From Mycolicibacterium poriferae (GTDB lineage Bacteria; Actinomycetota; Actinomycetes; Mycobacteriales; Mycobacteriaceae), in assembly GCF_010728325.1 (NCBI RefSeq), contig NZ_AP022570.1:496001-560000 (forward strand): a stretch of DNA of 64,000 nucleotides, written 5' to 3'. Shown here piece after piece: positions 1 through 64,000 of this stretch. Position 1 is the stretch's first letter. Each line of letters opens with the position of its first letter. The notes below the pieces were generated by a model. It had not been told where the DNA came from. It did not search any database and was given only the letters and a program-made list of their open reading frames with translations. Both the position numbers and the translations under genes were made by a program.

Positions 1-96
1 GTCGCGGGAGCGGCCCGCGTGTTCCCCGCGCAGCGCACCCCGCTCAGCGTGCAGGTCGGTGTGCGCGCCGGACATCGGCGTCTCCGTAGTCGACAT
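1..96 (-). CDS. Partial gene start, product unknown
   Basis: An open frame runs leftward from an ATG at 96 (or a second ATG at 75) to the window edge without a stop, giving about 32 residues beginning MSTTETPMSG. No domain can be recognised in so short a piece. Two palindromes at 121-134 and 165-178 lie between this start and the TetR gene at 209. That is the usual layout for a TetR regulator controlling a divergent target gene, and is the main reason for calling it real. Confidence 0.35.
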   Translation of the reverse strand, partial: MSTTETPMSGAHTDLHAERGALRGEHAGRSRD

Positions 97-120
97 GGAC
101 AACCACAACCTCTCATTGGT

Positions 121-182
121 TGACGAAATCGTCACATGCGATCGAAGCGTCAGTCAAGAGATTCTGACGAAATCATCAGAAT
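121..182. promoter_or_regulatory. Tandem palindromic operators upstream of TetR gene
   Basis: TGACGAAATCGTCA at 121-134 is a near-perfect palindrome (arms TGACGA and TCGTCA around AA). A second copy, TGACGAAATCATCA, lies at 165-178 with one changed base and sits inside a wider 7-bp inverted repeat (ATTCTGA at 161-167, TCAGAAT at 176-182). The copies are 44 bp apart, about four helical turns. They lie between the divergent start at 96 and the TetR start at 209. Inferred role: binding of the adjacent TetR protein to repress both genes. Confidence 0.6.
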
Positions 183-208
183 TGATTCCTGCTGGTACTC
201 TGCCTGCC

Positions 209-907
209 ATGGATGCGCCCGAGCGCGAGAGCCGCGAGCGGTCAGAAGAACCGGTCAACCGGCTGGAACGGCGCAAGATGCGGACCCGGGCCGCCCTCAT
301 CCGTGCCGCCCAGGGATTCATCGCCCGAAACAGGATGGACGTACCGGTCCTGGAGATCACTCAAGCTGCCGACGTCGGAATGGGTTCGTTCTACAACCAC
401 TTCGGCAGCAAGGAGGAGTTGTTCGAAGCTGCCGTGACCGACGCCCTCGACAGGTTCGGGGCTCTGCTGGACGGTCTCACGTCATCGACAACCGACCCCG
501 CGGAGGCCTTCGCGGCCAGATTCCGCCTCAGTGGCCGGCTGTTTCGACACCGCCCGCAGGAGGCCGCGCTGCTGCTGGCCAATGGCAGCTCGCTGATCCT
601 GTCCGAACGCGGCCTGTCTCCCCGCGCGCAGCGAGACATCACGACGGCGATCGAGCAGGGCCGCTTCACGATCGGTGATCCCGAGTTGGGCCTCGCAGTC
701 GCCGGCGGTGCGTTGTTCGGTCTGGGCGCACTGCTGCGTGACCGTCCCGACCGGGACGTGGACGCCACGGTGGACGAGATGACCGAGAAGGTGCTGCGCA
801 TGTTCGGTATGACGCCGAAGCAGGCGCAGGCTCTGTGCCGTAAACCATTACCCGATCTGTCGTCGTTGCACGAATCGCCGGTCGACTGGCCGACGCCGCG
901 GCGGTGA
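209..907 (+). CDS. TetR/AcrR family transcriptional regulator
   Basis: A 232-residue one-component repressor. The N-terminal helix-turn-helix spans about residues 22-66, with the typical recognition segment GMGSFYNHFGSKEELF. The C-terminal part is the variable ligand and dimer domain. The frame opens further upstream, but the ATG at 209 is preferred because it places the HTH at the usual distance from the N-terminus and leaves the two palindromes at 121-182 upstream of the gene. The ligand cannot be predicted. The likely target is the divergent gene leaving the window on the left, plus its own promoter. Confidence 0.85.
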   Translation: MDAPERESRERSEEPVNRLERRKMRTRAALIRAAQGFIARNRMDVPVLEITQAADVGMGSFYNHFGSKEELFEAAVTDALDRFGALLDGLTSSTTDPAEAFAARFRLSGRLFRHRPQEAALLLANGSSLILSERGLSPRAQRDITTAIEQGRFTIGDPELGLAVAGGALFGLGALLRDRPDRDVDATVDEMTEKVLRMFGMTPKQAQALCRKPLPDLSSLHESPVDWPTPRR

Positions 908-920
908 ATCGGGTCTGCTG

Positions 921-945
921 GGCGGGCGCGGCGAGGAGGCCCGCC
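921..945. terminator. Possible terminator hairpin after TetR gene
   Basis: GGCGGGC at 921-927 pairs with GCCCGCC at 939-945 around an 11-nt loop, 14 nt after the TetR stop. There is no T-tract, as is common for mycobacterial hairpins, so termination activity is uncertain. Confidence 0.35.
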
Positions 946-1083
946 GCCCATTCTCACCGGACGGCCGCCGGTCCGTGCAGCACAGCCGGCGGCGGTCGGT
1001 GTCGTACCCAGGTGCTGTGATCGACGTCCGCCGCCGCGGCGTGGCGCCACTATCAACAGCTGTCACTTTGTTAACATCCCGCC

Positions 1084-1890
1084 GTGCCGGAGACACCATG
1101 GGCCAGAGCTGAGCAACGCTCGCGCCCGGTAAACCGGCGACAAGCACTGCGCATCGCGGCCGCCATGTCCGCGCTCGCCGGGTTCGGCGCCGCGTCCACC
1201 CACCGAGCGCCCGAGGCGTCCGCAGCGCTGCCGACGCTCATCGACTACGCCATGCGCCAGATACCGGCACAGGACATCCGCGCCGCCGGCCACGCCGGTG
1301 TGATCAACTACGTCTCCACGTCACGACCAGGATCGAACTTCGGCGCCAAGCCGATCACCCTGCCCTATGCCCGCTCGCTCAACGCAGCGGGGCTGGCCAT
1401 CGTCAGCAACTACCAGTACGGGAAGCCCGGCGGGACGGCGCCATCGGACTTCACCCGCGGTTATGCCGGCGGGGTCGCCGATGCGCGCACCGCGTGGGCG
1501 CTGCACACCGCAGCAGGCGGCGGCCGCAGCGCACCGATCTTCTTCAGCGTCGACGACGACATCGACCGCACCGCATGGAACGACCTGGCACTGCCGTGGT
1601 TTCGCGGCATCAACTCCGTCCTGGGCGCGCAGCGCACGGGCGTCTACGGCGGCGTCAACACCTGCCAGTGGGCCGCAGCCGACGGGGTCATCGGGCGATC
1701 GCTGTCACCGGGGCACGTGTGGGCATGGCAGACCCGATCCTGGTCTCGCGGTCAGATCTACCCGGCAGCAGTGCTCTACCAACGCATCATCGACACCGCC
1801 TCGAATCCCGGCCCGATCGTCGGCGGCATCCGCGTCGATGTGAACGACGTGCTGGCCCAGGACTGCGGCCAGTGGAGTCTTCACCCCTGA
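1084..1890 (+). CDS. Tat-exported DUF1906 glycoside-hydrolase-like protein (Rv2525c-like)
   Basis: A 268-residue exported protein. Twin arginines at residues 18-19 (NRRQALRIAA), a hydrophobic stretch and an Ala-x-Ala site near residue 47 form a probable Tat signal. The remainder resembles M. tuberculosis Rv2525c, a Tat substrate with a TIM-barrel of the DUF1906 family. Shared signatures include the VINYVS segment, SNYQYG, the acidic FFSVDDD strand, RTGVYGG and the C-terminal VDVNDVL. Rv2525c has been linked to cell-wall homeostasis, but its enzyme activity is unsettled. The GTG start at 1084 is used because no in-frame ATG precedes the twin-arginine motif. The gene is convergent with the next, with only 10 bp between their stops. 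Confidence 0.85.
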   Translation: MPETPWARAEQRSRPVNRRQALRIAAAMSALAGFGAASTHRAPEASAALPTLIDYAMRQIPAQDIRAAGHAGVINYVSTSRPGSNFGAKPITLPYARSLNAAGLAIVSNYQYGKPGGTAPSDFTRGYAGGVADARTAWALHTAAGGGRSAPIFFSVDDDIDRTAWNDLALPWFRGINSVLGAQRTGVYGGVNTCQWAAADGVIGRSLSPGHVWAWQTRSWSRGQIYPAAVLYQRIIDTASNPGPIVGGIRVDVNDVLAQDCGQWSLHP

Positions 1891-1900
1891 GCGCTGCAGC

Positions 1901-2992
1901 TCACCCGGGTGTCGTGGTGATGTGAACGTGGTCGTAGTGCCCGTAGCCTGAGGCTTGCGGACCGGCCGGCGTGTAGTACGTGCCGCGCCAGATCACGTCC
2001 TGCAGCCCGAACCGGGCCGCGTTGCTCATCGCGAAGGCGAGTATTTCGTCTCCGAGCGCGATGCCCTCGGGGCTTGCGGAGTTGGGAATCATGATGTCGA
2101 TCGCCAGGCCGCTCGGATGCCAGGGCTTGGAGTCCGGGCGCACGCCGTCGATGGCGGCGATCTGGGGGAACCTGGCGCTGACGGCTCGGGCCGCCAGGAC
2201 GGTGTTGGGCTGCAGCCCCGCCTCGTTCGCCACACCCACCGGCAGCGACTCGGGGAGGCCGGGCGGCTGCGCCGGTACCGCCGCGATCGGGGGGTCGACC
2301 GGGGTGGGCGCGGCCGGCGGGGGCGGGAGGACGGCGGCGGCGTTGTCGACAGCAGCCCGCTGGGGTGGTGTCAACGCCGCATACTGCGCCTCGGCCGCCA
2401 GGATCTGCTGTTGCAGACCGGTCCACTTGACCTGCAACTCGGTTCGCACCTTGGCCGCCTGCTCGGCGGCCCCACGGGCGTCGGCGGCCGACTTCTCGGA
2501 GGCCCGGGCGGCCGCGGCGGCGCGTTCGCTCGCTGCCCGGAAATCGTTCATCTGATCGGCCATCTCCGCAGCCATCGCGCGTTGCAGAGACAGCTCGTCG
2601 ATCAGTTGTTGCGGGGACGCTGCGCTGAGCACGGCGGCCAACTGATCGGTACGGCCACCCATGTACGTCATTGCTGCCACCCGGTTGACGGCCTCCTGGT
2701 AGGGCTGCAGCGCTGAATTCGCTTCCTCGAGGGCCCGCAGTTCGGCGCGGTGGTGGTCTTCGGCCGCCGCCTGGGCCGCCAGTGTGGCGTCCACGTCACG
2801 CTGCGCGTCCGTGACCGCCTGGCGCGTCTGCACCGCCTGGCGGGACAACTCGTCGAGCTGGGCCACCGCATCGGAAGCCGGGTCCGCATGGACGCCGCTC
2901 GTCGTCACCGCCACGGTCAGGATCGCGGCCGCGAAACCGTACGTCAGGCGCCGGAGTGCGCGGCGTCCTGACGTCATGCGCAGCGTCACCAT
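1901..2992 (-). CDS. Secreted coiled-coil protein with C-terminal peptidase-like domain
   Basis: A 363-residue exported protein. Residues 1-36 form a Sec signal ending VHA before DP. Residues 40-210 are a long Ala/Glu/Gln-rich coiled coil like the N-termini of RipA or PcsB-type cell-wall hydrolases. A Pro-rich linker follows (about 220-252). The C-terminal 110 residues carry HPSGLAIDIMIPN and GHYDHVHI. These match the His/Asp pattern of the ARB-07466-like or M15-like domain found in many actinobacterial surface proteins. Its role is probably peptidoglycan remodelling or regulation of a hydrolase; activity is inferred. A gap of 48 bp separates it from the upstream membrane-protein gene on the same strand, so an operon is possible. 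Confidence 0.75.
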   Translation of the reverse strand: MVTLRMTSGRRALRRLTYGFAAAILTVAVTTSGVHADPASDAVAQLDELSRQAVQTRQAVTDAQRDVDATLAAQAAAEDHHRAELRALEEANSALQPYQEAVNRVAAMTYMGGRTDQLAAVLSAASPQQLIDELSLQRAMAAEMADQMNDFRAASERAAAAARASEKSAADARGAAEQAAKVRTELQVKWTGLQQQILAAEAQYAALTPPQRAAVDNAAAVLPPPPAAPTPVDPPIAAVPAQPPGLPESLPVGVANEAGLQPNTVLAARAVSARFPQIAAIDGVRPDSKPWHPSGLAIDIMIPNSASPEGIALGDEILAFAMSNAARFGLQDVIWRGTYYTPAGPQASGYGHYDHVHITTTPG

Positions 2993-3040
2993 CCTTCGCG
3001 GCAGGGGCGGGTGTCATCCCGGTCACAGGTCTGGGACAGG

Positions 3041-3820
3041 TTACGAAGTGGCCCCGGCGATGTCCACCCGACGGGGGTTGTCCCCTGCCAGCGCTGTTCG
3101 CAGCCACATCGCCAGCACCGCGGCGATGCCGATACCACTGGTCACGGTCAAGAGCACCGACTGGCCAGCCACGTTGACGACCACCGCCGCCAACGCCCAC
3201 ACCGCGGCCACCGCGACGCCGTCCGAACCTCGCCCGAGCCAGAGGGCCGCCAGTACCGCCGCAAGCGCGCAGGTCAGGACAACAGCCTGCCAACCGGCCG
3301 ATGCCGGATCCGCCAGCTCCTGGTCGCCGAGGGCGGAGGCGAGGTTGACGAACACTGCGACGGTCACCCAGCCGCAGTACAACCCGACGGTGAAACTTTC
3401 GAGCCGCGCCTCCCAGCGGCGCGCGCCCGAGCGCAGCGGATGGTTCATCGCCACCCGCAGTGCGCGCAGCGCGGCAGCCACCATCACCGCGAGCACCGCG
3501 AAGGTCAGCCAGGAGTTGCCGACCGTGAACGCCACCGACCACGACGCCGAGGCCAGGTACAGCGCCGCCAGGGGTGCGACCAATGCCGCTTGATCGGCGA
3601 CGGCGGTGCCCTTTCGCACCGCGACCGCGGCGTGGACCACGCACAGCAGGTAGATGACGCCCCAGATGGCGAAGGCGTAGGGCGCCGGACTGATCAGCAG
3701 ATCCACGCCGCGCCCGCCGGGTGAGTCGCCGCCTGAGAACTGCACGACGGTCATTGCCGCTTGAAGCACCGTCAGGAGCAACAGCACCCACAACCCGGCA
3801 CGCCGCTGTATCCACGTCAT
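3041..3820 (-). CDS. TspO-like tryptophan-rich membrane protein
   Basis: A 259-residue integral membrane protein with seven or more hydrophobic segments. The segment ISPAPYAFAIWGVIYLL is the hallmark of the long variant annotated as tryptophan-rich sensory protein, related to TspO/MBR. Classical TspO is about 160 residues with five helices, so this is an extended relative. The frame stays open to 4156, but the ATG at 3820 is chosen because it starts directly before the first transmembrane helix and avoids overlapping the divergent DUF2510 gene. The substrate is unknown; TspO proteins bind porphyrins and sterols. Confidence 0.65.
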   Translation of the reverse strand: MTWIQRRAGLWVLLLLTVLQAAMTVVQFSGGDSPGGRGVDLLISPAPYAFAIWGVIYLLCVVHAAVAVRKGTAVADQAALVAPLAALYLASASWSVAFTVGNSWLTFAVLAVMVAAALRALRVAMNHPLRSGARRWEARLESFTVGLYCGWVTVAVFVNLASALGDQELADPASAGWQAVVLTCALAAVLAALWLGRGSDGVAVAAVWALAAVVVNVAGQSVLLTVTSGIGIAAVLAMWLRTALAGDNPRRVDIAGATS

Positions 3821-3956
3821 CGTTGCCAAGCTAATCCCTCCACCGAATCGGTGATCGGCCCCGGCCCGACGATCCCCCACAAGATGGTGATCGGAGACGC
3901 ACCGCCCGGCCGTTAGGCTGATTTCCCGAATCGGTCGGGGCCGGGGGGAGGTCGTG

Positions 3957-4394
3957 ATGCCAGGTGATGCACCACCCGGCTGGTACCCCGATCCGTCCGG
4001 GTCGGGGTCGCCTCGGTGGTGGGACGGACAGCAGTGGACGCTGCACTTTCGTTCCACCGCACCGCGACCTGACTCCTCTGCGACAGCCAGGGTTCCGCTG
4101 GGTGGCACCGAGCGGGTAGTCGTCTTCGTCGTTCTGATGTTGGTGACCGTGGGCATCGGCCTGGCAGGAACGCACGTCCTCCGGGGTCGCGACGTGGGCG
4201 ACTCGTTTCAGCAAGGCTACGAGCTGGGGCGGCGCGTTGTGCCCTTCGTCGAAGACGGCACGCCACCGCAAACGGCGTGCGAAACCATGGTGTGGGCCGA
4301 CCAGATCGGCCGGGGTGCACGATATTCGCGCGCAGAAGTCCGGGAACGCACGGCGGGGTGTCTGGAAGCAGTGAGCGACTTGACGGAGCGGTGA
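3957..4394 (+). CDS. DUF2510 domain membrane protein
   Basis: A 145-residue protein. The N-terminal 30 residues are a DUF2510 motif (PPGWYPDPSG, then RWWDGQQWT), a short WW-like module common at the N-terminus of actinobacterial membrane proteins. One transmembrane helix follows at about residues 54-74 (VVVFVVLMLVTVGIGLAG). The remaining 70 residues should be outside the membrane and include two Cys (near 107 and 133) that could pair. The ATG at 3957 follows a strong GGGGGGAG Shine-Dalgarno and is preferred over the GTG just before it. Function unknown. Confidence 0.75.
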   Translation: MPGDAPPGWYPDPSGSGSPRWWDGQQWTLHFRSTAPRPDSSATARVPLGGTERVVVFVVLMLVTVGIGLAGTHVLRGRDVGDSFQQGYELGRRVVPFVEDGTPPQTACETMVWADQIGRGARYSRAEVRERTAGCLEAVSDLTER

Positions 4395-4509
4395 AGCCCG
4401 CAGGTCGCCATCTACCGCGGCCACTCGGATCCAGCTTGGCCGGCCGGCCGGCCTCCGGCGCGGCCCGGAACACGCGATCAGAGCATTCCCCTCGGGCTAG
4501 CCTGCACGG

Positions 4510-5598
4510 ATGCCATCGACGCCTCTCCCCGTGGTGCTGGCCACCCTCGCCCTGCGGCGCCGCCTCAAGCAGTTCGCGGACCGACTCGTGCCGCCCCAGA
4601 TCGCGATGCTCGATCTCGGCGAGGGCGTCGGCGGGGTCCAGGTCGCGGCCACCATCGCCGAACTCGGCATTGCCGACGTCCTCGCCGGTGGACCGATGAC
4701 CGCACAGCAGATCGCCGCCCGACTCGACTGCGACGCGGAGACCACGCACCGCCTGCTGCGCGGCGCGGTCGCGTGCGGACTGTGCACCATGAACCGCCGC
4801 ACGGGGGTGGTGACGCTGACCCGGACCGGGGCCGTGCTGCGCAGCGACCATCCCGCGTCACTACGGGCCTGGATGCGCTACAAGGGCATGCGGTCGACCG
4901 TCGACGCCTGGGGCGGGCTGGCCGAGAGCGTGCGCAGCGGCCGCAGCTCGTTCGAGATGGTGCACGGCATGTCGGTCTGGGAGTGGTACGCCCAGCATCC
5001 CGACGAAGAACGCGTGTTCGCGTCGACGATGCGTCAAGCCACCGAGATCAGTGCACGCGCCATCGCACGGGTCTACCCCTGGCCAAAGGACGCCGTGGTG
5101 TGTGACGTGGCGGGCGGGATCGGGACGCTGCTGTCGACGGTCGTTGCCGAGTCCGGCGGGACTCTGCGTGGTGTCCTGGTCGACAGTGCCGGAATGATCG
5201 CCGAAGCCGAGCATTTCCTCGCCGACCGGGGTGTCGCCGACCGGATCGATTGCGTCGAGGGTGACATCTTTCGCGCCGTGAACGCCACCGCCGACGTGTA
5301 CCTGCTCAAAGATGTCCTGCACGACTGGGACGACGAACGCTGCCGCAAGATCCTCGCCGCAGTGGCGGCGAGCATGCCCAGCGGCGCGAAGCTCGTGGTG
5401 GCCGAATATCTCCAGGAACGTCATCGGCCGAACCCGTTCTCGCCACTGCTCGATCTGCACACCCTGACCCAGCGGGATGGCGGACGTCTGCGCTCGGAGG
5501 CTGAGCTGTCGGCGCTGTTCACCGACGTCGGTTTGCGCACCACCGGACGCAGATTCTCCGTGGTGCCGCACGACCTCGTCGAAGCGGAGAAGATCTGA
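4510..5598 (+). CDS. SAM-dependent O-methyltransferase (family 2, plant-type fold)
   Basis: A 362-residue methyltransferase. Residues 1-110 form a winged-helix dimerisation domain (IAELGIADVLAGGPMTAQQIA). The Rossmann domain follows, with SAM motif I CDVAGGIGTLLSTV near residue 200 and the motif LLKDVLHDWDDE, typical of hydroxyindole and polyketide O-methyltransferases. The His-Asp pair in HDWDDE is the usual catalytic base region. The substrate is probably a phenolic or polyketide hydroxyl, but no biosynthetic genes are adjacent. The family is frequent in mycobacteria. The ATG at 4510 starts about 115 bp after the preceding stop. Confidence 0.85.
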   Translation: MPSTPLPVVLATLALRRRLKQFADRLVPPQIAMLDLGEGVGGVQVAATIAELGIADVLAGGPMTAQQIAARLDCDAETTHRLLRGAVACGLCTMNRRTGVVTLTRTGAVLRSDHPASLRAWMRYKGMRSTVDAWGGLAESVRSGRSSFEMVHGMSVWEWYAQHPDEERVFASTMRQATEISARAIARVYPWPKDAVVCDVAGGIGTLLSTVVAESGGTLRGVLVDSAGMIAEAEHFLADRGVADRIDCVEGDIFRAVNATADVYLLKDVLHDWDDERCRKILAAVAASMPSGAKLVVAEYLQERHRPNPFSPLLDLHTLTQRDGGRLRSEAELSALFTDVGLRTTGRRFSVVPHDLVEAEKI

Positions 5599-5623
5599 TG
5601 CGTCGGTAGAGTGGTTGAGCACT

Positions 5624-6094
5624 ATGGCTGTCAGACGCGGTGTGGTGCGATGGGCGCTCTTCCTCGCCGCTCTGGTGGTGAGCGCCAGCATGGGATCAGG
5701 CACGGCTGTCGCCGCCGAACTCGGCGACTATCGCTGGGAACGTCGTCCGCTCCTGCTGTTCGCGCCGACGAACAGCGATCCACGCCTGGTGGAAACGCTG
5801 AGCCGAATCGACGCAAGTCGCTGTGACGTGTTGGATCGCGACATGGTGGTCGGCGTCGTGGTCGGCGAGGGCACCAGCACGCTCGATGGTCAGGTCATCG
5901 ACAGCGAACAGGCGCAACAGCTGACGGGCCGATACGGCGTCGGTGACACCGACTTCACCGTGGTGTTGATCGGCAAGGATGGCGGCGAGAAGTGGCGTGT
6001 GAACGACGTCCCCAGTCTCCAAACAGTTTTCGCCGTGATCGACGGGATGCCCATGCGCAGCCGTGAGATGGCCGCGGACCCCGGCCGATGCTGA
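5624..6094 (+). CDS. Secreted DUF4174-like protein
   Basis: A 156-residue exported protein. A Sec signal covers about residues 1-30 (MAVRRGVVRW, hydrophobic core, then TAVAAE). The mature part begins with an aromatic-rich strand, RRPLLLFAPT, and contains TVVLIGKDGGEKWR and a C-terminal VIDGMPMRSREM. These fit DUF4174, a thioredoxin-like family without an obvious CXXC. The ATG at 5624 begins the signal peptide; a longer open frame upstream overlaps the methyltransferase and lacks a sensible N-terminus. It ends overlapping the next possible start by 7 nt. Confidence 0.65.
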   Translation: MAVRRGVVRWALFLAALVVSASMGSGTAVAAELGDYRWERRPLLLFAPTNSDPRLVETLSRIDASRCDVLDRDMVVGVVVGEGTSTLDGQVIDSEQAQQLTGRYGVGDTDFTVVLIGKDGGEKWRVNDVPSLQTVFAVIDGMPMRSREMAADPGRC

Positions 6095-6246
6095 TTCCGG
6101 AAACAGCTCGGCGAGGTGGCGACGCCGTCGACCAGGGCCGGCGCTCACCACACTGTCACCCTGAGAGCAGCGCTGCCCCCATATATCCATGTCGGCACGC
6201 TCAGACCGACACTGCGTCTACCCGGAGGCCCGGATGGTTGGTCGGC

Positions 6247-6855
6247 ATGCTCATCTGGGCTGCACTCCTAGTCACATCGTGCGGCAAGGCCGGCCCTCCG
6301 CCCGCCGACGACACGACGGAGCCGGCGGCGACAGCCGGCGCCTCTGAGCGAGCCGTTGCGCTCGTCGACCTCGACGATGCCGGCGAGGTGGCGGCCTGGA
6401 CCACGGTGAACGACCCGGTCATGGGCGGCATGTCGACGTCGCGCATCGCGTTCGGCAACGGTGGCCTCATGTTCTCCGGCGTCATCTCGCTGGAGAACAA
6501 CGGCGGGTTCGCTTCGGCCCGCAGCCCGCAGAATCCGGAGATCGGGCGGCGAGCCGCAGGCGCGAAAGCGCTTCGCGTTCATGCTGTGGGCGACGGCAAG
6601 ACGTACATGGTGAAGGTGGGCATCGCGGGGCAGACATGGTCCTACATCCAGCGCTTCCCCACCGAGGCCGCCGTTCCCCGGATCTACGACCTTCCCATCG
6701 ACGGATTCGAGCCGGTCGGCAAGCGCCTCAAGCCTGCTCCTGACGCGCCCCCGACGATGGACCCGTCGACCATCGACCAGTTGGCTGTCTACGTTCTCGA
6801 CAAACAGCAAGGGCGGTTCGACATCACCGTCACCGCGATCGACGCCATCGGTTGA
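6247..6855 (+). CDS. CIA30-family lipoprotein
   Basis: A probable lipoprotein of about 200 residues with a CIA30-like domain (complex I intermediate-associated protein 30; galactose-binding-like fold). The signature is VNDPVMGGMSTSRI followed by GVISLENNGGFAS and ARSPQN. A lipobox (LLVTSCG) lies just after a short hydrophobic stretch. The start is uncertain: the ATG at 6247 gives a very short signal, a TTG at 6238 has a GGAGG about 11 nt upstream, and the frame opens at an ATG at 6088 that overlaps the previous stop. Bacterial CIA30 proteins are mostly uncharacterised. Confidence 0.65.
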   Translation: MLIWAALLVTSCGKAGPPPADDTTEPAATAGASERAVALVDLDDAGEVAAWTTVNDPVMGGMSTSRIAFGNGGLMFSGVISLENNGGFASARSPQNPEIGRRAAGAKALRVHAVGDGKTYMVKVGIAGQTWSYIQRFPTEAAVPRIYDLPIDGFEPVGKRLKPAPDAPPTMDPSTIDQLAVYVLDKQQGRFDITVTAIDAIG

Positions 6856-7188
6856 CGGTGCCGCGCGATCGGCGCACGCGTGGTCGGCGTAGCGTCCGCC
6901 GCTCGGCCATTGCGCTGGACGGTGCTGCTGCCGAGCTCAGTCGTCACCGGCGCTCGCCATCCCCCGTCCACACGGTGTATCGCGTCGCTGCTCATGCCGG
7001 AAACGATGCACGCGATGCTCGGTCGAGGTCGCGTGCTGGTTGTGTCGCGCCCGCGGTCCGGTCGGTGCCCGCCGCGATTTTGGTAGCGTGCGCAGACCAT
7101 TCGTCAGAATCCGAGGAGCCTGCATGCGCGTCGCCGCACCGATGTGCCAGCACCACGCGCCGTCTCGCGGCTCTGTTCGGATTCCGGC
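6856..7188. other. Intergenic region without a convincing gene
   Basis: This 333-bp stretch contains only short open frames with composition typical of shadows in GC-rich DNA. The only signal is a TAGCGT hexamer near 7084, about 100 bp before the acyltransferase start, which could be a -10 element. No hairpin or repeat stands out. Confidence 0.4.
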
Positions 7189-7959
7189 ATGACCGACGAG
7201 CCTGAGATCGCGCCGCCCGGTTGGCTGTCGACGACGATCCAGACCTACTTGCGGGTGTATCACCGGCATGAGGTTCGCGTCGACGCCCCGGTCCCCGACC
7301 GTCCCGTGCTGTTCGTCTGCAACCACGGCTTCGGCGGCGTGATCGACCTCAACGTCGGGGCCTTCGTCGCGGCACGGCAGGCTGCCGGCGTCACGCGCCC
7401 CACCACCGCGATGGTCCACCAGATCGCGTGGACGCTCGGTGCCGGCCCGCTCGTCGAACGACTGGGCGGCACACCCGGCAGCCGCGAGGCCGCCAACAAC
7501 GCGTTCGAGGCCGGTCACAACGTGCTCGTCTTCCCGGGCGGTGACGTCGACGCCGGCAAGTCGTGGCGCGACCGCAACACCATCAAGTTCCATGGCACGG
7601 GTTTTGCGCGACTGGCGCAGGAACACCGGGTACCCATCGTGCCGGTGGTGACCGCCGGCGCGGGTGAGTCACTGCTGGTCCTCAGCGACGGTCAGGCTGC
7701 GGCCAAGGCGCTCCGGTTGCCGAAGTTGTTGCGGGTCAAGTCTCTTCCGCTCAGCGTCTCGGTCCCCTGGGGGCTGAACTTCGGTGTGGTCGGCCTACTG
7801 CCTTACCTGCCGCTCCCCAGCAAGCTCGTCACCGCGGTGCTGCCCGGGATGCTCTCAGGGGATGGCGAATCGGCTGAGGACTTCGCAGAGCGGGTGCGCG
7901 GGGCCATGCAGAATCGGCTCGACACCCTGACCGCGCGGCGCACCCCGCTCATCGGCTGA
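7189..7959 (+). CDS. 1-acylglycerol-3-phosphate acyltransferase-like (PlsC family)
   Basis: A 256-residue protein with the order of motifs found in glycerophospholipid acyltransferases: an N-terminal amphipathic segment, FVCNHGFGGVIDLN near residues 42-55, and FPGGDVDAGKSW near 120. The classical HX4D becomes H46-x6-D53, a spacing seen in divergent mycobacterial and plant members. FPGG replaces the usual FPEG. Acyl transfer from acyl-CoA at the inner membrane is inferred from family. The ATG at 7189 is chosen; an upstream GTG would add an unlikely Arg/Ser-rich leader. Confidence 0.75.
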   Translation: MTDEPEIAPPGWLSTTIQTYLRVYHRHEVRVDAPVPDRPVLFVCNHGFGGVIDLNVGAFVAARQAAGVTRPTTAMVHQIAWTLGAGPLVERLGGTPGSREAANNAFEAGHNVLVFPGGDVDAGKSWRDRNTIKFHGTGFARLAQEHRVPIVPVVTAGAGESLLVLSDGQAAAKALRLPKLLRVKSLPLSVSVPWGLNFGVVGLLPYLPLPSKLVTAVLPGMLSGDGESAEDFAERVRGAMQNRLDTLTARRTPLIG

Positions 7960-8043
7960 TCGGCGACGCGGGCCAGCGGACGTCTTCGCCGCTCCGGTGA
8001 GCTGGAGGATTCGGTCGGGTGATGCTCGCCGGTCCAGGTGCGT

Positions 8044-9381
8044 CTACCGATACTGGTCGTCCTCGATGGTGCGGCGCACGGTGGTGAGTGCGTCGGCGAG
8101 TGTGCCGAGTTCTGTAGAGCCGAGGGCCAGGCGGATGGCCTGTGGCGGGTTCTCGGTGATGGCAAATGGCTCGGCGGTGGATATCGCGACCCCGTGTGTC
8201 GCGAGAGTCGCCGCGATGCGGTCAGCGCGCGCGTTCGCGGGCAGGGGCACCCAGGTGAAGTACGAATTCGGATGTGCCAGCGGGCGAAAGGGTTCCAGAA
8301 TTTCACCGGCGATGGTCTGCCTCAGCCTGGCGTCGACACGCTTCTCTGCTTCGAGGCGGGTCACGGTGCCGTCCTCGAGCCAGCGCGTGGCGATGGCGGC
8401 GGTCAGAGCGGGGGTGTTCCATGCGGTGGCACGGATCGCCCGCTCGATGGCGGGGACACGCGCCTGCGGCGCGGCGATGAACCCGACTCGCAGGCCGGTG
8501 GCCACATTCTTGGACAGCCCGGAGACGTACACGCTGACGTCCGGAGCGGTGGCGGCCAACGGCGGCGGCGGGCATTCCGCGAGATAGGCATAGGCGGCGT
8601 CCTCGATGAGGAGCAACCGATGCCGACGGGCGATGGCGACCAATTGGCGGCGGGCACCGTCGTCCATGACCCAGCCCAGCGGGTTGTGCAGAGTCGGCAT
8701 CGTGTAGACGGCGCGGACCGGCCTCTCCACGCACAGGCGCCCCAACGCATCCAGATCCGGTCCCGTCGGAGTCGTTGGTATGGGCGCCAATTCGAGGCGT
8801 AGAGCTTCAGCGATCACCTTGAAACCGGGGTAGGTGATGGCGTCGGCGGCGACCAGGTCACCCGGCCGCAACGCGGCCAGGGCGACGACCGTCAGACCGT
8901 GTTGCGCGCCGTTGACCACGACAACGCTGTCCGGGGTGGTGTCCAGTCCGCGGTTGAGCAGATGGTTGGCGACGGCCGCCCGGTCGCGCTCCCGGCCGCC
9001 GTGCGGTTGGTAGCGCAGCAGTGATTCCAGGTCACCGGAGCCGGCCAGCTCGCGCAACACCTGGCGTAGCAGGTCAACCTGACCGGGAAGCGCAGGGTAG
9101 TTGAAGTTGAGGTCGACGGAGTCGGCGGCAAGCGGGCGCTGGTCGATACCGTGGCCCGGAGGCAGTGCCTGATCCCGTACGAAGGTTCCGCGGCCGTGCT
9201 CACTGCTCACCAGACCCATCGCCTCGAGTTCGGCGTAGACGCGCGTGGCGGTGACGACGGCGATACCCTCCCGCTCGGCCAGATGGCGGTGAGTGGGTAG
9301 CTGCGTCCCCGAAGTCAGCCGACCGGAACGAATCTCGGCCGCGAAAGCGTCGACGAGACGTTTGTATCGCGCGGCGGGCAC
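8044..9381 (-). CDS. MocR-type GntR regulator with aminotransferase domain
   Basis: A 445-residue fusion of an N-terminal GntR winged helix (residues 1-70; LPTHRHLAEREGIAVVTATRVY) and a class I aminotransferase fold. The PLP-binding lysine is visible in SGLSKNVATGLRVGF, and NPLGW and IEDAAYAYL are typical cofactor-pocket segments. MocR proteins usually sense PLP or an amino compound and control a divergent gene. Here that gene encodes a DJ-1/PfpI protein only 85 bp away. The GTG start at 9381 has a TACACT hexamer (complement of 9388-9393) six bases upstream, compatible with a leaderless transcript. The C-terminus lies 84 bp from the convergent acyltransferase. Confidence 0.88.
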   Translation of the reverse strand: MPAARYKRLVDAFAAEIRSGRLTSGTQLPTHRHLAEREGIAVVTATRVYAELEAMGLVSSEHGRGTFVRDQALPPGHGIDQRPLAADSVDLNFNYPALPGQVDLLRQVLRELAGSGDLESLLRYQPHGGRERDRAAVANHLLNRGLDTTPDSVVVVNGAQHGLTVVALAALRPGDLVAADAITYPGFKVIAEALRLELAPIPTTPTGPDLDALGRLCVERPVRAVYTMPTLHNPLGWVMDDGARRQLVAIARRHRLLLIEDAAYAYLAECPPPPLAATAPDVSVYVSGLSKNVATGLRVGFIAAPQARVPAIERAIRATAWNTPALTAAIATRWLEDGTVTRLEAEKRVDARLRQTIAGEILEPFRPLAHPNSYFTWVPLPANARADRIAATLATHGVAISTAEPFAITENPPQAIRLALGSTELGTLADALTTVRRTIEDDQYR

Positions 9382-9466
9382 GCGTGAAGTGTATCCATGA
9401 CAATTCTTTGATAGTCCTGCATTCCGCGTTCTACGGTGACATCACGACGCGGAGAGGACATCGACC

Positions 9467-10090
9467 GTGCACATCGCCATTCTGACTTTCGAGGGCTACA
9501 ACGAACTGGACTCCCTGATCGCGCTCGGGGTGCTGAACCGCATCAGGAGCGACGATTGGCGAGTGACGATCGCGACCCCGACCGCCCGGGTGACGTCGAT
9601 GAACGGCGTCACCGTGGAACAGATGACAAGCCTGGAGGAGGCGGTGGAAGCCGACGCGGTCATCGTCGGCAGCGGCATCGCCACTCGCGAGGTGGTGGAG
9701 ACCCCGGCGATCATGCATATACTGAGCAGGCTCGACCCCGGCCGTCAACTGATCGCCGCGCAGTGCTCCGGGGCGTTGATTCTGGCCAAGCTCGGCCTCT
9801 TGCGCGATGTGCCCGCCTGCACCGATCTGGTCACCAAACCCTGGGTGAGCGCCGCGGGAGTGCGCGTGCTCGATCAGCCGTTCTTCGCCAAGGGCAATAT
9901 CGCCACCGCCGGAGGCTGCTTGGCGTCGCAGTACCTCGCCGCGTGGGTGATCACGCGACTGCTCGGGAGGGACGAGGCCGTAGGGGCGTTGCACTACGTC
10001 GCCCCGGTCGGTGAGAAGCAGGACTACATCGACCGAGCGTGGCGCAACATCGAGCCTTATCTGGCGGCCGAGATTCCTGCACGTCTCTGA
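9467..10090 (+). CDS. DJ-1/PfpI family protein
   Basis: A 207-residue class I glutamine-amidotransferase-like fold of the DJ-1/PfpI superfamily. The nucleophile elbow is AAQCSGALIL with Cys100, and the acidic partner is probably Glu13 in EGYNELDS. Members include glyoxalase III/deglycase, isonitrile hydratase and proteolytic or chaperone proteins; the sequence alone does not decide between them. The GTG start at 9467 follows a good GGAGAGG Shine-Dalgarno. Divergence from the MocR gene suggests it is that regulator's target. Confidence 0.85.
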   Translation: MHIAILTFEGYNELDSLIALGVLNRIRSDDWRVTIATPTARVTSMNGVTVEQMTSLEEAVEADAVIVGSGIATREVVETPAIMHILSRLDPGRQLIAAQCSGALILAKLGLLRDVPACTDLVTKPWVSAAGVRVLDQPFFAKGNIATAGGCLASQYLAAWVITRLLGRDEAVGALHYVAPVGEKQDYIDRAWRNIEPYLAAEIPARL

Positions 10091-10159
10091 CAAACGACGT
10101 GCTTTCGCCGCGATGTCTCGCCGTTCGGTGATCCGAGGCAAGGAGAGGGTCGCGGTGAG

Positions 10160-10882
10160 TCACCGGAGATTTCGGCGTAGCAGGTCGTGCACCCGCTCCC
10201 AGTGCAGCTCGGAGGCGGCCCGGTCATAGCGGGGCCCGGCTGGGGCGAACCCGTGCACCGCGTCGGTGATCACGTCGACGGTGTACACCACCCCGGCATC
10301 GTCGAGCGCGTCGCGTGTCAGGCTGAGGGTTTCCGGCGGCGCCGTGTCGTCGGGGTCCACCCACGCGAAGTAGAACTCGGCCTGGGTGGTGTTGTGGTGG
10401 AGATGCGGTGAGTCGTCGCTGTCACGGACGATCCAGGCGCCGTGGATCGACGCCGCGGCGCGTACCCGATCGGGGAAGGCGCGTGCCACCGACAGCGCCA
10501 GCCCACCGCTCATGCAGAAGCCGACCGCTCCGGCCGGGCCGTCATCTGCTGCTGGGTCATCGGCGGCTGCGGCGAACAGCGCCCCGGCGTCACCGACGAT
10601 GTTGCCGGGTGTGACCGAACCCATCAGATCCCTGCGGGCATGCATGTCCTCGTCGCTCGTTCCGAACTCGCGAAACGGGCCGCCCCGGTAGTAGAGGTAG
10701 GGAAGCATCACGTAGTACCCCGCCGACGCCAGACGGGTGGCCATGTCGACGAGCGCCGGTCGGATACCCGGCGCGTCCATCAGGTACAACACCACAGGAT
10801 GGGGGCCGCCATGGGTCGGATGGAAGACGAACGTGGGCATCTCGCCTTCGGGCGTGGTGACCTCGATCCTGCGCTCGATCAT
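10160..10882 (-). CDS. Dienelactone hydrolase family protein
   Basis: A 240-residue alpha/beta hydrolase. The nucleophile motif GFCMSGG places Cys123 at the elbow, as in true dienelactone hydrolases. His210 in AVHGFAP is the expected catalytic His, and Asp176 or Asp178 in AWVDPDD is the likely acid. It may hydrolyse a lactone or ester in aromatic degradation, but no ring-cleavage genes are nearby. It is convergent with the DJ-1 gene, with 69 bp between stops. Confidence 0.85.
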   Translation of the reverse strand: MIERRIEVTTPEGEMPTFVFHPTHGGPHPVVLYLMDAPGIRPALVDMATRLASAGYYVMLPYLYYRGGPFREFGTSDEDMHARRDLMGSVTPGNIVGDAGALFAAAADDPAADDGPAGAVGFCMSGGLALSVARAFPDRVRAAASIHGAWIVRDSDDSPHLHHNTTQAEFYFAWVDPDDTAPPETLSLTRDALDDAGVVYTVDVITDAVHGFAPAGPRYDRAASELHWERVHDLLRRNLR

Positions 10883-11011
10883 CGGCAGAGTGTCGCATGA
10901 GGGACTTATTCACGATTCGCCGCGGACAGCCCAGATTCGCTCCGCTGTCGAGCCCTCGAGGCCGTCACTCCTGGGCCGTTTGACGGCCGCGCCGCAAATC
11001 GGCAGCGTCCG

Positions 11012-11269
11012 CTACTCGTCTCCGCGAAAATAGGGCTCCACCGTGCCCTTGAGCTTGACGACCATCGGATTCCCGCGGCGATCCTTCGCGGTAGGCACCT
11101 CGACTCGAACCCAGCCCTCGGTCACGTCGTATTCGTGCACATTCGTTTTCTCGACGCCGTTGAAGCGAATGCCCACATCGCGGAGCAGGACCTCTTCGTT
11201 GTAGAACTCGCTGCGCGGATCGATGGACAGATGGTTCGGGGGGACGTCGGAGATCTGATCGTCAGACAT
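11012..11269 (-). CDS. DUF3297 family small protein
   Basis: An 85-residue soluble protein matching DUF3297: it opens with PPNHLSIDPRSEFYNEE and continues with VGIRFNGVEKTNVHEY, EGWVRVEV and DRRGNPM, ending VEPYFR. The family is short and, in my knowledge, mainly proteobacterial, with no assigned function. The start is set at the ATG at 11269, giving the normal family length; upstream codons add an unrelated Gln/His-rich leader. Its taxonomic distribution hints at transfer, as for the YaeQ gene 8 kb away. Confidence 0.75.
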   Translation of the reverse strand: MSDDQISDVPPNHLSIDPRSEFYNEEVLLRDVGIRFNGVEKTNVHEYDVTEGWVRVEVPTAKDRRGNPMVVKLKGTVEPYFRGDE

Positions 11270-11472
11270 GATGGCCTTCGTCGAATGCTGCTTCTGGTGC
11301 TGAGATTGCTCGAACGAATTTACGCGACCCTGCACGACCGGGCTGCGGGTAGGTCAGAGTGCCTCAAGACATCACCTCGCCCGGCTCGGTCGCTGAAATT
11401 TCGTCCGGCCGCTTCTTGCCTGAACAGCAAAGAGAGTTGCCGAACGGTCAGCGGTGCCGCCATAGTCACGAG

Positions 11473-12159
11473 GTGTCAGGATCATCCAACCCATTCGACG
11501 ACCCGCACCATGTCGCGCGGTACGCGGGAAACGCGAGCAGGATGGTTCCCGCCTACCAGGATGTGCACCGCATGGCAGCGGTTCTCATGGGCGAACGTGC
11601 GCCGGCCGACGCGCGAGTCCTTGTCCTCGGGGCCGGCGGGGGCGCGGAAACACGGGCGTTCGCGGAGACGCATCCGCAGTGGACCTTCGACGCGGTCGAT
11701 CCCGCCGAAGCCATGCTGGATCTCGCGGCGCACACCTTGGGCCCGCACGTCGAGCGGGTCCGGATGCACCACGGCTACGTCGACCAGGCGCCGACCGGTC
11801 CATTCCACGCTGCGACAAGCCTGCTGACACTGCACTTCCTGCCACCCGAGGCCAGGCGTGACACCGCAGCGCAAGTGCGACGGCGGCTGAGGCCCGGAGC
11901 ACCCTTCGTCGTCATGCACATGAGCTTCCCCCAGAATGACGATGCCGAGCGTCAGCTGTGGATCGAACGCCACGTGCACTACCTGGTAGCCAACGGAATT
12001 GCACCCGAAGACGCGGTCAAGGCGCGCGAGGCGATCTCGGCGGACGTACCGGTCCTGACCCCCGAGCAGGATCGACACATACTGCACGATGTCGGCTTCA
12101 CGGACATTACGGAGTTCTTCTCGACGTTCACGTTTCGCGGGTGGGTGTGTTACGCGTGA
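11473..12159 (+). CDS. Class I SAM-dependent methyltransferase
   Basis: About 228 residues from the GTG at 11473. The SAM-binding motif VLVLGAGGGAETRAFA and the acidic strand end FDAVDPAEAMLD are clear, followed by TSLLTLHFLPPEARRD. The overall pattern resembles small-molecule or tRNA (cmo5U-type) methyltransferases of about 220-230 residues. The frame is open to 11359, but the extra 38 residues are low-complexity, so the downstream GTG is preferred. Substrate unknown. Convergent with the LAL regulator gene. Confidence 0.78.
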   Translation: MSGSSNPFDDPHHVARYAGNASRMVPAYQDVHRMAAVLMGERAPADARVLVLGAGGGAETRAFAETHPQWTFDAVDPAEAMLDLAAHTLGPHVERVRMHHGYVDQAPTGPFHAATSLLTLHFLPPEARRDTAAQVRRRLRPGAPFVVMHMSFPQNDDAERQLWIERHVHYLVANGIAPEDAVKAREAISADVPVLTPEQDRHILHDVGFTDITEFFSTFTFRGWVCYA

Positions 12160-12294
12160 CCCATCGGCGGCGGGATGTGAGTGATCGTAAACCCGCGAAC
12201 GCCCGGGTGACAGCCTGCATGCTCAGACAACCTGCATGTGCAGTGAGCCTCAATGTAATGCTGAGTGCAGAGTCCGTTCCACGCCGACCTCGGG

Positions 12295-15093
12295 TCAGGG
12301 CAGGGGCAATTCCTTGAGTTGTCGGCGCGAGGTGATACCGAGCTTACGGAAGATGTTTCGCAAATGAGCTTCGATGGTGCGCGGGCTCAGGAACAGTTGC
12401 GCACCGACCTCACGGGAGGTCGCTCCGGTCGCGACGAGCCGTGCGATGGTCACTTCTTGGGCGGTGAGCGCGTCGGCGGGTTGAGCGGTTCGTTTGCGTG
12501 GATGCTCGCCGGTGGCGCGCAGCTCGCGGGCGGCGCGGGCGGCGAAGGGCTCTGCGCCCATGTCGGACAGCAGTACGTGGGCAGTGCGGAGTTGTTCGCG
12601 TGCTTCGTGGCGACGGCCTTCCCGGCGGAGCCATTCGCCGAAGACGAGGTGGGTGCGGGCCAGGAAGGCAGCCATTCGGCAGTTTCCCAGCCGCTCGATC
12701 GCTTCGCGGTAGTGCTCTTCTGCGTCGGATCCGTTGCGAATCAGCGCCTGTGAGCGGGCGGCGATTCCGAGCGCCCATTCGGTACCGCTGGCCCGGGCTC
12801 TCATGCTGAGCTCTTCCGCTGCGCGGGAGGCGGATTCGAGTTCTTCGGTGCGGGTGGCCGATTCGACGAACTCGTGCAGCGCCTGCCACCTGATCGCTGG
12901 TTCGTATGTGTCACATGCTCGTGACGCGGCATTGCGTGCTGCTGCATAGTTACCGCGGCCGTTGTGGAGCACCGCCATCGCACACATGGACACCGTGGCT
13001 TCGACACCTCGCGTGCGTTCCGTCTCCTCGCCGTCACTGGTGTCGTACCGATCCGCCGGATCAACTCCACGCCACGCGTCCAGGTACCTGTGCGCGAAGC
13101 TCATGGGCTTCGCTCCGGAGACCTGGGTGATCACCGCGGCCTCGTCCGCCAACTCGGCGGCGAGCGCAAGCTCGCCGGTGTAGACCCGTGCACACGCCGA
13201 GACAAGAAGCGCGGCCGGGAGCGTGGCGAGGGCACCTGCTTCGCGCGCAAACCGCACGTAACGGTCGGCCAGTACGATGACCAGCTCGTCCTCGAACAGC
13301 CCGATAGCGGTCCGCGTCGCCAGCCACAGCCAGTTCCCGGCGTCGCCGGCTTGGGCGGTCTCGACCGGAAACACGTGCTCGCGGAACGCTTCCAGAGCCC
13401 GTCTGAGGACCGGAACCCCGGTTTCGAATCCATGGTTGTGCGCTGCCACCAACCCATGGAGCAGTAGATCCGCCGGTCCCGGCGTCCCCAGCGGTGCCGG
13501 TACGGCCGTGACCGCTTCGGCGATCTCCGGCAGCCCTGCGCCGAGGCCCGGACTCCCCGTGATGGTGGCCGCATCGAAGGCCTGCAGGTAGGTCTCACGA
13601 GCGAGCGAGGGATCCAGGGGAACCAACATTCGAGCGGCGCCCAAGAGCATTCCCGGCACCTCGTTGCCTTGGGTGAGGTGGAATGTGATTTGCGCCCGGA
13701 GCAGCTCCAGACGGGCGCGCTGCAGCGCATCCAGTTGCGTGGCGTCCACACTCTCCAGCAGCTCCATGGCGGCCTCGGGCGCACCGGCGCAGTGCTTGGC
13801 GTTGGCGGCATCCAGTGCCCGGCGCGCCCGTCGTGCAGGTTCGGGCGTCAGATCGGTCGCGTGCTTCAGGAATGCTGCAGCGGCGGCGAATCCGCTGCGC
13901 GCCAGCGCACGATCCGCCGAACGCTCCAGCTCCGCGGCGGCTTCTTCGTCAGTGCCCAGCACGGCCTTCGCGCGGTGCCACGCGCGGCGATCCGGGTCGG
14001 CCCGCGGGTCGGTGGCGTCGGCCAAAGCGTGGTGGGCCTGACGATGCTGCGGCGGCGTGGCCGCACGGTAGACCGCCGAGCGCACCAGTGGATGACGAAA
14101 CCGAACTCGGGAGTCGATCTCCAGCAGTCCTGCGGTTTCCGCGGGCGCAGCTGCGTCGCGGTCGATCCCCAGTTGCTCGGCCGCGCGCCACAGCAGCGCT
14201 ACGTCACCGGTCGGCTCGGAGGCAGCCACCAACATCAGCTGCTGTGTCGCCGCCGGCAGGCTGCCCGAACGCCGTTGAAAGCTGTCCTCGATCCGGCGCG
14301 GGACGCTCATGACGTCGGGGAGTTCGAACCCGCCTGCGAACTGCACGCCGCCGGGGAGCTCCAACAGCGCCAGAGGGTTACCCCGCGCCTCGGCGACGAT
14401 CCGGTCGCGGACCCCGCGATCGAGCGGTGCGTGAACAGCCGTCCTCAGCAAGGCTCGAGCGTCGGCCTCGCCGAGTCCGGCCAGTCGTAGTTCGGGCAAG
14501 CCGACCAGCGGGTTTCCGGGACTCTCGCAGGGGTCCCGTACCGCGAAGATCAGCACCAGCCGTTCTGCCGCCACCCGCCGCGCCACGAACGTCAGTACCT
14601 GCGCGGACGTCTGGTCGAGCCACTGTGCGTCGTCGACGATGCACAGCATCGGGCCCGCCTCCGCGAGGAGGTTCAGGACGGCCAGCCCGACCAGGAACCG
14701 GTCCGGCGCAGCGCCGCTTTGGTAGCCCAATGCCACGCTGAGGGCGTGCTGCTGTGGGTGTGGCAGCGTTTCGATGCGATCGAGTAGCGGCGCGCAGAGC
14801 TGATGCAGGCCGGCGAATGCGAACTGCGTCTCGGACTCCACGCCGACCGAGGATTCCACGCGAATCCCCAATGAGGCTGCGGTCTCGCGGGCGTGCTGCA
14901 GCAGAGCTGACTTTCCGATGCCCGCTTCCCCCCGCACCACCAGCACCCCGCTGCGTCCGGCTTGCGCCTCGGCCAGGAGCCGGCTGATGGTGTCGCGCTC
15001 TGCGCGTCGACCCAGTAGGTTCGCGGTTTTCGGCTGAGTACGGGCTCGGCCGAGTTCCTCGACCCGTACCGGCGGCTGCTCCACGAGCGTCAC
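12295..15093 (-). CDS. LuxR family ATPase regulator (LAL type), copy 1
   Basis: A 932-residue STAND-type regulator. The N-terminal ATPase has Walker A GEAGIGKS (about 55-62) and Walker B LCIVDDAQWLD (about 150-160). The middle is a long helical TPR-like sensor region. The last 65 residues are a LuxR HTH (ALTAQEVTIARLVATGATSR, then SPRTIEAHLRNIFRKLGI). The GTG at 15093 is chosen because it precedes the conserved LLGRRAERD start of the ATPase; upstream codons are Arg-rich and unlikely to be translated. LAL proteins usually activate catabolic or secondary-metabolic genes on inducer binding. It is paralogous to the protein at 25664-28492. Confidence 0.92.
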   Translation of the reverse strand: MTLVEQPPVRVEELGRARTQPKTANLLGRRAERDTISRLLAEAQAGRSGVLVVRGEAGIGKSALLQHARETAASLGIRVESSVGVESETQFAFAGLHQLCAPLLDRIETLPHPQQHALSVALGYQSGAAPDRFLVGLAVLNLLAEAGPMLCIVDDAQWLDQTSAQVLTFVARRVAAERLVLIFAVRDPCESPGNPLVGLPELRLAGLGEADARALLRTAVHAPLDRGVRDRIVAEARGNPLALLELPGGVQFAGGFELPDVMSVPRRIEDSFQRRSGSLPAATQQLMLVAASEPTGDVALLWRAAEQLGIDRDAAAPAETAGLLEIDSRVRFRHPLVRSAVYRAATPPQHRQAHHALADATDPRADPDRRAWHRAKAVLGTDEEAAAELERSADRALARSGFAAAAAFLKHATDLTPEPARRARRALDAANAKHCAGAPEAAMELLESVDATQLDALQRARLELLRAQITFHLTQGNEVPGMLLGAARMLVPLDPSLARETYLQAFDAATITGSPGLGAGLPEIAEAVTAVPAPLGTPGPADLLLHGLVAAHNHGFETGVPVLRRALEAFREHVFPVETAQAGDAGNWLWLATRTAIGLFEDELVIVLADRYVRFAREAGALATLPAALLVSACARVYTGELALAAELADEAAVITQVSGAKPMSFAHRYLDAWRGVDPADRYDTSDGEETERTRGVEATVSMCAMAVLHNGRGNYAAARNAASRACDTYEPAIRWQALHEFVESATRTEELESASRAAEELSMRARASGTEWALGIAARSQALIRNGSDAEEHYREAIERLGNCRMAAFLARTHLVFGEWLRREGRRHEAREQLRTAHVLLSDMGAEPFAARAARELRATGEHPRKRTAQPADALTAQEVTIARLVATGATSREVGAQLFLSPRTIEAHLRNIFRKLGITSRRQLKELPLP

Positions 15094-15394
15094 TGCAGGA
15101 CGCCCCTCATGGAAGGTGGATGTGAGATCGGTGGTTGGGACACGCCCGGGATTGCGTCGTCCCCGCAAAGGATCTGCCGGGTGTACGGAGCGTTCTCTGA
15201 ATCGGTGAGTTCGACGGGCACGGGCTCGTTTCCTTCGCTGCAGGGCGCCTATCCGTGCTGATCGGAGCGTTTCGAGCGGTGGCCGGCAGCGCCGCGCCGC
15301 CCGCCGGCAACGATACGAGGCCGCTCGACTCACGTCAATACGGAACGGACCGTATTGCATCAAAGTGGGCCTCGTCTCGCTTACGGTCTGCGGT
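15094..15394. other. Divergent promoter region between LAL regulator and TetR genes
   Basis: This 301-bp region separates divergent starts at 15093 and 15395. Apart from the TetR-type operator at 15336-15357 it contains no convincing gene or repeat. Confidence 0.5.
15336..15357. promoter_or_regulatory. Perfect inverted repeat, TetR operator candidate
   Basis: CAATACGG at 15336-15343 and CCGTATTG at 15350-15357 form a perfect 8-bp inverted repeat around a 6-nt spacer. It lies 38 bp before the TetR start at 15395. The size and AT-flanked CGG/CCG half sites fit a TetR-dimer site, so autoregulation is likely, possibly with effects on the divergent LAL gene. Confidence 0.65.
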
Positions 15395-15955
15395 ATGCCT
15401 GCCCTCCGGAACGAGCAATCTCGTCGAGCAATTCTCGACGCAGCCATGTCGATGATCTGCGAGCTCGGGTACGACAAGATCTCCATCGAGGCGATCGCCC
15501 GGCAGGCAGGCGTCAGCAAGCAGACGATCTACCGCTGGTGGCCATCCAAAGGTGCAGTGATACTCGAGGCTGCGACCGAGAGCCTCGGTGCCGTCGTCGC
15601 GATACCCGACACCGGTGACATCGTCGCCGACATCCGGACCCAGCTGACAGCGATCCTGGACTTGATCACCACCACCGGGTTCGGACCGGCATACCGATCC
15701 CTGATCGCCGCCGGCCAGTCCGACCCCGACCTCCTGCGGGCCCTCTTCGACCAGATCATCGAACCCAACATCCAGGATTTCAGTGCCCGGACGGCCCTGG
15801 CACGACAGCGCGGCGAGATGCGCGGCGATGCGGACTGGCAGACCCTGCGCGACCTGCTGTACGGCGTCGTCGAGTACCGGTTGTTTCATTCGATGCCGCT
15901 CGAACCGGAGTACCTCGACGCCGTTCTGGAGATCGTGTTCCACGGGGTGCGTTGA
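15395..15955 (+). CDS. TetR/AcrR family transcriptional regulator
   Basis: A 186-residue regulator. The HTH spans about residues 8-55, with recognition segment AGVSKQTIYRWWPSKGAV; the Trp-Trp variant is typical of a subgroup with a C-terminal ligand domain ending in YRLFHSMPL. The ATG at 15395 follows the operator palindrome at 15336-15357. The next genes on the strand (NTF2-like protein, ECF sigma, two oxidoreductases) are candidate targets, but the 167-bp gap means co-transcription is uncertain. Confidence 0.88.
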   Translation: MPALRNEQSRRAILDAAMSMICELGYDKISIEAIARQAGVSKQTIYRWWPSKGAVILEAATESLGAVVAIPDTGDIVADIRTQLTAILDLITTTGFGPAYRSLIAAGQSDPDLLRALFDQIIEPNIQDFSARTALARQRGEMRGDADWQTLRDLLYGVVEYRLFHSMPLEPEYLDAVLEIVFHGVR

Positions 15956-16122
15956 CGTTCGGCGCCACTCGGGAGCGGATGTCGTGCTCCTCGGAGCTAC
16001 CCCGGCATCGAGTCGTGCGAACACCGCCGATCTCCGCTGCGGCCGGGGACGGTAGCAGCTGAGACCTACGTAAGGGACTTTCACCGACGCGAAGGCGCCG
16101 TCTGCGCTGCGAACCTTGTCGC

Positions 16123-16533
16123 ATGGATGAGATTCCAGCCGGCCTATCGGCCTTCCTGGCTGCTGTGCAATCACGTGACGCAAAAGGTGCAGCGGCTCAG
16201 CTCGCCGAGTACGTGATTCTCGAGAGCCCGATAGCCGATGTGCCATACGTAGGCCGTGAACAGGTCGGGAATGTCATCGCTCGGCTCATCGATGCCTTCG
16301 ATGAGTTCACCGTCACCGAAATCATCGTTGGTGATGGATATTTCGCGGTCGTGACCAACGCCCGAATCGGCACCACCGAGATCGACGGCGTGGATCTGGT
16401 CGGGATCAACGCGGAAGGCAAGGTCGCCTCGCTGTCGATCCACTCGCGTCCGCTGCGAGCCGTGGTCGAACTTCAGAATCGCCTCGCACCCGCACTCGCA
16501 ATGCCGGTGCTCAAAGTGGCCGAAGAGCTCTAG
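16123..16533 (+). CDS. SnoaL-like / NTF2-like protein
   Basis: A 136-residue protein with the alpha+beta cone pattern of SnoaL-like polyketide cyclases: an N-terminal helix (LSAFLAAVQSRD), a conserved turn with VPYVGREQVGNVI, and strands with FTVTEIIVGDGYFAV. Such proteins bind small hydrophobic ligands and are often found with ECF sigma factors in actinobacteria. It is followed after 9 bp by the ECF sigma gene, so the pair is very probably co-transcribed and possibly functionally linked. Confidence 0.78.
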   Translation: MDEIPAGLSAFLAAVQSRDAKGAAAQLAEYVILESPIADVPYVGREQVGNVIARLIDAFDEFTVTEIIVGDGYFAVVTNARIGTTEIDGVDLVGINAEGKVASLSIHSRPLRAVVELQNRLAPALAMPVLKVAEEL

Positions 16534-16542
16534 GAGATCACC

Positions 16543-17187
16543 GTGATCAACGTCGAACCCGCTGTACCTCTGACCGTCAGCGACCACGTCATACCGGCCC
16601 AGGACGAGACCGACGCCGAGCTGGCAGCGCGTTTCGAGCGCGACGTTGTCCCGCTCCTGGACACGCTGTTCGGTGGGGCCATGAGGATGACGCTGCAGCG
16701 CGCTGACGCCGAAGACCTGGTACAGGAGACCATGGTGCAGGCCTACAAGGGCTTCAGAACCTTTCAGCAAGGAACACACCTCAAAGCGTGGCTCTTTCGC
16801 ATTCAGGCCAATACCCACATCAGCAGGTACCGCAAGCAATTACGGCAGCCCGATGAGGTGCCCACCGAGACGATGGACGACTGGCGGCTGGTCGCCGACG
16901 CCGAGCGCGCACCGAGAGCGCTGCGCTCGGCGGAGGTGGAGGCGTTGGAGTCGCTACCCGACGACGACATCAGGAACGCACTGGATGCCCTTCCCGACCG
17001 GTATCGAATGACGGTGTACTACGCCGACATCGAGGGTCTCACCTACAAAGAGATCGGCGCGATCATGAACACGCCGATCGGCACCGTCATGTCACGCATC
17101 CACCGCGGTCGATCCCAACTGCGCGTCCTGTTGGCCGCCGTCGCCGCTGACCGTGGGTACTTCCGGACGCACCCTCGGGTGGCGTGA
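16543..17187 (+). CDS. SigH-like ECF RNA polymerase sigma factor
   Basis: A 214-residue sigma factor. Region 2 carries [18 protein letters not shown] and [17 protein letters not shown]; region 4 carries [32 protein letters not shown] (described in parts). Sequence is close to the SigH/ECF12 group, which responds to disulfide and heat stress. However, the canonical partner RshA-type zinc anti-sigma gene is absent; upstream is the NTF2-like gene and downstream are two oxidoreductases. It may therefore be controlled by another route. GTG start. Confidence 0.9.
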
Positions 17188-17270
17188 CACTTCCCCACCG
17201 GTGACCACCATGCCGGATCGCTGTGACCATGCAACAGAGACTCGAAGCCAACTACATTGGAGATGACATC

Positions 17271-18188
17271 ATGGCCCGAACCATCCAGTTCACCGAATAC
17301 GGCGGCCCGGAAGTGCTCCGTGTCGTCGACGCCCCGGTGCCGAGCGCCGAGGCGGGGCGAGTGCGAGTCGCGGTGCGGGCAGCCGGGGTCAACCCCGTCG
17401 ATTCGAAGATCATGCAGGGTTTCATGCGTGCGGTGATGCCACTTGACCTACCCGCGGGGCTCGGCTCGGATGTGGCCGGGGTCGTCGAGCAAGTCGGCGC
17501 CGATGTCACCGCGCTCCATGTGGGCGACGAAGTCATGGGTAGTTCACTGTCACCGGCACTCTCCGAGTACGCACTGGCAGATCCGGTCAACCTGATCATC
17601 AAACCGGCCGAGATCAGCTGGGAGGTGGCCGGAAGCGTCGCCGGTGCGGGCGGCACTGCATGGTCTGTACTCGACCGACTCCAGCTTCGCGCCGGTGAGA
17701 CCCTCCTCGTCCACGCTGCAGCCGGCGGGGTGGGCACGTTCGCGGTTCAGCTCGCCGTGGCGCGTGGAGCGCGGGTGATCGGGACGGCCAGCGAACGCAA
17801 CTTCGAGTATCTGCAGTCGATCGGTGCCGAACCGGTCCGCTATGGCGACGGACTTCTCGAACGTGTCCGCGCCCTTGCACCTCTCGGGGTGGATGCCGTC
17901 TTGGACGCGTCCGGCCGGGGCGAGATTCCGCTCTCTATCGAACTTGCCGGTGGCCCCGAGCGCGTGCTGACGCTGGTCGCCTTTGATGCCGCCGACAAGG
18001 GAATCCAGGTGTTCGCCGGCGGAACCGGCGATGAGCGTGGTCCAGCGCTGCGCGAGATCGTCTCGCTCATTCAGGAGGGATCTCTGAGCGTCCCCATCTG
18101 GCGCACCTTCCCGCTGGAAGAGACCGCTGCAGCCCTCCAAGAGAGTAGCGCCGGGCATCTCCGCGGCAAGATCGTCGTGGTGCCATGA
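17271..18188 (+). CDS. NADP-dependent quinone oxidoreductase-like MDR protein
   Basis: A 305-residue medium-chain reductase of the zinc-free quinone oxidoreductase type. It begins MARTIQFTEYGGPEVLRV, has the substrate-domain signature AGVNPVDSKIMQG, and an NADPH-binding motif VHAAAGGVGTFAVQLA. There are no structural zinc cysteines. The ATG at 17271 has a GGAGATGA Shine-Dalgarno; an open extension to 17223 is unlikely. The probable role is one-electron-safe reduction of quinones or enals downstream of the ECF sigma gene (83-bp gap). Confidence 0.85.
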   Translation: MARTIQFTEYGGPEVLRVVDAPVPSAEAGRVRVAVRAAGVNPVDSKIMQGFMRAVMPLDLPAGLGSDVAGVVEQVGADVTALHVGDEVMGSSLSPALSEYALADPVNLIIKPAEISWEVAGSVAGAGGTAWSVLDRLQLRAGETLLVHAAAGGVGTFAVQLAVARGARVIGTASERNFEYLQSIGAEPVRYGDGLLERVRALAPLGVDAVLDASGRGEIPLSIELAGGPERVLTLVAFDAADKGIQVFAGGTGDERGPALREIVSLIQEGSLSVPIWRTFPLEETAAALQESSAGHLRGKIVVVP

Positions 18189-18233
18189 CCGGCCTGCGAA
18201 CAGCCTCGTCAACCAACTTTTAGGAACACCGAG

Positions 18234-19241
18234 ATGACTGATTCGATGAAGGCCGTTGTCCTCGCAGGGTTCGGCGGTCCCGAGGCGTTCGAGGTGCGCG
18301 AAGTGCCCGTAGCGCAGGTCGGGCCGCGCCAGGTGCGGGTGCGCGTGCACGCGACCGCCGTCAACCCCCTCGACTATCAGATCCGCCGCGGAGACTACGC
18401 CGACCTGGTGCCACTTCCGGCGATCATCGGGCACGACGTCTCCGGGGTGATCGATGACGTCGGCTCGCATGTCGGCGAATTCCGTGCCGGCGATGAGGTG
18501 TACTACACGCCCCAGATCTTCGGCGGCCCCGGCTCCTACGCCGAACAGCACGTCGCCGAGGTCGACCTCGTCGGCCGCAAGCCGGACAACCTCAGCCACC
18601 TGGAAGCAGCGAGCCTGACTCTCGTCGGCGGCACGGTCTGGGAGTCCTTGGTGACGAGGGCTCAGCTCACCGTTGGGGAGACGATACTCATCCACGGCGG
18701 CACGGGTGGTGTCGGCACGATCGCGATCCAGGTAGCCAAGGCGATAGGGGCACGCGTGATCACCACAGCGAAATCCGGGGACCATGAGTTCGTGCGCTCG
18801 CTCGGAGCGGACGACGCCATCGACTACGCCACGGAGGACTACGTCGAGGCCGCAGCCGAGATCACGCGCGGTGCGGGGGTCGACGTCGTGTTCGACACGA
18901 TCGGCGGTGACGCGCTCACCCGGAGCCCACTGGCGCTCGCCGACGCCGGGCGCGTCGTCAGCATCGTCGACATCGCGCAGCCGCAGAACCTCATCGAGGC
19001 ATGGGGAAAGAACGCCGCCTACCACTTCGTCTTCACCCGACAGAACCGCGGAAAGCTGGACGCGCTCACCACACTGGTCGAGCGTGGTCTCGTCAAACCG
19101 GTCATCGGTGCGACGCTTCCGCTCGCGCGAACGGGCGAAGCGCACGAGATCCTGGAGAACCGGCGGTCGTATGCGCTGCGCGGCAAGGTCGCCATCGATG
19201 TGGCGGGCGGGACCGTTGATCTTCCCTCGCGCATCGATTAA
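18234..19241 (+). CDS. NADP-dependent zinc-type alcohol dehydrogenase-like oxidoreductase
   Basis: A 335-residue MDR family reductase, a second member of the quinone-oxidoreductase class beside 17271-18188. Visible are [14 protein letters not shown], the cofactor loop [21 protein letters not shown] and [10 protein letters not shown]. No catalytic or structural zinc cluster is seen, so a quinone or enone reductase is more likely than an alcohol dehydrogenase. The two neighbours are too different to be a recent duplication. A gap of 45 bp suggests an operon with the upstream gene. Confidence 0.85.
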
Positions 19242-19348
19242 GGGCTGAGAAGAAGCGAATCGAACCCGGTCGGGCACCCGACGGCCCGCTGCAGCCATCA
19301 CGGGCATCACCGATTGGTCGAGGAGATCCCAAGGGTGGACACTATGGC

Positions 19349-19900
19349 GTGGCTCTTTCCGCAACGGTGTTCAAGGTGGAACTCGGCGTCTCCGATGTCG
19401 ATCACGGTTACTATGCCGATCACTCGCTGACCGTCGCCCGTCATCCCAGTGAGACCGATGAGCGGATGGTGTTGCGCTTGCTGGCATTTGGGCTGCGTGC
19501 GCACCGGTTGAGCGACGTCGACGGCGAGTTGACGTTCGGAGCGGGCCTGTCCACCCCTGGCGTACCGGACTTGCGACTCGCCGATTACACGGGCCGGATT
19601 CTGGAGTGGATCATCGTCGGCCAGCCCGATGAACGCGCCTTGAGCAAGGCGGCCGGCCAAGGCGAACAGGTGCTGCTGTTCCCGTTCGCCGCTGGAGTGC
19701 CCACCTGGTGGCGCACCGTCGGCCCCAAAGTGGCGGGGCTGTCGAATCTGTCCGTGGTGCAGATACCGCACGATCCGGTGCAGCGGCTGGCTGAGACCGT
19801 CGATCGGCGGATCGCGGCGCAGGTGATGGTGCTGGAAGGTCAGGTCACCATGACGGTGGGCGGAGTTGACGTCACCTTCACACCCGAGCAATTGATGTGA
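19349..19900 (+). CDS. YaeQ family protein
   Basis: A 183-residue protein matching YaeQ: VFKVELGVSDVDHGYYAD, then SLTVARHPSETDERM, LRLLAFGLRAH and ILEWIIVGQPDER, with a C-terminal VDVTFTPEQLM. YaeQ has a compact PD-(D/E)XK-like nuclease-related fold of unknown function; in E. coli it was studied in connection with RfaH suppression. The family is to my knowledge chiefly proteobacterial. The start is the GTG at 19349; a nearby ATG at 19344 is out of frame. Confidence 0.82.
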   Translation: MALSATVFKVELGVSDVDHGYYADHSLTVARHPSETDERMVLRLLAFGLRAHRLSDVDGELTFGAGLSTPGVPDLRLADYTGRILEWIIVGQPDERALSKAAGQGEQVLLFPFAAGVPTWWRTVGPKVAGLSNLSVVQIPHDPVQRLAETVDRRIAAQVMVLEGQVTMTVGGVDVTFTPEQLM

Positions 19901-19926
19901 TGGTCACGCAAGCCAGCATTCATGCA

Positions 19927-20367
19927 CTACAGCTCAACCGGTCTGGGTACGAGCACGATGCGCCAGCCGTCGGGGTCCTCGAAGGTGAGCGCACCCGTGC
20001 TCACCCAGTAGGGGTTGTCGGCGTCGACGGGCACGTGTCCGAATCCCGCCAGCCGTTCGACGGTGTCATACATCGCGGCTTCGCCCTCGAAGTACAAGAC
20101 GAGCAGATTCTCCCGTGACGGTGCCGGACATGGGCTGCCCGCATGGCTGCTGGTGAACTCGAGGTGATACTGCCCGCCGGGCAGGCCGAGCATGACGCCG
20201 TCGAAACCGTCGTGATCGACGAATCTGTACAGGACGGGCAATCCCAGATGGCTGGCGTAGAACTCTTCGACCTCCGCAAGCTTGTCGGTCGGTCGCGCGA
20301 CCCGCACTTGAGCGACCCGTAACCCAGCGGGCCAGGAATCCTCGCGGACGAGAGTGGTTTCAGTCAT
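19927..20367 (-). CDS. VOC family protein (glyoxalase/bleomycin-resistance fold)
   Basis: A 146-residue VOC domain protein. It shows the paired beta-alpha-beta-beta-beta pattern: LRVAQVRVARPTDKLAEVEE, FYASHLGLPVLYRF, a central YHLEFTS, and the closing strand ALTFEDPDGWRIVLVP. Likely metal ligands are His and Glu in these strands, but the set is not certain, so catalysis is not assured. The ATG at 20367 gives the usual single-domain length. It is convergent with yaeQ. Confidence 0.8.
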   Translation of the reverse strand: MTETTLVREDSWPAGLRVAQVRVARPTDKLAEVEEFYASHLGLPVLYRFVDHDGFDGVMLGLPGGQYHLEFTSSHAGSPCPAPSRENLLVLYFEGEAAMYDTVERLAGFGHVPVDADNPYWVSTGALTFEDPDGWRIVLVPRPVEL

Positions 20368-20598
20368 GGAACTCCTGACGTCTTCGAGCACCAGGCGTGC
20401 GTGCACCAGATGTGTGGTCCAGCTTGCGCAGCCGAGCGTAGGACCTCAACTTTGGTTCAGGTCAAGCGGCGGGCTCCATCTGTCGGCGGCGGCCGAGGCG
20501 CACCTCGTCCGACAGGCGATCCGCATCGCCATGGTTCGCCGGTTCGTAGCCATCAGGCCCGGTCGTCTCCCGGGGGCAAAAAGCTCCCGGACTAAACC

Positions 20599-20629
20599 TG
20601 CGCACTACGCAATTTTGCGCGCTCCGCAA
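20599..20629. promoter_or_regulatory. Tandem TGCG-N5-CGCA operators
   Basis: TGCGCACTACGCA at 20599-20611 and TGCGCGCTCCGCA at 20616-20628 are two inverted repeats of the same design (11 of 13 bases identical), 17 bp apart start to start. They lie 22-50 bp before the monooxygenase start. The monooxygenase gene overlaps a TetR gene downstream, so these are probably that regulator's operators. Confidence 0.6.
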
Positions 20630-20650
20630 TAATTGATTAACCTGGTGACC

Positions 20651-21856
20651 ATGCCGAAGCCTTCAGTCTTGATCTCCGGTGCCAGTCTCGCCGGTCCCGC
20701 TACCGCGTACTGGCTCGTCCGAGGCGGTTTCGAGGTGACCATTGTCGAGCAGGCCCCCGCTCTGCGCGCAGGCGGCAATGGTGTCGACATCCGGGGTGAA
20801 GCGCTGGAAATCATCGACCGGATGGGCCTCAGCGCAGCCGTCCGGGCCCACGCGCTGAACAGCCAGGGCATGCGATTCGTAGACAGCCGCGATCGTCAAC
20901 GCGCACGCGTCACTACAGCCGGCCTGCACGCCATGGTGGGTTCCGAAGACATCGAAATCACCCGCGGAGATCTGGCTTCCCTGCTCAACGAGGCAACTCG
21001 GGATGACGTCGAGTACCTGTTCGACGATGCAGTCACTGCCCTTGATCAAGACTGCGACGGAGTTGACGTGACCTTCCGCGGCGGGTCTCAGCGACGCTTC
21101 GATCTGGTCGTCGGCGCTGACGGAATCCATTCCGGCGTAAGACGTCTGGTGTTCGGGCCAGAGGAGAGCTTCCGCGTCTTCAAACATCACTATTACGCAG
21201 TCGCGAGCGCCGACCTTGCTGTGGGCGAGCGCCTGTGGACCACGTTCTACAACGAACCCGGCCGGTCGGCGGCCGTGTTCCGTGCTGAGACCGGGCAGGC
21301 GCTGATGAACTTCATGTTCCGCAGCAAGTACCCGCTGAGCTATGACTACCGCGATGTCGCCGCGCAGCGTCGGCTACTCAGGGAGGCGTTCGCCGGTATG
21401 GGATGGCATGTCCCCCAGTTGCTCGCTGCCGCTGACGCCGCCGAAGACTTCTATTTCGACGCCCTGGACCAAGTGCAGATGCCGTCCTGGTCGAAGGGAC
21501 GGGTCGTCCTGGTCGGCGATGCCGCCTACTGTGCATCGCCCGCCTCAGGCGCCGGCGCGCTGTTGGCGCTGTCTGGCGCGCACCGACTCGCCGGCGAGAT
21601 CGCTGTGGGCGGCTCGATCACCGCAGCATTGGACCGCTACGAAGCGGCCCAGCGCCCCTTGGTCGCACAGAAGCAGTCCGGACTCTTCACCAACATCTCG
21701 GTCCCCAGGACTCGACTCGGTATCCTCGCCCGGAACATGCTGCTGTCCACCCGATTGACGTCCTACCTGTTGGGTCACCAATCGGACAAGCCACGTAGCC
21801 TGCGCGAGTACGCCTTCGCCGACCGCAACGAGAATTCAACCCATGACCGCCCCTGA
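20651..21856 (+). CDS. FAD-dependent aromatic monooxygenase
   Basis: A 401-residue group A flavin monooxygenase. The dinucleotide-binding start is VLISGASLAGPATAYWL, the NADPH/FAD DG motif is DLVVGADGIHS near residue 155, and the second FAD motif is GRVVLVGDAAYCASP near 285. PASGAGALLAL follows. Substrate class (phenol, antibiotic or polyketide) cannot be decided. The ATG at 20651 is preferred over one six codons upstream because it sits next to the Rossmann strand. It overlaps the TetR gene by 14 bp, indicating an operon. Confidence 0.87.
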   Translation: MPKPSVLISGASLAGPATAYWLVRGGFEVTIVEQAPALRAGGNGVDIRGEALEIIDRMGLSAAVRAHALNSQGMRFVDSRDRQRARVTTAGLHAMVGSEDIEITRGDLASLLNEATRDDVEYLFDDAVTALDQDCDGVDVTFRGGSQRRFDLVVGADGIHSGVRRLVFGPEESFRVFKHHYYAVASADLAVGERLWTTFYNEPGRSAAVFRAETGQALMNFMFRSKYPLSYDYRDVAAQRRLLREAFAGMGWHVPQLLAAADAAEDFYFDALDQVQMPSWSKGRVVLVGDAAYCASPASGAGALLALSGAHRLAGEIAVGGSITAALDRYEAAQRPLVAQKQSGLFTNISVPRTRLGILARNMLLSTRLTSYLLGHQSDKPRSLREYAFADRNENSTHDRP

Positions 21857-22442
21857 CCATGACGACGGCCTCGGACTGCGCGAACGCAAGAAACGCCACA
21901 CCCGCGCCCAGCTCAGTTCCATCGCGCTGCGGCTGGCAGTCGAACGAGGAGTAGCGCACGTCCGCGTCGAGGACATCGCCGCCGAGGCAGGAATCTCGCC
22001 ACGCACGTTCAACAATTACTTCCCCAGCAAAGAGGCCGCCATCGTCAGCGTCGCGGCCTTTCGCGCAGACACCTTCTGCTCAGCCCTGCGCGCGAGGCCA
22101 GCCCACGAACCCCTCCACGATGCACTCACTGCAGCCGTGCTCACTCTGTTCCCCGGCGAACCCGACCGCGACTGGATCGCTCGGTCACAGCTGATCCGCA
22201 ACGAACCATCCCTGCTCGCCGAGGAGCGAAAATCCGATGCCCAGGTCGAACAGGCCATCGCCACGGAAGTCGCCACCCGCACCAACTCGGACCCAGCAGA
22301 ACTCAAACCCCGCCTAACGGCCGCACTGGTCGTCGCTGCCATCCACACCGCAGTCCAGTACTGGCTCGACACCCCTACCGTCGGCACACTGCGCGACGCA
22401 CTGACCGCATCGATGCAGGAATTCCACCTCGAGAAGCACTAA
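21843..22442 (+). CDS. TetR/AcrR family transcriptional regulator
   Basis: A 199-residue regulator translationally coupled to the monooxygenase (14-bp overlap). HTH residues 15-65 include EAGISPRTFNNYFPSKEAAIV, the Phe-Asn-Asn-Tyr-Phe variant frequent in mycobacterial MftR-like TetR proteins. The ligand domain is unassigned. It probably represses its own operon through the tandem palindromes at 20599-20628. Confidence 0.88.
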   Translation: MTAPDHDDGLGLRERKKRHTRAQLSSIALRLAVERGVAHVRVEDIAAEAGISPRTFNNYFPSKEAAIVSVAAFRADTFCSALRARPAHEPLHDALTAAVLTLFPGEPDRDWIARSQLIRNEPSLLAEERKSDAQVEQAIATEVATRTNSDPAELKPRLTAALVVAAIHTAVQYWLDTPTVGTLRDALTASMQEFHLEKH

Positions 22443-22703
22443 TCAGCGGCGGCTGCCGATTCTCCGGGTCCCTGTCATCCTCCAGCGCGCTGACCCGTGG
22501 TGTTCCCTCCAGTCTCACCCTCTGTCAACGGGTCTCAACCTCATCCACGTGTCAGTTTTCTCCGAGCTGCGCTAGGACTTTCGCCGCGGCACTGGTTGCG
22601 AGGCTCCAGGGATAACTCTGGTGGGCCGTGGGCGTTTCGGCGGATTGGAGGCGGGCGGCGTGTCCACCTTCTGTCCGCGCAGGCGAATTACAGGGAGAAG
22701 ACC

Positions 22704-23618
22704 ATGAGCTTGATGAATACCCGCAATACCGAGATCGGGGCTGTCGATGAACTGGTGCCGTCGCGATACGCGCTGCAGGTCGGCGATATCGACGTGATGG
22801 TGATCAGCGACGGCGTGCTGCCCATCACCGCGTCGACATTGGCCACCAACGCCGAACCTGACGACCTGAGGGCGTGGCTGGACGACAACTTCCTCCCACG
22901 CGGAGTATTGGACTGGCCGCTGAACGTGGCGGTGGTACGAAGCGGCGGAAAGACGATCCTCATCGATTCAGGTCTGGGGAAAGAGTTTCCGGACTTTGCC
23001 CGCGCTGGTCGGTTGGCGATGCGGCTGATCGCCGCCGGCATCGCGCCGTCAACAGTGACCGATGTGGTGCTGACGCATCTGCACATGGACCACATCGGTG
23101 GGCTGCTCGTCGACGGGTTGCGGGACCGGTTACGGCCGGATCTGCGCGTGCATCTGTCCGCCGCCGAGGCCGGGTTCTGGGAGTCGCCTGACTTCTCCCG
23201 CACCGTTATGCCGGACCCGATCCCGGAAGTGCTCCGACGGACCGCGGCGCAATTCCTCGATGTGTATCGCGCCCAACTGCGTCCATTCGAATCCGAGTAC
23301 GAGGTCGCGCCCGGTGTGCTGGTCCGCCGTACAGGCGGTCATACCCCGGGTCACAGCATCGTGCGCATCGAATCGGGCGGCCAAGCCCTGACCTTCGCCG
23401 GTGACGCCTTGTTCCAGCCGGCGTTCGACAACCCCGGCTGGCAGAACGGTTTCGAGCACGATCCCCTCGAAGCGGCTCGGGTACGCGTTCGGCTGCTCGA
23501 CGAACTGGCGGCCAGCGGAGAACAGTTGGTCGCGACGCACCTGCCGTTCCCATCGGTGTGCCGCGTCGCGCAGGCTGACAACGGGTTCCGGTTCGTCCCG
23601 GCCATGTGGGATTGCTGA
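22704..23618 (+). CDS. MBL fold metallo-hydrolase
   Basis: A 304-residue metallo-beta-lactamase superfamily enzyme. The metal motif is THLHMDH, giving ligands His125, His127, Asp129 and His130, with further ligands in GGHTPGHS and GDALFQP, and a last His in ATHLPFP. The quorum-quenching-lactonase or glyoxalase II-like class is possible; substrate unknown. The ATG at 22704 has an AGGGAGAAG Shine-Dalgarno; open sequence upstream from 22497 is rejected. Confidence 0.87.
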   Translation: MSLMNTRNTEIGAVDELVPSRYALQVGDIDVMVISDGVLPITASTLATNAEPDDLRAWLDDNFLPRGVLDWPLNVAVVRSGGKTILIDSGLGKEFPDFARAGRLAMRLIAAGIAPSTVTDVVLTHLHMDHIGGLLVDGLRDRLRPDLRVHLSAAEAGFWESPDFSRTVMPDPIPEVLRRTAAQFLDVYRAQLRPFESEYEVAPGVLVRRTGGHTPGHSIVRIESGGQALTFAGDALFQPAFDNPGWQNGFEHDPLEAARVRVRLLDELAASGEQLVATHLPFPSVCRVAQADNGFRFVPAMWDC

Positions 23619-23632
23619 GGACCGCGGCGCCC

Positions 23633-23671
23633 AGCCCAGGGATTCCGAGAGCGTGTCGGAACTCCTGGGCT
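23633..23671. terminator. Bidirectional terminator hairpin
   Basis: AGCCCAGG at 23633-23640 pairs perfectly with CCTGGGCT at 23664-23671. Inside it, TTCCGA and TCGGAA pair around a 7-nt loop. It lies between the convergent MBL and cupin genes. Confidence 0.6.
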
Positions 23672-23713
23672 AAGCACCGCGCGTTCTCCCTGGGGGGCAG
23701 CCCGCGGCCGGCA

Positions 23714-24127
23714 CTATTCCTCGGGAGAGACTCGCAGGTGTTTGCGCGCGTCGAGCTCGTCGTCGTCGACCAGCACGAGCATGGGTTGGCCCGGAGCGCA
23801 CAGCATCGTAACTGTGAAGCGGCATCTCATGTCGTCGCGGTTGTTGGCGTCCGAGTAGTGGATCACGTCGCCGCCGGGTTCCCAGAAGGCTTGCCCTGCC
23901 CGTACCACCCGGGGTGGCTGGCCTTCGACTTCGAAAAGCATTTCGCCCTCCAGCACCAGGCCGAATGCCGGCCCGCCGGGATGGCGGTGTGGTGGGGCGC
24001 CGGGGCTGCCCGGCGGGTAGTCCACGACGACCGTCATGGCGTGCGCACCGGACGGGATGAACGGGGGGCTCACCTCCTGCAGAACCGTCAACGCGTCTTC
24101 CCAGGAGGGATCGTATCGAGTGACCAT
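23714..24127 (-). CDS. Cupin domain protein
   Basis: A 137-residue single-domain cupin. Motif 1 is HRHPGGPAFGLVLEGEM with metal ligands His, His and Glu, and motif 2 is PGGDVIHYSDANN with the last His. This is the usual size of small sensor or dioxygenase cupins. The ATG at 24127 lies 17 bp after the SDR stop, so it is the last gene of a sigma-SDR-cupin operon. The role may be related to the sigma factor's stress or to the substrate of the SDR; no specific ligand is evident. Confidence 0.82.
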   Translation of the reverse strand: MVTRYDPSWEDALTVLQEVSPPFIPSGAHAMTVVVDYPPGSPGAPPHRHPGGPAFGLVLEGEMLFEVEGQPPRVVRAGQAFWEPGGDVIHYSDANNRDDMRCRFTVTMLCAPGQPMLVLVDDDELDARKHLRVSPEE

Positions 24128-24144
24128 TTCTTCCTTCGGGTATC

Positions 24145-24867
24145 TCAGATGGCGCTGCCGCCGCCGTCGGCGTGCAGCACCGAGCCGGTGATGAACGTGG
24201 CGCGCGGCGAAGCGAGGAACAGCACGGCCTGGGCGATCTCGTCGGGGCTGGCCGTGCGTCCCAAAGGCATTGAGCGCCCCAGCTGCTCGTTGGTTTCGCC
24301 CCACTCCGCCTCGACACCTTCGGTTCTGGTCGGCCCCGGGGCGACGCTGTTCACCCGGATCCCCGACGGACCGAACTCGGCGGCCCAGGTTCGGGTGAGG
24401 GATTCGAGAGCCGCCTTGGATGCGCTGTAGGCGCCGGCCCCGGGTACGCCTTTGGACGCGACCATTGTGGTGACGTTGACGATGCTGCCGTGCCCTCGGT
24501 CGAGCATGCCGGGCACGAGTCCGGCAGCCAGGAAGTAGGCGCCGCGGACGTTGGTGTCGAATGTCGTCTCGAACGAGTCGAGTTGCTGGTCGAGGGTCAA
24601 CGCTGACGGGAAGCTCGCGGCGTTGTTGACAAGGATGTCAACCGCGCCGGCGTGCCGCACCAGTGCCCGCACCGACTCGACGTCGGCCAGGTCGGCTCGC
24701 AGGAATCGAACGGCGTCGCCGATCCCCGCGGCCGCGGCGACGCCGCGTGCCGCGTCACGTCCGGTGATGGCGACGGTAGCGCCCTCGCGGGCGAACAGGC
24801 GCGCACAGGCCAGTCCGATGCCCGCTGTCCCGCCGGTGATCAGGGCAGTCTTGTCTGCAAGTTCCAT
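24145..24867 (-). CDS. Short-chain dehydrogenase/reductase (SDR)
   Basis: A 240-residue classical SDR. The cofactor loop is ITGGTAGIGLACARLF, followed by DLADVES, NNAASFP, and the active-site YSASK (Tyr152 and Lys156 region), then PGPTRTEGV. A Gly-x-Arg second strand (TGRDA) suggests NADP(H) preference. It starts 13 bp after the sigma factor stop, so it is co-transcribed and is probably a redox enzyme of the sigma factor's regulon. Confidence 0.88.
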   Translation of the reverse strand: MELADKTALITGGTAGIGLACARLFAREGATVAITGRDAARGVAAAAGIGDAVRFLRADLADVESVRALVRHAGAVDILVNNAASFPSALTLDQQLDSFETTFDTNVRGAYFLAAGLVPGMLDRGHGSIVNVTTMVASKGVPGAGAYSASKAALESLTRTWAAEFGPSGIRVNSVAPGPTRTEGVEAEWGETNEQLGRSMPLGRTASPDEIAQAVLFLASPRATFITGSVLHADGGGSAI

Positions 24868-24880
24868 GGGGCTTCTCCAC

Positions 24881-25492
24881 TCAGGCGACGACGGGCGCGG
24901 TGACGGATTCGGTACGGAAGCGGGTCCGGTGGGCCAGCGCGAGGCGCAGCCACTTGCGGGCGCGGAAGACTCGCGACATCACGGTTCCCGCCGGAATTGC
25001 GAGTATTTCGGCGGTTTCGGCGTAGGTGTAACCTTCGACATCGGCGTAGTACAAAACTTCGGCGAAGCCGTCGGGTAAGGCGCGCATTGCCGCTTTGATG
25101 TCGTCGTCGGGCAGTGATTCGAGTATCTCGGTTTCGGCCGATCGGCCGCTACCGGGCAGGTAGGACACCGTAGCGGCCAGGTCGCGATCGTCGATGCTGT
25201 ACGTCAGCACCTCGGCGACCCGTGCCTGCTTCGCGCGGTAGCCGCTGATCCACCGGTTGTAGAGGCAACGGAACAACCACGCCTTGAGGTTGGTGCCTGC
25301 TTCGAAGGTGTGGAAGCCGGTGTACGCCCGCAACAGGGTGTCCTGCACGAGGTCTTCAGCGTCGGCCTCACACCGAGTGAGCCGCCGGGCCCGCCGGGTG
25401 AGGACGTCGCGGAGTGGCTCGACCTCCCTCGCGAATCTGGCGGCGAGGTCAGGGTCGGGTGTGGTTGCGGTGGGCAGATAGGTGACGGTCAT
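24881..25492 (-). CDS. SigH-like ECF RNA polymerase sigma factor, second copy
   Basis: A 203-residue ECF sigma factor of the SigH-related group. Region 2 has [18 protein letters not shown] and GTNLKAWLFRCLYNRW; region 4 has YYADVEGYTYAETAEILAIP and GTVMSRVFRARKWL. No zinc-binding anti-sigma gene lies next to it. It heads a compact operon with an SDR and a cupin, and is preceded by a LAL regulator gene on the same strand, 171 bp away. The ATG at 25492 is favoured over the upstream frame. Confidence 0.9.
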   Translation of the reverse strand: MTVTYLPTATTPDPDLAARFAREVEPLRDVLTRRARRLTRCEADAEDLVQDTLLRAYTGFHTFEAGTNLKAWLFRCLYNRWISGYRAKQARVAEVLTYSIDDRDLAATVSYLPGSGRSAETEILESLPDDDIKAAMRALPDGFAEVLYYADVEGYTYAETAEILAIPAGTVMSRVFRARKWLRLALAHRTRFRTESVTAPVVA

Positions 25493-25568
25493 GATCAGGT
25501 CTCCTCGGCAATTCCGGCTGCTGTCACATTTCACAATCGCGGCAGCGCGGGCGATGCGGACCCTTGGT

Positions 25569-25598
25569 CGTCCGTAGTGACGGTTCGGTAGTCCGTAG
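25569..25598. promoter_or_regulatory. Direct repeats in the sigma factor upstream region
   Basis: GTCCGTAG occurs at 25570-25577 and again at 25591-25598 (read on the minus strand as CTACGGAC twice), 21 bp apart, exactly two helical turns. They lie about 80-105 bp before the ECF sigma start, in an activator-like position. A LuxR-type regulator gene, one class that binds such repeats, lies immediately upstream. Binding is inferred. Confidence 0.4.
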
Positions 25599-25604
25599 GT
25601 GTCG

Positions 25605-25627
25605 CCGGGGAATCCGCTGGTCCCCGG
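25605..25627. terminator. Hairpin after LAL gene
   Basis: CCGGGGA at 25605-25611 pairs with TCCCCGG at 25621-25627 around a 9-nt loop, about 37 bp past the LAL gene stop. It could end LAL transcription before the sigma operon. Confidence 0.4.
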
Positions 25628-25663
25628 CTGCCCGACGCATCGAAAGGGGCCGCCTGGGTCAGC

Positions 25664-28492
25664 TCAGAAGGACAGTGCGCGCAGTTGCCTGCGCGAGGTG
25701 ACCCCCAGCTTGGGAAAGACCTTCCGCAGGTGCCATTCCACGGTGTGCGAGCTGATGAACAGTTGGGCGCCGATCTCCTGATTGGTCAGTCCCTCGGCGG
25801 CGAGGCGGGCGATCTGTGCCTCCTGGGCAGTGAGTTGCCCGCCAGTGCGCGTCTGCTGCCGGCGGACCTTCTCGCCGGTGGCCACCAACTCGCGGCGGGC
25901 CCGTTCTGCGAATCCCAGCGCGCCCATCCGGTCGAAGGCTTCGTGAGCCGCGGCGAGCTCACGCCGAGCGTCGGTGCGACGATTCGCCCGCCGTAGCCAT
26001 TCGCCGTACAGCAGCCGCGTCCGAGCCAGATGCACCACGACGGAAGAGCGGCTCAGTCGCTCGACGGCTTCGGTGAACAGCCCGTCGGTGGTGTCGTCAG
26101 CTGCCAGCATCGCTCGTGTGCCGGCTAAAAGTCCTAAGCCCCAGTCGGTTCCGCTGGCACCAGCACTGTCCTGGAGGCGCGAGACTGCTTCCTCTGCCGC
26201 ATCGCCTTCTCCGCTGCGGGTGGCGGCCTCGACCAGTTCGTACAGACACCAGCCGTGAAAACCCAGATCCAGATGGCTGCACGCAGCGCGGGCGGCGGTG
26301 AACGCCTCGTCGTAGCGGGCCAGGCCGTTGTTCAGCACGGCGGACGCGTAGCAGGTGAGGCCGTGTAGTCGTCCCTCTCCGCGGAAAGTTCCGTCTTTGG
26401 CGGCGGTGTCGACGAGTTGGCCGGCGGTCGCGGAGTCGCCGCGCCATGCGGCCAGCAACACCGAGTGGTAACGCACCGGCGACCTGCCGGCGGTTGCCTC
26501 GGTGATCGAGGCGGCCTCTCCGAGTAGTTGCCCGGCCTGGTTGAACTCGCCTGAGAGTAGATGCACTCCGGCGCGGTAGGTCAACGCGCGCGGCAGACCA
26601 GCGAGCGCACCGGTGTCGCGCGCATGGTTCACCGCGGTCGTCGACAGGTGCCGCACAGCTTCTTCGTCCCACAGTTCGTGGGCCGCCGATTCCTGCAGGA
26701 TCGGAAAGCCGGGCACCCGCAGCCAACGCCCGACGGCGGTCGGGTCTGTGTCAGCCTGGCGGCGCATCCCAGCGAGGGCCGCGCGCAACGTGTCGGCGCC
26801 ACTCCGGAGACCGCCGGTGATCCTCTCCGCCATCCCTTTGAGCAGTAGGTCCACGGGTCGCAGGTCTCCGGGCGTATCGGCGAGGGCGGCGAGCGCGGCC
26901 TCGGCGACCTGCTGGAGGGCGGCCGGGTCGGCGAGGCGTCCGGCGTAGATCAGGGCTGCGATGGACTCGAGGTAGCACTCGCGCGAGCTGTAGTCGTCGA
27001 CGCCTTCGAGCCTTCGGGCAGCATCGAGCAGTGCCGCCGCTGTATCGGCGACCCGTGGGGCGCCCGTCTCGCCGGATCGGCTGCGTACGAAGTCCATCTG
27101 GGCTCGTAGCCTCGCCACCTGTGCCTGTTGCAGCGGCGAGACATCGCTGGTCTCGGCGATGGTCAACAGATCGTGGGCCGCTGAGGTGTCGGCAGCGTCG
27201 CGCTTGGCCTGTGCCGCGGCCAGAGCCCTCGTACCTCGCAGCGTCGAATCCGCTGTCAACGCCGTCGCGCGCTCCAGAAAGGTCGCCGCCGCAGCGACTC
27301 CACCGCGGTGCTGAGCGCGCTCTGCCGAACGCTCCAGGTCGGCGGCGATCGTGTCGTCGGGGCCGGCGGCGGCCTGCGCCGCGTGCCACGCCCGACGGTC
27401 GGGGTCTGTCACGGGGTCCGTCGCATCGGCCAACGCGCGGTGGGCCGCCCTGCGGGCGGCCAACTCTGCCGCCCGGTAGGCGGCGGACCGAATCAGCGGA
27501 TGACGAAACCGCATCTGCGGACCGAAGACGATCAGACCGTCCGCCTCAGCAGGGGCCAGAGCATCGACGGACACACCCAATTGTGCTGCTGCGCCCAGGA
27601 ACAACCCGGCATCGCCGATGGGCTCGGCCGCGGCGACGAGCAGCAGCAGTTGCGTCTTCTCGGGCAGTGCCTGAATCCGGCGCACAAAACCCTTCTCGAC
27701 AGCCGCCGGCGAGGAGCGCTTCCCCGAAATCCAGAAGCCACCCGACAATTCGGCGGAAGAGATACTTCTTGGCACCTCGAGAATTGCCAGCGGCAGGCCG
27801 CGCGTCTCGGCGACGATCCGGTCACGCACGCGCGGATCCATGCCACCCACCATCACCGATTCGAGCAACTCCCTCGCCTCGGCGTCGGACAGGCCGCTGA
27901 CGGTCAGTTCCGGCAGTCCCTCCAACAACGCGGGACTGTCACGGACGGCGAAGACCAACGCGACCGGTTCAGCCAGCAGGCGTCGGGCCACGAACCCCAG
28001 CGTTTGCACCGTCACCTGGTCGAGCCACTGGGCATCGTCGATGACGCACACCACCGGCCGGACTGCGGAGGCCGCGGCCAGCAGACTCAGCACTGCCAAC
28101 CCCACCAGGAAGCGGTCCGGCGCCGTCCCGACCGCTCTGCCGAACGCCACGTCCAGGGCACCGCGCTGCGGTTCCGGCAGGGCGTCGAGGTGTCCGGACA
28201 GCGGCGCGCACAGCTGCTGCAAGCCGGCGTAGGCGAGTTCCATGTCGGACTCGACGCCTGCGATCTGCACGACGTGATGCTCTCCAGCGCGCTCGACGAG
28301 ATGGTCGAGCAAGGCGGTTTTTCCTGCGCCGGCCTCACCACGCAACACCAGCACCTGGGAGCTACCCGGTGAGAGCGCTGCGACGAGATCATCGAGAGCC
28401 GCGCACTCGGCGTCGCGACCGCGGAGCGGCACTGCCTGACCCCGGCTCGACATCGGCATCACCACGCCCGCTGCAGGGACCTCCACCGTCAA
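25664..28492 (-). CDS. LuxR family ATPase regulator (LAL type), copy 2
   Basis: A 942-residue LAL regulator with Walker A GEAGAGKT (52-59), Walker B VVCVIDDAQWLD (about 147-158), a helical sensor region of about 550 residues and a C-terminal LuxR HTH (QLTAQEAQIARLAAEGLTNQ, SSHTVEWHLRKVFPKLGV). The architecture and many motifs match the 12295-15093 protein (for example DATDPxxDPDRRAWH in both), so they are paralogues. The start used is the GTG at 28492. It lies between an NmrA-like gene and an ECF sigma operon on one strand and may be the sensor that switches that operon. Confidence 0.92.
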   Translation of the reverse strand: MTVEVPAAGVVMPMSSRGQAVPLRGRDAECAALDDLVAALSPGSSQVLVLRGEAGAGKTALLDHLVERAGEHHVVQIAGVESDMELAYAGLQQLCAPLSGHLDALPEPQRGALDVAFGRAVGTAPDRFLVGLAVLSLLAAASAVRPVVCVIDDAQWLDQVTVQTLGFVARRLLAEPVALVFAVRDSPALLEGLPELTVSGLSDAEARELLESVMVGGMDPRVRDRIVAETRGLPLAILEVPRSISSAELSGGFWISGKRSSPAAVEKGFVRRIQALPEKTQLLLLVAAAEPIGDAGLFLGAAAQLGVSVDALAPAEADGLIVFGPQMRFRHPLIRSAAYRAAELAARRAAHRALADATDPVTDPDRRAWHAAQAAAGPDDTIAADLERSAERAQHRGGVAAAATFLERATALTADSTLRGTRALAAAQAKRDAADTSAAHDLLTIAETSDVSPLQQAQVARLRAQMDFVRSRSGETGAPRVADTAAALLDAARRLEGVDDYSSRECYLESIAALIYAGRLADPAALQQVAEAALAALADTPGDLRPVDLLLKGMAERITGGLRSGADTLRAALAGMRRQADTDPTAVGRWLRVPGFPILQESAAHELWDEEAVRHLSTTAVNHARDTGALAGLPRALTYRAGVHLLSGEFNQAGQLLGEAASITEATAGRSPVRYHSVLLAAWRGDSATAGQLVDTAAKDGTFRGEGRLHGLTCYASAVLNNGLARYDEAFTAARAACSHLDLGFHGWCLYELVEAATRSGEGDAAEEAVSRLQDSAGASGTDWGLGLLAGTRAMLAADDTTDGLFTEAVERLSRSSVVVHLARTRLLYGEWLRRANRRTDARRELAAAHEAFDRMGALGFAERARRELVATGEKVRRQQTRTGGQLTAQEAQIARLAAEGLTNQEIGAQLFISSHTVEWHLRKVFPKLGVTSRRQLRALSF

Positions 28493-28581
28493 CCTTGCCG
28501 CGGGCCGGTCCGGACTTGATCTGGCGAGGAGAAGTCTAGCCTCGCCTCGGTCTGCCTGTGCGGCTCCGTGGCCAGGACAGT

Positions 28582-29337
28582 TCAGCCTTTGGCCGCCGTC
28601 TGCAGGATCCAGTCCTCGAATCGCGTTGCGAACAGAGTTGCCTGCGGGCCGGGGACCAGGGTCCGCTCACCGAGATCGATTCCCCAGTACTTGGCTTCCG
28701 GGTCGGCCACCACCGTGCGACTGTCGCCGACTGCGGTCAGCGCGGTGCGCAGCAGATCGGGCAGGAGCACTGCCGCCGGGCCGCCGATCTCCACGGTGCC
28801 ACCCACCGGGGCGTGGACCGCCGCGTTCGCGACGCCCTCGGCGACATCCGTCGCTGCCATCGGCTGAAAATAGGCCGGTGGCATACGGACTGAGCCGTCG
28901 ACGGTCGCCGAGTCGGCAAGGGTGCCGAGGAACTCGAAGAACTGGGTGGCATGCACGATCGTGTACGGGATTGGTCCGCCGGCAATCAGCCTTTCCTGCA
29001 ACAGTTTCGCGTCGAAGTAACCGCTCTGGGTGGCCAACTCTTCGGTGCCGACGACCGACAGCGCGACGTGATGGGTCACACCGGCCTCCTTCTCCGCGGT
29101 CAGTAGATTGGTCGTCGCGGACTCGAAGAACTCCCGCGCGGCGTCGTCGAGCGTCGGTGAGTTCGACACGTCGACGACGACGTCCGCACCCGACAGGACT
29201 TTTGCAAGACCCTCCCCGGTGTAGGCGTTGACCCCGGTCGACGGGGCCGCGGCGATGGCCTCGTGACCGCGTGCGGTCAGCGTTTCGACCACCTTCGAGC
29301 CGATGAGCCCGGTTCCGCCGACGACTACGATCTTCAT
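28582..29337 (-). CDS. NmrA-like NAD(P)-binding protein
   Basis: A 251-residue atypical SDR. The cofactor loop VVVGGTGLIGSKVVETL is at the N-terminus, followed by DVVVDVSNSPT and YFDAKLLQERLI, with Tyr and Lys near the usual positions. It lacks a clear YxxxK, so it may be a redox-sensing NmrA-type protein or a quinone or isoflavone reductase relative. It is 89 bp upstream of the LAL regulator gene on the same strand. Confidence 0.8.
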   Translation of the reverse strand: MKIVVVGGTGLIGSKVVETLTARGHEAIAAAPSTGVNAYTGEGLAKVLSGADVVVDVSNSPTLDDAAREFFESATTNLLTAEKEAGVTHHVALSVVGTEELATQSGYFDAKLLQERLIAGGPIPYTIVHATQFFEFLGTLADSATVDGSVRMPPAYFQPMAATDVAEGVANAAVHAPVGGTVEIGGPAAVLLPDLLRTALTAVGDSRTVVADPEAKYWGIDLGERTLVPGPQATLFATRFEDWILQTAAKG

Positions 29338-29451
29338 GGTGAACCTCCCTGGTTGATGCTGACTGCCGTGCTTTCAACTCTCCAGAATCGATGGCAGCCC
29401 CCGAAGTCATCCCGATTCGCAGGATTTGTTCGACGACTCGGATATCGGCGG

Positions 29452-30117
29452 CTAGTCCACAACGAACGTGACCGTCTCGCGCATCGGGGCGCGTGCGGTG
29501 CGCGGGTGGGTCATGTCCGGGTTCTCGTAACCAATGGCCATCCCGCAGAACAGCATGAGCTCCTCGGGCGGAGCGACCGCGTCAGCAACGGTCTCGCGGA
29601 CCTGGGACCAGGCCATCTGCGGACAACTGTGCAGCCCTTCCGCCCGCAGCAGCAGCATCACGGTTTGCAGGTACATGCCGAGGTCTGCCCACTGAGGCCG
29701 GCCCATGTGCCGATCGATATAGCAGAACAGCGCGGCCGTTGCGCCGAAGCAGTCCCAATTGCCGATCGCCGCGCGCTGACGTGCTTCCCAGTCTTCCCGC
29801 TCGATACCCAGCGCGCTGTACCGTTCGCGGCCGAACGCCGCCCGGCGGTCACTGTAAGGCGGCTTCAGCGCGCGAGGGTACATCTCGAATTCCCGCTCGT
29901 CCCAAGGTTCGCCAGCCACCACACGTGCGAGGGCGATCTTCTTCAGCCGTGCCAGAGGTGCGCCGGTGACGACATAGATACGCCACGGTTGTAGGTTCGA
30001 TCCGGACGGCGCCCATCGCGCCGCGTCCAGGACACGTTCCAGCACCGGTAGCGGGACAGGCTCATCGGTGAACCCGCGCACCGCTCGTCGGCTTCGTGCA
30101 GCTTCGTATACATCCAT
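29452..30117 (-). CDS. Nitroreductase family protein
   Basis: A 221-residue FMN-binding nitroreductase. N-terminal phosphate-binding Arg residues are seen in SRRAVRGFTDEP, AARWAPSGSNLQPW forms the FMN loop, and GMYLQTVMLLLRAEGL the dimer helix. The family reduces nitroaromatics, quinones or flavins at NAD(P)H expense. The ATG at 30117 gives the canonical start. It is separated from the NmrA-like gene by 114 bp and may belong to the same redox cluster. Confidence 0.87.
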   Translation of the reverse strand: MDVYEAARSRRAVRGFTDEPVPLPVLERVLDAARWAPSGSNLQPWRIYVVTGAPLARLKKIALARVVAGEPWDEREFEMYPRALKPPYSDRRAAFGRERYSALGIEREDWEARQRAAIGNWDCFGATAALFCYIDRHMGRPQWADLGMYLQTVMLLLRAEGLHSCPQMAWSQVRETVADAVAPPEELMLFCGMAIGYENPDMTHPRTARAPMRETVTFVVD

Positions 30118-30402
30118 TGTTCTTCCCTGCGCCGTTCTCAACTATCTCGTCCAGTCTGGTTATCGAGACATCGGCTCGAACCCTTGGAAATCCGTAGACG
30201 CCAAGGAAGAGGCAATGGCCTTCAATCGGTGCCCGTTGGCGCCGCATATCTGGCTCTGGCCAGTCGAGTGGATGCACCCACAGCCAGAATCAGACGACGG
30301 CGTCGTACACCACAGCCTGTAAACTTGACTCGCGCTCAACTGAGCTCGCTCAAGGCAAGCCTCTCAGTTGTCACCTACGGTCTCTGTGGTTGTCTCGCAG
30401 GA

Positions 30403-31689
30403 TCAGACGATGACGGGGTTGCCTTGCAGACCGCCGTCGGCGCAGGGCCATATGCCGTCGCTCAAGGGGCCGAGCTGCGGGTCCCGAACGATGACCAGCT
30501 CGCCGGCCAGGTCGACGACGATGTGGCCGTCCTCGAGCAGCAGGACCCTGCCCATCAGTTCGGTTCTGAGTTCGAGGAGTCTGCGCATACGCAGGTTGGC
30601 GGTGACGGTCTGCAGCCAGCCGTCACGCCAGAACACCGCCGCGCCGTTGTTGTCGAGGGCAGGATAAGCGGTGTGATAACCGCTCAGCTTGGGTCCGCGA
30701 TGCACATCGCCATCGGTGCCGAAGCGGACGAAATACTGCGCCCCTGAGGTATTTTGCGACTCGGGGCCTGATATCACCCCCCGGGGATCGATAAGCATCT
30801 GCGCATGCGTGGGCCACTCTTCTGTTGAGACACCGGCCGCATCGTATCGGCGGGTGATGAATACTCCGTACCCCTGAGAGCCAATGAGGAAAGTGCCCGG
30901 ACCGGCAATGGCCTGCAGGTGCGTCGGTCCTGGTGCAGTCTTCCCGATCAGCCGTCCGGTATCGGTGTCTACGAAGAACGTCACTGCGATGCCGCTGTCA
31001 CCGCACCTCACGGTGGCCGCGACACGCGATCCCGATACCAGCAACGCCGTCGGCCCGCCCGCCTCGACAATTCGGGGCGTCCAAGGTGGCGTCTGCAGAA
31101 TCTTCCCGCCCGTGCCACGGCCGATATACACACAACCGCGGAAGGCAATGTCGCGCAACGGCAGAACGGTTGACCACTTCGCCCGACCGTCGAGGTCGTG
31201 GCGAGCCAGCCGGGCGTGCCGATATCCGGGCGCGGCGCGCGCGCGTTTGGTCGGGAACCACCGTCTCAGCCGGTCCCATTTGGACGGCAGCCACGGTGGC
31301 GCAACGTGGCCCTGTCCGGCCGGTAGCCACAACGCTATGAACCCGTCGGGCAGCACGACAAACGAACCGAGCACCTCCGACGGGTCGCACTGAGGTGTGC
31401 ACGTATCGACGATCTTCCCGGTCACGTCCAGTAGAGTCAGTTCAGGGCATTGAGGACCGCTATGGGCGATCCAAACAGTTCGATCTCTGGTCAACCGTGG
31501 CTTAGTTGGTTTGCCCTTGAATCGTCTGTGCCATAACACCTTGGCGTTGAGGTCGACAGCGCCCACAACGGTGGTGTCGAGGTCGTTGCCCTCGACACCA
31601 GTAGTCAAGATCGGGCTGCTCGCGTCCCAAGCAGCCACAGAGCGCACGGTGCCAGGCAATCGCGCGCTGAGCTGCCGCCCAGTTGTCAT
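30403..31689 (-). CDS. Beta-propeller-like protein of unknown function
   Basis: A 428-residue protein without a recognised family. It shows repeated short strands with Asp/Gly turns and Trp positions (VLWHRRFKG, HDLDGRAKWSTVLP, YPALDNNGAAVFWRDGW), suggestive of a PQQ or WD-like beta-propeller, perhaps a regulatory or signalling protein. There is no signal peptide, so it is probably cytoplasmic. The ATG at 31689 is chosen because an upstream extension to 31959 is Arg-rich and overlaps the neighbouring reductase gene. A Cys pair is present in CTPQCDP. Confidence 0.55.
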   Translation of the reverse strand: MTTGRQLSARLPGTVRSVAAWDASSPILTTGVEGNDLDTTVVGAVDLNAKVLWHRRFKGKPTKPRLTRDRTVWIAHSGPQCPELTLLDVTGKIVDTCTPQCDPSEVLGSFVVLPDGFIALWLPAGQGHVAPPWLPSKWDRLRRWFPTKRARAAPGYRHARLARHDLDGRAKWSTVLPLRDIAFRGCVYIGRGTGGKILQTPPWTPRIVEAGGPTALLVSGSRVAATVRCGDSGIAVTFFVDTDTGRLIGKTAPGPTHLQAIAGPGTFLIGSQGYGVFITRRYDAAGVSTEEWPTHAQMLIDPRGVISGPESQNTSGAQYFVRFGTDGDVHRGPKLSGYHTAYPALDNNGAAVFWRDGWLQTVTANLRMRRLLELRTELMGRVLLLEDGHIVVDLAGELVIVRDPQLGPLSDGIWPCADGGLQGNPVIV

Positions 31690-31955
31690 TGGTCCATCCT
31701 GAACCAGACCATCCCGACGAGCAACGTGCCAAGCACCATCGGAAGGCTCGGACGCTCTTGTACTCCCGACACCTCCGACGGGTAGCTCAACTCTTTCTTC
31801 ACCTGCGCTCTGTACACGAACAGGAAACACGCTCCCCTGCGCTCTTCGACGGACATAAGCCGTGGCGGTCAGTTCGCCGCGCTGCAGGACGCCCGGGTGG
31901 CACCGCTGGCCTGACGCCGTCGATACTGCTGGCCGCCGAGTTCGAGGGCGTGGCG

Positions 31956-33344
31956 TCAACTCGCCACGAGCAGCGGGTTCCAGACCTGGCTGAGTGACGG
32001 ATGAGGCGCGACCACATGGCGCAGCACCGACAGCGGAACCTCGCCGACCACGGCAACGGTTCCCGCCTGCACCAGTTCCGCGACATCCGGTCCGACGAAC
32101 GTGGCTCCCAGGAGCGTATCGCGGTCCGCGTCGATCACGAGCTTCCCCTCGGCGTCGAAGCCGTCCCGCAGAATAGACAGCTCTGCGAGCTCTCCGGGGT
32201 AGAGCGCGTTGCGCGTCGTCACATTGAATCCCGCCGCGCGCGCTGCAGATTCGGTATAGCCGACCTCCACCACCTGCGGATCTGTGACGATGATCTGCGC
32301 CAGGCGGCCGGAATCATGTGCGGTCGGGTCCGAACCGTCCCGCACGTCGCCCCGCGCGCGGCTTGCCACGCTATCTGCCACGATGCCGGCGTGGTACTGG
32401 GAAACGTGCGACAGCAGCGCGCGACCTGTCGTATCACCGATCGCGTAGAGCCACTCACCGTCAACCCCGGTCGCCGTGAGGTGATCGTCGACCGCGACGA
32501 AGTCACCCACGGGCAGGCCGACGGTCTCCAGGCCCAAGTCCCCGGTGTTGACCGAACGGCCTGTGGCGACGACGATTTCGTCAGCTCTGACATGGGTATC
32601 CGCAGTGGCGACGCTGACACCACCGGAATCATCTCGCGCGACCGCTCTCACCGTGGATCCGAGATGGATCTCGACACCGCGGTCTTGCAACGCGCGCGCC
32701 ACACGCGCGCCGACGAAAGGTTCGGAACCCTGCAGCAGTGCGGGCCCACGCGCCAGCAGGGTGACGTCACTTCCGAGGCCGGACAGGATCGTGGCACTCT
32801 CCACACCGACGACTCCGCCCCCGAGAACGATGCTCCTGGCGGGGACGCTGGTCATGGTCGCAAGATCTCGATTGGTCCACGGTGCCGCATACCTCAACCC
32901 GTCGAGGTCGGGGACGAAAGGGCTTGTTCCGGTAGCGAGGACGACGGCGCGCTCGGCGTAGAGCCGACGCTGCGATCCATCGGGTTCCACGACCGCCACC
33001 GTGCGCTCCCCGTCGAGGCGGCCCCGGCCATGGACGACCTCGATGCCGGCCCGCCTCAGATTGGCGACAATGTCGCGATCGACGAGGTGCTCGATGATCA
33101 CGTGTCTCTTGTTGAACACCGCCTCGACGTCCACGCTTTGGCTCGTCACGACCTCTCGCACTCCAGGAACCGCTTTGGCGAGTTGGAGGACCTCGATGGG
33201 GCGGATCAGCGTCTTGGTCGGATTGCACGCCCAGTAGTGGCATTCCCCGCCGACCAGCCGGTCTTCGATGAGGGCGACGGCGAGGCCCTGGGTTGCGAGG
33301 CGAACTGCCGCGGCCGCGCCGCCGGGGCCGCCGCCTATCACCAC
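31956..33344 (-). CDS. FAD-dependent pyridine nucleotide-disulfide oxidoreductase (mercuric reductase-like), start disrupted
   Basis: A 462-residue flavoprotein from the first in-frame GTG at 33344. Features: FAD Rossmann motif VIGGGPGGAAAA, redox-active disulfide GGECHYWACNPTK (Cys35 and Cys40), NAD motif VLGGGVVGVESA and ATG motif near 135. The C-terminal His-Glu dyad is altered: the family HPTLxE reads HPSLSQ here (His448, Gln453). The natural start looks to be an ATG at 33371 with a GAGGAG Shine-Dalgarno 6 nt before it, but the third codon of that frame is TGA (33363-33365). The gene therefore either starts at the GTG with a clipped N-terminus, or carries a one-base lesion. Substrate uncertain. 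Confidence 0.7.
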   Translation of the reverse strand: MVIGGGPGGAAAAVRLATQGLAVALIEDRLVGGECHYWACNPTKTLIRPIEVLQLAKAVPGVREVVTSQSVDVEAVFNKRHVIIEHLVDRDIVANLRRAGIEVVHGRGRLDGERTVAVVEPDGSQRRLYAERAVVLATGTSPFVPDLDGLRYAAPWTNRDLATMTSVPARSIVLGGGVVGVESATILSGLGSDVTLLARGPALLQGSEPFVGARVARALQDRGVEIHLGSTVRAVARDDSGGVSVATADTHVRADEIVVATGRSVNTGDLGLETVGLPVGDFVAVDDHLTATGVDGEWLYAIGDTTGRALLSHVSQYHAGIVADSVASRARGDVRDGSDPTAHDSGRLAQIIVTDPQVVEVGYTESAARAAGFNVTTRNALYPGELAELSILRDGFDAEGKLVIDADRDTLLGATFVGPDVAELVQAGTVAVVGEVPLSVLRHVVAPHPSLSQVWNPLLVAS

Positions 33345-33452
33345 CGCGTCGGATCGGTCGGCTCAGCTCATGAATTCTCCTCGACAGTCGTTACATCACC
33401 GAATGTTTCGGCTCACTTGACGGACCTGAAGTGAAGGGCCGGACACGCCGGT

Positions 33453-34091
33453 TCAAGCGGTCCGCGCCCTTTTCGTCGCGTGCGGACGGGGAGGGCCCGT
33501 GAGTGCTGTGTCGACGACTCCCCGGAGGGCGCGCCGCAACGGCGCCACATCGCCAGTCACATTGGACAGCAGCACGCCGCCCTGGTAGGCCGCGAGCAGC
33601 GCGGAGGCCACCGTGCCGGCGTCCGTGCCCTTGTTCAGTCCTCCGGACGCATCCACGCGTTGAAGCCCGGTCTCCAGCAGCTGTTCCCATCGTGCGAAAC
33701 CGGCGACCAATGTCCGGCGCGCCGCCACATCGCGATCCCCGAGTTGGTGAATCAGCGACCCGATCGGACAACGAATGGATGCGGTAGAAGCGGCGTGAAT
33801 GGCGACGACCTCGTCGCACCAGGCGTAGACGTCGGATGCTGTCGACATCGACTCGAACGTCGGAGTGAGCCCTGCGACGACCCGTTCGACTTGAACGGCG
33901 ACCACCTCGGCGACGAGGTCGGACTTGTCGACGAAGAAGTGGTAGAGCTGACTGCGTCCGACGCCAGCGGAAGCGCTGATCTCGTCGAGCGAGGTGGACT
34001 GGATGCCCTGTGTGCCGAATAGATCACACGCGGCGTCGATGATTCGCCCGATGGTCGCCCGACCGCGGTCCGTGGTCGGTGTCGCTTTGAT
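33453..34091 (-). CDS. TetR/AcrR family regulator with apparent ATC start
   Basis: A 213-residue regulator. The HTH covers about residues 15-60, with SAGVGRSQLYHFFVDKSDLV. The frame has no ATG, GTG or TTG at a sensible place. An ideal Shine-Dalgarno (GAGGAGG, complement of 34097-34103) is followed 5 nt later by ATC AAA GCG at 34091. The protein would normally be expected to begin MKATPTTDRG, so the start is either a rare ATC codon or a mutated ATG. The next open codon in frame is a GTG far upstream. Two operators lie at 34125-34160. It is transcribed with the reductase. Confidence 0.7.
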   Translation of the reverse strand: MKATPTTDRGRATIGRIIDAACDLFGTQGIQSTSLDEISASAGVGRSQLYHFFVDKSDLVAEVVAVQVERVVAGLTPTFESMSTASDVYAWCDEVVAIHAASTASIRCPIGSLIHQLGDRDVAARRTLVAGFARWEQLLETGLQRVDASGGLNKGTDAGTVASALLAAYQGGVLLSNVTGDVAPLRRALRGVVDTALTGPPRPHATKRARTA

Positions 34092-34124
34092 GGTCGCCTC
34101 CTCGTTCCGCTGGCCGACGGGTGC

Positions 34125-34161
34125 TGTACCGAATAGTACATTTCTGTATCGCTCAGTACAG
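34125..34161. promoter_or_regulatory. Tandem TetR operators
   Basis: TGTACCGAATAGTACA at 34125-34140 is a palindrome with 5-bp arms and 6-nt spacer. TGTATCGCTCAGTACA at 34145-34160 is a second copy with one arm mismatch, and flanking C and G extend it (144-161). The 20-bp spacing puts them on the same face of the helix. They lie 34-70 bp before the TetR ATC start, so autoregulation is likely. Confidence 0.65.
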
Positions 34162-34300
34162 TCTGCGGCGCCGGGCGTCGGTGGCGCGCTGCTCAGTGCC
34201 TTCACCGTCGCCAACCCGCGTGGTACCGATGCCGAGCACCAGGAGTTTGGCGGTGCCCATCGCGACCGGGCGTCGGCGCGGACGTGGAGGTCCGCCGAGG

Positions 34301-34741
34301 CTATTCGTCGTCTGACGCCGAGTCGCCGTAGTCCCAAGACAGGGTTCGCGCGGGGGTGACGTAGATGTAGGTGGCACCCGGTCTCGGCGCGGTGGGCCAC
34401 TCGGACTCCGGCACGCCGCGTGACCGGGCGCCGTGGCGTGCGAGCTCCAGCGTTTCAGCGGGTTCCCGAACGATGCGCGCGTGACCTTGGAACATCACCC
34501 CGCGGATATCCGCCATGGTTGAACCCTCTTCGAGCATGACGCTCACGTTCGGATTGCGCTCTACGTTGGCCACTTTGCGCGTGCCATCTCGCACACCCAT
34601 GACGACGTCACCGTTCATCCGAAAGTAGCCCAGCGGCACGGTGTGTGGGAACCCGTCCTTATCGATGGTGGTCAGGATCGCCCAGCCCGGACGGCTGTCG
34701 AGGAGCGCCGTGATTTCGTCGTCAGTCAGTTTGCGCGGCAT
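34301..34741 (-). CDS. Pyridoxamine 5'-phosphate oxidase-like, probably F420-dependent, protein
   Basis: A 146-residue split-barrel flavin/deazaflavin-binding protein. It begins MPRKLTDDEI and has AILTTIDKDGFPHTVPLGYF, then KVANVERNPNVSVMLEEG and GVMFQGHARIV. This arrangement is typical of the F420-binding PNPOx-like proteins numerous in mycobacteria. It could be a deazaflavin reductase or a binding protein. It is divergent from the RHH gene. Confidence 0.82.
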   Translation of the reverse strand: MPRKLTDDEITALLDSRPGWAILTTIDKDGFPHTVPLGYFRMNGDVVMGVRDGTRKVANVERNPNVSVMLEEGSTMADIRGVMFQGHARIVREPAETLELARHGARSRGVPESEWPTAPRPGATYIYVTPARTLSWDYGDSASDDE

Positions 34742-34875
34742 GTGGCGAGGTTACTCGTGGGCCGCTCTCGCCCGCATTGCAGCGAAAGCTCTACGGCAGC
34801 CCCTCGCTGTCGGTCGGCCCCGGCAAGCCGCTCACTTGGCGGCTTTGGAGTTCTTCGAGGTCTAACGTTGGCGGA

Positions 34876-35244
34876 ATGGGTTTGTTCAGCCATGAGGAGT
34901 TCCGGGACCTCGCCGACCGCACTGCGGGCGGCGCTAGTGATGGGGTCGTCGAGAGGGCGCGCGGTGCTGAGGTGGAACAATTCGGGGCGGATGATCCTGT
35001 GGTGGTAGGTCCGGGGTTGCCGCCCGAGGATGGATCGTGCGGTCAATTCACGGTGCAGTTTCACGTGTCTACGTCACTGCTGATCGGGTTGAAACGTATC
35101 GCTGATATGCGCGGGGAGAGCGTGCCGGAGGTCTGCCGCCAGGTGATCGGTGTGTTTGTTGCCCAGCAGGAGGGCGAATTGGGTGCGCTGCTTGCTGCTG
35201 AGTCCGAGGTGGCTGACTACCGGCCGAGTTTGGGCCACTCGTAG
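34876..35244 (+). CDS. RHH-like protein of unknown function (antitoxin-like)
   Basis: A 122-residue protein. Residues about 72-115 read as a ribbon-helix-helix: strand TVQFHVSTSL, helix LIGLKRIADMRG, then SVPEVCRQVIGVFVAQQEG. Such domains are common in antitoxins and small DNA-binding regulators. The N-terminal half is Ala/Gly-rich and unassigned. No toxin gene is seen next to it. The start ATG at 34876 follows a weak GGCGGA. A 50-bp piece of its own 5' end is repeated, degraded, at 35280-35329. Confidence 0.45.
   Translation: MGLFSHEEFRDLADRTAGGASDGVVERARGAEVEQFGADDPVVVGPGLPPEDGSCGQFTVQFHVSTSLLIGLKRIADMRGESVPEVCRQVIGVFVAQQEGELGALLAAESEVADYRPSLGHS
34889..34939. repeat. Direct repeat, copy 1 (within the RHH-like gene)
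   Basis: This 51-bp stretch near the 5' end of the RHH-like gene recurs at 35280-35329 with a 1-nt deletion and a few substitutions. See the copy 2 entry. Confidence 0.7.
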
Positions 35245-35279
35245 TTGAGTCCCGCTGCGGAAGGATTACGCGGACTGAG

Positions 35280-35329
35280 GCCATGAGGAGTTCCGGACTT
35301 CGCCGACCGCACTGCGGGCGGCCCTAGTG
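35280..35329 (+). pseudogene. Degraded copy of the RHH-like gene 5' end
   Basis: A 50-bp fragment (GCCATGAGGAGTTCCGG at the left) copies 34889-34939 with one deleted base that shifts the frame, so it cannot encode the same protein. It lies 36 bp after the intact gene and before the dnaB stop region. It looks like the relic of a tandem duplication or of a lost second gene. Confidence 0.6.
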
Positions 35330-35410
35330 GGGCGCTGCACAAGTGCAGTCCTGGTGCAGCGAAACGTGAGAAAGTGCAGGCGAATTTGAGAACCTACAAG
35401 CCCTGAAGGT

Positions 35411-38008
35411 TTACTTCGCCATGTTGGCGAACCGCGACAGGTGCAGCTGGTGCGCCACGGTCACGGTTCTCGTCGGGCCGGCGCGGTGCTTGGCCACGAT
35501 CAGATCCGCCTCACCGCCGCGGGGGTCGTCACTCTCGAACGCGTCCGGGCGGTGCAACAGGATCACCATGTCGGCGTCCTGCTCGATGCTGCCGCTCTCT
35601 CGCAGATCGGACAGCATCGGTTTCTTGTCGGTGCGCTGCTCCGGGCCTCGGTTCAGCTGGCTCATCGCCACCACGGGAACTTCCAGTTCCTTGGCCAACA
35701 GCTTGATCTGCCTGGAGAATTCGGACACTTCCTGCTGGCGGGACTCGACCTTCTTGCCGGAGGTCATCAGCTGCAGGTAGTCGATGACGATGAGACGCAG
35801 ATCCGCCTTCTGCTTCAGCCGCCTGGCCTTGGCCCTGATCTCCATCATCGTCAGGTTGGGCGAGTCGTCGATATACAGTGGCGCCTCGCTGATCTCACTC
35901 ATCCGCCGCGCCAACCGCGTCCAGTCGTCGTCGCTCATCCGGCCCGATCGCATGTCGGCGAGCTTGATCTTCGCCTCCGCCGAGAGCAACCGCATCACGA
36001 TCTCGGACTTACTCATCTCCAGCGAGAACACGATGCTCGGCAGATGGTTCTTGATCGAGCAGGACCGCATGAAATCGAGGCCCAGGGTCGAGTTGTGGGT
36101 CGGCACCATCGCTCGGCTGGCCAGGTACATGTGGTCGGCGTTGTCCACCTCGACACACCGCACCGGAACACTCGGGACCGGCCGGACGTCGGTGATGAAC
36201 CGGGAGTGCGACCGTGCTGTGCTGGCCGCGCGACGCTCTTTGTGTAGCAGCTCTTTTCGATGCAATCCGAAAACCTGGTCGGATGCGGAGAAGTTCACCA
36301 GATACGCCGTCGAGGAAAGCTCGCTTCGGCCGTTAACCGCCTTAGTGGCGACCTGGCACCGGTAGCCGAGTGACACGATCAGTTCGACGACGTCGGCGGA
36401 CAGCCGCCTGTTCGTCACCGTGAACTGGACGGTGCCACCGTTTGTCACGGTGCCGTCGGTATCAAGCAATCCGGCGAGCAGCGCGCGACGCTGACCCTCA
36501 GACGCTCGCAGGTACTGCAAGGGGATGTGCTTGTCCCCCAGCACCCCGAGGGTTCGCAGTCGCGCCTGGACGGTGCCCACCGCGTTACGGCAACGTTGGC
36601 ACTGCCGCAATCCGGAGGACGGTTTTCCGCATCGCGAGCACCTGGGAGGAGACACCGCCTCCGACACGAAACGCGCGCGTCCCCCGCACGAACGACCGCA
36701 GGTCCGAACCTGGCTCGTCTGCGGCACGAACTCCTTTCCACACACGACGCAGGCTCGCGCTGACGGTCGTTCATCCTCGGGCAGCATCAGACTGTAGCGA
36801 TAGAGCGCAGACGTGGATTTCTGAACGACTATGCCCTCCCCCTCGATGCGCATGACGATCTCGGGATCAGCCGTTGTGAGCTGGGCGCACGCGGTGGTCC
36901 CGTCACCCAACCAGGCGCCCAGTGTGTAGGGCGGCACCAACAGATCCTGTTCGGCACCTTGGATCGGCGCCGCATTGACGACCGAATGGTTCAGTCGACG
37001 ATCGGCGGTCGCACACTTCAGCGTGTCGGCGATCTCGCGGGTTGTCCGCACCGACGCGGGCACGTTCGGGTTCCTGCGCGACGCACGGGTGTCGGTCAGC
37101 CACTGGTGCTGCTCGTCAGCGACGATGACGGTGCCGTCGGAGAACTCGACTTCGTAGCACGGCCGCCCGACCATGACGTCGGTGGCCGCCACCACGCGGG
37201 TGGGCCGTCCGTCGGCGCCGATCAGCTCGTCACCGACGCGAACCTCACCCATGGTGGTCCAGCCGGCCGGCGTCGGGAGCGGCGTGTCCAGCGCCAAGGC
37301 CTTCCCCATACCGGGCCTGGCCGCGACGACGACCATCTGACCGGGATGCAGTCCGTTGGTGAGCTCGTCGAGTTCCACGAAGCCAGTCGGTACACCCTTG
37401 GAGATGCCACCCTGCGAGGCGATGGCGTCGATCTCGTCCATCGTGGGCTGCAGCAGCTCTTCGAGCGCCACGAAATCCTCGGCGGTGCGCCGCTCGGTGA
37501 CGTCGTAGATCTCGGCCTGCGCACGGTCGACGATGTCGTCGACGTCGGCGCCGTCGGCACCGGCGTAGCCGTACTGCACGACCCGGGTGCCCGCCTCCAC
37601 CAGCCGGCGCAGCAGCGCCTTCTCGCTGACGATCCCGGCGTAGTACCCGGCGTTCGCGGCGGTTGGCACCGTCGAGATCAGGGTGTGCAGATAGGGCGCG
37701 CCGCCCACCCGGCGCAGCAGCCCGCGCCGGTCCAGTTCGGCGGCGACGGTGACCGCGTCGGCGGGCTCACCGCGGCTGTAGAGGTCGAGGATCGCGTCGT
37801 AGACGAGTTGGTTCGCGGGACGGTAGAAGTCGCCGGGACGCAGCCGCTCGAGGACGTCGGCGACGGCGTCCTTGCTGAGCAGCATGCCGCCCAACACGGC
37901 CTGTTCGGCGGCGGGATCCTGCGGGGGCTGGCGGCCGAAGTCCTCGTTTGGGGGTGGTTCTGTGCTTGAACGTTCGCCCGACCGACCCAAGTCATCGACG
38001 ACAGCCAC
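35411..38008 (-). CDS. dnaB: Replicative DNA helicase DnaB, interrupted by an intein
   Basis: The replicative helicase, which unwinds DNA at the fork as a hexamer. The N-terminal primase-interaction domain is followed by the RecA-like motor. The Walker A loop (ARPGMGK then STLGLDF) is split by an intein; Walker B is LIVIDYLQLM. Without the intein and the leader the helicase is about 462 residues, normal for mycobacteria. The ORF is open to 38089, but the GTG at 38008 is preferred, with AGGAGGGGG upstream and the conserved VAVVDDL start. Upstream lie a promoter and three DnaA-box-like sites; the strand order places rplI upstream, with the intergenic region at 38009-38501. Confidence 0.97.
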   Translation of the reverse strand: MAVVDDLGRSGERSSTEPPPNEDFGRQPPQDPAAEQAVLGGMLLSKDAVADVLERLRPGDFYRPANQLVYDAILDLYSRGEPADAVTVAAELDRRGLLRRVGGAPYLHTLISTVPTAANAGYYAGIVSEKALLRRLVEAGTRVVQYGYAGADGADVDDIVDRAQAEIYDVTERRTAEDFVALEELLQPTMDEIDAIASQGGISKGVPTGFVELDELTNGLHPGQMVVVAARPGMGKALALDTPLPTPAGWTTMGEVRVGDELIGADGRPTRVVAATDVMVGRPCYEVEFSDGTVIVADEQHQWLTDTRASRRNPNVPASVRTTREIADTLKCATADRRLNHSVVNAAPIQGAEQDLLVPPYTLGAWLGDGTTACAQLTTADPEIVMRIEGEGIVVQKSTSALYRYSLMLPEDERPSARACVVCGKEFVPQTSQVRTCGRSCGGRARFVSEAVSPPRCSRCGKPSSGLRQCQRCRNAVGTVQARLRTLGVLGDKHIPLQYLRASEGQRRALLAGLLDTDGTVTNGGTVQFTVTNRRLSADVVELIVSLGYRCQVATKAVNGRSELSSTAYLVNFSASDQVFGLHRKELLHKERRAASTARSHSRFITDVRPVPSVPVRCVEVDNADHMYLASRAMVPTHNSTLGLDFMRSCSIKNHLPSIVFSLEMSKSEIVMRLLSAEAKIKLADMRSGRMSDDDWTRLARRMSEISEAPLYIDDSPNLTMMEIRAKARRLKQKADLRLIVIDYLQLMTSGKKVESRQQEVSEFSRQIKLLAKELEVPVVAMSQLNRGPEQRTDKKPMLSDLRESGSIEQDADMVILLHRPDAFESDDPRGGEADLIVAKHRAGPTRTVTVAHQLHLSRFANMAK
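36092..37300 (-). mobile_element. Class 3 DnaB intein with LAGLIDADG homing endonuclease
   Basis: 403 residues (264-666 counting from the upstream ATG at 38089) are inserted after the Lys of the Walker A motif and end with HN before Ser667. The first residue is Ala, not Cys or Ser. Trp330 (QHQWL), Cys645 (VRCVEV) and Thr664 (VPTHN) give the class 3 triplet. The two endonuclease motifs are LGAWLGDGTT (about 390-399) and LLAGLLDTDG (537-546), with Asp396 and Asp543/Asp545. Between them lie eight Cys in two clusters (447, 450, 464, 468 and 484, 487, 497, 500). Splicing should restore an intact P-loop; homing into intein-free dnaB is expected. Confidence 0.92.
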
Positions 38009-38127
38009 GCTGACCCGCACCCCCTCCTGAACGCGATCGAACGAACTTTCGAAGCAGCACGCCGCGACTGTAGATCCGGCCTCCGACATGTCCTCCGTGG
38101 AGACCTGAACCGATCCCGCGACGGATC

Positions 38128-38155
38128 ACGTTAGAGGTTGCTGAGCGGGAATCAA
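38128..38155 (-). promoter_or_regulatory. dnaB promoter
   Basis: On the minus strand TTGATT (complement of 38150-38155) is followed, after 16 nt, by TAACGT (complement of 38128-38133). This is a good housekeeping-sigma match and would start transcription near 38121, giving a leader of about 113 nt before dnaB. Confidence 0.5.
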
Positions 38156-38175
38156 GTCGGCCCTGTTGACCAACC

Positions 38176-38302
38176 TGTGGATGCCGTGTGCATAGGTCCG
38201 GTGAGCCATGTTGACTCGTTGGGGAGAACCTGTGGATCAAGGTCATCGTTCGTCCCATTCGCGCAGCTGAACGCACCATAGGTGGGCTGAGGAGCTGTGG
38301 AT
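38176..38302 (+). promoter_or_regulatory. Three DnaA-box-like heptamers upstream of dnaB
   Basis: TGTGGAT occurs at 38176-38182, 38231-38237 and 38296-38302, all in the same orientation. Each matches 7 of 9 positions of the DnaA box TGTGGATAA (complement of TTATCCACA). They lie upstream of the dnaB promoter, in the 493-bp region 38009-38501 that has no gene. DnaA control of dnaB transcription is plausible; three imperfect sites in GC-rich DNA could also be chance. Confidence 0.4.
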
Positions 38303-38436
38303 GGGAAATTGGTCGGCGTGTCGCGCGCGGTTGCCGGTTCGGGCGTGTTGTGTTTCCCCTCGGCGCCGGGCAGGTTAACAGCCGGTTATGTTCGCTGGCG
38401 CTGCTTTGCCGGGATTTGTTCGCCACCGGAAACGAC

Positions 38437-38475
38437 AACGGCCGGGCAAAGACACGTGGTCTCTGCCCGGCCGTT
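38437..38475 (-). terminator. Terminator of the rpsF-rplI operon
   Basis: AACGGCCGGGCA at 38437-38448 pairs with TGCCCGGCCGTT at 38464-38475, a perfect 12-bp stem with further AGAC/GTCT pairing in the loop. It is 26 bp past the rplI stop. There is only a weak T-rich tail. Confidence 0.75.
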
Positions 38476-38501
38476 GTTAGGAGCGCTTCGGCCAGCCCTG
38501 A

Positions 38502-38957
38502 CTAGCCGGAAACGACGTCCAGCGACACCTGCGCCTCGACGTCGTGGTGCAACCGCACCGGCACCGTGTGGGCGCCGGTCGTTTTGATGTGCGCCTTGGG
38601 CAACGCGATGGTGCGCTTGTCCAGGTTCGGGCCACCGGCCTTCTTGATTGCCGTCGCAATGTCGGCCGCGGTGACCGAGCCGAACAGCTTGCCCGAGTCG
38701 CCGGCGGTCTTCACCGACAGCTGCACGGCGCCGAGGTTCTCGATCGCCGTCTTCAGCTCATTGGCGTGCTCGAGGTTCTTGACGCCCTTGAGCTCCTGGG
38801 TGCGCCGGATGGTCTCGGCCTGGCGCTGGGCGCCACGGGTCGCCACGATGGCCAGCCCGCGCGGCAACAGATAGTTGCGGCCGTAGCCGTCCTTGACCTC
38901 GACGGTGTCACCGGGCGAGCCGAGGTGCTCGACCTCTGCAGTCAGAATCAGTTTCAT
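38502..38957 (-). CDS. rplI: 50S ribosomal protein L9
   Basis: A 151-residue L9. The N-terminal RNA-binding domain opens [20 protein letters not shown], with [16 protein letters not shown] long connecting helix follows, then the C-terminal domain ([16 protein letters not shown]). It binds 23S rRNA and supports reading-frame maintenance. Last gene of the rpsF-ssb-rpsR-rplI operon, 27 bp after rpsR. Confidence 0.98.
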
Positions 38958-38984
38958 ATTTTCGTCCTGTCTTCTTCTCGCCGT

Positions 38985-39245
38985 TTACCGCGCCGACGAG
39001 CTGAACGGCAGCAACGCGACCTCGCGGGCGTTCTTCACCGCGATCGCGACGTCGCGCTGGTGCTGAACGCAGTTACCGGTCACCCGGCGGGCACGGATCT
39101 TGCCGCGCTCGCTGATGTAGGTGCGCAGCAGCGCGGTGTCCTTGTAGTCGATGTCCATGTTCTTGCCCTTCTTCGAGCAGAACACGCACTTGCGAGTTTT
39201 GACCGGCTTCTCCGGAGCCGGACGGCGCTTTGTCGATTTCGCCAT
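38985..39245 (-). CDS. rpsR: 30S ribosomal protein S18
   Basis: An 86-residue S18. It carries the zinc-ligand type (KCVFCSKKG and GNCVQHQ, with a third Cys), matching the C+ form, and the conserved [20 protein letters not shown] in the centre. It pairs with S6 in the platform of the 30S subunit. Mycobacteria usually also carry a zinc-free S18 elsewhere. It follows ssb with 42 bp between genes. Confidence 0.97.
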
Positions 39246-39287
39246 GTGTCTATCTCTTCCTCAAGAAAATTTATGAATATCGTTGTG

Positions 39288-39806
39288 TCAGAACGGTGGT
39301 TCGTCGTCGGCGCCACCGAAGGAGCCCGATGCGGGCGCGCTGCCCCAGGGATCCTCGGCCGGTGCGCTGTTGGCAGCCGCCGGGCGGGAACCGCCGCCGC
39401 CACCGCCACCGAATCCGCCGCCACCGCCGCCGCCGCTGCGGCTGGCCTTGTTGACCTTGGCGGTCGCGTAGCGCAGCGAGGGTCCGATCTCGTCGACCTC
39501 GACCTCGACCACGGTGCGCTTCTCGCCCTCGCGGGTTTCGAAGGAGCGCTGCTTGAGCCGGCCCTGGACGATGACGCGCGATCCGCGGGTCAGGCTCTCG
39601 GCCACGTTCTCGGCGGCCTCACGCCAGATGTTGCACCGCAGGAACAGCGCCTCGCCGTCCTTCCACTCACCGCTCTGGCGGTCGTAGATACGCGGCGTCG
39701 AGGCGACGGTGAAGTTGGCCACCGCCGCACCCGACGGGGTGAACCGGAGTTCGGGATCGGCGGTCAGGTTTCCTACGACAGTGATGGTGGTGTCACCAGC
39801 AGCCAC
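39288..39806 (-). CDS. ssb: Single-stranded DNA-binding protein
   Basis: A 172-residue SSB. The N-terminal OB fold begins [22 protein letters not shown] and contains [25 protein letters not shown] Gly-rich linker and the acidic C-terminal tip ending DDEPPF follow; the tip recruits replication and repair partners. It protects single-stranded DNA at the fork made by DnaB, two genes away. Operon position between rpsF and rpsR is conserved in bacteria. Confidence 0.98.
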
Positions 39807-39878
39807 GGGTTCCTCCTGAAGGTGGTGGTCGGCGTGTTGGGCGCGAGCCTACGCAGCGGTTCCGACGAGCGGCACCCT

Positions 39879-40169
39879 TTAGTGCTTGTCGGTCCGCATC
39901 ACCTTGGTGCGCAGCACGGACTCGTTCAGGTTCAGCTGACGGTCCAGCTCGGAGACCGTCGCCGGCTCGGCCTTGACGTCGACCACGGCGTAGATGCCCT
40001 CGGCGTGCTTGGCGATCTCGTAGGCCAGCCGCCGGCGTCCCCAGATGTCGACCTTGTCGACACTGCCGCCATCCTTGCGGATCACGTTGAGGAACGTCTC
40101 CAGCGACGGAGCCACGGTGCGCTCGTCGAGAGTGGGGTCGAGGATGACCATGATTTCGTATGGACGCAT
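39879..40169 (-). CDS. rpsF: 30S ribosomal protein S6
   Basis: A 96-residue S6: [16 protein letters not shown], then [21 protein letters not shown] and [12 protein letters not shown]. Partner of S18 in the 30S platform. The ATG at 40169 has a strong AGGAGGTGA Shine-Dalgarno; the open extension to 40205 is not needed. First gene of the operon. Confidence 0.98.
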
Positions 40170-40200
40170 AACTAACCCATCACCTCCTATGGTCGTTGCG

Positions 40201-40219
40201 GCCACGGCGTGTCCGTGGC
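40201..40219 (-). promoter_or_regulatory. Hairpin in the rpsF leader
   Basis: In the RNA, GCCACGG pairs with CCGTGGC around a 5-nt loop, a perfect 7-bp stem (40201-40219). It sits about 32 nt before the rpsF start, in a leader of about 76 nt. Many bacteria regulate rpsF through an S6:S18-binding leader with a CCG element; this hairpin is a candidate for that, but the consensus was not checked. Confidence 0.35.
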
Positions 40220-40251
40220 AGGAGGGTCGCCTGCGTCGGCAACCGGGCCAG

Positions 40252-40279
40252 GTTACAGGAACGGGCGCTGATCTGCGAA
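40252..40279 (-). promoter_or_regulatory. Candidate promoter of the rpsF operon
   Basis: On the minus strand TTCGCA (complement of 40274-40279) and TGTAAC (complement of 40252-40257) are separated by 16 nt, a plausible -35/-10 pair about 80 nt before the rpsF start. Confidence 0.4.
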
Positions 40280-40359
40280 ATCGCGGCCCGGGCGGTCACT
40301 GAGGTGCGGCCGTCGCGCCCAAAGCCGTCACCGCAATCGCCTCCGGTTCCCGCCGCGGT

Positions 40360-40461
40360 CGCCGAACGTGAACCCCTTGCGAAATCGGCCCGAAGCCGTC
40401 GCCGACAGTGAACTCACTGCGAAAAATCGGCCTCGCAATCGCCGCTGATTCACACTCGGCG
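40360..40461. repeat. Imperfect tandem and inverted repeats after the GT87 gene
   Basis: Two related 40-bp units (40361-40400 and 40401-40440, sharing GTGAAC, TGCGAAA and ATCGGCC) are enclosed by an inverted pair, CGCCGAACGTGAAC at 40360-40373 and ATTCACACTCGGCG at 40448-40461 (11 of 14 pairing). It lies 23 bp past the GT87 stop. Such elements recur between mycobacterial genes and probably end transcription. Confidence 0.45.
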
Positions 40462-40483
40462 AGGAAGGCCTGCAGCGCGAAGG

Positions 40484-42274
40484 CTAGACCGGCGCCGCCT
40501 CCCGCGTCGCCGCCACGCTGGGGCGGGGGCGTAGCCAGTCCGGCAGCCACCGTGGTGGCGCGTCCGGCGCGCCATCGAACACCCCGCCCGCCGGGTCGTC
40601 GACCGCCCCGCCGGCACGCACCAGATCCTGCTGGGGCCGGTAGATCTGCCGGATCACCAACGCGCACAACCCGATCACCGCGATGTCACGCAGCAGCACC
40701 GTCGCGGTGAACGCTTGCTCGGGCAGCCCCATGTTCTGCTCGCCGAACAGGAACAGCATCCGCGGCACCCACACCAGCATGTCGATCGTCATCCAGGCCA
40801 GCAGCAGACGTCGATGCGGCAACGCCAGCACCGCCAACGGCACCAGCCACAGCGAGAACTGCGGACTCCACACCTTGTTGGTCAGCAGGAACGCCGCCAC
40901 CACCAGGAACGCCAACTGCGCCACCCGTGGGCGGCGCGGAGCGGTCAGCGCGATGTAGCCGATCACGATGCAGCAGGCCGCGAACAGCGCTGCGCTGACG
41001 GCATTCAGCACGGTGGGGGGCTCCCAGAAGCCGAGGTCGGGATCGAAACCGGGCCACCCGGTGAACGACTTCACCACGTTGTACAGCGAGTCCATGTCGT
41101 CGCCGCGACGGGTGTTGAGCCGGAAGAACTCCGACCAGCCCCGCGGGAAAAGCACCATGATCGGCAGGTTGACCAGCAGCCAGGTGCCCACAGCTGCCGC
41201 CGCGGTCTTGCCGACCTCCCGCAGTCTCCCGGCCCGGATCGCCAGCAGCGTCAGCGGGATCAGCAGGAGCAACGGATACAGCTTGGCCGCCACCCCCAGA
41301 CCGATCAACACGCCGGCGAGCACCGGTCTTCGGCGGGCCCAGGCGAGCAGGGCGCCCGCCGCGAAAGCCGTTGCCAGCGCGTCGAAGTTGGTGAAGATCT
41401 GGAAGATGACGATCGGCGAGGCGGCAACCAGCGCGGCGTCCCAGATGCGGCGCGGCCCGGCCAGCATCGCGGTGGCCCACAGAGTCGTCAGCCATGCCAG
41501 GGCCAGCCCGAACGCGGCGATGTTGAAGAACATCACCACCTCGGCCACAACCGGCACCGACACCAGCCTGGTCAGCGCCGAGTAGGTCTTGGCAACCGTC
41601 ATCGACAGGTACTGGTAGATGCCGGTCAGCACCGGATACTCCATGTAGCGCACGGCGGGTTCGCCGTCGTAGGTGATCTGGGGCGTCCCGTCGTCGTCGG
41701 TCTCCACCCAGCTGGACTTGTACGGGAACTTGCCCAGATTCAGCAGCTCCGCGGTGTAGAGCGGCACGGTGTCCGAATAGCAGAGCTCGTAGTAGGCGCG
41801 GTTGTTCTCCCAGTTGGCGACCCGCTGCTCGGCGGTGCCGGAGCCGGTGGTCTGCAGGCACGCCGCTTTCGTCGAATAGCCCAGCGCCAGGAACACCAGC
41901 GCGATCAGCATCATCACCCGCAGCGGGGTCAGGAAGCGGGTGCGACCGATCAGCGCGTGCCGGCCGACCGGCCCGCCGATCGTGCCCGCCAGCGCGGCGC
42001 CGATCGTGTCGGTACGGCTGGGCAGGTCGCGGTCGTCGAGGCTCCGGAGGTCACCTGCCAGCCGAGCCGGCGACTCCCACCCCTCCGGCTGAGCCGGCGA
42101 ATCGACCACCTCCGGCCGAGCCGGCGAATTCAACCCTGCCGGCCGAGCCGGCGAATCAAGCACCTCCGACCGAGCCGGCGAATCAAACACCTCCGGCCGA
42201 GCGGGAGAACCCGACTCCTCCGACCGAGCCGGAGCATCGACCTCGGATTCGGCCTCGTCGCCACCGTCCGTCAC
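40484..42274 (-). CDS. GT87-type polyprenyl-sugar glycosyltransferase, membrane protein
   Basis: A 596-residue integral membrane protein orthologous in position to M. tuberculosis Rv0051 and of the GT87 (DUF2029) family, which use polyprenyl-phosphate mannose or related donors in lipoglycan assembly. About ten hydrophobic segments follow a 110-residue cytoplasmic N-terminus. The first one starts near PLRVMMLIALVFLALGY. The N-terminus is a minisatellite of nine-residue repeats. The ATG overlaps the ponA1 stop by 4 bp, so translation is probably coupled. Exact donor and acceptor are unknown. Confidence 0.85.
   Translation of the reverse strand: MTDGGDEAESEVDAPARSEESGSPARPEVFDSPARSEVLDSPARPAGLNSPARPEVVDSPAQPEGWESPARLAGDLRSLDDRDLPSRTDTIGAALAGTIGGPVGRHALIGRTRFLTPLRVMMLIALVFLALGYSTKAACLQTTGSGTAEQRVANWENNRAYYELCYSDTVPLYTAELLNLGKFPYKSSWVETDDDGTPQITYDGEPAVRYMEYPVLTGIYQYLSMTVAKTYSALTRLVSVPVVAEVVMFFNIAAFGLALAWLTTLWATAMLAGPRRIWDAALVAASPIVIFQIFTNFDALATAFAAGALLAWARRRPVLAGVLIGLGVAAKLYPLLLLIPLTLLAIRAGRLREVGKTAAAAVGTWLLVNLPIMVLFPRGWSEFFRLNTRRGDDMDSLYNVVKSFTGWPGFDPDLGFWEPPTVLNAVSAALFAACCIVIGYIALTAPRRPRVAQLAFLVVAAFLLTNKVWSPQFSLWLVPLAVLALPHRRLLLAWMTIDMLVWVPRMLFLFGEQNMGLPEQAFTATVLLRDIAVIGLCALVIRQIYRPQQDLVRAGGAVDDPAGGVFDGAPDAPPRWLPDWLRPRPSVAATREAAPV
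42047..42235 (-). repeat. 27-bp tandem repeat encoding a nonapeptide array
   Basis: Seven in-frame 27-bp units encode SPARPEVFD-like nonapeptides (residues 14-76: APARSEESG, SPARPEVFD, SPARSEVLD, SPARPAGLN, SPARPEVVD, SPAQPEGWE, SPARLAGDL). The Ser-Pro-Ala pattern is constant and the rest varies. Such in-frame minisatellites change length readily. It occupies the cytoplasmic tail ahead of the first transmembrane segment. Confidence 0.85.
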
Positions 42275-44796
42275 GGGGGCGGCGGCGGGGCTCCGGGCGC
42301 GACCGGCACGCCAGGCTCGTTCACCGGGGCGGGTTGACCGTCAGGGCCGGGCGGCACGGCGGCCGGATCCGGCGGCGGGGGCGGCGCGCCGGGTGCGGGC
42401 GACGCGGGCACCGTGGTCGGCGGCCCCCACGGAATCGTGATGCCGGGCGCGATCTCCAGCGTCGGCTGGATGACGGTCTCCGACGGCGGTGGGGGCTCGG
42501 TCGAGGTGGGCGGCGGCGGGGGCGGCGCCGGCACCCCGGCGTATCCGCCGATCTCCTCGGGCTTCGGGAACGACTCGGTATCGGTGCCGTCCAGCGCACC
42601 GTCCATCGTCGCCTTCCAGATGTCCGACGGCAGACCTGACCCGTACACCGGCGAACCCCACTGGTTCTCCAGCGGCTTGGTGCCCTCGGTGGTACCGACC
42701 CACACTGCCGTCGACAGCGACGGGGTGAACCCGACCATCCAGGCGTCGCGGTTGGCGCCGGTGTCACCGAGCTGGTTGGTGCCGGTCTTGGCGGCCGACG
42801 GGCGACCCCCGGCCAGCGCGTGCCCGCCGGAGTAGGCGGCGATCGGCTGCATCGCGGCGGTGACGTTGTCGGCCACGTCCTTCTCGATGCGCTGCTCGCC
42901 GGTGTTGTCCTCCTGGCTGGCGTCGTAGAGCACGGTGCCCTCGGCGTTGACGACCTTCTGCACGAAGTGCGGCTTGTGGTAGACGCCCGACGCGGCGAGC
43001 GTGGCGTACGCCGAGGCCATGTCGATCACCCGAGACTGGTACTGCCCCAGCACCACGCCGTTGTTGGGCGGGCCGCCCTGGCCGTCCTCAGACAGCGTGT
43101 GCTCCACCCCGGGGAAGCTCTCGGCGATGCCGGCGCGGTGCGCGGCGTCGGCCACATCGGCCGGACCGTTCTCCAGCTCCAGCATCAGCCGGTAGTAGCT
43201 GGTGTTCAGCGAACGCTTCAACGCCTCGGCGATGTTGCAGGTGCCGCAGCTGTTGCCCTCGACGTTGGAGATCTCGATGCCGTTGACCGTCACCGGCGAA
43301 CTGTCCACCTGATAGCCCAGGCCCATGCCCTGTTCCAGCGCCGCGACCAACGCAAAGACCTTGAACGACGAGCCGGTGGGCAGACCGGCCTGGGCGAAGT
43401 CGAACCCGGCGGCGTCGGTGCCGCCGTAGTAGGCCTCCACCCCGCCGGTCTTCGGGTCGATCGACACGATCGCCGTGCGCATGTCGGGGTCCTGGCCCTC
43501 CATGTACTCGTCTGCGGCGTCGACCGCGGCGGCCTGCGCCTGCGGGTTGATGGTGGTGGTGATCTGCAGACCCTCGGTGTTCAGCGTCTGCTCGTTGATG
43601 TCGAAGATCTCGAGCAGCTCGTTGATGACCTGCCGCTCGATCAGTCCGTTCGGCCCGGTGGTCTGGTTCTGCGTGCTGGCAGCATCGGGCGGGATGGTCG
43701 GCGGGAACACCTGCGCCTGCCGGTCCTGCTCGGAGAGCGCCCCGATCTCCACCATGCCGTCGAGCACCCAGTTCCACCGTGCGGCCGCGGAGTCCGGGTC
43801 GACGGCCGGGTCCAGCGCCGACGGCCGCTGGATCAGCGCGGCCAGCAGCGCACCCTCGGCCACGTTGAGCTGCTCGACCGGCTTGGCGAAATACGCCTGC
43901 GCCGCCGCGGCCACGCCGTAGGCCCCGCGGCCGAAATAGATGATGTTCAGATAGGACTCCAGCACCTGGTCCTTGGACCATTCGCCGGACATCTTCGTCG
44001 AGATCACCAGCTCCTTGGCTTTTCGGACCAAGCCGCCGACCCCGGAGCGTGCGTCGCCGACCAGGGCGTTCTTGACGTACTGCTGGGTGATCGTCGACCC
44101 GCCCTGCAGGTCACCGCCGAAGATGTTGTTCTTGGCCGCGCGCAGGAAGCCGGTGAACGAGAACCCCGGGTTGGAGTAGAAGTCGCGATCCTCGGCGGCC
44201 ATCACGGCGTCGCGGACGTGCACCGGGATCTGGTCGATGCTGACGTCGACCCGGTTGCCCTCGGGCGGCACCACCTTGGCGATCTCGCTGCCGTCGCTGG
44301 CCAGGATCGTCGACACCTGCGCGGTGCGGATGTCCCCGGGTTTGGGGACGTCGACGATCATGTACGCCATTCCGAACGTCAGCAGCGGAAGCACGATCAG
44401 CACCACGGCGGCGATCAGCGACCCGCGGCGCACCCACCGCCAGTTGATCCGGTCACGCCAGCTCGGGCCGCCCGTCGGACCGTCACCGCCCGACCCACCA
44501 CCGCCGGTGGGCGGGGGCGGGGGCGGCGGCCGCTTGGGCGGGCCGCCGTCGAGCGCACGCTTGACCGAGTCGATCGGGTCGCGCAGGTGCGGCGGCACGT
44601 CATCACGCACGGGCGGCAGGATCGCGGTGCGCCGGTCGTCGGGTGCACCCGGTGGACGGCGCTGCAGGTCCGGACCGGGAGTACGGTGCCTCGGCCCGTC
44701 CGGCCGGTGCTGCGGGGGTCGCGCGCTCACGCCGTCAGCATGGTGCCCTGCGCGGGCATCCTGGCCTGACCGGTCGTGGCGCCTGTCGCTATTCAC
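42271..44796 (-). CDS. ponA1: Penicillin-binding protein 1A/1B, PonA1
   Basis: An 841-residue bifunctional enzyme building septal and polar peptidoglycan. A Pro-rich cytoplasmic tail precedes one transmembrane helix (SLIAAVVLIVLPLLTFGMAY). The glycosyltransferase domain has EDRDFYSNPG (catalytic Glu) and GGSTITQQYVKN. The transpeptidase has the active Ser in GSSFKVFAL, SLNTSYY and KTGTNQLGD. The C-terminus is a Pro-rich tail as in mycobacterial PonA1. The GTG at 44796 overlaps the DUF5318 stop by 8 bp; another GTG at 44730 is possible. Confidence 0.95.
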   Translation of the reverse strand: MNSDRRHDRSGQDARAGHHADGVSARPPQHRPDGPRHRTPGPDLQRRPPGAPDDRRTAILPPVRDDVPPHLRDPIDSVKRALDGGPPKRPPPPPPPTGGGGSGGDGPTGGPSWRDRINWRWVRRGSLIAAVVLIVLPLLTFGMAYMIVDVPKPGDIRTAQVSTILASDGSEIAKVVPPEGNRVDVSIDQIPVHVRDAVMAAEDRDFYSNPGFSFTGFLRAAKNNIFGGDLQGGSTITQQYVKNALVGDARSGVGGLVRKAKELVISTKMSGEWSKDQVLESYLNIIYFGRGAYGVAAAAQAYFAKPVEQLNVAEGALLAALIQRPSALDPAVDPDSAAARWNWVLDGMVEIGALSEQDRQAQVFPPTIPPDAASTQNQTTGPNGLIERQVINELLEIFDINEQTLNTEGLQITTTINPQAQAAAVDAADEYMEGQDPDMRTAIVSIDPKTGGVEAYYGGTDAAGFDFAQAGLPTGSSFKVFALVAALEQGMGLGYQVDSSPVTVNGIEISNVEGNSCGTCNIAEALKRSLNTSYYRLMLELENGPADVADAAHRAGIAESFPGVEHTLSEDGQGGPPNNGVVLGQYQSRVIDMASAYATLAASGVYHKPHFVQKVVNAEGTVLYDASQEDNTGEQRIEKDVADNVTAAMQPIAAYSGGHALAGGRPSAAKTGTNQLGDTGANRDAWMVGFTPSLSTAVWVGTTEGTKPLENQWGSPVYGSGLPSDIWKATMDGALDGTDTESFPKPEEIGGYAGVPAPPPPPPTSTEPPPPSETVIQPTLEIAPGITIPWGPPTTVPASPAPGAPPPPPDPAAVPPGPDGQPAPVNEPGVPVAPGAPPPPP

Positions 44797-45214
44797 TGGC
44801 CGTGCGCGCACGGCTGCGCGCGGCTTGGGTGCGGCGTGATCCCTTGGGTGGTGGGATCGCGCCGAGCACATACGACTTGACCAGGTGATTCCAACTGCAG
44901 GTGCGGCATACCTCCACCACATGGACAGAGAACTCGTCGTACCGGGTCGCCAGCAGGACGAGTTCTTCGGCGGTGCGTGCAGACCCCGAGACAGCCCCCA
45001 GGTGATCGCCGAACACCCAGGACACCAGCGTCAACGGCTCCTTACGGCAGATCGGACACATCACCGAACTGGGCTTGCCGTGGAACTTGGCGGCGCGCAG
45101 CAGATACGGATTGGCGTCGCAGACCTCCGAGACGCCGGTGCGCCCCGAATAGACCTCTGCCAGCAGGGACCGTCGCCGAAGGGCGTAGTCCACCACCTGT
45201 CGCTGCAATCGCAC
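44789..45214 (-). CDS. DUF5318 family zinc-ribbon-like protein (Rv0049-like)
   Basis: A 141-residue protein that matches M. tuberculosis Rv0049 in order and sequence. It opens VRLQRQVVDYALRRRSLL and has two paired-Cys motifs, CPIC and CRTC, suggesting a zinc ribbon. It could be a regulator or an RNA-binding protein; function unknown. The GTG at 45214 fits the usual start. It overlaps ponA1 by 8 bp and is divergent from the DUF1707 gene. Confidence 0.85.
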   Translation of the reverse strand: MRLQRQVVDYALRRRSLLAEVYSGRTGVSEVCDANPYLLRAAKFHGKPSSVMCPICRKEPLTLVSWVFGDHLGAVSGSARTAEELVLLATRYDEFSVHVVEVCRTCSWNHLVKSYVLGAIPPPKGSRRTQAARSRARTASE

Positions 45215-45337
45215 GCAGACCAGAGTACGTCGGCCCATCGAGCACAGAAGCGTGACGGGCGAGCCGTGGCGCCATCGAGACGATCTCGAGGCCATCTGGC
45301 CTGCGGTATCGACGCGCCAACTCTTACGATCATCGAC

Positions 45338-46204
45338 GTGGCCTCGGGCAGCTCAGCACGGCGGACGTCGGGCACGCGGGCAAAGGACAGCGACCGCAAC
45401 TCCACCTGCGCGGCGCTGGACACCGCGCTGGCCGAAGGTCAGCTCTCCATGACCGAACACGGCGAGCGCGTCAAGGCCGCCACCACCGCGGCCACGCTCG
45501 GCGAACTGCAGGCGCTGGTCGCCGACCTGCAGATCGCGGCCCCGCCGATCACGCTGTCGCCGCCGGAAAAGCGGCGCCTGCCCGTCGCGCCCGGGTGGGG
45601 CATCAAGGCGGCCATCGCCGGCGTCCTGGTCGTGTTGGGCATCGCGATCGGCTGGGGGCTCTACGGCAACACCCCGTCGCCGCTGAACTTCACCTCCGAC
45701 CCCGGTGCGAAGTCCGACGGTATCCCGGCCAAAGTGCTGACTCCGCCGCGGCAACTTCAGTCGCTGGGTGGGTTGAACGGCCTGCTGGAGCAGATGCGGC
45801 AGAAGTTCGGGGACACCTCGGGCTACTCGTTGACCGTCTACCCGGACTACGCGTCGCTGGAGCGCCCGGACCCTGCCGACGCCCGACGCGTGCTGCGCTA
45901 CAGCTACCGCGGCGGCTGGGGTGACCCGTCGACATCGGCCAAGGACGAGCGCGATGTGCTGGTCGACCTGGCTGCGTTCGACGTCGAAGAGGTGGTGGGT
46001 CTGCTCCGCGGGGCGCCCGAGACCTTGGGCATCAACGCCGCGGACGTCGACAACATCTATCTGTCGATCGATCCGAGCAGCGACATCACCGCACCCCCCG
46101 GGGCGATCGACCTGTCGATCTATGTGTCCAGCGAGTTCGGCAGCGGCTACGTCGAGCTCAACGCCGACGGCACCGTCAAGCACATCAGCTACCCCAGTAA
46201 CTGA
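45338..46204 (+). CDS. DUF1707 domain membrane protein (Rv0048c-like)
   Basis: A 288-residue protein. The N-terminal DUF1707 module (KDSDRNSTCAALDTALAEG, then LSMTEHGERV) precedes a transmembrane helix near residues 90-110 (AAIAGVLVVLGIAIGWGLYG). The extracytoplasmic C-terminal 170 residues are a conserved mycobacterial domain of unknown function. The GTG at 45338 is chosen because the DUF1707 module begins within about 20 residues. Sits divergently from DUF5318. Confidence 0.8.
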   Translation: MASGSSARRTSGTRAKDSDRNSTCAALDTALAEGQLSMTEHGERVKAATTAATLGELQALVADLQIAAPPITLSPPEKRRLPVAPGWGIKAAIAGVLVVLGIAIGWGLYGNTPSPLNFTSDPGAKSDGIPAKVLTPPRQLQSLGGLNGLLEQMRQKFGDTSGYSLTVYPDYASLERPDPADARRVLRYSYRGGWGDPSTSAKDERDVLVDLAAFDVEEVVGLLRGAPETLGINAADVDNIYLSIDPSSDITAPPGAIDLSIYVSSEFGSGYVELNADGTVKHISYPSN

Positions 46205-46240
46205 CCCGTCCGAAGATTGCGCGCGATTTGCGCGCACCGA

Positions 46241-46269
46241 TGTAGCGATTAATATATCGGCGCGATACA
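46241..46269. promoter_or_regulatory. Candidate operator/promoter of the PadR gene
   Basis: A partly palindromic segment spans TGTAGCGAT at 46241-46249 and CGATACA at 46263-46269, with a perfect TATCG/CGATA pair around GCG (46255-46267). AT-rich TAATAT lies inside and could serve as -10. PadR proteins often bind TGTA/TACA-type palindromes at their own promoters. Confidence 0.4.
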
Positions 46270-46329
46270 GTTGGCTGACGTGTCGAGCCGTCGTAGCGAC
46301 GGACAGGTTTCTCGAGGAGGTGTTCCCCA

Positions 46330-46875
46330 ATGCTCGAACTCGCCGTCCTGGGGCTACTCCTGGAATCGCCGATGCACGGCTACGAGCTGCGTAAACGGCT
46401 CACCGGTCTGCTGGGCGCCTTCCGGGCCTTCTCGTACGGTTCGCTGTACCCGGCGCTTCGCCGCATGCAGGCCGACGGCCTGATCGTCGAGGACGCCACC
46501 GGAGACGGCACCCTGAAGGTGCGCCGCGCCCGCCGGGTGTATCAGCTCACCGACGCCGGAAAGCAACGTTTCAGCGAGTTGGTGGCCGACACCGGTCCCC
46601 AGAACTTTTCCGACGACGGTTTCGGGGTCCACCTCGCGTTTTTCAACCGCACACCGGCGGAGGCGAGAATGCGGATCCTCGAGGGCCGTCGTCGTCAGGT
46701 GGAGGAACGCCGCGAAGGTCTGCGCGAAGCCGTTGCGCGGGCGAGCAGCTCGTTCGATCGCTACACCCGGCAGCTGCATCAGCTGGGCCTGGAGTCCAGC
46801 GAACGAGAAGTCAAGTGGCTCAACGAGTTGATCGCCGCAGAGAAGTCTGCACAAGGACACGCCGAACAGACCTGA
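46330..46875 (+). CDS. PadR family transcriptional regulator
   Basis: A 181-residue PadR regulator (Rv0047c position). The winged helix has LAVLGLLLESPMHGYELRKRL, GSLYPALRRMQADGLI and RRVYQLTDAGKQR. The C-terminal half is a coiled dimerisation helix (RRRQVEERREGLREAV). It lies 88 bp upstream of ino1 on the same strand, an arrangement conserved in mycobacteria, so regulation of ino1 or of itself is likely. Good AGGAGG Shine-Dalgarno (46315-46320) precedes the ATG. Confidence 0.9.
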   Translation: MLELAVLGLLLESPMHGYELRKRLTGLLGAFRAFSYGSLYPALRRMQADGLIVEDATGDGTLKVRRARRVYQLTDAGKQRFSELVADTGPQNFSDDGFGVHLAFFNRTPAEARMRILEGRRRQVEERREGLREAVARASSSFDRYTRQLHQLGLESSEREVKWLNELIAAEKSAQGHAEQT

Positions 46876-46963
46876 GCCAGGTCTCGGTGCCAGTCGAAGC
46901 AGTGAGTAATCCCGACAGTAGTTCTCGAAATACAGGTCGAGTTGGACAAGAGGAGAAGCCGTC

Positions 46964-48055
46964 ATGACCGCAAGCAATGACGTCCGGGTCGCGATCGTCG
47001 GCGTGGGCAACTGCGCGTCATCGCTCGTTCAGGGCGTGCAGTACTACAAGGATGCCGACGAGAACGCCACCGTTCCCGGGTTGATGCACGTCAAGCTCGG
47101 CCAGTACCACGTGCGCGACGTCAAGTTCGTCGCCGCATTCGACGTGGACGCCAAGAAGGTCGGCTTCGACCTGTCCGAGGCCATCTTCGCCTCCGAGAAC
47201 AACACCATCAAGATCGCCGACGTGCCGCCCACCGACGTCGTCGTACAGCGCGGACCGACCCTCGACGGCATCGGCAAGTACTACGCCGACACCATAGAGA
47301 TCTCCGACGCCGACGCCGTCGATGTGGTCCAGGCGCTCAAGGACGCCGAGGTCGACGTGCTGGTGTCCTACCTGCCCGTCGGGTCCGAGGAAGCCGACAA
47401 GTTCTACGCGCAGTGCGCCATCGACGCCGGTGTGGCGTTCGTCAACGCGCTGCCGGTGTTCATCGCCTCGGATCCTGAGTGGGCCAAGAAGTTCGCCGAC
47501 GCCGGTGTCCCGATCGTCGGTGACGACATCAAGAGCCAGGTCGGCGCCACCATCACCCACCGCGTGATGGCCAAGCTGTTCGAGGACCGCGGCGTCGCGC
47601 TCGACCGCACCTACCAGCTCAACGTCGGCGGCAACATGGACTTCCTGAACATGCTCGAGCGCACCCGGCTCGAGTCGAAGAAGGTGTCCAAGACCCAGGC
47701 CGTCACGTCCAACCTGTCCGGCTCGCTGGCCGGCAAGGTCGAAGACAAGAACGTTCACATCGGCCCGTCCGACCATGTCGCGTGGCTCGACGACCGCAAG
47801 TGGGCCTACGTGCGCCTCGAGGGCCGCGCCTTCGGCGACGTGCCGCTGAACCTGGAGTACAAGCTCGAGGTGTGGGACTCCCCCAACTCGGCCGGCGTGA
47901 TCATCGACGCCGTGCGCGCCGCCAAGATCGCCAAGGACCGCGGTGTCGGTGGGCCCGTCGAGGCGGCCTCGGCCTACCTGATGAAGAGCCCGCCCAAGCA
48001 GCTCGCCGACGATGTCGCGCGCGCCCAGCTGGAGAACTTCATCGACGGGAAGTAA
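46964..48055 (+). CDS. ino1: myo-Inositol-1-phosphate synthase
   Basis: A 363-residue NAD-dependent enzyme converting glucose-6-phosphate to inositol-1-phosphate, the first step towards phosphatidylinositol, lipoarabinomannan and mycothiol. The NAD-binding motif [16 protein letters not shown] is at the N-terminus, and [11 protein letters not shown] and [15 protein letters not shown] are conserved catalytic-core segments. Length matches M. tuberculosis Ino1. Shine-Dalgarno AGGAGAAG precedes the ATG. Ends at a very long hairpin (48069-48131). Confidence 0.97.
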
Positions 48056-48068
48056 CCCGCCAAACCCT

Positions 48069-48131
48069 CGTTGAGGCTGCGCTCACGGTGGAAGTCACTC
48101 GCACTTCCTCGCCGTGGGCGCAGCCTCAACG
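48069..48131. terminator. Long hairpin between ino1 and the acetyltransferase gene
   Basis: A 20-nt arm starting CGTTGAGGCTGCG (48069-48088) pairs with 48112-48131, with one wobble-type mismatch. Inside the loop GGAAGT and ACTTCC pair around 7 nt. It lies between converging genes, so it probably stops both. No T-tract is seen. Confidence 0.75.
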
Positions 48132-48139
48132 CATTTGAG

Positions 48140-49339
48140 TTAGAAGCCGAAGCCGAGCTGCGCGGGTACGTCGGAGGCGAACGCGGCGTCCAACGCCGCC
48201 ACCAGCCGGGGGTTCGCGCAGCGCAACCGGCCCGCCGTCGCGAACGCCGACGCCCGGTGCGCCCCGAAGTACAGCGACCCCAGCACCGACAGATCGGTGT
48301 GCACGTCGACGTCCGCCGTCGTCGGGACGCAGCGGGCCCGGCCGTCACGCACCTCCAGCGCGAACCGGCCGCCCCCGCCCAACACAGCGTCCGAAATGTC
48401 CAGCACCACCGATACATCAGCCGCGTAGGTGCGCGCCCGCAACGCGGCAGGGACATCGATCAACCTCAGCCACAACCCGTCGTCGACCCCGGTGGTGCGA
48501 ACCAGACGCGGGTCGGTCAGCAGATACGGCAGCGCCTCCCCCGGATGGGTGTGCACCGACACCGAATCCATCAGGTCCATGCCGAGCAGCGTGCGCCACA
48601 ACGCCACGTGCGCGTCCGCAGTCACCGCGGTGAACTTGGTGATCTCGATGCGGTCTTTACGTTCCCCGCCGTGCACCCGGTACAACGCGAAACCGTCGGG
48701 GTGCAGCAGGCAGAACAGGGCGCTACCGCCGTCACGGGCCTCGGGGCGGTCGGTGAGCACCTCATCCCACAACTGCCGCGGACTGTGCAGACCGCCCGGC
48801 GTCTGCCGCCGCCACCGCTCGAAGATCTCCTCGAGCTGCTCGCGGTGCTCGGCGGCGTGGGCGAGGCGCACCCCGCCGGGGTCCGCGACGCTCTCGTGGA
48901 AGCGCGCCGACCCCCGCTCAACGGTGAGTCGATGCGCCTCCGTCGCGCGCCCGTAGCCGAAGCGGCCGTAGATGCCGGCCTCGCTGGCCTCCAGGCCCGC
49001 GATCGGGAAGCGGCCCATCCTGGTGTGCAGCTCGGCGAACATGGCCCGCAGCACACCGCGGCGGCGATGCGTCGGCGACACCGCCACCCACGACACCCCC
49101 GCCATCGGCAGCACCGCGCCGCCCGGCACCGTCACCTCGAGGTCCAGCGCCACGGCGGTGCCCACGACATCGGATCCGTCGCACGCCACCACCGCGCAGC
49201 CCGGCGCCACCAGGCTCTGCCACATCTGGCGCGCGTCCGGCGGATGCCACAGCCCGAAACAGGTCGCGGCGAGTAGCGCCATTCCCGGCCAGTCGCCGCC
49301 CTCGACGCCCCGGACGATCACCTCCGACGATGCAGTCAC
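48140..49339 (-). CDS. eis: Eis-family GNAT acetyltransferase
   Basis: A 399-residue protein closely resembling M. tuberculosis Eis (Rv2416c, 402 residues): DWPGMALLAA at the start, SWVAVSPTHRRRGVLRAM as acetyl-CoA site, GIYGRFGYGRAT, and the terminal FGF whose carboxylate acts as base in Eis. It acetylates amines such as aminoglycosides and histone- or phosphatase-like proteins; here the substrate is not known. The GTG at 49339 is chosen over a longer frame. In M. tuberculosis the eis gene is elsewhere, so this copy is an insertion beside ino1 and may be a paralogue. Confidence 0.8.
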   Translation of the reverse strand: MTASSEVIVRGVEGGDWPGMALLAATCFGLWHPPDARQMWQSLVAPGCAVVACDGSDVVGTAVALDLEVTVPGGAVLPMAGVSWVAVSPTHRRRGVLRAMFAELHTRMGRFPIAGLEASEAGIYGRFGYGRATEAHRLTVERGSARFHESVADPGGVRLAHAAEHREQLEEIFERWRRQTPGGLHSPRQLWDEVLTDRPEARDGGSALFCLLHPDGFALYRVHGGERKDRIEITKFTAVTADAHVALWRTLLGMDLMDSVSVHTHPGEALPYLLTDPRLVRTTGVDDGLWLRLIDVPAALRARTYAADVSVVLDISDAVLGGGGRFALEVRDGRARCVPTTADVDVHTDLSVLGSLYFGAHRASAFATAGRLRCANPRLVAALDAAFASDVPAQLGFGF

Positions 49340-49405
49340 CTCCCGACGTTGACACACCACGGAGGTAGGCCGCATCTGGATTTCGCCGGTGCGTACTGTT
49401 TCAGC

Positions 49406-50302
49406 ATGGACGACACCGACGACGAGCTGGCCAGCCTGTCCGAGTTCATCTTCCTCCAGGAGAACGCGCGCCAGGCGGGCGTCTCCGGTCCCCTGCCCGC
49501 GGCCGCGCGCATCGAGCACGGCCCCGTCAGCGCCGTGAAATTCGGCGACGACGCGCCCCGGGTGGTGTTCCTGCACGGGGGCGGCCAGAACGCGCATACC
49601 TGGGACACCGTCATCGTCGGTCTGGGTGTTCCGGCGCTGGCCATCGACCTCCCCGGCCACGGCCGCTCGGCGTGGCGCGACGACGGTGACTACGGCCCCA
49701 AACTGAACGCCACCGCCGTCGAACCGATGATCCGCGAACACGCCGCCGACGCGGACCTGGTGGTCGGCATGTCGCTGGGGGGTCTGACCGCGCTGCGGCT
49801 GGCGGTGAGCGCCCCGGAGCTCGTGCGCGAACTCGTCCTCGTCGACGTGACCCCCTCGGCGCCCGAGCGGCACACGGAGATGACCGACGCGCAGAAGGGC
49901 ACCGTGGCGCTGGTGCAGGGTGAGCGCACCTTCCCCTCGTTCGACGCGATGCTCGAGGTGACGGTGGCCGCTGCTCCGCACCGGGACCGGGAGTCGTTGC
50001 GGCGCGGGGTCTTCCACAACGCCAAGCGTCTCGAGGATGGCACCTGGACCTGGCGGTATGACAGCATCACCAAAGCTGAGGGCTTCGAGGGACTGTGGGA
50101 CGACGTGCCCAGGCTCGACACCCCCACGACGCTGATCCGCGGCGCCAACTCGTTTTTCGTCAACGATGAGGACGCCGATGCCTTCGCCCGCACCGCGCCC
50201 GGCTTCCGGGGCGTGCACGTCGTCGCCGATTCGGGCCACTCGGTGCAGAGCGATCAGCCCCGCGTGCTGACCACACTGCTGCGAGGGATTCTCGAAAGCT
50301 GA
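49406..50302 (+). CDS. Alpha/beta hydrolase (Rv0045c-like esterase)
   Basis: A 298-residue hydrolase in the position of M. tuberculosis Rv0045c, a small-ester hydrolase. The oxyanion region is VVFLHGGGQNAHTW, the nucleophile elbow GMSLGG (Ser), and the catalytic His is in DSGHSVQSDQP; Asp in the NSFFVND stretch is a likely acid. The ATG at 49406 gives a normal start. It is divergent from the acetyltransferase gene. Confidence 0.88.
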   Translation: MDDTDDELASLSEFIFLQENARQAGVSGPLPAAARIEHGPVSAVKFGDDAPRVVFLHGGGQNAHTWDTVIVGLGVPALAIDLPGHGRSAWRDDGDYGPKLNATAVEPMIREHAADADLVVGMSLGGLTALRLAVSAPELVRELVLVDVTPSAPERHTEMTDAQKGTVALVQGERTFPSFDAMLEVTVAAAPHRDRESLRRGVFHNAKRLEDGTWTWRYDSITKAEGFEGLWDDVPRLDTPTTLIRGANSFFVNDEDADAFARTAPGFRGVHVVADSGHSVQSDQPRVLTTLLRGILES

Positions 50303-50433
50303 CGCGCGCGGGCCAGGTAACCCCCGGCTGTTCACCTTCTGATTGCCTGCTGCTAGCCCGGCTGCCGTAATTTTCCGCGAGTCCCGGCCCTCAGCCCCGG
50401 CCGGTAGTCGACCGTGGAAGGAACAGCACCGCC

Positions 50434-52518
50434 ATGGCGCTCGTGCCGCTCAATCTGTTTGTCACCCATGACGGAAAGTCCAAGCGACAGCACATCACGT
50501 GCGTCTACAAGTGCGGTGACGCCTGCTCCAAGCCGGTGCCCAACCGCAGCGACAACGAGTACTTCGGCGATGTCGTCAAGGCCTTGTCGCGGCGGTCGAT
50601 GTTGCAGGCCGGGGGCGTCGCGGTGCTCGCCGTCGGCGCGGGCTCCGTCCTGGCCGCGTGTTCGAGCGAGTCTCAGCCCGCGGCGTCGTCGACCGCGTCG
50701 TCGGCCGCTCCCGCTGGGCCGCCTCCCGGCATGAACTTCGCCTCGGTCGCACCCAACAGCGAGGACGCGGTCGTCGTCGCCGACGGTTACCAACAAGCCG
50801 TCGTGATCAGCTGGGGGGACCCGGTGCTGCCCGGCGCGCCGGCGTTCGACGTGAACAACCAGACCGGCGACGCCCAGCGCGGCCAGTTCGGGTTCAACAA
50901 CGACTTCGCCGGTCTGCTGCCCATTCCCGGCAGCCGCAACCGTTTCCTGCTGGTCACCAACTTCGAATACGTGACACCGCAGTTCATGTTCTCCGGTTAC
51001 GACCCCGACGCGCCCACCCGTGAGCAATTCGATGTCGAGATCGCCGCGGTCGGCATGGGTGTCGTCGAGGTCGAGCGCACACCGGACGGTCTCAAGCCGG
51101 TGATGGGCCGTTACAACCGCCGCATCACGGCCGATTCGCCGATGACACTGACCGGGCCCGCCGCCGGCAGCGAGTTCGTCAAGACCGCCGCTGATCCCGA
51201 GGGCCGCACCGTCGCAGGCACATTCGCCAACTGCGCCGGCGGTGTGACGCCGTGGGGCACGGCGCTGTCCGGGGAGGAGAACTTCCAGGACTACTTCGGT
51301 GCCGCCGAGGGCTCCCCGGCCCCGGCGCCGGTGCAGGCCGACCGTCTGGACCGCTACGGCGTCTCGCTGGAGCCAACCGAGCTGAAGTGGGAGACCTTCG
51401 ACCCGCGCTTCGACCTGGTCGCAACACCCAACGAGCCCAACCGGTTCGGCTACGTCGTCGAGCTCAACCCGTGGGATCCGAACTCCGCACCGGTCAAGCA
51501 CTCCGCGATGGGTCGCCTCAAACACGAAGGCGCCAACATCTACATCACCGACGACGGCACCGTGGTCGCCTACACCGGCGACGACGAGCGCTTCGATTAC
51601 ATGTACAAGTTCGTGTCGTCGAAGAAGATGCAGGACCCCGGACCTGACATGAGCAATACCGCGGCGATGGCGCACAACATGACGATCCTCGACGAGGGCA
51701 CGCTGTATGTGGCCAAGCTGTCCAGTGACATCCCACCCAGCGAGATCGACGGCTCCGGTGAACTGCCGCCGAGCGGGTCCTTCTCCGGCACTGGAACGTG
51801 GCTTCCGTTGCTGCGCAGCGGCCCCGACGGACAGGCCGAGTCGCTGGTGGACGGCATCACCGCCCATGAGGTGGCGGTGTTCACCCGGATGGCTGCCGAC
51901 AAGGCCGGCGCGACCAAGATGGACCGCCCCGAGGACTTCGAGGCCAATCCGAAGACCGGCAAGGTGTATGTCGCGCTGACCAACAACAGCAAGCGGGGCG
52001 CGCCAGGAGAGGCCGGCCCCGACGCGGCCAACCCGCGCAACGACAACAAGAGCGGTCAGGTCCTCGAGATCACCGACAGCCACGCGGGGACCGACTTCAC
52101 CTGGGATCTGCTGCTGGTGTGCGGAGATCCCGAAGCCGCCGACACCTACTACGGCGGCTTCGACAAGTCGAAGGTCAGCCCGATCTCCTGCCCCGACAAC
52201 CTGGCCTTCGACAGCCACGGCAACCTGTGGATCTCCACCGACGGCAACGCCCTGGACTCCAACGACGGCCTGTTCGCCGTCGCGCTCGACGGCCCGAACC
52301 GCGGCGAGGTCAAGCAGTTCCTGACGGTGCCGCTCGGCGCCGAGACGTGTGGGCCGGTGGTCACCGACGATCTCGTCACCGTCTGCGTGCAGCACCCCGG
52401 CGAGAACGACGAGAACAGCATCGACGACCCGCAGTCCCGCTGGCCCGAGGGCGGCAACGGCACGGCGCGCCCGTCGGTGGTGGCGGTGTGGAAGAACAAC
52501 GGCCAGATCGGCGTCTGA
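50434..52518 (+). CDS. PhoX family phosphatase, exported
   Basis: A 694-residue PhoX-type (DUF839) alkaline phosphatase. The N-terminus has a conserved cysteine-bearing segment (HITCVYKCGDAC). A twin-arginine SRRSMLQAGG follows at about residue 52, then a hydrophobic stretch and a lipobox-like VLAACSS near 70, so a Tat lipoprotein is possible. Downstream are PhoX features such as GTFANCAGGVTPWGTALSGEENFQDYFG and GRLKHEGANIYI. PhoX enzymes release phosphate from esters and use calcium/iron. It is inserted between the Rv0045c-like and Rv0044c-like genes, unlike in M. tuberculosis. Confidence 0.87.
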   Translation: MALVPLNLFVTHDGKSKRQHITCVYKCGDACSKPVPNRSDNEYFGDVVKALSRRSMLQAGGVAVLAVGAGSVLAACSSESQPAASSTASSAAPAGPPPGMNFASVAPNSEDAVVVADGYQQAVVISWGDPVLPGAPAFDVNNQTGDAQRGQFGFNNDFAGLLPIPGSRNRFLLVTNFEYVTPQFMFSGYDPDAPTREQFDVEIAAVGMGVVEVERTPDGLKPVMGRYNRRITADSPMTLTGPAAGSEFVKTAADPEGRTVAGTFANCAGGVTPWGTALSGEENFQDYFGAAEGSPAPAPVQADRLDRYGVSLEPTELKWETFDPRFDLVATPNEPNRFGYVVELNPWDPNSAPVKHSAMGRLKHEGANIYITDDGTVVAYTGDDERFDYMYKFVSSKKMQDPGPDMSNTAAMAHNMTILDEGTLYVAKLSSDIPPSEIDGSGELPPSGSFSGTGTWLPLLRSGPDGQAESLVDGITAHEVAVFTRMAADKAGATKMDRPEDFEANPKTGKVYVALTNNSKRGAPGEAGPDAANPRNDNKSGQVLEITDSHAGTDFTWDLLLVCGDPEAADTYYGGFDKSKVSPISCPDNLAFDSHGNLWISTDGNALDSNDGLFAVALDGPNRGEVKQFLTVPLGAETCGPVVTDDLVTVCVQHPGENDENSIDDPQSRWPEGGNGTARPSVVAVWKNNGQIGV

Positions 52519-52562
52519 GCGCTTGCGCGAAGACGAGACAGCAGAAGTCTGAGCGCTTGCGC
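52513..52562. repeat. 16-bp direct repeat at the phoX gene end
   Basis: GTCTGAGCGCTTGCGC occurs at 52513-52528 (covering the stop codon) and at 52547-52562. It probably arose by a local duplication; no role is evident. Confidence 0.5.
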
Positions 52563-52576
52563 TGGCCTGCGCCGAA

Positions 52577-52624
52577 ACTGCGGTGAGATCGCCCGTTCGC
52601 AAGAATTCACGATCTCACCGCAGT
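52577..52624. terminator. Terminator hairpin after the phoX gene
   Basis: ACTGCGGTGAGATCG (52577-52591) pairs perfectly with CGATCTCACCGCAGT (52610-52624), an 18-nt loop. It is 58 bp after the phosphatase stop and 31 bp before the next gene. Confidence 0.65.
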
Positions 52625-52654
52625 CTCGCGCCGCTGGGTGCCTAGGTTGGAGAC

Positions 52655-53464
52655 ATGACTTCCTCCACTCGCCCCATCCGCATCGGCGTCCAGCTGCAGC
52701 CACAGCACGCGCCCCGCTACAGCCACATCCGCGACGCGGTGCGCCGCTGCGAGGATCTCGGCGTCGACGTCGCCTTCAACTGGGACCACTTCTTCCCGCT
52801 TTACGGCGATCCGGACGGTGCCCACTACGAATGCTGGACGATGCTCGGCGCGTGGGCGGAGCAGACCTCGCGCATCGAGATCGGCGCGCTGGTGTCCTGC
52901 AACTCCTACCGAAATCCCGAACTGCTGGCCGACATGGCCCGCACGGTGGACAACATCTCCGACGGCCGGCTGATCCTGGGCATCGGTTCGGGCTGGAAGC
53001 AGAAGGACTACGACGAGTACGGCTACGAGTTCGGCACGGCGGGCAGCCGACTCGACGAGCTGGCCGCCGCGCTGCCGCGGATCGAGTCGCGGCTCGGCAA
53101 GCTCAACCCGCAGCCGGTGCGGGACATCCCGATCCTGATCGGCGGGCAGGGCGAGAAGAAGACGTTGCGCATGGTCGCCGAGCACGCCCACATCTGGCAC
53201 GGCTTCACCGATGCGTCCACCTATCCGGGCAAGGCCGAGGTGCTCGACCGGCACTGCGCCGACGTCGGTCGCGATCCCGGTGCGATCGAACGGTCCTCCG
53301 GCGTGCCCGAACGCAGCCCGGAGGCCGCTGTCGAGGGTGCCGAATCGCTGGTCGCGTTGGGCGTCACGTTGCTGACGATCGGCGTCAACGGACCCGATTA
53401 CGACCTGACCGTGGCCGAGGCGCTGTGCCGATGGCGCGACTCGCGCCAGTCCGGCGTCAGCTGA
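52655..53464 (+). CDS. F420-dependent LLM class oxidoreductase (Rv0044c-like)
   Basis: A 269-residue luciferase-like monooxygenase/reductase at the position of Rv0044c. It opens RIGVQLQPQHAPRYSHIRDA, with NWDHFFPLYGDP, the cofactor loop SCNSYRNPELLADMARTVDN, and RLILGIGSGWKQKDYDEYGY. These are characteristic of F420-dependent mycobacterial oxidoreductases, with TIM-barrel fold. Substrate unknown. A GntR gene follows after 52 bp. Confidence 0.88.
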   Translation: MTSSTRPIRIGVQLQPQHAPRYSHIRDAVRRCEDLGVDVAFNWDHFFPLYGDPDGAHYECWTMLGAWAEQTSRIEIGALVSCNSYRNPELLADMARTVDNISDGRLILGIGSGWKQKDYDEYGYEFGTAGSRLDELAAALPRIESRLGKLNPQPVRDIPILIGGQGEKKTLRMVAEHAHIWHGFTDASTYPGKAEVLDRHCADVGRDPGAIERSSGVPERSPEAAVEGAESLVALGVTLLTIGVNGPDYDLTVAEALCRWRDSRQSGVS

Positions 53465-53516
53465 AGCCGCCGAACGTCGACGGTGGGCCGTCGCCGCGTG
53501 AGAGACTGGCGCGGCC

Positions 53517-54200
53517 ATGCCGAAGAAGTATGGGGTCAAAGAGAAGGACCTCGTGGTCTCACACGTGGTCAATTTGGTCCTGACCGGCAGGCTCCGGTCG
53601 GGAGATCGCCTGGACCGCAACGAGATCGCCCAGGAGCTCGGCCTGAGTCGCGTTCCGGTCCAAGAAGCGGTGGTGCAGCTCGAACACGACGGCATCCTGT
53701 CGACCCGCTACCACCGCGGCGCCTACGTCGAGCGTTTCGACGAGTCCACGGTCCGCGAACACCACGAGTTGTACGGAGTGCTCAGCGGCCTGGCCTCGTC
53801 GCGCGCCGCTCAAGCCTCCGACCCGGAGATCGTCGCCGCCCTCGACGAGCAGATGTCGGCGATGCGCGGCGGCAGAGACTCCCGCACCTTCGACACCCAC
53901 GCCCGGATGTTCCGCAACATCGTCAACGGTGAATACGCCGGGCCGCGGCTGCAGGCGATCATCGACTCGTCGCAGACGATGATTCCGCAGGCCTTCTGGG
54001 AGACTTATCTGGGCCATCGCGACGAGCTGCTGCCCTGCTACGAGGCGGAGCTCGCGGCGATTCGCGACGGCGACCCGGACGCGGCGAAGGGTGCGTGTGC
54101 GCAGCGAGCGGCGGTGATGGCGCGGATCCTGGTGGCCGAACTGGTCCGTCGCGGGGTGCTGCGGCCGACGGCACTGGAGCAGCCGGACGGCCCACGTTGA
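53517..54200 (+). CDS. GntR family regulator, FCD type (Rv0043c-like)
   Basis: A 227-residue FadR-type GntR regulator. The winged helix carries LRSGDRLDRNEIAQELGLSR and ILSTRYHRGAYV, and the C-terminal FCD ligand-binding domain has DTHARMFRNIVNG and SSQTMIPQAFW. Metal-binding His residues of FCD are present in part. Ends with a run of direct repeats (54206-54280) that lie before the MarR gene. Confidence 0.88.
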   Translation: MPKKYGVKEKDLVVSHVVNLVLTGRLRSGDRLDRNEIAQELGLSRVPVQEAVVQLEHDGILSTRYHRGAYVERFDESTVREHHELYGVLSGLASSRAAQASDPEIVAALDEQMSAMRGGRDSRTFDTHARMFRNIVNGEYAGPRLQAIIDSSQTMIPQAFWETYLGHRDELLPCYEAELAAIRDGDPDAAKGACAQRAAVMARILVAELVRRGVLRPTALEQPDGPR

Positions 54201-54205
54201 CGCCC

Positions 54206-54280
54206 ACCTGCAGCCCACGTCGGTCTTCACCTGCGGCCACGTTGAGGCTGACCTGCGGCCACATCATTGCTGACCTGCGG
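54206..54280. repeat. Four spaced ACCTGC repeats before the MarR gene
   Basis: ACCTGC occurs at 54206, 54229, 54251 and 54273, with a partly shared context (ACCTGCGGCCAC in the middle two). The period is 22-23 bp, two helical turns. They sit 80-150 bp before the MarR start and just after the GntR stop. They could be regulator-binding sites or a small tandem duplication. Confidence 0.5.
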
Positions 54281-54343
54281 TAAGGCCGCGTAAAATTCGC
54301 TTGCGAAACCCGGCGACATCGTCTCCGCCCGGTCAGAACCGGT

Positions 54344-54349
54344 TAGACT
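54344..54349 (+). promoter_or_regulatory. -10 element of the MarR gene, leaderless transcript candidate
   Basis: TAGACT at 54344-54349 lies 9 nt before the ATG at 54359. A transcript starting about 7-8 nt downstream would begin at or near the start codon, as is common in mycobacteria. Confidence 0.4.
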
Positions 54350-54358
54350 GACTGAATT

Positions 54359-54799
54359 ATGGTCGAAGCAGATGCACAGGTCAGCGAGCTCGCCGGAGAG
54401 CTGCAGCGCGTGCTGTCCAAGGTGCTGGCCGTGCTGCGGCACACCGGGCGAACCTCGACGTCAGGGGATCTGACCCTGGCCCAGCTGTCCATCCTTCTCA
54501 CGCTGTTCGACCAGGGCCCGATGCGCATGACGGAACTGGCCGCGCATGAGCGGGTCCGCACCCCCACGACCACGGTGGCGATCCGCCGGCTCGAGAAGCT
54601 CGGGCTGGTGAAACGATCCCGGGACCCCTCGGATCTGCGTGCCGTGCTCGTCGACATCACCCCCGAAGGTCTGGCCCAGCATCGAGAAGCACTGGCCTCG
54701 CGGCAGGCGCATCTGGCGTCCCTGATCAGCAAGCTCAACGGCGAGGAACTCGAGGCGCTGGCCAAGGCGCTGGCACCGCTCGAGCGGATCGCCGAGTAG
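54359..54799 (+). CDS. MarR family regulator (Rv0042c-like)
   Basis: A 146-residue MarR winged-helix regulator. Core motifs: LTLAQLSILLTLFDQGPMRM, ELAAHERVRTPTTTVAIRRLEKLGLV, then a wing with RDPSDLRAVLVDITPEG, and a C-terminal dimer helix. Regulatory target unknown; the neighbours (GntR, ggh, leuS) are not obviously related. In M. tuberculosis it lies directly beside leuS, here 2 genes apart. Confidence 0.9.
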   Translation: MVEADAQVSELAGELQRVLSKVLAVLRHTGRTSTSGDLTLAQLSILLTLFDQGPMRMTELAAHERVRTPTTTVAIRRLEKLGLVKRSRDPSDLRAVLVDITPEGLAQHREALASRQAHLASLISKLNGEELEALAKALAPLERIAE

Positions 54800-54816
54800 C
54801 ACCGACCGCCACCAAG

Positions 54817-56157
54817 TCAGCCCAGCCAGTCCAGTACCGCGGCCGCGGTCCACGACTGCTGCATGCTGCCCAGCGGTTCACCGGTGAACGGCTCGTAGTA
54901 CTCCGCGAAGGTGCCGTCGCTGGCTTGGCGCAGGCCCTCCCGCCGCAGGAACGAGGACCGCTCGGCCCACCCCCGCCGCGCGAAGCACCACGCGAACAAC
55001 CACGTCATCACCGGCCACACCGGACCGCGCCAGTACTCGCGCGGCCGGAAGTCGCGCGACACCGGTGACGTCGACGGGATCAACGCGTACGCCAGATCCG
55101 GGTGACCGCAGAACCGCGGCCCCTCCAGCAGACGCAGCAGGGCCCTCTCCCGGTCGTGCGGCAGACCTCCGCAGAGCAGCGGCGCGAACTGCGCGACCGT
55201 CTCGGTGGCGATCCACCTGTCCGCTCGCACATCGTAATCCCTTGCCGCGCCGGTTCTCTGGTCGGTGGTCTCGATGACCCCCGACCGGAACCGGTCGGCC
55301 CACGCATACAGGTCTCGCACGTCGGCGTGCGGGCGTTTGTAGTCCTCACCGATCTCGGCGAGCACCTGACAGGCCACCGACAGGATCGCCGAGACGAAGA
55401 CGTCCTCGACGGCGAAGCTCACCGACTTCGACATCAGTTCGTCGTCGTAGCGGGCCGCTTTCATCTCCTCGACCAGCCAGAGGTACCGGTCGTACTCGAG
55501 GTCGCTGGGGCGCTGGCTGGCATCGGTGTTGATCTTGTTGTCTTCGCGCTGGTACTCCGGCACGTCGCCGGGCACCACGTTCGCGTAGGCGGCGTCCCAC
55601 CGGGGTGAGTTGTCCATCCCGGACTCCCAACCGTGATACAGCGTCACCCGGCCCCGTTCGTTGAGGTCGCGGCATTCGGCGAGCCAGCGGTGCCAGCGCA
55701 CCAGCTCCGCCCAACGGCGGTCCAGGAACGACTCCGCGACCGCACGGGTGGACCGGCCACGGGTGCGGGCGTGGTCGAGGATGCGTTGCACGGCGATCGC
55801 ATGCACCGGCGGCTGGGTGATCCCGGATGTGTGCCGGGCCCCCGGGGCGTTGGCCGCCAGCGCCGAGCAGGCCCACCGGGCCGGCCCAGGAAAGTAGCCG
55901 TCGACGCCGTTGGCGAACACGATGTGCGGGATCATGCCGTTGCGCCACTGCGCCGACAGCAGCGTGTCGAGTTCCACCACCGCCCGCTCGACCGACAGCG
56001 GAGCCAGTCCGATGGACACGAACGCGGCGTCCCAGCTCCACATATGGGGATACAGCAGCGGGGCCGCGGTGGTCATCACACCGAGGTCATTGCCCCGCAA
56101 CAGATAGGCTGCGCGGGCCGCGAGCTGCGTGGGCGTGAAACTGGGATCGTGGGGCAT
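54817..56157 (-). CDS. ggh: Glucosylglycerate hydrolase (GH63)
   Basis: A 446-residue enzyme that matches, in length and residues, the characterised GgH of Mycolicibacterium hassiacum. Asp43 (WSWDAAF), Asp182 (GMDNSPRWD) and Glu419 (FAEYYEPFTGEP) occupy the substrate/catalytic positions reported for that enzyme as I recall it. It cleaves glucosylglycerate, which mycobacteria store under nitrogen limitation, releasing glucose and glycerate. The gene is absent from the corresponding M. tuberculosis locus. Divergent from the SDR gene at 56213. Confidence 0.85.
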   Translation of the reverse strand: MPHDPSFTPTQLAARAAYLLRGNDLGVMTTAAPLLYPHMWSWDAAFVSIGLAPLSVERAVVELDTLLSAQWRNGMIPHIVFANGVDGYFPGPARWACSALAANAPGARHTSGITQPPVHAIAVQRILDHARTRGRSTRAVAESFLDRRWAELVRWHRWLAECRDLNERGRVTLYHGWESGMDNSPRWDAAYANVVPGDVPEYQREDNKINTDASQRPSDLEYDRYLWLVEEMKAARYDDELMSKSVSFAVEDVFVSAILSVACQVLAEIGEDYKRPHADVRDLYAWADRFRSGVIETTDQRTGAARDYDVRADRWIATETVAQFAPLLCGGLPHDRERALLRLLEGPRFCGHPDLAYALIPSTSPVSRDFRPREYWRGPVWPVMTWLFAWCFARRGWAERSSFLRREGLRQASDGTFAEYYEPFTGEPLGSMQQSWTAAAVLDWLG

Positions 56158-56212
56158 CGCCCTTCATCATGCGACGAGTTCGCCCGCCGCGCAGATCGGT
56201 AAGGTGCGATTC

Positions 56213-56878
56213 GTGCCTACCGCCATGATCACCGGTGCCTCCGGCGGACTGGGCTCCGCCCTGGCCGACGCGCTGGCCCCCACCCACACGCTGCTGCTCG
56301 CCGGCCGCCCGTCCCCCCGCCTCGATGCCGTCGCCGAGCGCCTCGGCGCCACCACATGGCCGATGGATCTCGCCGACCCGGACTCGCTGGCCGCGGTCGT
56401 GGAACCGATCGTCGAGCTCGACGTGCTCATCCACAACGCCGGGGTGGCCTACCCAGGCCGGGTCGCTGAGACCTCGGTGGACGAGTGGCGCTCCTCCATG
56501 GCCGTCAACGTCATCGGCGCGGTGGCGCTGACCCTGGAGCTGCTGCCCGCGCTGCGCGCGGCGCAGGGCCATGTGGTGTTCATCAACTCCGGGTCGGGTA
56601 TCAATCCGTCCCCCGGGCTGGCGTCGTATTCGGCGAGCAAGTTCGCGCTGCGCGGATTCGCCGGTTCGCTGCGCGCCGACGAACCGTCCCTGCGTGTCAC
56701 CTCGATCCATCCGGGCCGCATCGCGACCGCGATGCAGGAGGATCTGGTCGCCTACGAGGGCCGCGACTACGACCCCGACCAGTTCTTGAGCCCGCAGACC
56801 GTCGCCCGGGTCACTGCGGACGCCGTCAACGCTCCCCGTGACGCCCATGTCCACGAGGTGATCGTCCGCCCGCGGTGA
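56213..56878 (+). CDS. Short-chain dehydrogenase/reductase (SDR)
   Basis: A 221-residue SDR. The cofactor loop is MITGASGGLGSALADALA, with NAGVAYPG and the active-site YSASK (Tyr-x3-Lys), then HPGRIATAMQ. The GTG at 56213 puts the Rossmann strand at the very start; an upstream ATG at 56129 would extend it and overlap the divergent ggh. Probably a carbonyl reductase of unknown substrate. Convergent with leuS. Confidence 0.85.
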   Translation: MPTAMITGASGGLGSALADALAPTHTLLLAGRPSPRLDAVAERLGATTWPMDLADPDSLAAVVEPIVELDVLIHNAGVAYPGRVAETSVDEWRSSMAVNVIGAVALTLELLPALRAAQGHVVFINSGSGINPSPGLASYSASKFALRGFAGSLRADEPSLRVTSIHPGRIATAMQEDLVAYEGRDYDPDQFLSPQTVARVTADAVNAPRDAHVHEVIVRPR

Positions 56879-56929
56879 TCTCGGCGTGCTCGTCGTCGGG
56901 CCACGACCAGAACCTCGCCGAACCGCCGG

Positions 56930-59806
56930 CTACAGGACCACGTTGACCAGTCGGCCGGGGACCACGATGACCTTCTTCGGGGTCCGGCCGTCGAGGAACG
57001 CCACGACTTTCTCCTCGGCCAGCGCCGCGGCCTGCACCGCGTCACTGTCGGCGTCCGCGGCGACGGTGACCCGGCCGCGCACCTTGCCGTTGACCTGAAC
57101 CGGGTACTCCACGCTGTCCTCGACCAGATAGGTCTCGTCGGCGACCGGGAACGGCCCGTGCGCCAACGACGCCTCGTGGCCGAGGCGCCGCCACAGCTCC
57201 TCGGCCAGGTGCGGCGCCAGCGGCGCGAGCATCAGCACCAGCGGCTCGAGCGCGGCCCGGCTGGTCACCGACTGCTTGGTCAAGTGGTTGGTGAACTCGA
57301 TCAGCTTGGCCGCCGCGGTGTTGTTGCGCAGCGCGGCGTAGTCGTCTGCCACGCCTGCGATCGTGCGGTGCAGCAGCCGCAGCGTGGCATCGTCGAGCTC
57401 GTCGTCCGTGGCCACCGTGGCGCCGCTGTCCTCGGAGACCACCAGCCGCCACACCCGCTGGAGGAAACGGTGCGCTCCGACAACATCTTTGGTCGCCCAC
57501 GGCCGCGAAGCCTCCAGCGGACCCATCGACATCTCGTAGACGCGCAACGTGTCGGCGCCGTAGTTGTCGCAGATCTCGTCCGGTGAGACCGAGTTCTTCA
57601 GGCTCTTGCCGATCTTGCCGAACTCCTGCTTGACCTCGATCTCGCCGTCGGGTCCCAGCCAGAAGAAGCGGCCGTCCCGTTCCACCACCTCGGCGGCGGG
57701 CACGTAGGCGCCGCGCGGGTCGGTGTAGGCGAACGCCTGGATGTAACCCTGGTTGACCAGACGCCGGTAGGGCTCACGAGAGCTGACGTGGCCCAGGTCG
57801 TGAAGTACCTTGTGCCAGAACCTCGAATACAGCAGGTGCAGCACCGCGTGCTCGACACCACCCACGTACAGGTCGACACCACCCGGATCGTCGGGGCCGT
57901 GCTCGGCCGGCCGAGGACCCATCCAGTACGCCTCGTTCTCCGCGGCGCACATCTGGTCCTGGTTGTGCGGATCGGTGTATCGCAGTTCGTACCAGGAGCT
58001 TCCGGCCCACTGCGGCATCACATTGGTGTCGCGGGTGTACTTCTGGACCCCGTCGCCGAGGTCGAGCTCGACGTTGACCCAGTCGGTGGCCTTGGCCAGC
58101 GGAGGCGACGGTTCGCTGCCGGCATCGTCGGGATCGAACAGCACCGGCGAGTAGTCCGGCACGTCCGGAAGTTCCACCGGCAACAACGATTCCGGCAGCG
58201 GGTGCGCCCGCCCGTCGGCGTCGTAGACGATCGGGAACGGCTCGCCCCAGTACCGCTGCCGAGCGAAAAGCCAGTCACGCAACTTGTATTCGACGCGCGC
58301 CCACCCGCGGCCGTCGGCGGCCAGCTTGTCGGTGATGGCTGCCTTGGCCTGCCCGACAGTCATCCCGTCGAGGAAACCGGAGTTCACCAGCTCCCCGTCA
58401 CCGGTGTACGCCGCCTCGGTGACGTCACCGCCCGAGACGACTTCGACGATCGGCAGCCCGAACTCGGTGGCGAAGTCCCAGTCGCGCTGGTCACCACTGG
58501 GCACCGCCATGATCGCGCCGGTACCGTAACCGGCCAACACATAGTCGGCGATGAACACCGGAACCTGTTGGCCGTTGGCCGGATTCACCGCATAGGAGCC
58601 CAGGAACACCCCCGTCTTGGTCTTGTTCTCCTGCCGTTCCAAATCGGACTTAGCCGCGATCGCCGCCCGGTAGGCGGCAACCGCTTCCACCGGCGTCGCC
58701 GCCCCGAACGTCCAGCGTGCATCGACGCCGTCTGGCCAGGTCGGCGTAGCGAGGGCGTCCACCAGGTCGTGTTCGGGGGCCAGCACCATGTAGGTGGCCC
58801 CGAACAACGTGTCCGGACGGGTGGTGAACACCTCGATGTCGCCGGCGTCGGTGCCGAACAGCACCGAGGCTCCGGTGGAACGCCCGATCCAGTTGCGCTG
58901 CATGGTCTTGACCTTGTCCGGCCAATCCAGCACATCGAGATCCTCGAGCAGCCGGTCGGAGTACGCGGTGATCCGCATCATCCACTGCCGCAACCTCTTC
59001 CGGAACACGGGGAAATTGCCCCGCTCGCTGCGTCCGTCGGCGGTGACCTCCTCGTTGGCCAGCACGGTGCCCAACCCGGGGCACCAGTTGACCACCGAGT
59101 CGGACAGGTAGACCAGGCGGTGCCCGTCGACGACGTCGGCGCGCTCGCCGGCACTCAGCGCCGACCAGTCCCGCCCGTCCGCGAGCGGGCGTCTCCCCGC
59201 GTCGAACTCGGCGATCAGTTCGGCGATCGGGCGGGCCCGGCCGATCTCGGGATCGAACCAGGCGTTGTAGATCTGCAGGAAGATCCACTGGGTCCACTTG
59301 TAGTAGTCGACGTCGGTGGTGGAGAAGCTACGCCGCGAGTCGTGGCCCAACCCGAGTCGTCCGAGCTGGCGCCGGAAGTTGACGATGTTGGCCTCGGTGC
59401 GGGTGCGCGGGTGGGTTCCGGTCTGGATCGCGTACTGCTCGGCGGGCAACCCGAACGCATCGAAACCCAACGCGTGCAACACATTACGGCCGGTCATCCG
59501 GAAGTAGCGGGCGTAGACGTCGGTCGCGATGTAGCCGAGCGGGTGCCCGACATGCAGACCCTCACCGGACGGATAGGGGAACATGTCCTGGACGAACATC
59601 TTGTCGGCGGGCACCCTCTTGTCGATGGGCAGCGCCGCACTGTCGGCGGGGGCCAGCGAGCCGACCGGGTTGGCCACGTCGAACGTTCCGCGGGCCTGCC
59701 ACTCCTGCTGCCAGCCGCGCTCGATGTCCCCGGCAAGCTCGGCGGTGTAGCGGTACCGGGGGGTGTCGGCGTCGGCGGCAGGCTGCGCGGTCGGCGTTTC
59801 GGTCAC
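56930..59806 (-). CDS. leuS: Leucine-tRNA ligase
   Basis: A 958-residue class I synthetase charging tRNA-Leu. The HIGH-like motif is [10 protein letters not shown], the KMSKS-like motif KIGKSLKNS, and the editing domain carries the Thr-rich loop around [12 protein letters not shown]. The C-terminal anticodon-binding and extra domain are present. GTG at 59806 is preceded by GGTGAG. A TATACC hexamer (complement of 59815-59820) about 8 bp upstream would suit a leaderless transcript. Confidence 0.98.
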
Positions 59807-60013
59807 CTCACCAGGGTATAAGCCCGCCGATCGCGATTTCCCGGGCCACGGGTTGATATCGGTTCCGTTGCGGATGCGTCAGGGGTTGATTCCAGGTCGG
59901 TCCCGGCACTGGTGGCTGCGCGAACCGCATGGATACATTCGTCGCCTGAACCGGGTGAGCTGCCCGGAACCGCAGGAACACACGTCGGGAGAGGAACGGG
60001 AGGGCTGCACTCG

Positions 60014-60979
60014 ATGAGCGAAATCACCCGCCAGTGGCGGGTCATGGCAGGAGGAATCGGGGCGTGCGCCGCAGGCGTCGCCGGAGTCCTCGGTTTGGCG
60101 GGCACGACCGCGTCGGCGCAGCCGGCGATCCCCCAGCCGCCGCTGCCCGCTCCAGCACCCGCGACCGTCACCCAAACGGTCACCGTGGCGCCGCAGGCCG
60201 GCGATCAGGCCCTGGCCCAGGCCGGGGCGACCCCAGCAGCGGCAGGTCCCGCCGCCGTCCCGGCCGGCATCAGCTCCCCCGCCCTGCCCGCGCCGCCCCC
60301 GTCGACCATCGCGCCGGCGACCTCGGGCACACTGCGGGAGTTCTTCGCCGCCAACAACGTCACCCTCGAGCCGCAGTCCAGCATCGGATTCCGCGCGCTG
60401 AACATCGTGCTGCCCATGCCCCGCGGCTGGGAACACGTGCCCGATCCCAACGTCCCCGACGCGTTCGCCGTGATCGCCGACCGGGTCGGCGGCAACGGCC
60501 TCTACACATCCAACGCCCAGATCGTGGTCTACAAGCTGCTCGGAGAGTTCGACCCGAAGGAAGCCATCAGCCACGGCCTCGTCGACAGCCAACAGCTGCC
60601 GGCCTGGCGGTCCACCGACGCCTCGCTGGCCGACTTCGGCGGGATGCCGTCGTCGCTGATCGAAGGGACCTACCGGGAGAACACGATGACGCTGAACACC
60701 TCGCGGCGCCACGTCATCGCCACCTCCGGCGCGGACCGCTACCTCGTGTCGCTGTCGGTGACCACCAGCGTCGACCAGGTCGTCGCCGCCGCCGACGCCA
60801 CCGAGGCGATCGTCAAGGGTTTCAAGGTCAGCGTCCCCGGCGCCACCCCACCTGCACCGGCGGCCGCCCCGCCGGCACCCGCCGCACCGCCGGCGCCGGC
60901 CGCGCCCGCCGCGGCACCTCCAGCTCCCGCCGTCCCCGCAGCGGTCGCCGCGCCGCAGATGTTGGGACTGCAGGGATAG
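60014..60979 (+). CDS. mtc28: Secreted Pro/Ala-rich LpqN-like protein (Mtc28-like)
   Basis: A 321-residue exported protein at the position of M. tuberculosis Rv0040c (Mtc28, a proline-rich 28-kDa antigen). A signal peptide runs to about residue 36 (ASAQPA). A Pro/Ala-rich segment precedes the LpqN/LpqT-like domain (IGFRALNIVLPMPRGWEHVP, then LADFGGMPSSLIEGTY), and a C-terminal Pro-Ala tail of 50 residues follows. The ATG at 60014 is chosen with GGGAGG upstream. Probably surface-associated; function unknown. Confidence 0.88.
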   Translation: MSEITRQWRVMAGGIGACAAGVAGVLGLAGTTASAQPAIPQPPLPAPAPATVTQTVTVAPQAGDQALAQAGATPAAAGPAAVPAGISSPALPAPPPSTIAPATSGTLREFFAANNVTLEPQSSIGFRALNIVLPMPRGWEHVPDPNVPDAFAVIADRVGGNGLYTSNAQIVVYKLLGEFDPKEAISHGLVDSQQLPAWRSTDASLADFGGMPSSLIEGTYRENTMTLNTSRRHVIATSGADRYLVSLSVTTSVDQVVAAADATEAIVKGFKVSVPGATPPAPAAAPPAPAAPPAPAAPAAAPPAPAVPAAVAAPQMLGLQG

Positions 60980-60985
60980 AGCCGT

Positions 60986-61019
60986 CGTCCCCCGGGCGAA
61001 GCCTGGCGCCCGGGGGACG
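60986..61019. terminator. Perfect terminator hairpin after the mtc28-like gene
   Basis: CGTCCCCCGGGCG at 60986-60998 pairs perfectly with CGCCCGGGGGACG at 61007-61019 around an 8-nt loop, directly after the gene's stop. Confidence 0.75.
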
Positions 61020-61048
61020 GCACCCTGACACGCCGTATTCTTCTGGTC

Positions 61049-61435
61049 ATGTTCGTCGCCGCACTCGTCTGTCTGTGCGCCGCCGCCGTGACCGGCGCGC
61101 TCGGCGCGTGGTTCCTGACGCGGCCGCCGTCGCCGGACTACGTCCTGCGGGTCCTGCGCGCGGTCGCCCCGACCCAACTCGCGGCGGCCGCGATGCTGGT
61201 CGCCGGTGCGGTCATCGGGTTCGTCGCGCCGGCTCCGACGTCGACGCTGCTGCTGATCCTGTGCGTCCTCGGGGCGGTCGGAACGGTCGCCGCCGGGTGC
61301 TGGCAGGCCGCGAAGGCGGTGGCGCTGACGCAGGCCCGTGCGCAGGCCGACCGGCAGGCGGGCGGTGGATGCGCGAGCGAGAGCGGTGGTGGGTGCGCCA
61401 CCTGCACGCTGTCCTGCTCGGACCAGAAGGGTTAG
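61049..61435 (+). CDS. Small membrane protein with Cys-rich tail (Rv0039c-like)
   Basis: A 128-residue protein with three transmembrane helices (about 2-22, 40-62, 68-90) and a cytoplasmic or external C-terminal tail of 35 residues with four Cys in Gly/Ser/Cys-rich context (GCASES, GCATCTLSC). It occupies the position of Rv0039c. The tail could bind a metal or lipid-modify; unknown. It overlaps the convergent YqgE gene by 4 bp. Confidence 0.8.
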   Translation: MFVAALVCLCAAAVTGALGAWFLTRPPSPDYVLRVLRAVAPTQLAAAAMLVAGAVIGFVAPAPTSTLLLILCVLGAVGTVAAGCWQAAKAVALTQARAQADRQAGGGCASESGGGCATCTLSCSDQKG

Positions 61436-62037
61436 TTTCGGCTCAGATCTATCGGGTGGGTGGCCAGCATGGCCAGCGGCATCGGCTGACGCCGGAGCAC
61501 CCGAGCCCACAGATCGACCTGCGGCTCGACCAGGACATCCGACGGCAGCGCCGACAGCACGATCCAGTCGTCGCGCTCGATCTCACCCTCGAGCTGCCCG
61601 ATCGTCCAGCCCGAGTAGCCGGCGAAGATCCGCACCCCCTCGACCAGCGGGGCGATCGTGGCCGGATCGGCATCGAGATCCACCATCACCATCCGCCCCT
61701 GTATGTGGCGCAGCCCGGCCACCGCACTGTGATCCACCCCGACCCGCAGCGTGGCCAGGCACAGCGCGGCGTCGCGTTTGACCGGGCCGCCGATGAACAT
61801 CGTCTTTGGCTTGGTCGCCAGCTGCGCCCATTGCGGCAACACGTTGTAGACCGCCGTCTCGCTGGGCCGGTTGAGCACCACCCCGAGCGTGCCGCCGTCG
61901 TTGTGCTCGACGACGTAGATCACGCTGCGGCGGAACGTCGGCTCCAGCAGATCGGTGTTAGCCAACAGCAAGGTGCCAGCACGCACGCGGTGCGCCGCGG
62001 GCGCGACGAAATCCTCCGGATCCTCTGGCTGACCCAT
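61432..62037 (-). CDS. YqgE/AlgH family protein
   Basis: A 201-residue DUF179 protein orthologous to Rv0038. Signatures include GTLLLANTDLLEPTFRRSVI, GGTLGVVLNRPSE and FIGGPVKRDAA, with VRIFAGYSGWTIGQLE near the C-terminus. AlgH in Pseudomonas is a regulator; the biochemical role is not known. The ATG at 62037 is used. Confidence 0.92.
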   Translation of the reverse strand: MGQPEDPEDFVAPAAHRVRAGTLLLANTDLLEPTFRRSVIYVVEHNDGGTLGVVLNRPSETAVYNVLPQWAQLATKPKTMFIGGPVKRDAALCLATLRVGVDHSAVAGLRHIQGRMVMVDLDADPATIAPLVEGVRIFAGYSGWTIGQLEGEIERDDWIVLSALPSDVLVEPQVDLWARVLRRQPMPLAMLATHPIDLSRN

Positions 62038-62189
62038 CCGCCCATCATGTCATCACCGGGGGCCGATGGTGGCGCGCAAGCGCCGGACGACACCATATTT
62101 GTAGTGTGGATGCGGTCGCGGACATCCGCCCATCAACGCTCGTGTGAAGCGTCGCCGGACCCCCGACGTTCCACCACCGTCAACAGGAT

Positions 62190-63482
62190 GTGAAACCCGT
62201 GCCCAACCTTCGCGCGCTGGCCCACGTGTGGCGTTCGGTACGCGCGCTGCCCGAATTCCGGCGCCTGCTGGAGCTGCGCGCGGTCAGCCAGTTCGGTGAC
62301 GGCCTGTTCAACGCCGGACTGGCCGGGGCCATCCTGTTCAACCCGGAACGCGAGGCCGCGCCCTGGGCCATCGCCGGCGCCTTCGCGGTGCTGTTCCTGC
62401 CCTACTCGCTGCTCGGCCCCTTCGCCGGCGCGTTACTGGACCGCTGGGACCGGCGGTTGGTGCTCATCGGGGCCAACACCGGCCGGCTGGCTCTGATCCT
62501 CTGCGTGGCCGCGTTGCTCAGCGCCGGGGTCGGTGATCTGCCAATCCTGTTGGGCGCGTTGATCGTCAACGGGTTCACCCGCTTCGTGTCGTCGGGAATC
62601 TCGGCGACGCTGCCGCACCTGGTGCCGCGCGAGCAGGTGGTCGCGATGAACGCGGTCTCCGTGGCCACCGGTGCCGCGGCGGCGTTCTTCGGGGCGTTCT
62701 TCATGCTGGTGCCGCGCTACTTGTTCGGCGCCGACGACACCGGCGGGGCCGCGGTCATCTTCCTGGTGTCGGCACCGGTGGCGATCGCGCTGTGGCTGTC
62801 CGTCCGGTTCCCCGCAGGCATGCTCGGGCCCGACGCGAGTGCCCGCGCGGTACACGGGTCCGTGGCCTACGCGGTGGCCACCGGATGGGTGCACGGGGCT
62901 CGCACCGTGGTCGCGGTGCCCACCGTGGCCGCGACCCTGTCCGGCCTGGCCGCCCATCGCATGGTCTTCGGCCTGAACACCCTGCTGGTGCTGGTGCTGG
63001 TGCGGCACGTCGAGGCGGCCTCGGTCGCCGGCCTGGGCACCACCGCGCTGTTCGTCGCCGCCGCCGGCACCGGCTCGTTCCTCGCCACGGCGATCACGCC
63101 CGCCGCGGTGCAGCGGTGGGGCCGGTACACGACACCGAACGCGGCGCTGGCGTTCGCTGCGGTGGTGCAGCTGTGCGGCGTCGGGCTGCAACTGCCGGTG
63201 ATGGTGGTGTGCGGCTTCCTGCTCGGCGCCGCGGGCCAGGTGGTCAAGCTGTGCGCCGACACCGCGATGCAGGTCGACGTCGACGACGCGCTGCGCGGCC
63301 ACGTCTTCACCGTGCAGGACGCGTTGTTCTGGATCGCGTTCATCGCCGCCATCGCGGCCGCCGCCGCGGTTGTCCCGGCCGACGGCCATGCCCCGGCCAT
63401 CGCGCTGGCCGGCTCGGGCATCTATCTCGCCGGTCTGGCGGCACACGCCACCGTCGGCCGCCGCGCCACCCCACGCGGTTAA
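62190..63482 (+). CDS. MFS family transporter (Rv0037c-like)
   Basis: A 430-residue transporter with about twelve hydrophobic segments. The loop between helices 2 and 3 is [19 protein letters not shown], the MFS motif A-like segment. It corresponds to Rv0037c, a predicted efflux permease. Substrate unknown. Regulatory gene not seen. Start ATG at 62190 or a GTG nine bases later. Confidence 0.85.
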
Positions 63483-63492
63483 GGTGACCGGC

Positions 63493-64000
63493 ATGGCCGG
63501 AGCCGCCCCGATCGTCGACGATCTACGCGCCGAGAGCGACGCCCTCGACGAGCTCGTCGCTGACCTGCCCGCGCAGCGGTGGACCACCGCCACCCCGGCC
63601 GCCGGCTGGACGATCGCCCACCAGATCGCGCACCTGCTGTGGACCGACCGGGTCGCGCTCATCGCCGTCGAGGACGAGCCCGGGTTCACCGCGGTCCTGG
63701 GTGCCGCGGCCGAGGATCCGTCCGGCTTCGTCGACGTGGCCGCCGAGGAACTGGCCGCCACACCACCCGGTGAGTTGCTCGCGGACTGGCGCACGACGCG
63801 CACGGCATTGCACGATGCGCTGCTGACCGTGGCCGAGGGCCGCAAGCTGCCGTGGTTCGGACCACCGATGAGCGCCGCGTCGATGGCCACGGCCCGGCTG
63901 ATGGAGACCTGGGCGCACGGCCTCGACGTCGCCGACGCACTCGGCGTGACCCGGGCGCCGACCGCGCGCCTGCGCTCCATCGCCCACATCGGCGTGCGGA
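63493..64000 (+). CDS. Maleylpyruvate isomerase family protein, partial (Rv0036c-like)
   Basis: The first 169 residues of a DinB/MDMPI family protein ([20 protein letters not shown], then [18 protein letters not shown]) run off the window end. His residues in AHQIAHLL and ETWAHGLDV are the metal-binding set expected of the four-helix DinB fold. Mycothiol-dependent enzymes often use this fold, so a mycothiol role is inferred. The ATG at 63493 is taken; a GTG three codons earlier is possible. Confidence 0.85.

Follow-up and report, generated by a model that had tools for sequence, protein, structure and literature searches.

Paired four-cysteine clusters, predicted to be zinc fingers, within the LAGLIDADG endonuclease of a class 3-type DnaB intein

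The dnaB gene of Mycolicibacterium poriferae contains an intein with eight cysteines, in two groups of four, between its endonuclease motifs, which raises the question of what such a block contributes to the intein and how widespread it is. The window analyzed here is a stretch of 64,000 nucleotides; all coordinates are window positions and all features lie on the minus strand. The dnaB frame (35411..38089) encodes 892 amino acids with the DnaB N and DnaB_C domains of Pfam, and is interrupted by an intein of 403 amino acids (36092..37300; dnaB residues 264-666), class 3 by sequence, which separates the N-extein (37301-38089) from the C-extein (35411-36091). The intein starts with Ala264, ends with Thr664-His665-Asn666 and is followed by Ser (+1); GMGK flanks it on the N side and STLGLD on the C side. 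The insertion is thus located between the GK and the S of the Walker A loop, and the boundaries proposed in an earlier sequence-only reading proved exact. From their sequences we take the neighbors of dnaB to be rplI, rpsR, ssb and rpsF, the genes that usually surround dnaB in mycobacteria in this order. The nearest named match, Mycobacterium sp. PO1, is 99% identical across the Cys-rich region. A search of the same genome with PF14890 missed this intein and returned only one other place, below the cut-off, which we recognized as presumably recA. The genome has a second intein in recA (assigned by recognition; locus L001, G000:C1 around 2832620), which starts with Cys and is class 1 by sequence.

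The splicing domain consists of an N-terminal part (intein residues 1-76; 37073..37300) with Ala1, Cys48 (37157-37159), His65 and Trp67 (37100-37102), and a C-terminal part (about residues 366-403; 36092..36205) with Cys382 (36155-36157) and Thr401-His402-Asn403 (36092-36100). Residue 1 is not a Cys, Ser or Thr nucleophile but Ala, as in all 154 DnaB inteins compared below. The WCT triplet, for which passages of PMC5050341 give Trp in block B, Cys in block F (F:4) and Thr in block G (G:5), is present as Trp67, Cys382 and Thr401. The first residue and the triplet, Trp330/Cys645/Thr664 in dnaB numbering, had been read correctly from the letters, and the class 3 assignment made from them fits by sequence; close relatives have solved class 3 structures, and the inteins 6bs8, 6rix and 6riy match the splicing part of the window intein. 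Ala1, Cys48, His65, Trp67, Cys382, Thr401, His402 and Asn403 are identical in 154/154 DnaB inteins, and for the window intein a class 3 splicing mechanism is predicted, in which the internal Cys would act as first nucleophile. Part of PMC6195587 describes a Cys48-Cys118 disulfide that traps the class 3 intein DnaBi1 of M. smegmatis; because Cys48 is unchanged in all 154, this oxidative switch may be shared among DnaB inteins.

Between the two splicing parts lies a LAGLIDADG endonuclease with two motifs, one acid in each, and a two-fold alpha-beta fold in the model. The first motif, LGAWLGDG (36899..36922; from dnaB residue 390), contains the predicted catalytic Asp133 of the intein, and the second, LAGLLDTDG (36452..36478; from dnaB residue 538), the predicted catalytic Asp282. 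Pfam detected Hom_end with 24.6 bits (cut-off 21.1) and LAGLIDADG_3 with 22.5 bits (cut-off 22.5). In the AlphaFold2 model of the intein (mean pLDDT 94.5) the first LAGLIDADG half up to the Cys-rich insert (36773..36943) comprises helix 124-133, strand 140-142, helix 146-154 and a beta-hairpin (158-161/168-172). Helix 244-251, the end of this half, and the second half follow (36221..36574), with a PI-SceI-like fold according to fold searches that used the whole intein model as query. This LAGLIDADG part is a predicted homing enzyme.

Alignment and model delimit the inserted module to about residues 178-242 (36575..36769); it is absent from the viral sister intein L227. Cluster 1 (36686..36751) is C184-X2-C187-X13-C201-X3-C205 with a predicted helix 203-212, and cluster 2 (36590..36640) is C221-X2-C224-X9-C234-X2-C237 with a predicted helix 235-242. 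In dnaB numbering they are Cys447/450/464/468 (CX2C-X13-CX3C) and Cys484/487/497/500 (CX2C-X9-CX2C), with the positions and spacings between the motifs that had been claimed. The structure prediction that the sequence-only reading had proposed as a check was run with AlphaFold2 and places both clusters inside the endonuclease fold, after the beta-hairpin of the first half and before its last helix. A treble clef combines a CxxC knuckle, short strands and a second Cys pair where a helix begins; in the model, Cys201 and Cys205 flank the start of helix 203-212, and Cys234 and Cys237 that of helix 235-242. The module is strongly basic (+10). It is matched by phrog_1271 (zinc modules of phage HNH endonucleases; E 9e-5) and by phrog_1333 (E 5e-6). 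A named Pfam finger family was rejected for the module, the sole match being DZR_2 with 21.8 bits, below its cut-off of 27. The clusters are predicted to fold as two zinc fingers, each of which would hold one Zn.

Distribution of the clusters was determined in proteins and genomes. A protein search scored 7995 candidates, 7975 of them with E <= 1e-5, and the best 120 were inspected. Both clusters are present in 116 of these 120 best-ranked relatives; of the other four, P0084 differs at one Cys, a short deletion affects P0118, and the module is absent from P0064 and P0116. Absence of the block from close relatives, named in the sequence-only reading as counter-evidence, was checked in this way, and the outcome did not refute the reading. 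Some match to the intein was detected in 133/198 genomes of the genus, 140/251 of the family and 108/394 of the class; many of these matches cover residues 1-70 alone and are probably mini-inteins. A scan of named genomes gave at least 542 confirmed stretches, of which the 80 best were kept; 79 of these 80 loci have eight Cys when the inner spacing of cluster 2 is allowed to vary. All 79 have a DnaB-like Walker A site, and they come from Mycobacterium, Nocardia, Rhodococcus, Streptosporangium, Saccharopolyspora, Kutzneria and other genera. A strict pattern for both LAGLIDADG motifs matched 66/79; the remaining 13 are not thereby broken, since the pattern demanded nearly exact letters. The 80 loci give no rate of cluster absence, because the query by which they were ranked has the clusters itself. 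With clusters in 116/120 relatives and 79/80 named loci, a fusion unique to this genome was rejected. Two further observations were made in these sets. Four Nocardia DnaB proteins of 1261-1299 amino acids (P0060, P0075, P0106, P0118) have an additional Intein_splicing domain and probably contain two inteins per helicase. A DnaB intein of mycobacterial type also occurs on L332, a contig that bears the label of a Bifidobacterium breve MAG and is probably mis-binned.

For a residue-by-residue comparison, 100 loci fetched from genomes were added to those returned by the searches. The resulting 165 aligned rows contain 154 counted DnaB inteins, the window intein being one of them; left out were the window copy L002, L035 (full-length with both clusters), the copies L057 and L076, the viral inteins L107-L112, and L144. 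Eleven loci without a recovered intein (L001, L031, L091, L097, L113-L115, L150, L151, L164, L174) enter no count, and loci without the module were chosen by their hit pattern, not at random. Among the 154, eight Cys are present in 90 inteins, seven in 2, four in 6, one in 4 and none in 52. The segment between the motifs measures 134-142 amino acids in all 92 inteins with seven or eight Cys, and every segment of at least 130 amino acids has at least seven (92/92). Two cluster-bearing rows have Arg in place of Cys184 and keep both acids. In 33 diverse cluster-bearing rows, down to 50% identity to the window intein, the eight Cys are invariant and the residues between them variable. Conservation in the 116/120 relatives, the 92/92 inteins and these 33 rows excludes chance clusters. 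As judged from these alignments, the clusters are the usual state of endonuclease-bearing inteins at the DnaB site in the samples taken. The zinc-finger-like insert of the sequence-only reading is thus real, and it is not peculiar to the window intein.

Presence of the clusters was then compared with integrity of the endonuclease. Both catalytic acids are intact in 90/92 inteins with seven or eight Cys, in 5/6 with four Cys and in 30/56 without clusters; for 90/92 versus 30/56 Fisher's test gives p 2.3e-11. A tree-aware test is weaker: among 17 independent pairs an average of 6.2 differ in the same direction, 0.2 in the opposite one and 10.6 show no difference (median p 0.03, range 0.002-0.625). 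Because the acids track the clusters while the eight splicing-domain positions never change, the module goes with homing and not with splicing; its absence is associated with decay of the endonuclease and not with a change in splicing residues. These data bear on the possibility that the module regulates splicing, zinc or redox sensing tuning the activation of DnaB. Reversible inhibition of mycobacterial DnaB splicing by zinc, reported in part of PMC7360933, would suit such a role, as would the disulfide trap of DnaBi1, whose Cys48 is kept in the window intein. However, that disulfide was reported for an endonuclease-free mini-intein and lies in its splicing domain, the model places the module in the endonuclease fold, and the clusters are missing in 56/154 inteins while the eight splicing positions are unchanged in 154/154. 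We regard regulation of splicing as improbable, and a splicing role was rejected as the main reading of the module on account of the invariant splicing residues.

Aligned deletions in module-less forms have ragged ends and mostly remove the beta-hairpin as well, so that losing the fingers and losing part of the core are to some extent a single event. Both acids are retained in 30 of the 56 cluster-less inteins. Two inteins without clusters, L128 and L152, have both acids and a first half that is nearly complete, so the module may be dispensable. In 370 cluster-bearing pairs, dN/dS is 0.34 for the module, 0.43 for the first half (intein 118-172), 0.31 for the second half and 0.19 for the splicing part; in 421 module-less pairs it is 0.37 for the first half, 0.46 for the second half and 0.23 for the splicing part (pairs not independent; dS 0.7-1.0). 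The decrease for the first half from 0.43 to 0.37 without the module, while the second half rises, opposes a simple picture of decay. A value of 1.7 for the module columns in the module-less set is meaningless, as few residues remain there. The clusters themselves could be decayed remnants that bind no metal and have no function, and the six inteins with only four of the eight Cys might be taken as such. Yet eight Cys are kept in 90/92 full-length segments, the module dN/dS is 0.34, and loss proceeds by deletion and not by drift of the Cys, making remnants a very remote reading. Among the proteins, P0064 and P0116 (DnaB of 807 amino acids) are near-identical dnaB alleles without finger module and hairpin. 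P0064 is 98% identical on both sides of the module gap; since 7/13 residues past the junction differ, exchange rather than simple deletion may explain these alleles.

The history of the module was followed in two trees. A quick tree of 159 rows, from which the insert columns were excluded, needs 30 changes in presence of the module, 15 of them forced by starred branches. In a second tree, carefully built from 74 rows, the DnaB inteins from bacterial genomes all fall into one clade (100/98), and the module-less viral L227 is its sister (100/99). L295, a DnaB intein without insert from Brevibacterium phage Rousseau, falls outside. These trees are read most simply as a single gain of the module on the branch leading to the actinobacterial DnaB inteins, followed by at least a dozen separate losses; this direction follows from the outgroup, change counts alone being directionless. 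Regain of the module through gene conversion could at some points stand in for losses counted here.

Viral relatives were examined at the same position. The census comprises 101 distinct segments with motif-like patterns required on both sides (L216 and L275-L277 could not be parsed and are outside it). Short segments without insert make up 75 of the 101; 21 contain a CxxxH...CxxC finger, two a helix-turn-helix (assigned by hand from sequence), one, L207, a double finger, and two long ones are unclassed (L191 and L218, by eye with the look of a short CxRGH/CxxC finger). By eye, the inserts share one position, after the hairpin and before the last helix. A second model, of L186 (mean pLDDT 89.5, 47 rows), has helices 183-198, 203-210 and 214-222 in this slot (block pLDDT 70-87), the hairpin before them having a pLDDT of about 61 and the stretch after them of about 50. 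HTH_58 of Pfam matches the helix-turn-helix insert with E 0.05 only. In the tree the two helix-turn-helix rows group together in a single clade, and 3-4 changes are required for the CxxxH fingers. These inserts are relevant for a reading in which the clusters are purely a structural staple of an enlarged first half and contact no DNA, which the invariant eight Cys with variable residues between them would suit equally well. But three quarters of the viral segments (75/101) do without any insert, different modules including the predicted helix-turn-helix occupy the same place, and the charge of +10 also speaks against a mere staple, which we therefore judge unlikely.

We consider it probable that the dnaB intein, with its predicted class 3 splicing, carries a LAGLIDADG endonuclease in which the paired four-Cys clusters of the first half, predicted as two zinc fingers, aid binding of target DNA for homing into intein-free dnaB. 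Sharper DNA recognition by the module is suggested by the clusters traveling with an intact endonuclease and by likely DNA-binding modules sharing the slot in viral relatives. In I-CreI, whose geometry we assume applies here, the strand before the slot ends toward the outer part of the DNA-binding saddle; by analogy a slot module would sit near flanking DNA. The fingers would contact DNA beside the core site and add affinity or specificity, and the endonuclease would home into intein-free dnaB genes at the bound target. When the intein occupies most dnaB copies of a population, the module may be among the first parts deleted. For class 3 inteins in general, we somewhat favor the view that the junction of hairpin and last helix in the first LAGLIDADG half is a plug-in slot for DNA readers. 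In actinobacterial DnaB inteins it would hold tandem zinc fingers; in viral inteins it would either be empty or hold a single CxxxH/CxxC finger, a double finger or a helix-turn-helix. Exchange of modules would open new sites to one family of homing enzymes. Among the viral matches, the small proteins L113-L115 have two tandem CxxCGxxF...CxxxC-like motifs much like cluster 1 and are possible kin of the module. Downstream of block B and ahead of the endonuclease, eight class 3-like inteins of 486-554 amino acids (L156-L161, L144, L207) contain an extra stretch of very roughly 85-190 amino acids, which may be a further accessory domain. One of them, L144, from a related genome, has both LAGLIDADG motifs and no clusters; its host protein, with the insertion in the Walker A loop, is by recognition presumably an FtsK-like ATPase.

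What is new is a widespread finger module and a slot for it, found by sequence comparison across a whole bacterial family and not in one gene. About 17 eubacterial species with DnaB-b inteins were known by 2006 (part of PMC1635734), and in PMC5050341 these inteins are said to 'lack endonucleases', a statement about the mycobacterial inteins of that study. A large bacterial family in which the DnaB site harbors an endonuclease with finger-like clusters argues against a general reading of DnaB-b inteins as endonuclease-less. If the fingers read DNA, the LAGLIDADG fold itself would have received DNA-binding modules in its interior, which matters for target change by homing inteins and for the evolution of meganuclease specificity. 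Alleles that are almost identical apart from the module, such as P0064, offer a direct way to test its role. Among the papers listed by a search of mostly open-access literature for bacterial inteins with a zinc finger, zinc ribbon, zinc-binding or treble-clef part, none was on such inteins, as judged by titles and abstract openings.

Several known systems resemble parts of this intein. M. smegmatis DnaBi1 and MchDnaB-1 (6bs8, 6own, 6rix, 6riy) have the same class 3 residues and a splicing domain 67-69% identical in structure alignment; the solved chains have 139-146 amino acids, whereas the intein described here has 403, with endonuclease and clusters. According to PMC6195587, DnaBi1 is a mini-intein that lacks an endonuclease and occupies the same P-loop site. 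Compared with PI-SceI, the yeast VMA intein, and other LAGLIDADG inteins, the module here is Cys-rich and lies inside the first LAGLIDADG half, a position unlike the published PI-SceI case. Accessory domains modulate cutting by archaeal VMA inteins (part of PMC8966425); the module may be an accessory domain of the kind (ACD/DRR) that modulates DNA recognition and cutting in homing inteins, being a modular insert tied to an intact endonuclease with a putative role at DNA. Yeast HO and WHO are likewise LAGLIDADG intein-like proteins with zinc fingers, and cutting by HO requires zinc and finger residues (passages of PMC7282813). The HO/WHO fusion is defined there by a C-terminal finger and the lack of exteins and of motif G, whereas the bacterial intein has internal clusters, exteins, a THN end and intact splicing residues. 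Class 3-like inteins in terminases and related proteins of phages have the same class residues and an endonuclease, some with a CxxxH/CxxC finger or predicted helix-turn-helix in the same slot, but they carry a different module or none and reside in a different host protein (labels from recognition, PHROG matches and phage record names). Finally, phrog_1271 of the phage HNH endonucleases and phrog_1333 resemble the finger module in sequence, which here is part of a LAGLIDADG and not an HNH enzyme.
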